The position numbers and the translations under genes are program-made. This document shows positions 1 to 36,623 of a stretch of 36,623 nt of DNA, one piece after another; the first letter of the stretch is position 1; every line of letters starts with the position of its first letter. The stretch is from assembly GCA_017883405.1 (NCBI GenBank), contig JADGNO010000250.1:1-36623 (forward strand). The letters are read 5' to 3'. Below the pieces are notes generated by a model. It did no database searches. It saw only the letters and a program-made list of their open reading frames with translations, and was not told the origin of the DNA. This DNA is from Occallatibacter sp. GTDB taxonomy: Bacteria > Acidobacteriota > Terriglobia > Terriglobales > Acidobacteriaceae.

Positions 1-108
1 AAAGAAGGCATGAGCTTCCTTCGCGAGTCAGCCCTCGACCGTGTCCGTCGAGGCCTTACAACGCTCAAAGAGATCAACAAGGTAACCTTTATTGAGGCAT
101 CCCGCTAG
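1..108 (+). CDS. pilB: Type IV pilus assembly ATPase PilB/GspE family, C-terminal end (5' truncated)
   Basis: Frame 1 is open from the first base to a TAG at 106-108 and encodes the last 35 residues of a larger protein. The text GMSFLRESALDRV, then RRGLTTLKEINKVT, matches the C-terminal helix of PilB/GspE hexameric secretion ATPases, where 'ALxKVxxGxTTLEEVxRVT' is typical. The stop shares its last G with the GTG start of the next gene, so the two are translationally coupled. PilB rather than GspE is inferred from the pilM-pilN-pilO genes that follow. No Walker motifs are visible because the gene enters from outside the window. Confidence 0.75.
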   Translation, partial: KEGMSFLRESALDRVRRGLTTLKEINKVTFIEASR

Positions 109-1025
109 TGAAATTGCTCCTGAGCAAGACAAAAATCGGCGCGCAATCCGGCGGTCGGCCACCTGCGGCAATCGAGTTGTCGGCTGAAGGGGTTCTGGGT
201 GCATCATTGGACGCATCCAGCAGCGAGCCCGTCTTCGCCTTTGCTCCCCTGCCCCACGGTGCACTTATTCCCGGCATCGCCGAGTCAAACATCCGTTCCG
301 CCGATGTGGTTTCAGCAGCCATTCGCTCCGCGCTTGGCGGAATGACTCTGCGTTCTCGCGCTGTGACCGTAGTGCTGCCTGATCCGTCCGTTCGCGTTTT
401 CATGCTCGACTTTGATTCTCTTCCCAGCCGCCCCGCTGAGATTCTTCCTGTGCTGCGACTGCGCATGCGCAAGATGGTTCCCTTTGATGTGGAGCACGCC
501 GGGATCAGTTACCAGGTTCTCTCGCAAAGCGCTGCCGCCGTAAGATTGCTCACTGCGATTTTGCCCGGCCCAGTGCTTGCTGAGTACGAAAGCGCGGTGC
601 ACGCAGCAGGATATGAGCCAGGCGCCGTGCTGCCCTCCAGCCTTGCTGCGCTTGAGGTGGTTGACTCCATGGAAGCTGTGCTGATGGCGAACCTGAGCCC
701 TCTGGCGCTCACCACCTCCATCGCCAACGGTAGCGACCTGCTGCTTCATCGCACGCTCGATTTGCCTGACGATCCTCATGAGCGGCTTGCGGAAATCCAG
801 CGCGGCATTGCGGTGGCCGCAGCCTATTACGAAGACACGCTTCGTGCACCGGCGCGGCAAATTCACTACGCAGGCTTTTATAACAGTCGTGATTTTGAAA
901 AGTGGATCAGTGGTATGGATTTGAATGTGGTCGATCTTGTTCCGCGGCCAGACACTGGAGCCATCACCTCGCTTGGTCAAGCAAGCATTGCAGGCGCTGC
1001 CGGCGCCCTGGCGGGGGCGAAATAA
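108..1025 (+). CDS. pilM: PilM-like actin-fold protein of the pilus inner-membrane platform
   Basis: The product has 305 residues, starts at GTG and overlaps the upstream stop by one base. PilM proteins are cytoplasmic actin/FtsA-fold ATPases that bind the N-terminal tail of PilN and link the motor to the PilNOP complex. The call rests on position directly before PilN- and PilO-like genes and on an overall fit to divergent PilM (two-lobed protein; middle text VLPDPSVRVFMLDFDSLP, then LRMRKMVPF). The usual N-terminal 'DIGxxxIK' nucleotide loop is replaced by AIELSAEGV, so nucleotide binding may be weak or lost. There is no signal peptide or membrane segment. I am confident of operon membership and moderately confident of the name. 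Confidence 0.8.
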   Translation: MKLLLSKTKIGAQSGGRPPAAIELSAEGVLGASLDASSSEPVFAFAPLPHGALIPGIAESNIRSADVVSAAIRSALGGMTLRSRAVTVVLPDPSVRVFMLDFDSLPSRPAEILPVLRLRMRKMVPFDVEHAGISYQVLSQSAAAVRLLTAILPGPVLAEYESAVHAAGYEPGAVLPSSLAALEVVDSMEAVLMANLSPLALTTSIANGSDLLLHRTLDLPDDPHERLAEIQRGIAVAAAYYEDTLRAPARQIHYAGFYNSRDFEKWISGMDLNVVDLVPRPDTGAITSLGQASIAGAAGALAGAK

Positions 1026-1028
1026 GCC

Positions 1029-1757
1029 ATGCGAATTGCAATCAATCTTGCAACGCGCCCCTTTGCCGATCTTGGACCGGCAATCAAACGGCTGCGTATC
1101 AGCATGGGCATTCTTGCGCTAGTGGCCCTCGCTCTGGGGCTCGGCCTGCACGCTGTTCACAATCGCGCCGAACAAGCGCGCCAGCGCGAGCGTGCCCTGG
1201 ACGCCCAGATTGCGAGCGTAACGCAGGAGCGGCAAAATTATCAGAACCTGATGGATCGGCCCGACAATGCGCAGCTGCTCAAGCAGGCAGACGCACTGAA
1301 CCGGCTCTTTGACGAAAAGGCATTCTCGTGGACGCTGGCCATGGAGAACCTCGAAACGGTTCTGCCGCGTGGTGTGCAGGTTTCTACACTCGAGCCTGTT
1401 CGCGCCAAAGACGGCCACATTACGCTTCACCTTCGCGTCGTGGGTCCTCGCGATCGCTCTGTGGAGCTGGTACGCAATCTCGAGCATTCGCGACGATTTT
1501 TGCAACCTCGCATCATTGGTGAAAACTCCGAAAGCACCAATCTGCCTAATCAGCGAATGGAGCCGGTAAGCGAGTCAAATCGGTTCACGTTCGACTTGCT
1601 GGCCGAATACAATCCGCCCACGCAGGAAGAAGCCAGAGCCGCATCGAAGATGGCTAACAACCAGCACGAATCCGCCGAATCCGCAAGCGCAACGCCTTCT
1701 TCAAGTGCTACTCGCCGGCTAGTCTCCTCCGGCCCCGGAACAGGAGGCCCGCGATGA
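1029..1757 (+). CDS. pilN: PilN-like pilus assembly protein
   Basis: The product has 242 residues. It has the PilN signature: a short cytoplasmic N-terminus reading MRIAINLATRPFAD (the PilN tail that binds PilM is usually 'xINLLPxR'), one membrane helix at about residues 23-45, then a periplasmic coiled coil (about 46-90) and a ferredoxin-like domain to about residue 190. The last 35 residues are a Ser/Ala-rich tail unlike most PilN proteins. It lies 3 bases after pilM and overlaps pilO by 4 bases (ATGA). By family knowledge it forms a heterodimer with PilO that connects the cytoplasmic ring to the secretin side. Confidence 0.82.
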   Translation: MRIAINLATRPFADLGPAIKRLRISMGILALVALALGLGLHAVHNRAEQARQRERALDAQIASVTQERQNYQNLMDRPDNAQLLKQADALNRLFDEKAFSWTLAMENLETVLPRGVQVSTLEPVRAKDGHITLHLRVVGPRDRSVELVRNLEHSRRFLQPRIIGENSESTNLPNQRMEPVSESNRFTFDLLAEYNPPTQEEARAASKMANNQHESAESASATPSSSATRRLVSSGPGTGGPR

Positions 1758-2395
1758 GCAATGGAACAGCCTCCCCTGTATGGAACGAACGGCTTAAGTC
1801 GCCGCTTACATGGCACTACGTTGCGTTTGCCGCGCTGTTGCTTCTGGTTGTTGGACTTGGTGTGCGCCTCGCACTCGACTGGAGAGCAATCAGTGTTGAC
1901 GCCGACACGGCCATGGCCGCCAAGCAGATTCAGCTCAAGGCCATGGACCTGCAAACCGCTCCCCTGCGCGGCCTTGATAAGCGCGTTGAAGAATCGCGTG
2001 CACAGATGCAGTCGTTTTACAGCAAGCGCATTCCGCCCAACTACTCGACTATCTCCGGCCGCATCGGCGAGCTTGAAGTTGCTTCAGGCGTGCGCATTAC
2101 CCGGCTGCAGTACGCGCAAGGAATCTCTGGTCCTGATCTGACCGAGATCGCAATCGAATCCACCATCAGCGGCGAGTACCCACAGGTCATGCGCTTCATC
2201 AACAGCCTGGAGCGCGATCAGAGCTTCTTCCTCATCCGCGCCATGGCCCTCGCCGGCCAACAGGGCGGACAGGTGAATCTGCGGCTCAGCTTGTCGACGT
2301 GGATGCGCCGCGCCGACGCTGCCGCCAGTGGATTGCCATCGATACAGCAGACGGCCGAGCAGGCTGCTCCTTCCGGCGGAAGAGGGGGTGAATAG
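1754..2395 (+). CDS. pilO: PilO-like pilus assembly protein
   Basis: The product has 213 residues. The start overlaps the end of pilN in an ATGA junction and is preceded by a clear AGGAGG, which supports it. It has one membrane helix at about residues 20-40, a predicted coiled coil at about 50-95, then a small alpha/beta periplasmic domain (about 95-190, with text SGEYPQVMRFINSLERDQSF). This is the standard PilO/GspM-like architecture, and the 'sGxYxxvxxFinxLE' stretch is the most recognisable PilO element. The C-terminus is Gly/Ser-rich. It should pair with PilN in the inner-membrane alignment complex. Confidence 0.82.
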   Translation: MSNGTASPVWNERLKSPLTWHYVAFAALLLLVVGLGVRLALDWRAISVDADTAMAAKQIQLKAMDLQTAPLRGLDKRVEESRAQMQSFYSKRIPPNYSTISGRIGELEVASGVRITRLQYAQGISGPDLTEIAIESTISGEYPQVMRFINSLERDQSFFLIRAMALAGQQGGQVNLRLSLSTWMRRADAAASGLPSIQQTAEQAAPSGGRGGE

Positions 2396-2397
2396 CC

Positions 2398-3012
2398 ATG
2401 GCCATTCCTCTCGGAACTGAGAACAAGCGCCAGGTTGTCCTGGTTGTTGTGCTGTTCGCGTTCATCATCGTCTACGGCGGCGTCCAGGCGTACAAAATGT
2501 TATTCGCGCCTTCCACGCCAATTCGCCCGGTTGCTACTCCGGTATCCACTAGTCGTTCCGTGGCCACTTCTTCTGGTTCGTCTGCGGAAGGTCCTGAGGC
2601 ACAGAAGCTATCCAATGCAGGCATCGATCCGGCGCTGCACATGGAAAAGCTTGAGCAGAGCGGAAACGTCCGTTATGCAGGAACAGGCCGCAACATTTTC
2701 TCTGCCGAATCGGTGCCGGTAGCGATTGAAAAGCCGCTCAAGAGCGCTCGCATGACTGGGCCACAGCCGTCGGTGAACGTGCCTCCGCAGCCTCCGCGTC
2801 CTCCGTCCATCGACCTGAAATATTTCGGCTATTCGCAAGGGCCCGACAAATCGCTGCAGGCCTTCTTTACGCACGGCGAAGACATCTTTCTGGCGAAGAC
2901 CGGCGAAATTGTGAACCACCGCTACCGCGTCGGAAACATCAATCCCAATAACGTGCAGATTACCGATCTGGCGTACAACAACACGCAGACCATTCCGCTG
3001 ACTGCGTTCTGA
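2398..3012 (+). CDS. PilP-like periplasmic pilus/secretion protein
   Basis: The product has 204 residues and lies 2 bases after pilO. It has an N-terminal membrane helix at about residues 12-32, a long low-complexity Pro/Ser linker (about 38-130), and a compact C-terminal beta domain (about 138-204) that starts at LKYFGYS and contains GEDIFLAKTGEIVNHRYRVG. Such an all-beta domain with a 'lxxGexvfxvxxGdxi..xyxVxxI' pattern resembles the GspC/PilP homology region that contacts the secretin. It lacks the lipobox that many PilP proteins have, and a membrane anchor replaces it. The operon position after pilO agrees with PilP, but sequence similarity to canonical PilP looks weak, so no symbol is given. 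Confidence 0.65.
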   Translation: MAIPLGTENKRQVVLVVVLFAFIIVYGGVQAYKMLFAPSTPIRPVATPVSTSRSVATSSGSSAEGPEAQKLSNAGIDPALHMEKLEQSGNVRYAGTGRNIFSAESVPVAIEKPLKSARMTGPQPSVNVPPQPPRPPSIDLKYFGYSQGPDKSLQAFFTHGEDIFLAKTGEIVNHRYRVGNINPNNVQITDLAYNNTQTIPLTAF

Positions 3013-3019
3013 GAAGTTG

Positions 3020-3997
3020 ATGAAGCACACAATTCCAGCCCGCCGCGAACGCCGCTCTGAAGAGGGCTATCTCCTCGTCTGGGTCATGTTCATGCTGGCT
3101 GTATTCACCATCTGGCTATCGGTGGCCGTACCCCGGGCCGCCAAAGAGATTCAGCGTGATCGCGACGTTGAAACCATGCGTCGCGGCAAGCAGTACACGC
3201 GCGCTATACAGCTTTATTACCGCAAGTTCCATGCCTATCCACCCAACGCCAACGCACTGGTCAACACCAACGAGATCCGTTTTCTGCGCAAGAAGTACAT
3301 CGATCCCGTTACCCGCAAAGATGATTGGAAGCCAATTCGCTTTGGCGAGGCAAAAACGCAGTCGGCGGGCTTCTTCGGCCAACCGATCGCCGGCGCGAGT
3401 TCTGCAGGAGGCTCGGTCTTGGCAGGCGTGGGCCCCAGCGGTAGTGGAGGCCTCGGCGGCTCGTCTGCGACCGGTTCTACAACCGGCTCTTCTTTGGGCG
3501 GCTCCACATTTGGCGGCAGCTCTATCTTCGGTTCGGGTAATACACCGGGCAGCAATGGCTCGGCGGGAACGACAACAGCCAACGGCTCGGCAGGAGCCAG
3601 CGGCGCAGCTGGAGCAAGCGGAACAACAGGGACAAGCAGCGCCAATGGGTCAAGCGATAGTTCCTCCGCATTCGGTTCGTCTTCAGGACAGACATTCGGA
3701 GGCGCCGGCATTATCGGCTTCTCACCTGCAAGCACCCAAACCTCGATCCTGATCCTGAAAAAGAAGCAACACTACAACGAGTGGGAGTTTGTCTACGACT
3801 TGCTGAACGACATGCAAACTCAGGCTGGCGGTAACATGGGCCAACCGGCCAGCAGTACGACGACGCCAGTGGGCAGTTCGAGCTTCGGCGGCAGTTCAGG
3901 CACTGGATCTAGCACAGGTAGCAGCTTTGGTTCTGGGTTCGGTTCCACCCCCAGCCCGGCTCCCGGCTCGGGCGCCACACCGCAGCCTCAGCAATAA
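3020..3997 (+). CDS. Pseudopilin-like secretion protein with large Gly/Ser-rich insertions
   Basis: The product has 325 residues from ATG at 3020; a TTG one codon upstream (3017) is the alternative start. The N-terminus has a basic leader ending RRSEEG, then a hydrophobic helix beginning YLLVWVMFMLAV, which is the layout of a type IV (pseudo)pilin cut after Gly. Residues about 50-115 (TRAIQLYYRKFHAYPP ... KKYIDPVTRKDDW) match the GspG-type major pseudopilin core. The conserved Glu at +5 of the mature protein is absent (Trp instead). From about residue 125 the protein is dominated by Gly/Ser/Thr low complexity, interrupted by an ordered segment ILILKKKQHYNEWEFVYD at about 248-265. It is the last gene of the operon, before the terminator at 4018. 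Confidence 0.75.
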   Translation: MKHTIPARRERRSEEGYLLVWVMFMLAVFTIWLSVAVPRAAKEIQRDRDVETMRRGKQYTRAIQLYYRKFHAYPPNANALVNTNEIRFLRKKYIDPVTRKDDWKPIRFGEAKTQSAGFFGQPIAGASSAGGSVLAGVGPSGSGGLGGSSATGSTTGSSLGGSTFGGSSIFGSGNTPGSNGSAGTTTANGSAGASGAAGASGTTGTSSANGSSDSSSAFGSSSGQTFGGAGIIGFSPASTQTSILILKKKQHYNEWEFVYDLLNDMQTQAGGNMGQPASSTTTPVGSSSFGGSSGTGSSTGSSFGSGFGSTPSPAPGSGATPQPQQ

Positions 3998-4017
3998 GGG
4001 CTTTCACGGCCAAACGC

Positions 4018-4050
4018 AAAAGACCCGCCTGGACTAGGCGGGTCTTTCTT
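4018..4050. terminator. Rho-independent terminator between convergent genes
   Basis: A perfect 11-bp stem (AAAGACCCGCC at 4019-4029, GGCGGGTCTTT at 4037-4047) with a 7-base loop is followed by a T-rich tail on the + strand and preceded by an A-run that serves the - strand. It lies 20 bases after the pseudopilin stop and 32 bases before the stop of the convergent Fe-S carrier gene, so it can end both transcripts. Confidence 0.92.
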
Positions 4051-4081
4051 TGTGCGAGAGAACCAAACAGCAACGGCGTTT

Positions 4082-4450
4082 TTAAACGCTGAAGGAGGAG
4101 CCGCAACCGCAAGTGGATTTCACCTGTGGGTTCTCGAACTTGAACCCGGCAGCTTCCAGTGTTTCAACGTAATCGACCGTGCATCCATTCAGGTACATCA
4201 GCGAAGTCGCATCAACAAACACTTTTAAATCATCAAAACTGAACACTTTATCCATCATTCCGCTCTGGTTTTCAAAGGCCATCGAGTATTGGAAGCCTGA
4301 GCAGCCCCCGCCCACAACTCCAATGCGCAAGCCTGCCGGAATTGGATCCTGGGTGGCCATGATCTCGCGAACTTTCGCGATGGCTGACGGGGTCAGAATT
4401 AGAGGAGCCTTCTTTTCAGTTTCCAGTGGTGCCGCGGTTACGGTGGACAT
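4082..4450 (-). CDS. A-type iron-sulfur cluster carrier (HesB/IscA/ErpA family)
   Basis: The product has 122 residues, normal for the family once a 17-residue N-terminal extension is allowed for. The three cluster-binding cysteines are present: Cys50 in GGGCSGFQY, and Cys114 and Cys116 in the C-terminal TCGCGSSF. These proteins receive Fe-S clusters from a scaffold and deliver them to apo-enzymes in the cytoplasm. The start is supported by GGGAG seven bases upstream of ATG. The gene stands alone: no iscS, iscU or suf genes adjoin it, so it is more likely an ErpA-like carrier than part of an isc operon, but the sequence alone does not settle the subtype. Confidence 0.93.
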   Translation of the reverse strand: MSTVTAAPLETEKKAPLILTPSAIAKVREIMATQDPIPAGLRIGVVGGGCSGFQYSMAFENQSGMMDKVFSFDDLKVFVDATSLMYLNGCTVDYVETLEAAGFKFENPQVKSTCGCGSSFSV

Positions 4451-4793
4451 GTGCTCTCCCGGGGATGAATTCGTAATTCTACTTTACCGTTCATTGGGCG
4501 CGGATACAAGCCAATTCACCCAGCCTGATCCATTGCCTGCCACTTGATTTGATGCGATTGGCCCCTTAAGGGTCGCAGAATTAACCCAACCAGTTAACAC
4601 GCTAAGCCTATGCATTTGTGACTTCTAATCGACGCCTGGAGCCTTTCTTTCGGGTCACCAAAAAAATAAAACGATACAGCAGCACCTTTTCGGAGCTATT
4701 ATGTTGAACCGAAAGGCCCCTCTACCCACGAGGCCGCGCTTCGAGTCTACGGACTCGCCGGTTCTGGGACCCAGCAATACAGTGGAGGTGGAT
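4451..4793. other. Intergenic region between divergent genes
   Basis: The 343 bases between the Fe-S carrier gene and the first small membrane-protein gene contain no convincing coding frame. The left part should hold the carrier promoter. A TGTGA half-site is present at 4617-4621 but has no matching TCACA. An A-rich tract runs from 4660 to 4670. The right part (from about 4697) holds the promoter and leader that resemble those of the second paralog and are listed separately. Confidence 0.6.
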
Positions 4794-4794
4794 T
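4697..4794 (+). promoter_or_regulatory. Promoter and 5' leader shared with the paralogous gene at 5182-5457
   Basis: A TATTAT at 4697-4702 could be a -10 box, placing a start near 4709. The presumed leader opens with AACCGAAAGGCCCCTCTAC (15 bases at 4711-4725 are repeated exactly, inverted, at 5529-5543) and later has CGCCGG and CTGGGACC, then AGGTGG before the ATG at 4795. The same elements in the same order precede the second paralog. GAAA flanked by CC and GG could form a small tetraloop hairpin. Whether this is a regulatory RNA or just shared ancestry is open. Confidence 0.5.
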
Positions 4795-5076
4795 ATGACG
4801 TTTGTACCGATCATGTGGACGGCGTGGGGCGTGATTGTCGCTGCGATGCTGTTACTGCACGTCTACCGTTCGAGCCTGGAGAAGAATGAGGACGACCAGA
4901 TCTTCCTCGACGACTCCTTCGAACATGAAAGGACCGCGCAGTTAATGATCGTGGCAAAAGTTCACAAAATAGAGCCTGCGCTGCGCGTATTGAAGTGGAT
5001 GGCGGTGGCCATGACTGTCGTTGTTGTCATTTACTACATTCGCGACATCATGGTGCAGCTCAATATCATCCGATAA
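4795..5076 (+). CDS. Small two-helix membrane protein, paralog 1
   Basis: The product has 93 residues and a good ribosome site (GGAGG, 6 bases before ATG). I do not recognise the family. It starts MTFVPIMWTAWGVIV, with a membrane helix at about residues 6-24, a charged middle region with ED.QIFLDDSFEHERTAQ and the block IVAKVHKIEP (about 52-61), and a second helix at about 67-86. The protein encoded on the other strand at 5182-5457 aligns without gaps over the first 61 residues with 28 identities by eye. The charged middle is the best conserved part and probably faces the cytoplasm, where it may bind a partner. Function unknown. Confidence 0.8.
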   Translation: MTFVPIMWTAWGVIVAAMLLLHVYRSSLEKNEDDQIFLDDSFEHERTAQLMIVAKVHKIEPALRVLKWMAVAMTVVVVIYYIRDIMVQLNIIR

Positions 5077-5121
5077 AAACACTTCGGAAAGCCGCAAGAT
5101 TGGTTGAAAAAAGTCTATAGT

Positions 5122-5165
5122 CTTCCTGGCCCCGGCGATCTAATCAACCGCCGGGAGTCAGGAAG
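5122..5165. terminator. Hairpin between the convergent paralogs, probable two-way terminator
   Basis: CTTCCTG (5122-5128) pairs with CAGGAAG (5159-5165), and inside it CCCGGCG (5131-5137) pairs with CGCCGGG (5149-5155), leaving an 11-base loop. On the - strand a run of six T follows at a short distance; on the + strand the tail is only TTGTTG. The position between two stops fits a terminator serving mainly the - strand gene. Confidence 0.6.
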
Positions 5166-5181
5166 TTGTTGCTCATATAAA

Positions 5182-5457
5182 TTACAGCCTGAACTGCCTG
5201 TAGATATCGAACAGATAATAGCCAACGACAAACACCGTCGCAACTCCCACCAGAGCCAGAGTCGCCTTGCGCAACGGCTCAATTTTATTAACCTTGGCCA
5301 CAATTGCTGCCTGTGCCGATTTTTCCTGCTCCATTGCTTCGCCAAGAAATACCTGGCTATCTTCATCGCGAGTCAACTGTCCCGTAAATATCTTGACGAC
5401 GATAAATAGCAGAACAAATGCACCCCAAACGGACCACATCACCGGGACGAATCCCAT
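5182..5457 (-). CDS. Small two-helix membrane protein, paralog 2
   Basis: The product has 91 residues from ATG at 5457. A GTG at 5466 is an upstream alternative, but GAGGTGA sits 5 bases before the ATG, and the ATG start aligns exactly with paralog 1 (MGFVPVMW against MTFVPIMW). It has membrane helices at about residues 6-25 and 66-84 and a charged middle with RDEDSQVFLGEAMEQEKSAQ and IVAKVNKIEP. The last 30 residues diverge from paralog 1 except for YY.xDI. It is convergent with paralog 1 and carries a similar leader. A CRP-type box lies upstream at 5580-5595. Function unknown. Confidence 0.8.
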   Translation of the reverse strand: MGFVPVMWSVWGAFVLLFIVVKIFTGQLTRDEDSQVFLGEAMEQEKSAQAAIVAKVNKIEPLRKATLALVGVATVFVVGYYLFDIYRQFRL

Positions 5458-5557
5458 CGCTCTCACCTCGTATGTAATGTTCCGGTCCCAGATGCCGGCG
5501 GTCGCCTAAGAATTGCTGCGGCTACCAAGTAGAGGGGCCTTTCGGGTTCCCATCTTA
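5458..5557 (-). promoter_or_regulatory. Promoter and 5' leader of paralog 2
   Basis: Read on the - strand, TAAGAT (5557-5552) is a possible -10 box. It is followed by AACCCGAAAGGCCCCTCTAC, then CGCCGG, TCTGGGACC and GAGGTGA before ATG. Apart from one extra C in the first element, these match the leader at 4697-4794 in order and spacing. The start of transcription is inferred near 5545. Confidence 0.45.
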
Positions 5558-5579
5558 GAAGCCCGGCGGAACAAGCGGT

Positions 5580-5595
5580 CGTGACACGAGTCACA
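5580..5595. promoter_or_regulatory. CRP-family operator, near-consensus
   Basis: The sequence CGTGACACGAGTCACA matches the E. coli CRP consensus TGTGA-N6-TCACA at 9 of 10 specified bases (first T is C). Its centre (5587.5) is about 42 bases upstream of the start point inferred for paralog 2, which is the classic spacing for activation from a site overlapping -35. The window encodes a Crp-like protein with the matching recognition helix at 13003-13719. Confidence 0.5.
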
Positions 5596-5700
5596 GGGTC
5601 ACCATCGGAGGTGCCAGACTTATCACAAAGTGGAACAACACTCCGATCGCGCGCCAGATCAGGACGGATGAAAAAAATAATTTCGCGTGAGAGATTGATT

Positions 5701-7113
5701 TCAATCAGCGGGCGTGGCTATTTCCTGAAGCGGTTCAACACGGATCTTCGCAATGCGGCGGCCGTCCATTTCAACAACCGTGTAGCGGCGGCCTTCAAAG
5801 GTGGTCGACTCACCAGCCGTAGGCAAATGCGCAAGCCGCACCAGCACAAATCCAGCCAGCGTTTCCACACCGCCATCGCGGGGGAGACTCCACTGCATCT
5901 GCGTTTCAAGGTCGCGCAAATTCACGCCCCCGTCCATCAACAAAGCGCCCGACGCCGTTGAAAGCACCGGAACTGCCGGTGAGTCGAACTCGTCTTCGAG
6001 TTCCCCGGTGAACTGCTCAATCGCGTCTTCGGCAGTTACCAGGCCAACGACCGATCCGTATTCGTCCACCACCACAGCCATGTGGCGACGCTTTTTTTGA
6101 AAATCGCGGACCAGGTCAAGCACCGACTTGGTCTCTGGGACTACAAGGATGTCGCGCATGATCTGGCGCAGGCGCAATTCAACAAAAGGTGTGGTAATGC
6201 GCGTACCCGGATGTGAATGCTCCACGCTCTGCGCCGCTGCTTGCGATGGGTTTTGCTCGCGGTCCGAAGCCGTGCGGAAGAAGATGAGCCGCGCAAGATC
6301 GCGTGCGTAAACTACGCCGATAATGTGCTCAAGGCCGCGCGTCTCGTCATAGACGGGAACGCGGGACCGGTGCTTTGCAATCACCTTTGCGCTTGCTTCT
6401 TCCAGTCGCATGTTTGAGGGCAGCGAAAATATTTTCTGCCGCGGGGTCATGATCTCGCGAATCGGTACGTCATCCAGTTCCAGCGCGCGATGAATCAGTG
6501 TCTCCTGGAATTTGGGCAACAGGCCCATGCGTCGCGCTGCGGTTGCAATCAACTTCAGCTCATCTGAAGAATGCACCACAGCGCGTTCTGAAAGCGGCAC
6601 GTCAAAGCCGCGCAGTACGAAAGCAGCCGAGCCTTTCAAAAGCCGGACAGCGGGCTTGGTAAGAGCCATGAAAGCGAGCATGGGCGGAGCCACCGCCACA
6701 GAGAGCGCCTCTGCCCGGCTGAGGGCCAGCGACTTGGGCACCAGTTCTCCTACAACGACGTGGAAGTAGGTGATCAGCGCAAAACCGATGGTGACGGCGG
6801 CGAAGTTTCCGTAGACCCTGGCATGCGGCAGACCTGAAAACAGCGGCGACAGCAGCGAGGCCGCTAGCGGCTCGCCGAGCCAACCAAGCGCAAGAGAGCA
6901 GAGAGTGACGCCGAGCTGGACAGCGGGCAGCAGCTCGTCGAGACGGCGCTGCAGCAAGCGCACTGCACGCGATCCCGGTACCCGCGCGGCGAGCATCTGC
7001 TCAATCCGCGTCTCGCGAATCGAAACCAGCGCGAACTCGGCAGCCACAAAAAAGGCATTGGCCAAGACGAGCATGGCCACTGCGACAGATTTAAGCAACG
7101 TCAGGCCGTGCAT
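5701..7113 (-). CDS. CNNM/CorC (HlyC) family membrane protein with CBS domains
   Basis: The product has 470 residues from ATG at 7113. The frame is open 50 codons further up, but that stretch is not hydrophobic and the DUF21 domain begins MHGLTLLKSVAVAMLVLANAFFVAAEF, with the FFVAAEFALV motif near residue 25. The order is a DUF21/CNNM membrane domain (about 1-190, with HVVVGELVPKSLA), a CBS pair (about 215-375, IMTPRQKIFSLP and VVDEYGSVVGLVTAEDA), and a CorC_HlyC domain (about 385-460, ETLAGFVLVRL). Related proteins export Mg2+ or other divalent cations in the inner membrane. An insertion of about 35 residues separates the two CBS repeats. It stands alone; the old name haemolysin is misleading. 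Confidence 0.9.
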   Translation of the reverse strand: MHGLTLLKSVAVAMLVLANAFFVAAEFALVSIRETRIEQMLAARVPGSRAVRLLQRRLDELLPAVQLGVTLCSLALGWLGEPLAASLLSPLFSGLPHARVYGNFAAVTIGFALITYFHVVVGELVPKSLALSRAEALSVAVAPPMLAFMALTKPAVRLLKGSAAFVLRGFDVPLSERAVVHSSDELKLIATAARRMGLLPKFQETLIHRALELDDVPIREIMTPRQKIFSLPSNMRLEEASAKVIAKHRSRVPVYDETRGLEHIIGVVYARDLARLIFFRTASDREQNPSQAAAQSVEHSHPGTRITTPFVELRLRQIMRDILVVPETKSVLDLVRDFQKKRRHMAVVVDEYGSVVGLVTAEDAIEQFTGELEDEFDSPAVPVLSTASGALLMDGGVNLRDLETQMQWSLPRDGGVETLAGFVLVRLAHLPTAGESTTFEGRRYTVVEMDGRRIAKIRVEPLQEIATPAD

Positions 7114-7457
7114 CTGGGTCAGAGAATAGCACTTTGGCTCGGGCGGCTGAACGCAGGCAAGCCGGTTTTCAGCTTTGCAGGCCGTCAGGAACTTGGTATC
7201 GAGGTTCTCCGTATAACCTTTTATGTCCGGCCATGCACAGTCGTGTTCGAAAGTGGACAACAATTAGTGCTTCTTCCAGTGAACCAATGCGGCGATCTGC
7301 CTCAAATGGTTCAATTTAGTCGCGTGCATGCGTTTGGCAATCAGTGTGCTCAATGCATAGGCGGGTAGTCTGGCGCGCTGATCGGCGAGTTTTGCCCAGG
7401 ACAACTGCCCTACCCCTGCCGGTTGGCGTGCCGTTTTTTTTGAAAGCGAGGTACGAA
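7114..7457. other. Intergenic region between divergent genes
   Basis: The 344 bases contain no convincing gene on either strand. A weak sigma-54-like element (TTGGCA at 7334-7339 with TGCT ten bases on) points toward the DUF4097 gene but differs from consensus at several key bases. A run of eight T follows GTGCCG near 7435, but the preceding stem is only 3 bp, so I do not call a terminator. Confidence 0.5.
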
Positions 7458-8297
7458 ATGAAGCGAGTTCTGCTTTTGACGGTGGCACTCATCGTTACGG
7501 GTCTGGCGGTGATGCCGGTGTTTGCTGCTGAAGCCACATTTGACCGCACTTTAAAAGTGAGTGGCAAAGTGGATTTCACGGTCGGGACCGGTTCGGGCAG
7601 CATCCGTATAACGCACGGCTCTGATGGCCAGATACACATCTTTGGGCGTGTGCGCTCCAGCTTCGGCGCATCCGATGAGCAGGTTAAGCAAATCGCAGAC
7701 AATCCGCCCATTGAGCAGACAGGAAATATCGTCCGCATCGGTGTTCGCCGCGAGAACATGCACAACATCAGCATTGATTACGAGATTCAGGCGCCGGTCG
7801 ACTGCTACCTGAAAGCCTCTTCGGGCTCCGGAGAGGTGAATGACGACGGCGTGGGTGAAAATGCAAAACTCAGTACCGGCTCGGGCAGCATTCACGCCAC
7901 CGGATTGCATGGGGGGTTCTCAGTCGATACAGGCTCCGGCAACATCTACGTTGAGCAAATTGGCGACGGCGATGTCAGAGCTGAGACGGGCTCTGGCTCA
8001 ATTGAGCTGCGCAACCTTCATGGCGGACTGCATGCACAAACTGGCTCAGGATCCATCAAAGCGGCTGGAACACCATCTGCGGCTTGGAAGCTTGAAACCG
8101 GCTCAGGCAGCATCGAGCTGTGGACCGCCGAAGCGGGTTTGACAATCGACGCAGAAACCGGTTCGGGCAGCATTCATACCGATCGCGAACTGACTACGCA
8201 GGGCACGTCAAACCGCCACCATGTAACGGGCAAGATCAACGGCGGTGGGCCGGTCGTAAGGATGGAAACCGGGTCGGGCAGCATTCGCGTTCATTGA
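7458..8297 (+). CDS. Secreted DUF4097-type beta-repeat protein
   Basis: The product has 279 residues from ATG at 7458, supported by GAGG seven bases upstream; an earlier in-frame ATG at 7344 lacks both ribosome site and signal. It has a signal peptide (MKRVLLLTVALIVTGLAVM, cleavage near Ala23). The mature part contains about nine copies of a TGSGSI-like turn (GTGSGSIRI, STGSGSIHA, DTGSGNIYV, ETGSGSIEL, QTGSGSIKA, ETGSGSIHT and so on), mostly one every 17-25 residues. This is the pattern of DUF4097/adhesin-like proteins, predicted to wind as a beta-solenoid in the envelope. The role is unknown. A terminator follows at 8310. Confidence 0.85.
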   Translation: MKRVLLLTVALIVTGLAVMPVFAAEATFDRTLKVSGKVDFTVGTGSGSIRITHGSDGQIHIFGRVRSSFGASDEQVKQIADNPPIEQTGNIVRIGVRRENMHNISIDYEIQAPVDCYLKASSGSGEVNDDGVGENAKLSTGSGSIHATGLHGGFSVDTGSGNIYVEQIGDGDVRAETGSGSIELRNLHGGLHAQTGSGSIKAAGTPSAAWKLETGSGSIELWTAEAGLTIDAETGSGSIHTDRELTTQGTSNRHHVTGKINGGGPVVRMETGSGSIRVH

Positions 8298-8309
8298 TCT
8301 CTTCCTCAC

Positions 8310-8347
8310 AGGGACTGGGCCGCTCCTGGCAAGTCCCTGCCTTTTTT
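8310..8347 (+). terminator. Rho-independent terminator of the DUF4097 gene
   Basis: AGGGACT (8310-8316) pairs with AGTCCCT (8332-8338), with an inner GCC/GGC pairing, and is followed by GCC and six T. It lies 13 bases after the stop, and its T-run overlaps the stop of the convergent acid phosphatase gene. Confidence 0.88.
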
Positions 8348-9104
8348 ACGGAATCAGGTAATAAGGATCAGGATATTTAATTGAGAACTCAGCCTCGGGT
8401 GTGCCTTTAAGGTCACTCCACTGATCGCCGACATTCAGCACGAGTTTGTAGCCCTCCCTCACAATTTGTGCACGCATTGACGACTTGTAGGCAGTCGTAG
8501 ACTGCAATGCCGCCGATGCTGGACGAAGAATCAGCTTCTGCCAGTTCGTGAATCCCTGGTTGGAGAGATTACGCTCAGTCGCAGCGCGTTGCGACTCGGA
8601 CCTGCCGGTAATGAAGATGACGTTCACGCCCAACTTCTGCGCTTCTTTGTAGAGCCGCAGAGTGCCGGGAATCGCGGGCGCCTGCGCCGCATCAATCCAA
8701 GCATTCCAATCGCGTTGCACGTAATTGAATCCCGATTGCTGCAGCTCCTTGTAGTTCGTGAGCGAGGTCTCATCGATGTCGAGCACCACGGCCAGTTTCT
8801 TTGTAACGCGTTTCTGGGCCGCACGCCTGCGCAAGAATGCAATGGCCCGATCCGCCTGCGCGTCGAGATCGCGCGCGTAACAACCGCATGTGCAGGTGCA
8901 GTCGTGGTATTGCTTGACTTCATTTTTGAGAACGTCGAGATTGACGATTCGCTCGGCCGCAGCGTTTTGGCTGAATACTTGCTGCTGATTTGTGTTTGAT
9001 GGCTGCGAGGCTTGCTTCTGTGCAAACGTGCCGGGATTGAAACTCGTGATCGTTGCAGCGATCAATACTGCTCGACACATCAGAACGAAGTCCAGATTCT
9101 TCAA
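8346..9104 (-). CDS. Secreted HAD-superfamily acid phosphatase (class B/plant type, subfamily IIIB)
   Basis: The product has 252 residues if TTG at 9104 is the start. That choice gives GGAAGGGAAG at the right distance and a clean signal peptide (KNLDFVLMCRAVLIAATITS..TFAQ); the frame is open far upstream, and ATG at 9173 is the alternative. HAD motifs are present: VVLDIDETSLTN (DxDxT, nucleophile and general acid), FITGRSESQR (motif II), a Lys-containing SSMRAQIVREGYK region and NVGDQWSDL (motif IV). Such enzymes release phosphate from organic esters in the periplasm. A CTCTCGC stretch (four Cys alternating) follows QYHD near residue 60, where relatives have YHDSG; it is unusual and may bind a metal. 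Confidence 0.87.
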   Translation of the reverse strand: MKNLDFVLMCRAVLIAATITSFNPGTFAQKQASQPSNTNQQQVFSQNAAAERIVNLDVLKNEVKQYHDCTCTCGCYARDLDAQADRAIAFLRRRAAQKRVTKKLAVVLDIDETSLTNYKELQQSGFNYVQRDWNAWIDAAQAPAIPGTLRLYKEAQKLGVNVIFITGRSESQRAATERNLSNQGFTNWQKLILRPASAALQSTTAYKSSMRAQIVREGYKLVLNVGDQWSDLKGTPEAEFSIKYPDPYYLIP

Positions 9105-9245
9105 TGAATTCTTCCCTTCCTGCTGATACAGCACTGGCCGCGGCTCCGCATCGTACTCATAATCCTCAATCATCGCATTCCCGCCGTAGATCCCCCAACG
9201 AGGCTTGCGCGGAATCTTCCGTCCTCGCTTCGGTAAACTGGAGTC

Positions 9246-9983
9246 ATGGTTCATGTGATTCGTCCATTGCCGGTCGAGCGCATCAAGCTGCTCGTGTTCG
9301 ATCTCGACGGCACTCTTATCGACTCTGCACAGGACTTGTGCAACAGCGTAAACGCCGCGCTGGCGCAGTACGGCCGTGCTCCGCTCAACGATCCGGCGAT
9401 TGCGAGTTTTGTCGGCAATGGCGCTCCAATGCTCATGAGGCGATCCCTTGCTTTGGCCGACGGAATCGATCCCGTGCAAGTGGACGAAACTCTCCTGGCC
9501 GGCGCTTACGCTTTCTTTCTCCAGTATTACCGCGAGCATAAACTGGACTTCACCTATGCTTATGACGGCGTGCTTGAGGCGCTGGCCGCGCTTCGCGATC
9601 TGCACGACACGCACGGCGGACCACCCCGCACCATGGCCGTATTGACCAACAAACCGGTTCGCCCGGCGCGCGGCATTTGCGAGGGCCTTGGCATGGCCGA
9701 TTACTTCCTGCACATCTTTGGCGGCGACAGCTTCCCCGCTAAAAAGCCCGATCCTCAGGGTCTTCGCGCCCTCATGCAGGAGGCCGGCGCAACACCGGAT
9801 GAAACGGTGATGATTGGCGACAGCAAAGTTGACGTGGAGACGGCGCGTAACGCGGGAGCATGGGCTATCGGCTGCGCTTTCGGATTTGGGCCGCAGAACC
9901 TGTCTGAAATTGAACCGGACGTGATCGTTGATCGAGCTTCGGACTGGGCCATCGCTCTCAACCCTGCTTCGGCAACAGGATGA
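9246..9983 (+). CDS. gph: Phosphoglycolate phosphatase-like HAD hydrolase
   Basis: The product has 245 residues, and its start has TGGAG just upstream. HAD motifs in order are FDLDGTLIDS (residues 18-27), VLTNKP (motif II), KKPDPQGL (motif III Lys) and MIGDSKVDVETA (motif IV), with a helical cap between motif I and II as in Gph/PGP and PpaX. The likely reaction is hydrolysis of 2-phosphoglycolate, which arises from DNA repair, but the substrate cannot be told from motifs alone. It is divergent from the acid phosphatase gene. Bases 9256-9274, just inside the gene, recur exactly at 12895-12913 in the terminator of the STAS-Crp operon. Confidence 0.88.
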   Translation: MVHVIRPLPVERIKLLVFDLDGTLIDSAQDLCNSVNAALAQYGRAPLNDPAIASFVGNGAPMLMRRSLALADGIDPVQVDETLLAGAYAFFLQYYREHKLDFTYAYDGVLEALAALRDLHDTHGGPPRTMAVLTNKPVRPARGICEGLGMADYFLHIFGGDSFPAKKPDPQGLRALMQEAGATPDETVMIGDSKVDVETARNAGAWAIGCAFGFGPQNLSEIEPDVIVDRASDWAIALNPASATG

Positions 9984-10063
9984 GCCTGTCCGGCAGAGAT
10001 TACTCAGATTCTCCGGGAACTTCTTCCATCACCCTTCCGTACTGATCTCTTGAGGAGGGTCGA

Positions 10064-10612
10064 ATGAAGCTTCGTGCGCTTATCTTCTGTCTGCTTGTGG
10101 CCCCCGTGGCCCTTGCTCCCATGCGTGCCCGTGCAAACGACGACGCCGTCCAGTTCGGCTCTGATATCACGGCCTCGGCGGATCATCCCGTCCACGATGC
10201 CGTGTGCTTTTTCTGCGATGTCCGCGCCGACGGAGAAGTCACCGGCGACATCGTTGTATTCTTTGGCGACGTCCACATTAACGGCACAGCGCACCGTGAC
10301 GTAGTGAACTTTTTTGGCCGCACACAGCTGGACGACGGCGCAATCATCGAACGCGATCTGGTCAACTTCTTTGGCTCAGTCCGTGCCGGCCAAAACGCGC
10401 AGGTCGGCAGGAGCTTGGTTATCATCTTCGGAAGCCTGCATGCGCCAGGCTCTTTCAGCATCGGCCAGGACAAGTTCGTAATGCCGGGCTTCCTGCTCTT
10501 GATTCCGTTCCTCTTCTTCGCCTTGATCATCATCGTCATCGTTCGCGCAATCCGCGCCTGGCGCTGGCGTCGACGCATGTACGCCGGATATCCCGTTCCG
10601 CCGCATCTGTAG
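10064..10612 (+). CDS. Secreted repeat protein with C-terminal membrane anchor
   Basis: The product has 182 residues, and a strong GAGGAGG lies upstream of ATG. It has a signal peptide at residues 1-25, then repeats in which hydrophobic/Gly strands recur about every 18-23 residues: DIVVFFGDVHING, DVVNFFGRTQLDD, DLVNFFGSVRAG, SLVIIFGSLHAPG. This bactofilin-like pattern suggests a short beta-helix. A membrane helix (about 146-164, LLLIPFLFFALIIIVIV) and a basic tail (RAWRWRRRM) follow, so the repeat domain should face the periplasm with the tail in the cytoplasm. Cys48 and Cys51 (FFCDV nearby) could form a disulfide. I do not recognise a named family. Confidence 0.8.
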   Translation: MKLRALIFCLLVAPVALAPMRARANDDAVQFGSDITASADHPVHDAVCFFCDVRADGEVTGDIVVFFGDVHINGTAHRDVVNFFGRTQLDDGAIIERDLVNFFGSVRAGQNAQVGRSLVIIFGSLHAPGSFSIGQDKFVMPGFLLLIPFLFFALIIIVIVRAIRAWRWRRRMYAGYPVPPHL

Positions 10613-10656
10613 GCCGCGCGCCATCTACAGCGGTTTATGCGCTGTACCCTTAATGC

Positions 10657-11655
10657 ATGGGCAATCTCTCAGTGCCGTCACCGCGCCGCCTGCGCATCGT
10701 AATCCCTGGTGGCAGCGGGCACGTTGGCCACATGCTGGCGCGGTCCTTTCAGGAGCGCGGCCATCACGTCACCATCCTGACGCGCGGTCCTTACACGGCA
10801 AACTGGCAGACGGTGCACTGGGATGGGAGGCAAACCGGGCCCTGGGTTGAAACGCTCGAGGGTGCAGACGTCTGCATCAACTTAGCCGGACGCAGTGTCA
10901 ATTGCCGTTACCACGACGAAAATCGCCGCGAAATCTATAACTCCCGCATCGGGAGTACGAGGCTACTCAACCAGGTCATCGCCGATCTTGAAGAGCCTCC
11001 GCGGGTGTGGCTCAATGCATCGACTGCCACCATTTATCGGCATGCGCTCGACCGGCCCATGGACGAATTCACAGGCGAACTGGGCGGCGGCGAGATGATC
11101 TCAAAGCATCGCCGCGCACCGCAGACGTGGGACTTCTCCATTGGCGTGGCCAAAGACTGGGAGGCTGCCTTCTTTGAGGCTCCCACTCCGCGCACGCGCA
11201 AAGTGGCGCTGCGCTCTGCAATTGTAATGAGCCCTGTTCCGGGCAGTGCCTTCGCGGTATTTTCAAATCTGGTACGGATGAGCCTGGGCGGTAAGCAGGG
11301 CAATGGCCGTCAGTTCGTCTCGTGGATTCATGAAACCGACTTTGCGCGCGCCGTCGAATTTCTCATTCATCGCGCAGACATCGATGGCCCTGTAAACCTT
11401 GCTGCCCCCAATCCCCTGCCCAACCGGGACTTCATGCGCGAGTTGCGTAATGCCTGGGGAATGCCGAACGGACTGCCCGCGCCGCGTCCACTGCTCGACC
11501 TTGCGGCAACGATCATGCGCACGGAGACCGAACTGGTTTTGAAAAGCCGCCGCGTTATTCCGGGCCGGCTGCTGCAGGCCGGTTTTGAATTCGAGTTCCC
11601 CAGTTGGCCCCAAGCCGCAGAAGACCTGGTGGCGCAATGGAAACGCAGAGATTGA
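10657..11655 (+). CDS. TIGR01777 family epimerase (SDR, YfcH/SulA-like)
   Basis: The product has 332 residues. It has an extended SDR fold with the nucleotide loop IPGGSGHVGHML (about residues 16-27), INLAGRSVNCRY (the TIGR01777 'NLaGxxi..RW' motif), ASTATIY where the catalytic Ser/Thr and Tyr are expected, and a C-terminal DUF1731 region (about 280-330, LLLxxxRVIPGRLLQAGFEF, typical of the family). The expected YxxxK catalytic motif is degenerate, as in many members. The chemical role is unknown; relatives act on nucleotide sugars or in cell-division-linked processes. No ribosome site is obvious, and ATG at 10657 is chosen because the fold begins soon after it. Confidence 0.86.
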   Translation: MGNLSVPSPRRLRIVIPGGSGHVGHMLARSFQERGHHVTILTRGPYTANWQTVHWDGRQTGPWVETLEGADVCINLAGRSVNCRYHDENRREIYNSRIGSTRLLNQVIADLEEPPRVWLNASTATIYRHALDRPMDEFTGELGGGEMISKHRRAPQTWDFSIGVAKDWEAAFFEAPTPRTRKVALRSAIVMSPVPGSAFAVFSNLVRMSLGGKQGNGRQFVSWIHETDFARAVEFLIHRADIDGPVNLAAPNPLPNRDFMRELRNAWGMPNGLPAPRPLLDLAATIMRTETELVLKSRRVIPGRLLQAGFEFEFPSWPQAAEDLVAQWKRRD

Positions 11656-11685
11656 CGCTCAGGATCGCGGCCGATTCAAAAAAAC

Positions 11686-12216
11686 TCAGTGCGCCATCTT
11701 TCCCGTCTTAAGGAAAAAGCCGATGGCATGCGTAAGCAAACGGTCCGTATCAGTCTTCCATGCATCGATCTTTGCGTTGCCTGCTTCGTTCAGGCTCGTA
11801 AAGATACGTTGCCACTTCAATCTTGTGCCACCGCTGGCGGTTCTCTCCAAGGTCAGGCAAATACGATTCACTTGTTCGGACGAAACCACCGTGAATGCGA
11901 TTCGCTTGGGCGGCTCGTAGTGATCCGTATTCCAAACACCGGGCTCCAGCGGAGTTGTGAATATACAGTCTTCCTCGGCAAAGCCTGAGTTGCTGTATAC
12001 CATCTTGCTTTTCCATCCATCTAGCCATTCGTACTCGCGAACTGGGCAAAGGAGGGGAAAAACAGCTTCAGGGGCCTCGTCAAGCTCTCCTATGTACTCA
12101 GTAACCGCTCTCTTCGCGCGAAAAGTAGATGGGGTCTCAGCCAACGCATCAGTCGAACAGGCGAGGGCCGATGCCCCAACGCCTCCCATGAAAATCAGAA
12201 ACTCTTTGCGTGTCAT
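11686..12216 (-). CDS. Exported SRPBCC/START-like protein
   Basis: The product has 176 residues. The N-terminus MTRKEFLIFMGGVGASALA reads as a Sec or atypical Tat signal (RK rather than RR), with likely cleavage after ALA near residue 27. The mature part fits the SRPBCC (polyketide cyclase/START) fold: EYIGELDEAPEAVFPLLCPV at the start strand and helix, REYEWLDGWK, then ETx-type strands and a long C-terminal helix (KIDAWKTDTDRLLTHAIGFF). SRPBCC proteins bind hydrophobic ligands; an exported one is uncommon. No clear ribosome site precedes the ATG. It converges on the epimerase gene with 30 bases between the stops. The ligand is unknown. Confidence 0.78.
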   Translation of the reverse strand: MTRKEFLIFMGGVGASALACSTDALAETPSTFRAKRAVTEYIGELDEAPEAVFPLLCPVREYEWLDGWKSKMVYSNSGFAEEDCIFTTPLEPGVWNTDHYEPPKRIAFTVVSSEQVNRICLTLERTASGGTRLKWQRIFTSLNEAGNAKIDAWKTDTDRLLTHAIGFFLKTGKMAH

Positions 12217-12346
12217 GATTTGATCGTGAACTATAAAGCGGTAGACGGGTCAAGCGTTATCTGTGTATGTCGAGGAGCTTGCTTGAAAGTCATCTTCTCC
12301 ACAAAATGCACGCAACCGTCTCATTCCGCGATTTGCTCGTTCCCAG

Positions 12347-12802
12347 CTATTTCGGCGTTATATCAGTCACGGGCAAATCCCAATGAGAGGTCAGAATTTC
12401 AAACCTGCGCTGCTCTTCTTTTTGATACGTCGCCTGGTCCGGCCACAATTCCTTGATCATCGCTTCTTCGTCAGGATTTGAGCTTGTGGCCACCGTGCCA
12501 TTTTTGAAGACGATGGTCACGCGATAATCCCAGCGCCCGTCCTCAGTTGTGTGGTATGCCGGCGACTCGATCTTCACAGAGAGAATGCGCCCGGCCGCCT
12601 GCTCCTTCTTGAGCAGCGGATAGTGATTCTTCTTGAAGAGGCTGAGAAACTCTTCCTGGTGTCCCCACTGGCATTTGTAGTAGTACTCCACCACGTAAGG
12701 CTGGCCTGCTCCGCTTTGCGGCGGCGCACCTTGAGCTTTGAGTCGCGTGCTGAATGAAGCGGCGAATGCAATCACGAGAAAGGCAAAAATCAACTTGCGC
12801 AT
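12347..12802 (-). CDS. Secreted protein of unknown function
   Basis: The product has 151 residues from ATG at 12802, chosen for GGAGG seven bases upstream and the signal peptide that follows (MRKLIFAFLVIAFAASFS, cleavage near residue 24). The mature protein begins with QPYVVEYYYKCQWGHQEEF and has a helix (LSLFKKNHYPLLKKEQ) and strands (VKIESPAYH, DYRVTIVFKNG). The beta-alpha-beta layout is reminiscent of dimeric alpha/beta-barrel (NIPSNAP/EthD-like) proteins, but I see no diagnostic residue. Each neighbour lies across a gap of more than 100 bases, so it is probably a single-gene unit. Confidence 0.75.
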   Translation of the reverse strand: MRKLIFAFLVIAFAASFSTRLKAQGAPPQSGAGQPYVVEYYYKCQWGHQEEFLSLFKKNHYPLLKKEQAAGRILSVKIESPAYHTTEDGRWDYRVTIVFKNGTVATSSNPDEEAMIKELWPDQATYQKEEQRRFEILTSHWDLPVTDITPK

Positions 12803-12872
12803 AAGAGCCTCCGGAGTTTTCGATTGCAGCCATTGTACCGTGCGGGCTGCTACGCCCGTCGTAGATACAGCG

Positions 12873-12912
12873 AAAAGAAGAACCGGCAATGGATTGATTC
12901 GTCCATTGCCGG
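12873..12912 (-). terminator. Terminator of the STAS-Crp operon
   Basis: On the - strand a perfect 11-bp stem (CCGGCAATGGA / TCCATTGCCGG at 12912-12902 and 12893-12883) with an 8-base loop is followed by TTCTTCTTTT. It lies about 90 bases after the Crp-like stop. One arm plus part of the loop is identical to bases 9256-9274 inside gph. Confidence 0.85.
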
Positions 12913-13002
12913 TGAATGAGAGGAAATACCTTATGTACTTAACGCTTGCAACCGATCTATATGAACGAACTTTATGTATGAAGTAAGAACTTGCTGCGTA
13001 CT

Positions 13003-13719
13003 TTAATTGCCCGCATACGATTCCAATGCTGTTTTGCTGGGAATCGTTAAAGTCGAACCGTGGAAAGCAACCAGGTGGCGGCTCTTGAAGATGCTGAGCG
13101 TGCGAGTAACGGTTTCACGCGAGGCGCCGATGAATTCGCCAATCTCGCCGTGCGTAAGCGGAAAGCGGAAGTGCGTGCCGTCCTCGGTGGTTTTACCATT
13201 CTGGCTCCACTCAAGGAGCAGGCGGGCGAGCTTCTCAGGCGCCGAATTTGACAACCCGACCGTGCGCAGCTGCTCGCAGGCCAATGTGTAGTCGCGGGTC
13301 AGTTCCTCGGTCACTGTTTGGTAGACCTCGGGATGCCGCATCAGGAAGTTGGTGAAATCGCGGCGGCTGATCGGCGCGAGCTTGGCCGGATACAGTATCT
13401 CCGCGGTAATTTCTGAAGCTTTGCCGGAGAGCGCCGATGCCAGCCCGAGGATCTCGCCTTTTCTTGCAATGCGCAGAATCAGCCGACGGCCGTCGCTCGA
13501 GTTCATTGAAAGTTTTACTTCACCATCAAGGACGATGTAGATGCTGGATGCGGTGTCCTTCTCAGAAAAAACAATCTTGCCTGCCGGATAATTTACTGCC
13601 GTTGCCATGGCGCTCAAGTCCTTCAGCGCTTCAGGCGTCAACTTGTTAAAAAACTCTCCAGACAACCGCGACTGGTTACGATTGCCAGCGACTTCACTCT
13701 GCATCGTCATCGTTCCCAT
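13003..13719 (-). CDS. Crp/Fnr family transcriptional regulator
   Basis: The product has 238 residues from ATG at 13719. A GTG one codon earlier overlaps the upstream stop as GTGA, but GAGGAG fits the ATG spacing better. It has a cyclic-nucleotide-binding-type beta-roll (about 25-130), a dimer helix (about 135-160) and a Crp-type HTH (about 180-225) with the recognition helix GASRETVTRTLSIF. That keeps the Arg, Glu and Arg that read TGTGA in E. coli CRP. The phosphate-binding cassette reads GEILGLASALSGKASE and lacks the Arg-Ser/Thr pair that holds cAMP, and there are no Fnr cysteines, so its signal is neither obvious cAMP nor an Fe-S cluster. It is coupled to the STAS gene and probably expressed from a sigma-54 promoter. 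Confidence 0.92.
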   Translation of the reverse strand: MGTMTMQSEVAGNRNQSRLSGEFFNKLTPEALKDLSAMATAVNYPAGKIVFSEKDTASSIYIVLDGEVKLSMNSSDGRRLILRIARKGEILGLASALSGKASEITAEILYPAKLAPISRRDFTNFLMRHPEVYQTVTEELTRDYTLACEQLRTVGLSNSAPEKLARLLLEWSQNGKTTEDGTHFRFPLTHGEIGEFIGASRETVTRTLSIFKSRHLVAFHGSTLTIPSKTALESYAGN

Positions 13720-14003
13720 CACAACTCCTCACTCTTCTGCTGATCGCCCTGTTTGATGACTTCGGCGAGGGACTGAGTCCACAGTGTTCCGGTAATCAGT
13801 TCCGCGTGCGTTTGTTTATAGATCTCACGAAGTAGATGTGTGGCGTGTGCGTCCGCATACGTTACATCGCGCAGATCGATAACAAGCCGCTTACTCGAAA
13901 CGCGCGGAGACGCTTCCACCCAAACACGGCTTAGTTCTTCCGTCCATGGCCCCGCGATTCGTCCTTCCAGCTTGATCTGCGCGTCTTGCGCTCGTTCTTG
14001 CAT
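13719..14003 (-). CDS. STAS-domain protein
   Basis: The product has 94 residues, the size of a lone STAS domain. KRLVIDLRDVTYADAHATHLLREIYKQ (about residues 38-64) matches the STAS beta-strand/loop/helix around the phosphorylation site, where anti-anti-sigma factors have 'D-S-x-G'. Here the loop reads ADAHAT, so the phosphorylated Ser is missing and classical SpoIIAA-type switching is unlikely. The stop overlaps the Crp-like start (TGATG). The two genes form an operon behind the -24/-12 element at 14053-14069. It may bind the Crp-like protein or a kinase not present here. Confidence 0.85.
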   Translation of the reverse strand: MQERAQDAQIKLEGRIAGPWTEELSRVWVEASPRVSSKRLVIDLRDVTYADAHATHLLREIYKQTHAELITGTLWTQSLAEVIKQGDQQKSEEL

Positions 14004-14052
14004 TGAGATCTTTAACGTATGCCGGCTCTTCCTGCGCCACGCCCTGTACTAA

Positions 14053-14069
14053 TGCACGGCGCGTGCCAA
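14053..14069 (-). promoter_or_regulatory. Sigma-54 (-24/-12) promoter of the STAS-Crp operon
   Basis: The - strand reads TTGGCACGCGCCGTGCA, against the consensus TTGGCACGRNNNTTGCW. It is identical at the key GG and GC and differs at only two specified bases. The predicted start near 14042 leaves a leader of about 40 bases. A sigma-54 activator is encoded immediately upstream. The element is partly palindromic, a mild caution. Confidence 0.65.
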
Positions 14070-14161
14070 ACTTCGCCAGCGATAGCGGAGTGTCCGTGAG
14101 TGATTGCAATTTAAGGGGCTTAGCGGATCTCTGAGAAGAGTATTGCGCAGGGACGACGGAG

Positions 14162-14219
14162 GAAGTGACGAAGTGACGATGACGAAATCTCGTCACTCTG
14201 ACTAAATGTAGTCACTTCG
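14162..14219. promoter_or_regulatory. Cluster of AGTGAC/GTCACT half-sites, probable enhancer for the sigma-54 activator
   Basis: There are four half-sites: AGTGAC at 14164-14169 and 14172-14177, GTCACT at 14192-14197 and 14211-14216. AGTGACGA (14172-14179) and TCGTCACT (14190-14197) form a perfect 8-bp dyad with a 10-base spacer. GAAGTGAC is repeated in tandem, and CGAAGTGAC reappears inverted at 14211-14219. The cluster lies roughly 95-165 bases upstream of the -24/-12 element and overlaps the last codons of the activator gene, which is normal enhancer geometry. Confidence 0.6.
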
Positions 14220-16529
14220 CTCGATGCCGAGCTTCTTCAATTTCGAATTTAGCGTGGTGCGTTTCAATCCCAAACGCGCGGCAGCACCATCTTCGCCGCC
14301 GATTTGTCCTTTGGTTTCGCGGAGCACTCGCAGTATGTGATCGCGCTCCGCCGCGTGCAGCGAGGGGTCCTGCGACACCTCTGCCTGAATATTTTCCGGC
14401 GCTTCCAACTCCGCCAGCGGTGCAAACAGAACCGATCCTCGCGTGAGGATTACGGCGCGCTCCAGAAAATTCTCAAGCTCGCGAATATTGCCCGGCCAGC
14501 TCCAGTGCACAAATGCATCCATCGTCTCGTCAGGAATTCTCTCGATCGTCTTGCCCATGCGCCGACTATGCTTCGAAACAAAATGCCGCACCAGGATGGG
14601 AATGTCGCTTGCGCGTTCGCGCAGCGGCGGCGCAAATACGGGAAAGACTTTGAGTCGATAATAGAGGTCGGCGCGAAATGTTTTTTCCGCCACCATCTTG
14701 GCCAGGTCGCGATTAGTGGCGGCAATCAGCCGGATGTTCACCGGAATCGACCGCGTTCCACCCAGCCGCTCGATCTCGCGTTCCTGCAAGGCTCGCAGCA
14801 GCTTTGGTTGCAGGTCGAGCGGCAGTTCGCCAATCTCATCCAGAAATAGCGTGCCCTCATGTGCCAGCTCAAGGCGCCCGATTTTGCGAATGATGGCACC
14901 GGTAAACGCGCCCTTCTCATGACCGAACAATTCGCTTTCAATCAGCCCGGCCGGGATAGCCGCGCAATTCAGCTTGATGAATGTGCGATCGTTGCGAGGG
15001 CTCAACCTGTGCGTTGCCCGCGCCAGCAGTTCCTTGCCGGTGCCGGACTCACCCTGAATAAGCACCGTCGCATCCGTTGGCGCCACCGTTTCAATTTCTT
15101 TAAGGACACTACGCAATCCCTTGCTGTCACCAACAATATCTTCATAGCGGTTTTCGAGATTGATTTCCGACTCGAGATATTCTTTCTCCTGGCTCAGGCG
15201 GTCGCGCAGTTCGGCGATCTGCTTGAACGCCAGCGCGTTGTTCACGGCCATCGCCATTTGACCGGCAAGCTGCCCCAAAACCTCGGCGTCGCGTTGCACG
15301 AAAGCGCTTTCTTTGCGGCTTGCTATCGCCAGCGCTCCAAGTACCCGTTCGCGATGAATGATCGGAACCCACAGTCCCGATTGCATGCCTATCGATGTCA
15401 TGTGCTGAACGGATTCCGGCGCAAAGGGCCAGCGGTCGATTTTGTTCAGGATCAGCGGTTGCCTGGTGCGAAACGCGCGTCCCGCCGGCGAAGCATCGGG
15501 ATCGAGTAGAACTTCGCGTGGACTTGGAAGACCCTCTCCAACCGCGGAGAGAAACTGCACGCGCAGCTTGCCCGTTGCTTCCTCAAAAAGCCCCAGCGTC
15601 GCCATGTCGTGCGGAACCATCTTGCCGATGCTGGCGGAGAAGGCTCCCAGCATTTTGCTGATGTCTACGTTCGCCAGCAGCAGGCCGCTCAGCTCAGCGA
15701 TTATGGTCTCCTGCACTTGCTTGCTTTCGGTCATGTCGCGAGTAACTTTTGCAAAACCTGTCATTGCGCCCGTGGTGTCGTGAATGGCCGAAAGAGACAC
15801 ATGCGCCCAGAAGCGCGATCCATCTTTACGCACGCGCCATCCTTCTTCTTCAAAGCGGCCGCGCTGCGACGCCAGTCGCAGAATTTCAGCTGGCCTACCC
15901 TTCTCGATATCCTCTTGGGTAAAGAAATGGCTGAAATTCATTCCCAGAATTTCATCAGCTGTGTATTGTTTGAGCCGTTCCGCGCCGGCATTCCAGCTCA
16001 TGACGCTTCCGTCGCGGTCGAGAGTGTAGATTGCGTAATCGTGAATCGTCTCGATCATCGACCTCAGTAACTGGTCGTTTCGGCGCAATGCATCCATTGC
16101 AGCACGCTGCTCGGTCACGTCCCGGACAAAACTCAGCACCAGCGGCCCCGCATCGGTGTTCATCGGCTTCAACATGATGTCCACCGGAAACTCCGTGCCG
16201 TCCTTGCGCAGCCCATACAGGTACAGGGCCGCACCCATTTGCCGCGCACGCGGGTGGGCGTTGTAGTTTTCGCGATAAGTGGGGTGATTGCGTCGGAACC
16301 GAGCGGGGACCAGGTTCTCTATCGGCTGGCCGAAGAGTTCGGCCTGTGTGTGACCAAATAGTTCCGCAGCACGCGGGTTCGCGCCACGGATAAAGCCATT
16401 GGAGTCCGTGACAAATATCGCATCCGGAGAAACTTCGAACAAGTTCTCCAGAGCAGCTTGCGCGAGCGAGGCCCTGTCGTGCTCAGGCGTGGCCGCTGCA
16501 GCCTTTTCCGGGGAATCAGAAGGGCGCAT
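14202..16529 (-). CDS. Sigma-54-dependent activator, PAS-PAS-GAF-AAA+-Fis
   Basis: The product has 775 residues. The domains in order are PAS1 (about 27-150, [18 protein letters not shown]), PAS2 (about 155-275, [17 protein letters not shown]), GAF (about 285-430, FhlA-like), and an AAA+ sigma-54 interaction domain (about 455-690) with Walker A GESGTGKE, the intact sigma-54 contact loop GAFTGA, and [11 protein letters not shown] (Walker B). A C-terminal Fis-type HTH ends [21 protein letters not shown]. It has no receiver domain, so it senses directly through PAS/GAF (redox, gas or small ligand; no diagnostic Cys or His is evident). Likely targets are the adjacent -24/-12 promoters of STAS-Crp and of the OmpA-like gene. 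The ribosome site is weak. Confidence 0.93.
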
Positions 16530-16679
16530 AAGAGCGGTTAACCTAATCTGGAAACTACTCGGTTTTACCCCTGCTTTGCAACATGAAAGCGACGATCAAT
16601 TCGCTTTACCTGCAGCTCTTTAAAGCCTTGGGCAAATGCATGGAAAACGGAGTCTAGCGCTAGTCGAGTGAACTGCAGA

Positions 16680-16710
16680 CAAAAAACGGCCCCCGTTTTC
16701 GGCGGGGGCC
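16680..16710 (-). terminator. Rho-independent terminator of the OmpA-like gene
   Basis: On the - strand GGCCCCCG (16710-16703) pairs with CGGGGGCC (16695-16688), and the stem is followed by G and six T. A second perfect hairpin, CTCTCGC-TTT-GCGAGAG at 16725-16741, lies just upstream in the same transcript. The element ends the transcript before the activator gene, so the two genes are separate units. Confidence 0.88.
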
Positions 16711-16809
16711 AAGTTGCCTTGGTTCTCTCGCTTTGCGAGAGCTTGATTGGCGGCCTCCGGCGGGGTAGCCGTTGGCGCGTGGATGCCTCGGAGGAAGGAC
16801 TTCGGCTTA

Positions 16810-17706
16810 TTAGGGCCTATCCGCGCCAGGCGAGGAAGCAGCACCCTGGGGTGATGCGGCTCCCTGGGCCGCCAAACTGTTTGCCATCAACCGCACATGC
16901 ACATCGCTCGCCGGCTTGATCTTTTCATCGCCAGCTGAGGCTACTTCGGCGTTGCCGAGTGCTACAAAGTGCATGCGGTAGACGGGAATCTGGTGTTCGG
17001 TTACAAGATAACGCTCAACGGTCTGGGCCAGTTTCTGCGAGCTCTGGATACCCACGACTCCGGCGTGCCTCGAGTGAGCTTCCATTTCGAGGATGTAGCC
17101 GTTCTGGCCGGTTACGCCTGCGGCCAGGTCATCGAGTTGTTTCTTGGCATCGGCGGAAAGAACTGGATTGCCGCCGCGGAAAGTGATGTCGACATCTGTG
17201 ACCTGCTTGTATTGATCAAGCCCACTCACAGTCTCGTGAAGCTTATCTACGTGCCCAGATGCAGTTTGAGCTATACCACTGGCTTGCTGAGCCTGCTGGC
17301 CAGCTGCGGTCGCCGTCTGGTTGGCTGCGTCTGCCGCGGCCTGCGCTTTGCTGATGCCGGCCTGTGCACGCGAATCCACATCTGAAATGTCGCGAGCATT
17401 CTTGGCGTTAACTTCATCCAGCTCGCTTAGACGGTTGTTGATGGGATCGGTCTGCTTCTTAACCCAGGATTTGCGAGCAAACGGATTAACGCGGCCCCAG
17501 AATCCTTCCCTCGCGGGAGCAACGTAAGGCGCTGCCGGCTTGTAATCCTGGTTCTGTGTCGTGCTCGAAGGCTGAACGGCGGTTTGAGACGTATTGTCTG
17601 CAGGCTGTGCCTGCTGCGCCCAAGCGGGAATTCCAATTGCTGAAGCCAGTACAAGTGTCGCGATCTGGCCGGGGAAGAATCGCAGAACAACTGAAGTGTT
17701 TGCCAT
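16810..17706 (-). CDS. OmpA-like envelope protein with helical region
   Basis: The product has 298 residues from ATG at 17706, chosen for its signal peptide (residues 1-30, ending IPAWA) and GAGGG upstream. The mature part has a Gln/Thr-rich linker, the block GFWGRVNPFARKSWVKKQTDPI, then an Ala-rich coiled coil (about 95-165, with AQAGISKAQAAADAANQT) like Lpp-type spacers. Last comes an OmpA_C-like domain (about 175-275, NPVLSADAKKQLDDLAAGV to FVALGNAEV). The Asp and Arg that OmpA uses to hold diaminopimelate are not at the expected places (QSSQKLAQTVERYL), so peptidoglycan binding may be altered. The promoter is a full-consensus -24/-12 element, implying strict activator control. Confidence 0.83.
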   Translation of the reverse strand: MANTSVVLRFFPGQIATLVLASAIGIPAWAQQAQPADNTSQTAVQPSSTTQNQDYKPAAPYVAPAREGFWGRVNPFARKSWVKKQTDPINNRLSELDEVNAKNARDISDVDSRAQAGISKAQAAADAANQTATAAGQQAQQASGIAQTASGHVDKLHETVSGLDQYKQVTDVDITFRGGNPVLSADAKKQLDDLAAGVTGQNGYILEMEAHSRHAGVVGIQSSQKLAQTVERYLVTEHQIPVYRMHFVALGNAEVASAGDEKIKPASDVHVRLMANSLAAQGAASPQGAASSPGADRP

Positions 17707-18057
17707 GGGTATGAGTCCCTCTTTTTGCTTTACTCCGCACCACAATCTGCGGGCCGAGCTTCTCTTCTGCTCGCCCTTACCTACTGCAATGACCGTGCCA
17801 AACTCGCTCGCCCCAGAACTGGATTCCAAGTGGTTGAATTTAATGTATTTATATTTTCAACCGGTGGGTGCCCGAGCCGCCGTTGGCTTGATGTGTAAAC
17901 GATTCCTATGTAATTTTTGCGTCGGCCGGTATTTTCTACAGAGTTACCCCCTCGAACTAAGTTGAGATAATCCGGGCACGTGGATGCGATGCCCCAGTCC
18001 GCACAAACACGAGTCGTGGCAGAAGTTTGGCTACTTCTTTGTCTCTAAGTTTGAAAG
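17707..18057. other. Upstream region of the OmpA-like gene
   Basis: The region has no convincing gene. It contains the sigma-54 promoter (17785-17801), then an AT-rich stretch (17838-17858) bounded by GGTTGAA (17832-17838) and TTCAACC (17856-17862), which could be an activator or IHF-type site. A looser dyad, GGGCA-N11-TGCCC, lies at 17974-17994. AGTGAC-type half-sites like those at 14162-14219 are not visible here. Confidence 0.6.
17785..17801 (-). promoter_or_regulatory. Sigma-54 (-24/-12) promoter of the OmpA-like gene
   Basis: The - strand reads TTGGCACGGTCATTGCA, which fits the consensus TTGGCACGRNNNTTGCW at every specified position. The predicted start is near 17774, giving a leader of about 68 bases before ATG at 17706. 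Confidence 0.85.
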
Positions 18058-18576
18058 TTATTTTGTCTGGACGGTGATGATACGGATCTCGGGGTAGACA
18101 CCGTCCCAATCCTGCGTGACCGCATCGAAGATGAGCCGAAAATCGCGCTCATCGCCCGGCTTCAGCGGTGCTGCGGATATTGGTTGGATATCAATATAGG
18201 GGTCTCGTGTTCTGATCACCTGAAATTGCTGGGTTTCGTTCTGCGCAACTTCATGAGCAATGTTGCGAAACAGAATCTGCGCGGTGATTGCGGTTACGGT
18301 ACGGTCGCCTTTGTTGGCGATGCGCCCATCGAGATAAGTGACTTTGCCGCCAGCCAGGTTCGATGACTCACTCATAACCAGGTTGCTGACCGGCAGGTTG
18401 GCGGCGTAGGGATCGGTGGGGGTCGAAATGGGCATTGCCTGCGGGCCGCCCTTCCCGCGCCCAAACACTACGAGCCCAATCACGATGGCCACGACCACTG
18501 CCGCGGCAATGATGATTGGCATCCAGTTTCGATCGCGCGTTTCAGCGAGACGTATCAGTTGAGGACCAGTGCTCAC
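18058..18576 (-). CDS. Membrane-anchored DUF2393-like protein
   Basis: The product has 172 residues from GTG at 18576; another GTG at 18600 and ATG at 18522 are possible, and no start has a good ribosome site. It has a membrane helix at about residues 19-39 (MPIIIAAAVVVAIVIGLVVF), a short Pro/Gly linker, then a beta-rich domain (about 65-172) with LAGGKVTYLDGRIANKGDR, AQILFRN, AAPLKPGDERDFRLIFD and ending VYPEIRIITVQ. This is the layout of the small DUF2393/FxLYD-like immunoglobulin-type domains of Acidobacteriota. The domain should sit in the periplasm. The role is unknown. Confidence 0.75.
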   Translation of the reverse strand: MSTGPQLIRLAETRDRNWMPIIIAAAVVVAIVIGLVVFGRGKGGPQAMPISTPTDPYAANLPVSNLVMSESSNLAGGKVTYLDGRIANKGDRTVTAITAQILFRNIAHEVAQNETQQFQVIRTRDPYIDIQPISAAPLKPGDERDFRLIFDAVTQDWDGVYPEIRIITVQTK

Positions 18577-18925
18577 GAGCGAAATTCTACACCCACGCAC
18601 AGACCCGAACGTGGCAGTGGCGAAGAACTGGTGCGAGTGCAGTCAATCTCAAGCATCCGAAAAGACCCTGGTTGAGGTGTGGTTATACGCATACCCGAAA
18701 CGCCTAAAAACGGGTACATCGATTTCGAAAACCCTGTGAAGGCGGCGACGCGCGGGACTGGAGTTCCCTCCTATTACCAAAATGCGCCCCCTAACACGAA
18801 TTGTTCATTTTCAATTGCATCTTTGTGGAGTAGAGTGCGTCTAAACTTTTTATAAGCGCAGGGAACTTGCGCAGTAAAACAAGCGTATCCCCGGCTACGA
18901 GAGTTGATGAACAGGCAGGCCAGCC
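18577..18925. other. Intergenic region upstream of a small gene
   Basis: I see no coding frame that looks real. TACCCG (about 18692) and CGGGTA (about 18711) form a 6-bp stem with an A-rich loop. TATAAG near 18851 could be a -10 box for the 48-codon gene that follows. GCGCA (18856-18860) and TGCGC (18868-18872) could form a small leader hairpin. Confidence 0.5.
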
Positions 18926-19072
18926 ATGCAACACCTCCCCGAGTACTCCCTCAATTCGTTGACGTCGACCGAGAACGGCATCCAGAAGCCGGTTAGGGCG
19001 GCGAACATCGCGTATCAGTACATTACTGTTGCCGCGATGATTCTGCTGCTAGGCAGTTTGTGGGTTTTCTAA
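18926..19072 (+). CDS. Small (48-residue) membrane protein
   Basis: ATG at 18926 opens a 48-codon frame ending in TAA at 19070-19072. The N-terminal half is polar (MQHLPEYSLNSLTSTENG) with a basic middle (IQKPVRAANIAYQ). The C-terminal 19 residues (YITVAAMILLLGSLWVF) form one membrane helix that runs to the end, the layout of a tail-anchored small protein. An AGGCAGG lies 5-12 bases upstream of the start. I do not recognise it, and coding status rests on the start context, the sharp polar/hydrophobic division and an otherwise empty 700-base gap. Function unknown. Confidence 0.55.
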   Translation: MQHLPEYSLNSLTSTENGIQKPVRAANIAYQYITVAAMILLLGSLWVF

Positions 19073-19284
19073 AGAAACCGCGCTGGAGATTGAATCCCGG
19101 AACAAACGTTCAAGACAATTGCGCCGTCGCGGCTGCTGCGTGCGATGCGGCTCCCTGCCTGCTTAAGAAAATCGTAGATAACCCAAAGTAGCGAGTAAGG
19201 GGACAGCTGTCGCCGTGCCGGTGATTGGGCGCACCACAGCCTGGCGGCCTAAGCGGTGACACCTGAAGATTCAAATAGCGCGCG

Positions 19285-19866
19285 CTATTGACTCGAGTTG
19301 GAGTTGGACATCATGTCGATCCGAGTGAGGCGTATGTAGTGGTCCACTGCAATCTTACCCGGGCCAAGTGGGAGCGTTGTGAATGCAATTACACCGCCGG
19401 ATTTGATTACGAAAGGAGTTAGATCGCCCGGAAGGGCAACCACCGGGAAACTCTTGTCGCGGGTCCACGCAGTTGAGGGTGCTTGCTCGGTATCAGTGAA
19501 GGCGCTGAAAGTGCACCTGATCTCATCTGTGCCCGGAATTGGTTCGACGAGCAGGTCATACGCGAAGACCACTTTTAACTGATTGTATTGGAAGTAGTAG
19601 TGGAAGGCATGGGCAGGGTTCTTCTTGTCTACCCACGAATTAATAATCGAGCCTCGGATTTCATCGAAATTGGGTGACGACGAAGGGTTCGACATTGACA
19701 AGTCGATAACGACACCGTTTGCCTTGATGTTCCCATGTTGCCAGCCCTCTACATACGCCGTCGATGGAACAACAGATGTTGCCCTATAAAAGGGCGAGTC
19801 CGCATAACTCTGGCAGTAACCGCACAGCGGAATTGAAAGCGCAAACGCCAGCAAGCTTTTGGTCAT
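19285..19866 (-). CDS. Secreted protein of unknown function
   Basis: The product has 193 residues from ATG at 19866, with GGAGG six bases upstream. It has a signal peptide at residues 1-18 (MTKSLLAFALSIPLCGYCQ). The mature protein is beta-rich with alternating hydrophobic patterns (VVIDLSMSN, HAFHYYFQYNQLKVVFAYDLLVEPIPG, EIRCTFSAF, GKIAVDHYIRLTRID). No known motif stands out. Two cysteines near the signal end could form a disulfide or one could be lost on cleavage. A perfect 16-bp palindrome (AATAGCGCGCGCTATT) spans its stop codon at 19274-19289. Confidence 0.75.
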   Translation of the reverse strand: MTKSLLAFALSIPLCGYCQSYADSPFYRATSVVPSTAYVEGWQHGNIKANGVVIDLSMSNPSSSPNFDEIRGSIINSWVDKKNPAHAFHYYFQYNQLKVVFAYDLLVEPIPGTDEIRCTFSAFTDTEQAPSTAWTRDKSFPVVALPGDLTPFVIKSGGVIAFTTLPLGPGKIAVDHYIRLTRIDMMSNSNSSQ

Positions 19867-20082
19867 GTGAACCTCCAAACGTCGGACCACTCCGAAGGAT
19901 TTCACCCGAAAGCATACAGAATGCCGGTCGTGCAGCAGACTTAAATCGCTCTGACCTCGAAGCTCCGAGTGACTCTTGGCGAGTGTGCGTGATCGCTTCG
20001 CTGCTAGAGACGAGTTGATTCGAAGGAATTTTCATGTGGCAGGTTTGTTCCTGAGTCGGCAAACCTCTGGCTGTTTTGGGAG

Positions 20083-20565
20083 CTAGGGTCGAAGTTGCTC
20101 TCTGCCTGCCTTGAACATCATGACAATGTACAGAGTGACGGTGGCAAAAACCACCACCAGCGCCATCGGGGTCATTCCGGGTACGTGCTGTCCGGGATTG
20201 CGCGCTTCCTGCACCGTTGCCCATTGCATCCAAGTGAGCAGACTGACAATTTCCACTTTGAGCCAGGCCATCATATCGAGAGCCAGGCCCTGCATTCGCA
20301 GCCGATTGAAGACGGTCACTTTTACGGGGTAATTGAAAGCGCCGGGAAACTGGGTTACCACGGTGAACAGCAGGTAAATGATGAGCGTGATGGCGGGGAG
20401 CCAAATGAGAAATGCAGGCGAGCCCCAACTGTCTGGTTGGCCCATGGCGTCAAAATGGATAGGAATGCGCTCCGGCATGTGATCGGCGCCGAACAGCGCC
20501 CTGACGGTGATGGCAATATGCAGACCCAACGCCAGCAGAGCAAAGCCCTCAAGCCACTTGCGCAT
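20083..20565 (-). CDS. DUF1648-domain membrane protein
   Basis: The product has 160 residues from ATG at 20565, supported by AAAGGAA upstream. It has four predicted membrane helices (about 4-26, 48-72, 92-115, 133-154). After helix 1 the text MPERIPIHFDAMGQPDSWGS is the DUF1648 signature ('P.Hf...G.pd.wgsk'), found in SdpI-like and other small membrane proteins. Some relatives give immunity or sense envelope stress; nothing here fixes the role. It lies upstream of the secreted protein at 19285-19866 on the same strand but about 216 bases away. Confidence 0.82.
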   Translation of the reverse strand: MRKWLEGFALLALGLHIAITVRALFGADHMPERIPIHFDAMGQPDSWGSPAFLIWLPAITLIIYLLFTVVTQFPGAFNYPVKVTVFNRLRMQGLALDMMAWLKVEIVSLLTWMQWATVQEARNPGQHVPGMTPMALVVVFATVTLYIVMMFKAGREQLRP

Positions 20566-20727
20566 GCGTTCCTTTCGCCGGTTCTGCTCACGGCAATTGG
20601 GGCCGTGAACGGGAGAAGCCCAAACAGCAGAAAAGAGCAAAGACAGTAAATGAAGGATACAGCCGTTAGACGCGGCTGCAAACGGAAACGGTAGAGGGCG
20701 GATCGAGCAGGTACCCAGCTCTAAAAC

Positions 20728-21486
20728 CTACCCGAAACGCGCACGCTTGACTGTCTGCCGGAAGTCGTTTCCGGTCATCTCGACGCGCACGCACATTTCA
20801 GCGAGCCGCGATCGCATTCGATCTCCAATGCGGTCGCCAAGTGTCTGTTCGCGCGCGGCTCGCTCAGCGTCTGTCTGGCTGCCGCCGCCCGCTTGAAGGT
20901 CGGGATAGTTGGTGGTGATGATGGTGGTCAGTTTGTCGTTATAGCGCGAGTTGAGGATCAGCGCTACGGTGTCCCAAACCCACTCGTTAGGTTTTTGCGC
21001 GCCCAGGTCATCGAGCACCAGCACCTCGGCGGCAAACACTGGCCGCAACAGATCCAGCTCCGTTGTCTGCACCTGGGGGTTGTAGCTGTTCTGGATGCTC
21101 TTGAGGAGTTCGCGGTAATCACAAAACAGTCCTCGGACGCCGCGCTCCTGGATAAGCCGCCGCAGCACGCCAACCGCAAGGTGCGTTTTGCCCACGCCGA
21201 TTGATCCAGTGAATAGCAGGCCCTTGCCTGCCGTATCCACCGGGTAAGCATCAACAAATTTACGAGCGGTGAGCAGTCCCTGGCCGAGCGTGGGATGCGC
21301 GCCGGGAAAGGCGGTTTCGTAGCCATCGAGCGTGTAGTATCGATAGCGTTCGGGGATGTGGGCGGCGGCAAGCCTCTTCTGCTCGCGCTCAACGGTCTGG
21401 CATTGGCAAGCACGCGCACCCCACACACCGGTGTCAGACATGACGCGCACCAAACCGACTCCACCGCAGATTGGACAATTGCTCAT
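20728..21486 (-). CDS. DnaC/IstB-like AAA+ ATPase, probable replicative helicase loader
   Basis: The product has 252 residues from ATG at 21486; the frame is open 82 codons upstream but that part is not protein-like. It has an N-terminal zinc-finger-like segment (Cys4, Cys7, Cys27, Cys29: CPIC and CQC), then an AAA+ domain with Walker A GSIGVGKT (94-101), Walker B VLVLDDLGAQKP, sensor-1 TIITTNYP and an arginine-finger region (GDRMRSRLAEM). This is the DnaC/DnaI/IstB family that loads helicase DnaB onto DNA. No transposase or IS end is nearby, so I favour a chromosomal loader over an IS helper. A weak hairpin (CAGCCG/CGGCTG, 20660-20678) lies downstream. Confidence 0.86.
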   Translation of the reverse strand: MSNCPICGGVGLVRVMSDTGVWGARACQCQTVEREQKRLAAAHIPERYRYYTLDGYETAFPGAHPTLGQGLLTARKFVDAYPVDTAGKGLLFTGSIGVGKTHLAVGVLRRLIQERGVRGLFCDYRELLKSIQNSYNPQVQTTELDLLRPVFAAEVLVLDDLGAQKPNEWVWDTVALILNSRYNDKLTTIITTNYPDLQAGGGSQTDAERAAREQTLGDRIGDRMRSRLAEMCVRVEMTGNDFRQTVKRARFG

Positions 21487-21639
21487 CGCTCTTAAAAGCC
21501 TATAGCAGTCGGCTGACGCGCGCCGCGGTGCAGTCCCGGTACATATTTGTGGAAAAGGGCGAGCCAATGAACACTGCCATTGCCTACAATGCTGTGGAGC
21601 TGAAAACGCTGCGAAAGATCGACCGAGTTGCAGATGTTC

Positions 21640-21722
21640 GGATGGAATACATCCCTCAGGGGCTAAAGCCCTGGCTACTTTGCAGGCGTTTAAGTATGGG
21701 TTGAAGCCCGTACCCTTCAACG
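21640..21722. repeat. REP-like element with two hairpins
   Basis: The stretch has two tandem stem-loops. CAGGGGCT pairs with AGCCCTG at 21657-21673 (one bulge), and GTATGGGTT pairs with AGCCCGTAC at about 21693-21712 (with G-U pairs), bordered by CCTCAGG and CCCTTCAA. This 'CTCAGGGGCTAAAGCCC ... TGAAGCCCGTxCCCTTC' layout is the form of dispersed repeats I associate with Terriglobia genomes. It lies in the 287-base gap between the DnaC-like gene and the SGNH gene. Confidence 0.6.
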
Positions 21723-21773
21723 GTGGCGCCAAGCAGCACAGACCTCAAAAACGAAACTTAAGGTGACACTTCA

Positions 21774-22586
21774 ATGAATCGACGCAATGTGTTGTTTGCA
21801 ATGATCCTGGCGGGGTCGACGATTTCGCTATCGATGACTGCACAGGAGCCGGGGATCAAGCCGGAGACAAACGCGCCTACTGCCGCACAAACAACGCCTC
21901 TTGCGCCAAAGCTCACGGCATCCGGGCACCCCGACAATGACTACTGGCGCCAGCACGACCAGCAGCTATTGTCCGATTTTCCCTGGCTGGCGCATTTCAA
22001 AGACGCCGATGCCAAACTAGCTCCTCCCGCGGCAGGTGAAAACCGTGTGGTCTTTATGGGCGACTCCATCACCGAGGGCTGGCATCTTGACCAATCGTTC
22101 CCCGGCAAGCCGTACGTCAATCGCGGCATCAGCGGCCAGACCACACCGCAAATGGTTCTCCGCTTCCACCAGGATGTCGTCAATTTAAAGCCCCAGGTGG
22201 TCGTGATTCTGGCCGGCATCAACGATATTGCGGGCAATACCGGCCCCATGTCGCTTGAGGACATTGAGAACAACCTGAGTGCCATGGGTGAAATGGCAAC
22301 CGCGAACGGTATCAAGGTGGTGTTCTGTTCAGTGCTGCCCGCATACGATTTTCCATGGAGCCCTGGCCAATTTCCCGCCCAGAAAATCATCACGCTCAAT
22401 GAGTGGATCAAGTCCTATGTTGCGTCAAAGAATTACAACTACGTGGACTACTACACGCCCATGAAGGATGACCGCGGCGGCTTGCCTGCGACCTTGAGCC
22501 GCGATGGAGTGCATCCAAATGCCGCCGGTCACGCGATCATGGAACCGCTGGTCAAAGCTGGAATTGACAAGGCGTTAGCCCAGTAA
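21774..22586 (+). CDS. Secreted SGNH/GDSL hydrolase
   Basis: The product has 270 residues with a signal peptide at 1-23 (MNRRNVLFAMILAGSTISLSM). SGNH blocks are all present: VFMGDSITEGW (block I, Ser98), NRGISGQTT (block II Gly), LAGINDIAGN (block III, Asn150) and LSRDGVHPNAAGH (block V, catalytic Asp and His). The lipase/acylhydrolase form with 'GINDI' resembles platelet-activating-factor acetylhydrolase-like and carbohydrate esterase members, so it probably removes acetyl or other acyl groups from sugars outside the cytoplasm. AAGGTG precedes the start. It lies upstream of a glycosyltransferase gene but 171 bases separate them. Confidence 0.9.
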   Translation: MNRRNVLFAMILAGSTISLSMTAQEPGIKPETNAPTAAQTTPLAPKLTASGHPDNDYWRQHDQQLLSDFPWLAHFKDADAKLAPPAAGENRVVFMGDSITEGWHLDQSFPGKPYVNRGISGQTTPQMVLRFHQDVVNLKPQVVVILAGINDIAGNTGPMSLEDIENNLSAMGEMATANGIKVVFCSVLPAYDFPWSPGQFPAQKIITLNEWIKSYVASKNYNYVDYYTPMKDDRGGLPATLSRDGVHPNAAGHAIMEPLVKAGIDKALAQ

Positions 22587-22757
22587 ACGGAATCCAAAAA
22601 GAATTGCACGGTCCCAAACGGAGCCTGCACAGCAGCATCGGGCAGACTTAATGTTTCACTTGAGGAAACGGCTGCAAACATAAAAAGGAACTTCGTGTCA
22701 TAGTTGAGATGTAGGCCCTCATTTCCCTGAGGTACCACTGAGGTCTTTAGCCGCGCA

Positions 22758-24038
22758 ATGGCACGAATCGGCGTAATCTGCTTCCCTGGCACCGGCCATC
22801 TGAACCCGTTCACCGCGCTTGGGCACGCACTCCAAGAGCGTGGTCACGACGTTATTTTCTTTGGAATCCCCGACGTGGAAGCCCGCGTTCGCGCAACTGG
22901 CCTTGAGTTTTCAGTTATTGGCGCGAAGGATTATCCGCTTGGGACACTGCGTAAACTCGACGAGCAGCTCAGCGAGCTTCATGGCCTGGCGGTTTTCGGG
23001 TTCACAGTTGAACGCATAAAAAATACTGCGCTTATGGTCTTTCGTGAGGCGCCCGATGCTGTCCTGCAAGCCCAACTGGACGCAATGATCATTGACCAGG
23101 CCGACTTTGGAACCAATGTTGCCGAGTACCTCGGTCTTCCATTCGCATCCGTCTCCGTTCTGCCTCCTTTTATCGATGACAATCGCGTGCCTCCGTTCTT
23201 TTTCGGCTGGCCGGCGCGTTACGACCTGATTGGACGGATACGCAATGAATTCGGCATTCAACTTTTGATGAGGATGGCCAATCCGATTTTTCGAGTCGTG
23301 AATCGACAACGCGACTCATGGGGCCTGGGGAGGCATAAGCGCAGAGGGGATGCACTTTCTCCCATTGTGCAGATAACGCAAATGCCGCGTGAGCTTGAAT
23401 TCGATGGCTGCCCGCATCCCTTGCCGCTGCACTATACGGGTCACTTCCGATTCGACAAGAAGCGGCCCCGCGTGGATTTTCCGTGGAATCGGCTGGATGG
23501 GCGCCCGCTTGTCTACGCCTCAATGGGAACGCTGCAAAACGGTTCGAAAGAGGCCTTCGAGATCATCGCAAGAGGGTGCGCCAAACTGGATGTTCAGCTT
23601 GTGATGTCCCTCGGCGGCGGATTCAGCATCGACAGCCTGGGTGAATTGCCGGGTCAGCCCATCGTGGTGGAGTTTGCGCCTCAGCTTGAATTGCTCAAGC
23701 ACGCTACAGTTGTGATTACCCACGCAGGCCTTAATACGGTTTTGGAGTCCATCGCGGAAGGCAAGCCGATGGTGGCCATTCCGATTGGCAACGATCAGCC
23801 CGGAATTGCCGCCAGGCTGGCGGCGAAGGGTGCAGCCATCGTGTTGCCACGCAAAGGGTTGACAGCGGACAAGGTGGAAAAAGCGGTGCGCACGGTGCTT
23901 GAAGACGATCGATATCGCCGGGCTGCGACCGGGCTAAAAGAGTCGATCGGCGATGTGGATGGGGCTGCGCTAGCCGCCCAGTTGATTGAAGAGAAACTGT
24001 GCCTCAAACCGTCTGTTGTCGTTGAAAGTCGCGACTGA
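22758..24038 (+). CDS. GT1-family UDP-glycosyltransferase (MGT/CrtX-like)
   Basis: The product has 426 residues, typical of GT-B fold GT1 enzymes. The N-terminal domain opens with FPGTGHLNPFTALGHALQ, the usual acceptor-side His loop, and VIDQADFGT-type text places Asp near residue 110. The C-terminal domain has YASMGTLQN and the nucleotide-sugar box HAGLNTVLESIAEGKPMVAIP, then GNDQPGIAARL. The final part of the box matches zeaxanthin glucosyltransferase CrtX and macrolide glycosyltransferases. The acceptor is unknown; no carotenoid genes lie nearby. No ribosome site is seen before the ATG, so a different start is possible. Confidence 0.88.
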   Translation: MARIGVICFPGTGHLNPFTALGHALQERGHDVIFFGIPDVEARVRATGLEFSVIGAKDYPLGTLRKLDEQLSELHGLAVFGFTVERIKNTALMVFREAPDAVLQAQLDAMIIDQADFGTNVAEYLGLPFASVSVLPPFIDDNRVPPFFFGWPARYDLIGRIRNEFGIQLLMRMANPIFRVVNRQRDSWGLGRHKRRGDALSPIVQITQMPRELEFDGCPHPLPLHYTGHFRFDKKRPRVDFPWNRLDGRPLVYASMGTLQNGSKEAFEIIARGCAKLDVQLVMSLGGGFSIDSLGELPGQPIVVEFAPQLELLKHATVVITHAGLNTVLESIAEGKPMVAIPIGNDQPGIAARLAAKGAAIVLPRKGLTADKVEKAVRTVLEDDRYRRAATGLKESIGDVDGAALAAQLIEEKLCLKPSVVVESRD

Positions 24039-24160
24039 AAGAGGTTATTGGCTGATTTCGGGGCTGAAATGCCTCGGGAGAGTCCTCCGAATTGCGCCAG
24101 CGAGCGAATCGCCTTAGAATAGAAGAGGAATAACAGCAGGAAAGGTTTGTCTCCAAAGCG

Positions 24161-24388
24161 ATGCCTAAGGAAAAGATTCACCCCAACTACGCCGCAGTTC
24201 AAGTTAAGTGCGCGTGCGGCAATCATTTTGAAACCCGGTCGACCCACAAGGGCGACATCCACGTAGAAATTTGCTCAGCCTGCCACCCGTTCTTTACGGG
24301 CAAGCAGCGCCTGGTCGATACCGCGGGACGCGTTGAGCGTTTCCGTCGCAAGTATGCCAAGTCAGATGAAGCAAAGGCAGCCAAGTAG
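24161..24388 (+). CDS. rpmE: 50S ribosomal protein L31
   Basis: The product has 75 residues, the normal size. It begins [20 protein letters not shown], the standard L31 opening. It has the zinc form: Cys17 and Cys19 (CAC), Cys38 and Cys41 (CSACHPF). The C-terminus [10 protein letters not shown] is also conserved. The protein bridges 30S and 50S subunits. It has its own terminator-like hairpin downstream and unrelated neighbours, so it is expressed alone. Confidence 0.97.
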
Positions 24389-24415
24389 GCGCCTGTGCAG
24401 ACGGTTAGCGCGATT

Positions 24416-24439
24416 GGGCCTCCGCTACGGCGGAGGCCC
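24416..24439 (+). terminator. Terminator hairpin after rpmE
   Basis: GGGCCTCCGC (24416-24425) pairs perfectly with GCGGAGGCCC (24430-24439) around a TACG tetraloop. The tail (AGTTCGTTCAA) is poor in T, so it may be a weak or processing hairpin instead of a full terminator. Confidence 0.65.
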
Positions 24440-24480
24440 AGTTCGTTCAAGGCGAATTTGCTGACGTCTGGCAGAACTGA

Positions 24481-24508
24481 GAGCTAGGAGCTAAAAGCTA
24501 GAAGCTGC
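24481..24508 (+). repeat. Four tandem 7-base repeats in the leader of the Dus gene
   Basis: Four head-to-tail copies of RAGCTAR (GAGCTAG, GAGCTAA, AAGCTAG, AAGCTGC) end 4 bases before the annotated ATG at 24513. The only good AGGAG lies inside the second repeat junction, 22 bases from the ATG, too far for normal initiation. Confidence 0.75.
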
Positions 24509-24512
24509 TTTT

Positions 24513-25742
24513 ATGGCCGGCAAAGGTTTCACTGTTAATAAGGACTGGGACGATCCCATCGAGCATGCGATGCCCGATGCTGCCCGTGTGCCTGCTGAAG
24601 TGCAGATTGGTTCTGTCCAAGTAAGACCGGCAACCGTGCTGGCTCCCATGGCGGGCGTTACGGATACCGTATTTCGCCGCTTTATTCGCCATGCCAGCAT
24701 GTTCTCTGCGTCAGCACAGGCGGGTGAGTTCATCGACACAGAAGTGAGTAACGCCCAGTCTGGCTGCGGGCTGCTGATGACGGAGTTTACGTCCGCGGAC
24801 GGTCTGTCACGCATGCGCGAAACCAAACGCCGCCGCTACCTGACTTTCTACGACGACGAGCACCCTATCGGCGCACAGCTTTTCGGCTCCAATGCGGAGA
24901 CACTTGCAGAGGCGGCACGCATTGTTGAAGAAACCGGCTTTGATACGGTTGACTTGAACCTGGGCTGCCCGGCAAAGCGCGTGGTCGGCTGCAATGGCGG
25001 TTCGGGCTTGCTGCGCGATCTGCCCAAGATCGGCGAGATTTTTCGCACAGTGCGCAAAGCAGTCGCGATTCCCTTCACCGTCAAGTTCCGCTTGGGATGG
25101 AACGATAAGCAGATTGTCTGCGTGGAACTTGCGCGCATGGCTGAATCAGAAGGCCTGAATGCCGTGGCGCTGCACGCCCGCACCCGCGAGCAGGGCTACA
25201 GCGGCCAGGCGCAATGGCAGTGGATTGCCGCCGTTAAAGATGCCGTCAGGATTCCGGTGATTGGCAACGGGGATATCCGCACGCCGGAAGATGCGGCAGC
25301 AATGGTTGCGGAAACCAAATGCGATGCGGTGATGATTGGGCGCGCCGCGCCGGCGAATCCCTGGATCTTTCGGCAGATTGCGCAGTATACCGCGACCGGC
25401 CAATACGAGCGAGCCACGATGGAAGATCGCTATCACATGATCCGGGCCTATTTTGAAATGCTTTTGGCGGAGACGGAAGCGACGAAAGACATGCCGCGCG
25501 ATGCTCGCCTGGGTGACCCAGAAGGCAAGATGAAGCAGTTCGCGACATGGTTCACGCACGGAGTTCCGGGCGGAGCCAAGTTGCGCGGCGCAATCTATCA
25601 TGCGCGCACTGGGGCCGGGGTGTTGAGCGAAGTTGAACGCTTCTTTATACCGAAGCTCGAGGCCGGCGAAGCACTTGAAACTGAGGTCGTGCAGGACGAC
25701 GGCGCCTCGGCGTTCCCTGAGACTGCGCTTGTCTGCGACTAG
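24513..25742 (+). CDS. dusB: tRNA-dihydrouridine synthase (DusB-like)
   Basis: The product has 409 residues. It has a TIM barrel with FMN-binding and catalytic motifs: VLAPMAGVTDTVFRR (about 46-60), QLFGSNAE, DLNLGCPAKRVVGCNGG (catalytic Cys), VKFRLGWND (Lys), ALHARTREQGYSG and IGNGDIRTPEDA, then GRAAPANPWIF. The enzyme reduces uridine to dihydrouridine in tRNA with NADPH. The first 35 residues and the last 40 exceed the family core, so the true start may lie a little inside; the tandem repeat upstream makes initiation uncertain. It is convergent with the kinase gene at 25765, with only 22 bases between stops and no terminator visible. Confidence 0.93.
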   Translation: MAGKGFTVNKDWDDPIEHAMPDAARVPAEVQIGSVQVRPATVLAPMAGVTDTVFRRFIRHASMFSASAQAGEFIDTEVSNAQSGCGLLMTEFTSADGLSRMRETKRRRYLTFYDDEHPIGAQLFGSNAETLAEAARIVEETGFDTVDLNLGCPAKRVVGCNGGSGLLRDLPKIGEIFRTVRKAVAIPFTVKFRLGWNDKQIVCVELARMAESEGLNAVALHARTREQGYSGQAQWQWIAAVKDAVRIPVIGNGDIRTPEDAAAMVAETKCDAVMIGRAAPANPWIFRQIAQYTATGQYERATMEDRYHMIRAYFEMLLAETEATKDMPRDARLGDPEGKMKQFATWFTHGVPGGAKLRGAIYHARTGAGVLSEVERFFIPKLEAGEALETEVVQDDGASAFPETALVCD

Positions 25743-25764
25743 TTTCTAATCGGCGCGGCTGAAG

Positions 25765-27135
25765 CTATTCCTCACGCCCGCCATTCAGCGGCAAGCGAAT
25801 CGTGGCTCGAGCGCCTTCGCCGTCTTCGCGGTTTGCAAGTCGAATTTCGCCGCCATGCGCGCGCGCAATTTGCTGCGCCAGCACAAGGCCTACGCCGCTG
25901 CCGGTTGGCTTGGTTGTATAGAACGGCACAAACAAGTTCTCGGCGTTGGCGATTCCGAGCCCGCGATCTTCAATCGAAACCAGAACCGAAGTTCCAGCGA
26001 GCTTCCACGTAGCGCGGACGGGGCGTCCATCTTTTGCCTCCGACGCGTCAACGGCGTTGCGCAAAACGTTGATCAACATCTGCTCCAACTGGTCCGGGTC
26101 CGCGTTCAGCACCACCTTCGGGCCAGGATCAACCTGCACTGGCAAACGCTGTTCGAGTGCCGCAATTCTTTCGAGCAGCGGTGCAAACTCGACTGGCCTG
26201 AGAGTAGGCGGCGGCAATTGCGCGAGCTGCCTGTACGACTGCACAAATCTGTGCAGCGCGTCGGCTCGACCTTCAACCACGCCGAGTCCGCGACGAAAAT
26301 CATTGAGAGTGACCGCGTCGGCCTGCAAGGTGTCGACTCGTGTGAGCAAACTGCCTGCGATGGATTTGATGGGCGCTAGGGAGTTTGACAATTCGTGCCC
26401 CAGCACGCGAATCAACCGCTTCCACGCAACCTGCTCTTCTTCACGCAACGGAACGCTGACGTCGGCAAGCAAAAGAATTGTATGAGGCGCGCCTTCCTGG
26501 CGGAACGATGCCTTACGCAACAGCCAGCTTGTCTGGGCGGCCTGCGCCTTCTGGGTGAAATTAATAATATGAGTCGATTGATCGGGCGCGTTCAGCAGAA
26601 ATTCCAAACCAAGCTCCTTCGCGGTCCTGCCAAAGCTGCGCGCGTGCGGCAAGCCCAGCAGTTTCAGGCCCGCTTCGTTGACCAACTGCAACGTGTCTTC
26701 GCGATCGAACGCAAACAGCGGCGCGTGCATGACCTCAAGAATGCGCGCCAGAAGTGCTGTTGCTTCGAGCGAGCGCACGCGCTGCCTCTGCAACAGATCG
26801 GCAAGCAGGTTGACTTCCGCAGCAAGTTCCCCGAGCGCATCCTGGGCAGAAGCACCGCGCGCTCGAAACGAGTAGTCGCCCTCACGCAACGATGCAACCA
26901 CATTCGAAAGCGTCTGCAGGGGCCTGATCCACGCTTCCACGAGTGCCGCCGCAACGAGCACCAGATAGAGCAACAAGCAAGTGATCAACGCCGCGGCAGG
27001 CGCCGCACCGGCGTGGTTTTGATAGAGGAGCAGGCCGGCGGCAACAATTGCCGGAAGCGACAAAAGCCCGCAGAAAAGCCACGCTCGGCTTGTTGCCGAA
27101 CGCGGCCTGCGGTGCGCCCTGCGATCAGATGCCAT
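25765..27135 (-). CDS. NtrY-like sensor histidine kinase
   Basis: The product has 456 residues from ATG at 27135, which overlaps the regulator stop by 11 bases; the frame is open 24 codons higher. It has two membrane helices (about 18-38 and 46-67) with a loop of only about seven residues outside. A HAMP-like linker (about 68-118) and a PAS domain (about 125-235) follow. The HisKA box is RVLGHELSNSLAPIKSIAG (His247) and the HATPase has NVLRNAVDA (N box), EDRGLGI (G1) and GSGVGLVLAQQI (G2). With almost no periplasmic part, it probably senses inside the membrane or via the PAS domain. The cognate regulator is the NtrC-type gene just upstream. Confidence 0.92.
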   Translation of the reverse strand: MASDRRAHRRPRSATSRAWLFCGLLSLPAIVAAGLLLYQNHAGAAPAAALITCLLLYLVLVAAALVEAWIRPLQTLSNVVASLREGDYSFRARGASAQDALGELAAEVNLLADLLQRQRVRSLEATALLARILEVMHAPLFAFDREDTLQLVNEAGLKLLGLPHARSFGRTAKELGLEFLLNAPDQSTHIINFTQKAQAAQTSWLLRKASFRQEGAPHTILLLADVSVPLREEEQVAWKRLIRVLGHELSNSLAPIKSIAGSLLTRVDTLQADAVTLNDFRRGLGVVEGRADALHRFVQSYRQLAQLPPPTLRPVEFAPLLERIAALEQRLPVQVDPGPKVVLNADPDQLEQMLINVLRNAVDASEAKDGRPVRATWKLAGTSVLVSIEDRGLGIANAENLFVPFYTTKPTGSGVGLVLAQQIARAHGGEIRLANREDGEGARATIRLPLNGGREE

Positions 27136-28522
27136 ATTTTTCGATACGGCGATAAAGCGCTGCTCGACTAAGCCCGAGCGCCTCGGCAGCCTGCGAGATA
27201 TTTCCATCGCAGCGGCGAAGCACTTTTTTGATGAGCAGCGACTCCACTTCGTCGATGCTCATATTCTCGCTCATGTTCTCAAGCGATGCACCCACCGGCC
27301 GCGAAGAACCGAATGCCAGGTTTGAGGGTTCTATCTCTTCGCCGCGGCAAAGCAACACTGCTCGCTCCATGGCGTGTTCGAGCTCGCGTACATTTCCCGG
27401 CCACGCGTATTGCATGAGCTGCATCATAGCCGCCGAAGAAAAGCCCGTAACCTGCTTGCGATATCGAGCGCGATTGCGATTGAGGAAATGTGTCGCCAGC
27501 AGCGGAATATCTTCGCGCCGGTCGCGCAGTGCCGGCAAATGTATTTCTACAGTATTGATGCGGAACAGGAGGTCTTCGCGGAAATTGCCGGCCTTGGCCT
27601 CTTCCGCAAGCTGCGCATTCGTGGCGCAAAGCAGACGCACATCCACACGCCTGGTCTGGGATGACCCAACGCGCTCAAGCTCGCCGGTTTCAAGTACGCG
27701 CAACAACTTGGCCTGCTGGCGAAGCGGTACATTGGCAATTTCATCCAGAAAAAGCGTGCCTCCATGCGCCAATTCAAAGCGCCCGATGCGATCTGTACGC
27801 GCGTCGGTAAACGCACCTTTCACGTGACCAAAGAACTCACTCTCGAAGGTGCCTTCCGGCATTCCACCGGCATTGACCGACACAAGCGGCATGCGGGCGC
27901 GCGGTGAAGCGGCATGGAGCAAGCGCGCCACAATTTCTTTGCCAGTGCCGTGCTCGCCTGTCACCAGTACGTTGGCATCGGACGGCCCTACTTGCGCAAT
28001 CAGTTCAAGCACCGGTTGCATTGCAGGCGCCGATGCAATGAAATCCGGCATTCCTTCGGCGCGCAGAAGCCGATTCTCAAGCTCCAGTTGGCGAGCACGC
28101 CGCAGCGCCTGGCGCAGTTCGGCGTGCACGCGAACCAGCGAGAGCAGCCGTTCATTCTCCCATGGCTTCTGCACAAAATCTCGCGCGCCACGCTTGATGC
28201 TTTCGACTGCCAACCCGATGTTGCCCCAGGCCGTCATCACGATTACAGGCAGACGCGAATCGTATTCCTGAATGCGCGTGAGCAGGTCAAGACCCTCCTG
28301 GCCAGAGGTCGTATCGCGGGTGTAATTCAAATCGATGAGCAGGACATCGTAGTCGCGTTCACTGAGGGACTGCATGAGTAACTGCGGCGAGCGCACGCAA
28401 TCCACGTCGATGCCGTTGGGCGATAAGAGCAGTTCGACGGCTTCAAGGATGTGAGGCTGATCGTCGGCAACCAGAACACGGATTTTGTCTTGCTTAGTGG
28501 GAATGGTCTTCCTCCACAACAC
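27125..28522 (-). CDS. NtrC-family response regulator (receiver-AAA+-Fis)
   Basis: The product has about 460 residues: a receiver (RVLVADDQPHI, phosphorylated Asp in LLIDLNYT, Lys in VQKPW), an AAA+ domain with Walker A GEHGTGKE, the sigma-54 loop as GAFTDA in place of GAFTGA, and Walker B LFLDEIANVPL, then a Fis HTH ending AALGLSRAALYRRIEKYGI. The start is uncertain: TTG 28561 and GTG 28522 lack ribosome sites, whereas GGAGGA lies six bases before an ATT codon at 28504, whose product MPTKQDKIRVLVADD would suit a receiver. GTG is used here as the conservative limit. It overlaps the TolC-like gene and the kinase gene, so all three are co-translated. It probably controls this export operon. Confidence 0.92.
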   Translation of the reverse strand: MLWRKTIPTKQDKIRVLVADDQPHILEAVELLLSPNGIDVDCVRSPQLLMQSLSERDYDVLLIDLNYTRDTTSGQEGLDLLTRIQEYDSRLPVIVMTAWGNIGLAVESIKRGARDFVQKPWENERLLSLVRVHAELRQALRRARQLELENRLLRAEGMPDFIASAPAMQPVLELIAQVGPSDANVLVTGEHGTGKEIVARLLHAASPRARMPLVSVNAGGMPEGTFESEFFGHVKGAFTDARTDRIGRFELAHGGTLFLDEIANVPLRQQAKLLRVLETGELERVGSSQTRRVDVRLLCATNAQLAEEAKAGNFREDLLFRINTVEIHLPALRDRREDIPLLATHFLNRNRARYRKQVTGFSSAAMMQLMQYAWPGNVRELEHAMERAVLLCRGEEIEPSNLAFGSSRPVGASLENMSENMSIDEVESLLIKKVLRRCDGNISQAAEALGLSRAALYRRIEKYGI

Positions 28523-30482
28523 CGGTCTTTGCCGCGGCGATCGAGATGCCGTAATCCTCAAGCACGGAGCCGGCTGCGCGACGCATCTCTACGCGCGCTT
28601 TTTCGTAATCGGTCTCTGCCGCAACCAGCGCGGACTCGGCCAGAGCCAGGTCGTGTTCAGCAGCCAGCGTCTGTTGATTTGAGCCCGCGCCCAGTTTCTG
28701 CTCCTGCTGCATTATATTCAGAGTTCTCTGGGAAAGGTCGCGAGCCTGCCGAGCCGCGCTCACGCGGCCTACACCCTGCTCAAGAGCAAAGCGCGCATTA
28801 CGCACCTCAATGCGGATTCGCTTTTTGAGTTCCTCCAGATAGACCTGCGACTGCCGGTACTCAAGCTCGGTGCGGTACTGATCGGCCTTGGCAATGCGAT
28901 TGCGCAACGGAACGTTCAATTGGAGACCGACCTGGTATTCCGGCGAGGAATAATTGAATGCGTTGGAAACTGCGCCGCCGAATCCCGAAGGCAGATTGGT
29001 CGAAGGGTGGCTGAGCGGATTTGCGATGCCCGCATAGCCCGTGCCTGCATAAAACCCGTAAACGGAAAGTTGAGGCAACAAAGCGTTGCGGGCTGTCTTG
29101 CGGCTCAGCGCACTGTTCTCAAGCACCAGGCTCGACTCCTGCACTTCAGTGCGATTCTTGAGCGCGTAATTCATCATGTCCTGCACCGAGTCATTTCCCG
29201 GCTGGACTTGCGCGCTGGTGTGGTCGAGCGGAATCACGGGCATGTCCTGCAGAACGGGATCGTCGAGCGAACGCGAAATGGCGTTCTTCATATAGAGTTC
29301 CTGCAGTTCCAGGTTGGTGCGCGCAATTGTCAGGTCCTGCTGCCGCGTAGCCAGGTCCGATTCGGCTTTCAAAACATCCATCTCAGGGATCGCCTGCAGG
29401 GCCAGTTGCTTGCGGCTCGTATCCAAAGTTGTGGTCGCAAACGCCACTGAGCGCTCACCCACTTGCTCGTTATCATAGGCGTTCACCAGGTCCCAGTACA
29501 GGTCGCAGATCTGAGTCACAGTTGAGATGAGCTGCGCGCGAAACGCGATGTCGGACACTTTCTGATTGGTCTTTGCAATGCGCAGATAGCGCAGGTTGGT
29601 GTCGCGCCCGAAGCCGGCCAGCAATTGCTGATTGGCGTAGAACTCAAAATACGAATTCAACGCCGGATTGAGCGTATTGTTCGGACTGTTCGTGGTCTGG
29701 CGGTTGTTGTTCCACGCTACCTGAACAGTGCCGCCGGTGGAGAACGCCTGTTGATAAGTAAAATTCCCAAGCAACGTGTTTTGGTGAATGACCGGCACGC
29801 CATAAAGCACCTGGTTGGGCAGCAATTGCGTGGTGTGATCGACGTAGGTTTTTGCGGTGATCAAAGGGTCATAAAAATTGACGGTGGATCCGGTGCCCAA
29901 GGTTGATTGAACCAAGCCCGAAGCACCCGCTCCGGCACCGCCAGCACCGCCCGAAGTACCGCCGGCGCCTGCACCGGAGCTGCCGGCAAACGCGCCACCC
30001 GCTCCTCCGGGAGTTCCTGATACTACGCCCGTATTTACGCCGCGTGGCGTACCACCGGCTGAAGTACGCAGCACATCCATTTGCGCGATGGGTATGTTGT
30101 ATCGCGCGATCACCAAGTCGAGATTATTTTCGAGGGCGAGATCGATTGCATCCTGCAAATGCAGATACAGCTTTCCGTCGCGAATGAGCGAATCAAGACG
30201 CGTGGAGTTATCAAGACTTGGCGGCGACACGCTCTTGCCGCGATACGCATCGAATGGGTTCAGCGAAGCATGCCCCAACACGTTAAATGGAATGTTGTCC
30301 TTCGACGACTGTTGCGGCGCATCTGCGACAGCTGGCTGCTGTGCCGACACCGTGGACACGGCCGGCCCTTGCTGCCCCACCGCCGCCTGCGCCAGATTCA
30401 ATTGGAGGAGCACAATGGCCGCCATCACCTGCACGTGCTTACTTAAATTCGATGGATAAAACCTGTATCGAGAAACTCTCAC
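28494..30482 (-). CDS. TolC-like outer-membrane efflux protein
   Basis: The product has 662 residues from GTG at 30482, which overlaps the ATPase stop as GTGA and has GGAGG ten bases upstream. It has a signal peptide ending near QAAVGQQ (about residue 38). Two OEP repeats follow: the first contains DAIDLALENNLDLVIARYNI, and the second has MNYALKNRTEVQESSLVLEN, VGLQLNVPLRNRIAKADQYR and ALEQGVGRVSAARQARDLSQ. It is longer than E. coli TolC partly through a Gly/Ala/Ser insertion (about residues 140-200) after RTSAGGTPRGVNTG. The trimeric product should form the exit duct for the export system encoded upstream. Confidence 0.9.
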   Translation of the reverse strand: MRVSRYRFYPSNLSKHVQVMAAIVLLQLNLAQAAVGQQGPAVSTVSAQQPAVADAPQQSSKDNIPFNVLGHASLNPFDAYRGKSVSPPSLDNSTRLDSLIRDGKLYLHLQDAIDLALENNLDLVIARYNIPIAQMDVLRTSAGGTPRGVNTGVVSGTPGGAGGAFAGSSGAGAGGTSGGAGGAGAGASGLVQSTLGTGSTVNFYDPLITAKTYVDHTTQLLPNQVLYGVPVIHQNTLLGNFTYQQAFSTGGTVQVAWNNNRQTTNSPNNTLNPALNSYFEFYANQQLLAGFGRDTNLRYLRIAKTNQKVSDIAFRAQLISTVTQICDLYWDLVNAYDNEQVGERSVAFATTTLDTSRKQLALQAIPEMDVLKAESDLATRQQDLTIARTNLELQELYMKNAISRSLDDPVLQDMPVIPLDHTSAQVQPGNDSVQDMMNYALKNRTEVQESSLVLENSALSRKTARNALLPQLSVYGFYAGTGYAGIANPLSHPSTNLPSGFGGAVSNAFNYSSPEYQVGLQLNVPLRNRIAKADQYRTELEYRQSQVYLEELKKRIRIEVRNARFALEQGVGRVSAARQARDLSQRTLNIMQQEQKLGAGSNQQTLAAEHDLALAESALVAAETDYEKARVEMRRAAGSVLEDYGISIAAAKTGVVEEDHSH

Positions 30483-31183
30483 TTGGAGCCTACCTCCGCT
30501 GGATCTGCATCCAGGACTTCATCGCGTGTAATCCAGCCGTCGCGCAGTTCGACGATTCGTCTGCCATAGCGGGCATTCTCTTCAGAGTGCGTTACCTGCA
30601 CGATCGTCGTTCCTGCCTTGTTTAATTGGCGGAAGAGTTCCATGATCTCGCGTGCCTGCGTGGAGTGCAGATTGCCGGTTGGTTCGTCGGCCAGCAGCAG
30701 GTCGGGGGCGTGAACAACCGCGCGCGCGATCCCTACCAGTTGCTGCTGCCCACCGGACAACTGCGATGGAAACAGATCTTTCTTAGCCACGATCTGAAAG
30801 CGGTCAAGAATGTCTGCCACCATGCCCTGGCGCTCCTTGCTTGGCAGGTTTTTATAGGACAGCGGCAGATCAATATTTTCCGCAACAGTGAGATCGTCGA
30901 GCAGGTGATAACTCTGGAACACCATGCCGATGCGCTGCCGTGCCAGGTCGGCACGCTGCTTGCGGCTGTAGCTGTGCACTGGTGTATTCGAAAACCAGTA
31001 TTCGCCCAGCCATCCGTCATCGAGCAGCGCGAGCACGTTGAGCAACGACGACTTGCCTGCTCCCGACGGCCCCATGATGGTGACGAACTCGCCCTCACGA
31101 ATGGTGAGTCCAACACGGCGCAACACCCACGTTTCCGTGTGCCCGGCCTTGTAACTGCGTTCAATGTTTTTGAGTTCGATCAT
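30479..31183 (-). CDS. ABC transporter ATPase of the LolD/MacB type
   Basis: The product has 234 residues. Walker A is GPSGAGKS (38-45), the Q loop is in VFQSYHLLDDL, the signature is LSGGQQQLVGIARA, Walker B is LLLADEPTGNL and the switch His is in VTHSEENA. The family powers FtsX/MacB-type permeases that move lipoproteins, peptides or drugs out of the membrane. The signature has Leu-Val-Gly where most members have Arg-Val-Ala, a change next to the nucleotide. It lies 43 bases after the second permease and overlaps the TolC-like gene. Confidence 0.93.
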   Translation of the reverse strand: MIELKNIERSYKAGHTETWVLRRVGLTIREGEFVTIMGPSGAGKSSLLNVLALLDDGWLGEYWFSNTPVHSYSRKQRADLARQRIGMVFQSYHLLDDLTVAENIDLPLSYKNLPSKERQGMVADILDRFQIVAKKDLFPSQLSGGQQQLVGIARAVVHAPDLLLADEPTGNLHSTQAREIMELFRQLNKAGTTIVQVTHSEENARYGRRIVELRDGWITRDEVLDADPAEVGSK

Positions 31184-31226
31184 ATTTTTGTCTCACTCCA
31201 ATCTTTTAGGGTGGCTGCGACGTGAG

Positions 31227-33794
31227 CTATTCGGTTCTTAATGCCTGCATGGGTTCAATCGATGCTGCACGGCGCGCGGGGATGAAGCCTGCCGCTGCGG
31301 CGCAGATAATCAGCATCAATGGTGCACCGGCGATGGCCAGCGGATCGTAGCTGTCTACGCCCCATAAAAGCACTTTCATCAGATAGCCTGCGTAAAGCGA
31401 CGCTGGAATTCCGAGCAGCAGTCCGATGAGGATTTGCCACATTGCGCCACGCATGACCATGCCGACCACGCTTGACCGTGTAGCACCAAGCGCCATGCGC
31501 ACGCCGATCTCCCCTCTCCGCCGCACAACGAAATACGACATCACGCCGTAGAGTCCTACTGAAGCGAGGATGAGGGCCAACACTCCGAACAGGCTGCTGA
31601 GGCGCGCAACGAGCCGATCCTGATTGAAGTTGCCGGATACTTGTGCCTGGAACGTGCGCAGGTCATTCACGGTAAGATTCGGATCGATGCCGGCGAGAGT
31701 GTGGCGGATCAACGACTCCACGTCCTGCTGCGGCGAATTAAAGCCGATGATCATTGCGTTCATCATCATCGACTGTGTTTCTGTCGAGATCATCTCCGGC
31801 TCTTTGTAACCTGTGTAGGTCTGCGATAACGAACGCAAGAAAACGGGACGCACATCGCGCGAGGGATTGTTGATTTTGAAATCCTTGAAGACGCCAACAA
31901 TTTCAAAACTACCGGAGTACTGAGGTTTATCGATGCCGAAGTGCTGGCCGATTGGGTCCTGGTTTGGATAGAACCTTTTGACAAACGCCTGGTTCACAAT
32001 CGCAACCAGCGGTGTTGCGGCGGTGTCCTGTTCCGTAAAATTCCGGCCGCGAATGATGGGCACGCCAATTGACTCAAGGAAATGCGTGCTGACGCGATCC
32101 CACGTGGAACCGCATGGCATATTGTGGGTTGGCGCACCGTGGCCCTGCTGGATTACGCATTCTCCCCAGTTATCGCCTTCGAGAGGGCTGTACATTGAGA
32201 GGCTGAAGCTCGTAACTCCCGGCAGCGCCGAGAAGCGATCCTGCATTGACCGATACAGCGCCGGCAAGCGATCTGCGGTGTAACCAGCGCCGGCCGGATC
32301 GAAATGTAGAACGTAGCGATTGGTTGTGACGATGCCAAAGTCCTGATGTTCCTTTTTGGCCAGAGATTCAGTGGTAAGAATGGCGGCAGCCAACAGGACC
32401 ACCGACAATGCCGCCTGAAATACAACCAACGATTTCTGCGAAAACGATATACGGTCGCGATGAGCGCCGTCGCCGCGCGCCATGCCGCGCAACGCTTCTG
32501 CCGGCTGCGCGTGAGACGACAGTAAAGCAGGGCCCACGCCAAACAAAATTCCAGTGGCGAGCGAAACCAAAAAAGTAAAGCCGAGAATCGGCAGCGATGG
32601 ATTTGGATCGATGGCCAGATTCTGCGCATCGGGAAAGGCGAGCGCAAGGATGGTTCGGCTACCGAGGAACGCGACTCCAAGACCAGCAAGACCGCCGATG
32701 CATGCCAGCAGCACGCTCTCAGTGAGGGTTTGCGCAATGACGCGGTAACGTCCGGCGCCGAGGGCCATGCGCAGCGCAATCGCGGAGCGGTTAGACGTTG
32801 CACGGGCAAGCAGTAGATTGGCAATATTGGCGCACGCAATCAGCAACACCACGGACGAAAGAATCATCAGCAGGTTGAGGCCCTTGCCTGTTTCCTGCTG
32901 CAGATTCTGGATGCCGCCGCCGGCTGGCGTGAGTACAACGTGCATTTTGGGAACCAGCAAATTGCCGCCGTTCGAAATCATTTGCGGGCGCGAGAGGATC
33001 CATTGACGCAGCGCGCCTGAGAGCTTGGCCTGCAGAGCTGCTATGTCTGTTCCCTGCCTTACGCGGCCTATCGGATAAAGCCAATGCGACTCCTGATGAT
33101 GAAGGATGGAACTGTCGCCGCGCACGTACGGCTCAGTGTTGACAGGAATCCAGAAGTCGGGCGCGTTGTCTGTAATCCGGTCGCCAAAGAAGCCCGGCGG
33201 CGCAATGCCGATTACGGTAAACGGTCGGGCCTGAATGTAGATGGTGGAGCCGACGATGGACGGATCGGCGTTGTACTCGCCTTGCCATGCGTTGTATGCC
33301 AATACAACGGTAGGCGAAGCGGACGGAGTATCGTCGCTGTTCTGGAACACGCGGCCGGCGTAAGAGCTGACGCCGAAGGTGGAAAAATAATTCCCAGTGA
33401 CGATTTCGCCACGCAAATGTTTGGGCAAATTGTTGCTGCGCCGCACAGACCACGCCCACTGGCCCGCCTGGGCCGCAGCCAGCTCTTCGAATTCCGGCGC
33501 GGAGTTCTTCAGGTAGATATATAGATCCGTTGAGAAGATGGAGAAGTCGCCGGTGGTCGATGCATCCTCAGGGAATCCGCCGTCGACGCAGCACTGACCG
33601 GTATCGCCAATGCGATAGAGTTGCGCGGGATTTGCCACGGGAAGCGAGCGCAGCATGATGGCATGCACGAGCGTGAAAATTGCCGTATTGGCGCCAATGC
33701 CAAGCGCGAGCGTAATCACGGCAGTCAGCGTGAATCCAGGTGACTTGCGCAATTGTCGCAAAGCGTAGCGAAGGTCCTGCCACAGGCGATTCAT
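31227..33794 (-). CDS. ADOP-family duplicated MacB/FtsX permease, second copy
   Basis: The product has 855 residues, the usual length of acidobacterial duplicated permeases. It begins MNRLWQDLRYALRQLRKSPGF and a helix LTAVITLALGIGANTAIF. A periplasmic MacB core (about 45-300) and three FtsX helices (about 310-460) follow. After that comes a second half with a helix near 470, a second periplasmic domain (about 490-715), and three helices. It ends PARRAASIEPMQALRTE. The second FtsX block carries GVMSYFVVRRRGEIGVRMALG, the coupling helix that meets the ATPase. It lies 29 bases after the first permease. Substrate unknown. Confidence 0.92.
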   Translation of the reverse strand: MNRLWQDLRYALRQLRKSPGFTLTAVITLALGIGANTAIFTLVHAIMLRSLPVANPAQLYRIGDTGQCCVDGGFPEDASTTGDFSIFSTDLYIYLKNSAPEFEELAAAQAGQWAWSVRRSNNLPKHLRGEIVTGNYFSTFGVSSYAGRVFQNSDDTPSASPTVVLAYNAWQGEYNADPSIVGSTIYIQARPFTVIGIAPPGFFGDRITDNAPDFWIPVNTEPYVRGDSSILHHQESHWLYPIGRVRQGTDIAALQAKLSGALRQWILSRPQMISNGGNLLVPKMHVVLTPAGGGIQNLQQETGKGLNLLMILSSVVLLIACANIANLLLARATSNRSAIALRMALGAGRYRVIAQTLTESVLLACIGGLAGLGVAFLGSRTILALAFPDAQNLAIDPNPSLPILGFTFLVSLATGILFGVGPALLSSHAQPAEALRGMARGDGAHRDRISFSQKSLVVFQAALSVVLLAAAILTTESLAKKEHQDFGIVTTNRYVLHFDPAGAGYTADRLPALYRSMQDRFSALPGVTSFSLSMYSPLEGDNWGECVIQQGHGAPTHNMPCGSTWDRVSTHFLESIGVPIIRGRNFTEQDTAATPLVAIVNQAFVKRFYPNQDPIGQHFGIDKPQYSGSFEIVGVFKDFKINNPSRDVRPVFLRSLSQTYTGYKEPEMISTETQSMMMNAMIIGFNSPQQDVESLIRHTLAGIDPNLTVNDLRTFQAQVSGNFNQDRLVARLSSLFGVLALILASVGLYGVMSYFVVRRRGEIGVRMALGATRSSVVGMVMRGAMWQILIGLLLGIPASLYAGYLMKVLLWGVDSYDPLAIAGAPLMLIICAAAAGFIPARRAASIEPMQALRTE

Positions 33795-33823
33795 GAGCTT
33801 CTACTCCAAAGGGGAATGACTAA

Positions 33824-36268
33824 CTATTCAGTTCTGAGCGCGCGCATGGGTTCCACCATGGCAGCACGCCGCGCCGGCAGATAACAGGCGCACATCGTCA
33901 CCAGCAACAGGACCAAAGGAACAACGGCGAATGTGAGCCAATCGTTTGCGCCCACGCCAAAGAGCATTCCACGGAGCAGACGCGTGAATGCGACGGAGAC
34001 GGCGAGTCCAATGCCGAGCCCGATCAATGCAAGACGTATTCCCTGGCCCAGCACCTCGCGGAATACATCAGACTGCGCTGCACCAAGCGCCATGCGAATT
34101 CCGATTTCGTGGGTGCGCTGTTTTGTGCTGTAGGCAACTACGCCGTAAATTCCAACCGCGGATAACAACAGGGCCAACAGTCCGAATGTTCCTGCGAAGG
34201 CGACAGCGATGCGTTCAAATACGTTGCCGATCATCATGCTCTCGCGCATCGACGTTGTGTTGTATACCGGCAGGTCGGCATTCAAATCGTGAATGGCGCG
34301 TTCAACCGCCGATGCCAGCGCCAACGGGTCGCCGTTGGTGCGCACGTGCACTATCTGTTGACCGGAATTCCGCTGCAGCATTGGAACAAGCACCAATGGA
34401 GCCTGTTCGTAAACCATGCGCCTGTACTTTCCGTTCGCTGCAACTCCAACAACTGTGCACCAACCGCCGGCAATCTTGATGCGTTTGCCAATTGCGTTCT
34501 GGCCCGGCCAGTAGCGGTCGACGAGCGCCTTGTTCACAATGGCGACACTCTCGGATTTTGCATCGTCGGCAAGCGTAAATTCGCGTCCCGCCAATAGCGG
34601 CGTACGCAACGTCGCAAGGTAACCGGGGCCAACCAGTCCTCGATCCACTTCCATCGATTCACGCAGCCGGGGCACGTAGCCCGCGGGCTGGACGACGTCA
34701 GAGTGAATTGAAAAGCTGAGTGGTGAAAAATCTGCGATGGTGACCGACTGCGCACCGGGCAACTGTTTTAGATGCTCGAGCAATCGCCGGTCGAATTCGC
34801 TGGTCTGTGCGAAATTGTAGCCCATCGAATCAAGATCGATTGACGTGAGCAGCACCCCATCAGGATCAAACCCGGGATTCGTTTTCTGGGCATTCTGAAG
34901 GCTTCGCACAAACAGTCCCGCGCAAGCCAGAAGCAACAGAGAAAGCGCAATCTGCGCCACGACAAGGCCACCGGTAAGACGCGACTTTGAAATGCCGCCC
35001 GACGTGCTGAGCGATTCATCCTTGAGTACGGCAACGGGCGAAAGGCTTGAGCAACGCAGCGCCGGAATGACTCCGGAGATGGCCGCCGTCAGAACGGAGA
35101 CCAGAAACGCGGCCAGCAATACCGGGCCATCGACGCGGCCGTTCAGCGCCAGCGGCAATGTGGTTGATGGCAGGAAGTAGGACAGCGTGTTCGCGGACCA
35201 CAGCGTAATCACAATCGCTGCAACGCCGCCTGCCAGAGCTATCAGCAGATTCTCAACCAGCAACTGCCGCACCACGCGCCAGCGACCGGCGCCCATGGAG
35301 AGCCGAATGGCAAACTCGCGCCGGCGAGCGACTGAACGCACCAGCAGCAGATTGGCCACGTTGGCACAGGCCAGCATCAACAGCACTGCAGCGAGTGCCA
35401 GCAGAATGGGCAGCGTTCCGTAGAAATACACGTTGGCGCCAAACGGCGAGCGCCACAGAGGGTCGGTCGAAATCTGGTTCGGTCCCTGATGCTCGACTGG
35501 AAAGCGCTCTACGATGTGCTGCATGAGAACGTTCAGTTCGCCCGCTGCCTGGCTGGCATTGACGCCCGGCTTGAGTCTCCCCAGCACGTTCAACCATTGG
35601 GTGTCGCGTTGGTTGATGCGATTTGAGCCCCACACCAATGAATCCATCCCCAACGGAATCCATACCTGGCTGCGCAGCCCCGAGGCACAACCATGAAACC
35701 CTTTCGGAGCAACACCGACGATGGTGTAAGGATGCAAGTTGATCTGGATGGTCTTGCCGATGATGGCCGGATCGCCCGCATAGCGGTTTTGCCACAGGTC
35801 ATAGCCGATGACTGCCTCGGCCACGCCGCTTCGTTCATTGCTAAGCGTGGGCAAGAGAGTGCGGCCGAGCGCCGGCCGCACGCCAAGCGCCTCAAAATAG
35901 TTTGAAGAGGCCAGCGTGCCGTAAATGCGTTCCGGCTTGCCGGAGCCGGTGATCGACACGTAGTCATGGTGATACGCGAGCAAGCCCGCGAAGCTATGCG
36001 AGCTGTCACGTAGCTCCGCGTAGTCGAGGTACGAGAACGGAGGAGTGGGATGTTCGCTGCGTTCACCGCGCATGATGGTGATCATGTTCGAGGTGTGCGC
36101 TACTCCGGGAATCGGATCGAGCAGCGTGGAGTTGATCCAGCTGAAGATCGTGATGTTCGCGGCGATGCCGAGCGCAAGCGTCCCCACGGCAAGCAGCGAA
36201 AATCCCGGATTTTTGCGAAGTTGCCGCAACGCGAATTGCAGATCGCGCAGCAGATCCCGGAATAACAT
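33824..36268 (-). CDS. ADOP-family duplicated MacB/FtsX permease, first copy
   Basis: The product has 814 residues with the same two-half plan as the next gene: MLFRDLLRDLQFALRQLRKN, MacB core 1 (about 50-275), FtsX helices with NVANLLLVRSVARRREFAI, a second MacB core (about 450-685), FtsX helices with VAYSTKQRTHEIGIRMALG, and the end PARRAAMVEPMRALRTE. The start is supported by GGAGG inside the end of the preceding ATPase gene, 2 bases away, so it is coupled to an ATPase. That makes it non-orphan, unlike the ADOP proteins the family was named for. The two copies may form a heterodimer or serve separate ATPases. Confidence 0.92.
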   Translation of the reverse strand: MLFRDLLRDLQFALRQLRKNPGFSLLAVGTLALGIAANITIFSWINSTLLDPIPGVAHTSNMITIMRGERSEHPTPPFSYLDYAELRDSSHSFAGLLAYHHDYVSITGSGKPERIYGTLASSNYFEALGVRPALGRTLLPTLSNERSGVAEAVIGYDLWQNRYAGDPAIIGKTIQINLHPYTIVGVAPKGFHGCASGLRSQVWIPLGMDSLVWGSNRINQRDTQWLNVLGRLKPGVNASQAAGELNVLMQHIVERFPVEHQGPNQISTDPLWRSPFGANVYFYGTLPILLALAAVLLMLACANVANLLLVRSVARRREFAIRLSMGAGRWRVVRQLLVENLLIALAGGVAAIVITLWSANTLSYFLPSTTLPLALNGRVDGPVLLAAFLVSVLTAAISGVIPALRCSSLSPVAVLKDESLSTSGGISKSRLTGGLVVAQIALSLLLLACAGLFVRSLQNAQKTNPGFDPDGVLLTSIDLDSMGYNFAQTSEFDRRLLEHLKQLPGAQSVTIADFSPLSFSIHSDVVQPAGYVPRLRESMEVDRGLVGPGYLATLRTPLLAGREFTLADDAKSESVAIVNKALVDRYWPGQNAIGKRIKIAGGWCTVVGVAANGKYRRMVYEQAPLVLVPMLQRNSGQQIVHVRTNGDPLALASAVERAIHDLNADLPVYNTTSMRESMMIGNVFERIAVAFAGTFGLLALLLSAVGIYGVVAYSTKQRTHEIGIRMALGAAQSDVFREVLGQGIRLALIGLGIGLAVSVAFTRLLRGMLFGVGANDWLTFAVVPLVLLLVTMCACYLPARRAAMVEPMRALRTE

Positions 36269-36270
36269 GA

Positions 36271-36623
<353 letters not shown>

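Follow-up and report, generated by a model that had tools for sequence, protein, structure and literature searches.

The window, as we call the whole analysed stretch of 36,623 nucleotides from Occallatibacter sp. (Acidobacteriota), encodes two small membrane proteins of 93 and 91 residues. Their genes, A on the forward strand and B on the reverse strand, converge, as an earlier note had described, and each is preceded by a non-coding leader. Two covariance models describe these leaders: R2, the genus leader model; and R3, a wider model of the core common to other genera. Counting from the first base of a TATNAT box, the transcript would start about 12 nt downstream, so that the leader RNA would form the 5' end of the mRNA. 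For gene A, the register of this box was taken from other copies, in which CRP-like sites precede the equivalent box by 29.5-30.5 nt. The features are as follows (coordinates, strand, description, basis):

4082..4450, minus: A-type Fe-S carrier (Fe-S_biosyn; ErpA/IscA-like), divergent neighbour; Pfam PF01521 and synteny
4697..4702, plus: inferred -10 box TATTAT of gene A, start expected at about 4709; sequence
4703..4794, plus: leader of gene A, R2 match of 73.7 bits; covariance-model search
4708..4776, plus: core of the gene A leader common to other genera, R3 match of 54.3 bits
4715..4719, plus: proposed P1 5' strand GGCCC, proposed partner 4766-4771
4729..4736, plus: proposed P2 5' strand CGAGGCCG, proposed partner 4750-4757
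4750..4757, plus: proposed P2 3' strand CGGACTCG
4766..4771, plus: proposed P1 3' strand GGGACC, with the A bulged or mismatched
4795..5076, plus: gene A, 93-aa small membrane protein; sequence and homolog comparison
5182..5457, minus: gene B, 91-aa small membrane protein (from ATG); sequence and homolog comparison
5460..5551, minus: leader of gene B, R2 match of 49.4 bits; covariance-model search
5480..5546, minus: core of the gene B leader common to other genera, R3 match of 42.7 bits
5552..5557, minus: inferred -10 box TAAGAT of gene B, start expected at about 5545; sequence
5581..5595, minus: CRP-like palindrome TGTGA-N6-TCAC of gene B, centred about 30 nt upstream of the -10 box

The two proteins share 28 identities over the first 61 aligned residues (the earlier note's figure, reproduced by eye in alignment A6), and are 41% identical over 91 residues. 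Their leaders agree at 73% of 88 aligned positions, compared with 32% of third codon positions and 3 of 14 four-fold sites. The earlier note had pointed to an exact 15-mer shared by the leaders; the match is indeed exact, and its true length is 17 (4709-4725, inverted at 5529-5545). CGCCGG and then CTGGGACC follow it in both leaders, in the order originally described. Moreover, the inverted repeat reaches the -10 region, with 80% identity over 30 nt (4696-4725 and 5529-5558).

Neither window protein matches a Pfam or NCBIfam family above cut-off, and 63 members of the protein family drew only scattered weak matches from these collections (best 0.00075 and 0.00028, each in two members). A profile search of the PDB found no clear relative (best E 0.047). 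The predicted structure consists of two long helices, in a poor model (5-sequence alignment, pLDDT 68, pTM 0.40). Residues conserved in 90% or more of members (W11, Y24, E32, Q35, L38, Q49, and P61) fall mainly in an EEDQxFL block, rather than in IVAKVxKIEP as such, the block that the earlier note put forward as a possible docking site.

The neighbourhood offers one suggestion about physiology. The divergent ErpA-like Fe-S carrier occurs within 2.5 kb upstream of 61 of 79 copies in the genus and 33 of 41 copies in other genera with enough flank; it accompanies none of eight copies from other families. This neighbourhood, taken alone, may hint at a role in iron-sulfur or redox physiology. Farther upstream in the window, at 108-3997 on the plus strand, is a same-strand run of genes that may be pilus or secretion genes, one of them with a sub-threshold match to type II secretion M. 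Several genes of this run recur at the same place in other loci of the genus.

Conservation and spread of the leader

Homologs of the protein were found by protein search in 44 of 60 relatives (the window's own genome counted), in 74 of 80 genomes of the genus, and in all 42 genus genomes with completeness of 90% or more and contamination of 5% or less. Reading 79 genus loci gave 101 homologous copies, among which R2 matches the leader at E <= 0.01 in 72, more than expected by chance; some of the other 29 are truncated upstream. When whole genomes were searched with R2 (under strict filters, used also for the R3 searches described below, at which weak matches are lost), 64 places were found in 60 of 79 genus genomes. 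Every one of the 64 directly precedes a same-strand protein match, with a gap of -4 to 19 nt, and the likeness of the window leaders is therefore not the leftover of one duplication. (One genome of the genus, G035, carries a B copy broken by a TAA after 46 residues, at position 1501 of the plus strand of its locus; its A copy encodes 93 residues.)

The earlier note proposed that leaders kept alike while the proteins drifted mark a selected element, and named synonymous sites as the yardstick. By that yardstick the proposal holds: mean leader identity is 0.60 versus 0.38 at four-fold sites in sampled genus pairs, and the leader is the more alike in 854 of 931 pairs (these pairs are non-independent, and the leader alignment is model-fitted). 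Related leaders also occur in genera where protein identity is as low as about 28-40%.

The protein is present in 200 of 298 genomes of the order, representing 48 of 70 genera and nearly all from one family. From among the matches listed, 92 loci of other genera were fetched. By hand count, R3 matches at E <= 0.01 in 47 of 93 other-genus sources, of which 26 built R3 and six were found by it; among the 61 other-genus loci outside the training set and the R3 finds, 15 match at that threshold. Among 150 host-family genomes, R3 finds 31 places, spread over 30 genomes and 11 of 58 genera. In all 30 fetched R3 loci a member of the protein family starts 17-142 nt downstream; the 31st place is the leader of window gene B. 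Three of these genomes (G144, G170, and G185) lack a protein match at 1e-6, yet the RNA motif led to a family member in each. Of 200 genomes in a sample of the class, which overlaps the genomes searched earlier, 11 contain R3 matches, 12 places in total, and every one belongs to the host family.

The earlier note also considered that homologs elsewhere might lack the leader elements. Such homologs exist: the element is missing from 29 of the 101 copies in the genus, from roughly half of the loci in other genera, and from all 11 loci of other families, where R2 finds no leader match. The element is thus common, not universal. Where it occurs it is conserved, keeps its position and its register with the promoter, and, among the matches, is tied to one gene family. 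We are confident that the leader is a conserved, transcribed, cis-acting element.

Its form varies in detail. The related leaders of other genera in alignment A4 have the consensus ACGGCCCCUC.U.CCC.CGAGCCCG-loop-CGGACCCGCCCGGUAUC.GGGACCGG. The gene start is separated from the RNA core by about 136-142 nt in one genus group (g48; loci L232, L234, L240, and L246), and by about 17-57 nt elsewhere. Seven other-genus leaders (L195, L202, L204, L209, L218, L224, and L226) appear by eye to carry an extra short CCCU...AGGG-type hairpin directly before the Shine-Dalgarno sequence (SD). Two loci (L150 and L157) contain the gene in two tandem copies, and L157 has, ahead of the second copy, a further, weak RNA core (E 0.08).

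A proposed hairpin fold

The leader RNA would fold into a single interrupted hairpin with three helices: P1 (GGCCC with GGGACC or GGAGCC); a short P1b (UACC with GGUA); and P2 (CGAGCCCG with CGGACCCG). RNAalifold with RIBOSUM scoring, applied to 46 motif sequences, predicts P1 and P2. Further evidence comes from several alignments. Members of A4 (structure-agnostic, 42 sequences) and A1 (40 sequences) were chosen by eye for a visible motif; A2, A3, and A7 were each fitted to a structure of their own, and are biased in its favour.

In A4, cells with pair-keeping changes on both sides number 16, compared with 8.9 +- 2.0 in shuffled alignments, and the covariation score is 0.130 versus 0.096; neither value is reached in 500 shuffles. 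The genus alignment A2, fitted to the fold, contains 101 both-side cells, distributed such that 18 of 19 pairs show both-side changes, compared with 47 +- 6 after shuffling and at most 50 in slid versions. The fitted A7 contains 12, compared with 4.5 +- 1.8. Tree-aware counts also exceed their null for P1 in the genus (5 vs 1.1 +- 1.0 with the MAFFT alignment and 7 vs 0.8 +- 0.9 with the fitted one; 0 of 300 reach either). For P2 across the family the fitted alignment gives 5 vs 1.2 +- 1.0 (6 of 1000 reach) and MAFFT 4 vs 1.6 +- 1.3 (89 of 1000 reach).

Other measures are silent or point elsewhere. The folding energies of 90 leaders do not fall below those of shuffles (mean z 0.02). The tree-aware total for the whole fold is not significant with MAFFT alignments, either in the genus (19 vs 14.5 +- 3.5) or in A4 (273 of 1000 reach), and across the family set neither P1 nor P1b exceeds its tree-aware null. 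When the 3' partners are slid by +1, both-side cells outnumber those of the fold itself (20 vs 16 in A4; 17 vs 12 in A7); with this slide paired cells drop to 40% in A4 and 45% in A7, from 75% and 88%. A homemade, R-scape-like test of individual pairs against a simulated null found no significant pair in either of two alignments. For the earlier note's suggestion of a structured RNA, the outcome is divided: diverged copies lend it modest support, and the per-pair covariation test does not.

One rival fold, S2 (CUCA/UGGG, ACCG/CGGU, and UCC/GGA; model R1), is favoured by single-sequence energies. In A1, where neither fold shows clear covariation, S2 also pairs more cells (82.9% vs 73.3%). We rank it second, because 24 of 34 held-out leaders score higher under R2 and 10 under R1 (Wilcoxon p 0.0007), and because its both-side changes are fewer: 47 cells in 15 pairs, compared with 101 in 19. 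S2 may be a second state of the same leader. On this comparative evidence the hairpin of P1, P1b, and P2 is probable, not proven.

Recurrent A.C-type juxtapositions interrupt the G-C-rich helices of this hairpin in A7. At the P2 site 27.84, A.C is present in 46 of 60 RNAs, the remainder comprising A-U (8), G-C (4), U.C (1), and a gap (1); a C.A site in P2 is kept in 41 of 60. Counted over four sites, 46 of 60 RNAs contain two or more such juxtapositions. In P1, a single A occupies one or the other of two neighbouring positions, and this holds for 46 of 60 RNAs. Such sites may contact a ligand, form wobble pairs, or simply be slack.

Possible roles of the leader

We lean towards the view that the two window leaders are copies of a structured, cis-acting 5'-leader RNA, shared by at least 11 genera of the family, whose target is the gene for the small membrane protein. 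Of the readings considered, an orphan, riboswitch-like cis-regulatory RNA is the most likely. As in riboswitches, a conserved domain lies in the 5' leader of a specific gene, at the R2 and R3 placements. The RNA would bind a signal, for which a small molecule or ion seems likelier than a protein, and binding would alter translation or stability of the mRNA. That the leader is a folded regulatory RNA of some kind is probable; that it senses a small molecule or ion is a tentative proposal, about which we are more doubtful than hopeful. Many leader loops can pair with their own SD; those of other leaders bind equally (p 0.82 and 0.74 for own versus foreign), and SD accessibility is the same as in shuffled leaders. 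Inspection by eye brought no terminator to notice.

Alternatively, the leader may be the binding site of a regulatory protein, an RNA-binding repressor or activator, with no ligand sensing. The conserved bases in a simple hairpin would suit a protein as well as an aptamer; however, none of the neighbours examined stood out as a candidate binder, and the encoded two-helix protein (in its weak model) is an unlikely autoregulator. We consider a protein site unlikely, yet the most credible of the rivals. Somewhat less likely still is a constitutive mRNA stabiliser or translation enhancer that senses nothing. The failure to demonstrate either SD sequestration or cognate anti-SD pairing fits such a passive element, but the leaders are no more stable than shuffles, and the retention of particular bases across genera (21 columns of A7 are conserved at 85% or more) exceeds what a purely stabilising stem would need.

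The conserved block may instead act as DNA, as an operator or a downstream part of the promoter. Its strong primary-sequence conservation adjoins the promoter, per-pair covariation is weak, and the +1 slide controls are as described; nevertheless, pair-keeping both-side changes exceed shuffles, loop length varies, and held-out leaders score better with the paired model than with the rival paired model. On this evidence a DNA element is improbable. Finally, the conserved stretch may be a translated leader peptide that begins at the ATG in TATGATG: 68 of 113 leaders have an ATG 3-32 nt ahead of the GGCC-type anchor, and 33 of 48 genus leaders share one frame. In leaders where this ATG is part of the -10 box, it stands upstream of the inferred start, and the fixed distance from box to block accounts for the common frame. 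Moreover, the ATG is missing from 45 of 113 leaders, leaders of other genera spread over three frames (10, 6, and 4), and 21 of 68 contain an in-frame stop. A leader peptide is accordingly disfavoured, and we give it hardly any credence.

One form of the regulatory-RNA reading starts from the A.C-type sites. Protonated A+.C wobble pairs form under acid conditions; in an acid cytoplasm they would complete the hairpin, and thereby set the level of the small membrane protein. We consider such a pH sensor very unlikely.

No Rfam 15 covariance model matches the window or 18 loci at the gathering cut-off, and permissive settings, applied to the window region, to 13 loci, and to one leader, returned only matches far below cut-off. 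By this comparison, the putative leader RNA is uncatalogued in Rfam 15. The literature searched, a single collection, contained no account of it that we recognised. The NAD+-I (nadA) riboswitch has an Rfam covariance model; it comprises two tandem domains, in which helices are parted by a C-rich 5' bulge, with the sequence ACANCCCC, and an internal loop. That model has no match above cut-off among the leaders and loci scanned with Rfam 15. The leaders resemble this riboswitch (PMC7297122) at most in that arrangement of helices, bulge, and loop; the window RNA has one domain instead of two, precedes a different gene, and by eye shows no evident ACANCCCC bulge in its consensus.

A further parallel is with the orphan riboswitch and cis-regulatory RNA candidates that comparative genomics yields (PMC2864571, PMC7266159): here too a conserved, probably structured RNA lies immediately upstream of one gene family. 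The window RNA differs in lacking an Rfam 15 match, and is confined, as sampled, to one orphan gene family and one Acidobacteriota family. Acido-1 and Acido-Lenti-1 likewise occur in Acidobacteria, and PMC2864571 lists them as probably not cis-regulatory; neither has an Rfam match to leaders of the window type. If the preferred reading is right, an uncatalogued cis-acting RNA is common to many genera of one Acidobacteria family, and its signal would provide a first handle on the role of an unannotated protein family.

Putative regulatory inputs are partitioned between paralogs

GTGA-N6-TCAC is present upstream of 51 of 99 genus copies; mononucleotide shuffles would predict 0.24. In 44 of 46 genus copies with an assigned -10 box, this CRP-like site is located 29.5 or 30.5 nt upstream of the box. 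The fixed spacing suggests both a site near -41.5 and the inferred transcript start. Class II CRP-dependent promoters contain TGTGA-N6-TCAC centred at about -41.5, and the predicted genus site, TGTGA-N6-TCAC at about -41.5 from the inferred start, resembles them. It differs in distribution: the site is common only in this genus, and is rare in others (7 of 93 copies).

The 22 two-copy loci of the genus (which include likely close relatives, L073 and L074) are all convergent pairs. The CRP-like site precedes 20 of the 22 B copies and none of the 22 A copies; the R2 leader precedes 19 of 22 A copies and 6 of 22 B copies. The putative regulatory inputs are thus partitioned between the paralogs: A copies mostly have the RNA, and B copies mostly the CRP-like site. 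Gene B of the window is one of the six B copies with both. Among 55 single copies with enough upstream sequence, 24 have both elements, 7 the site only, 22 the RNA only, and 2 neither. In the protein tree, 20 A and 20 B copies form separate groups (support 0.74 and 0.67), with single copies interspersed. In these pairs a duplicated gene has apparently divided its two regulatory inputs, RNA leader and CRP-like site, which makes them a natural experiment.

The window's genome encodes six HTH_Crp_2 matches over cut-off. A CRP-family helix-turn-helix domain is encoded in the window itself, at 13018-13236 on the minus strand.
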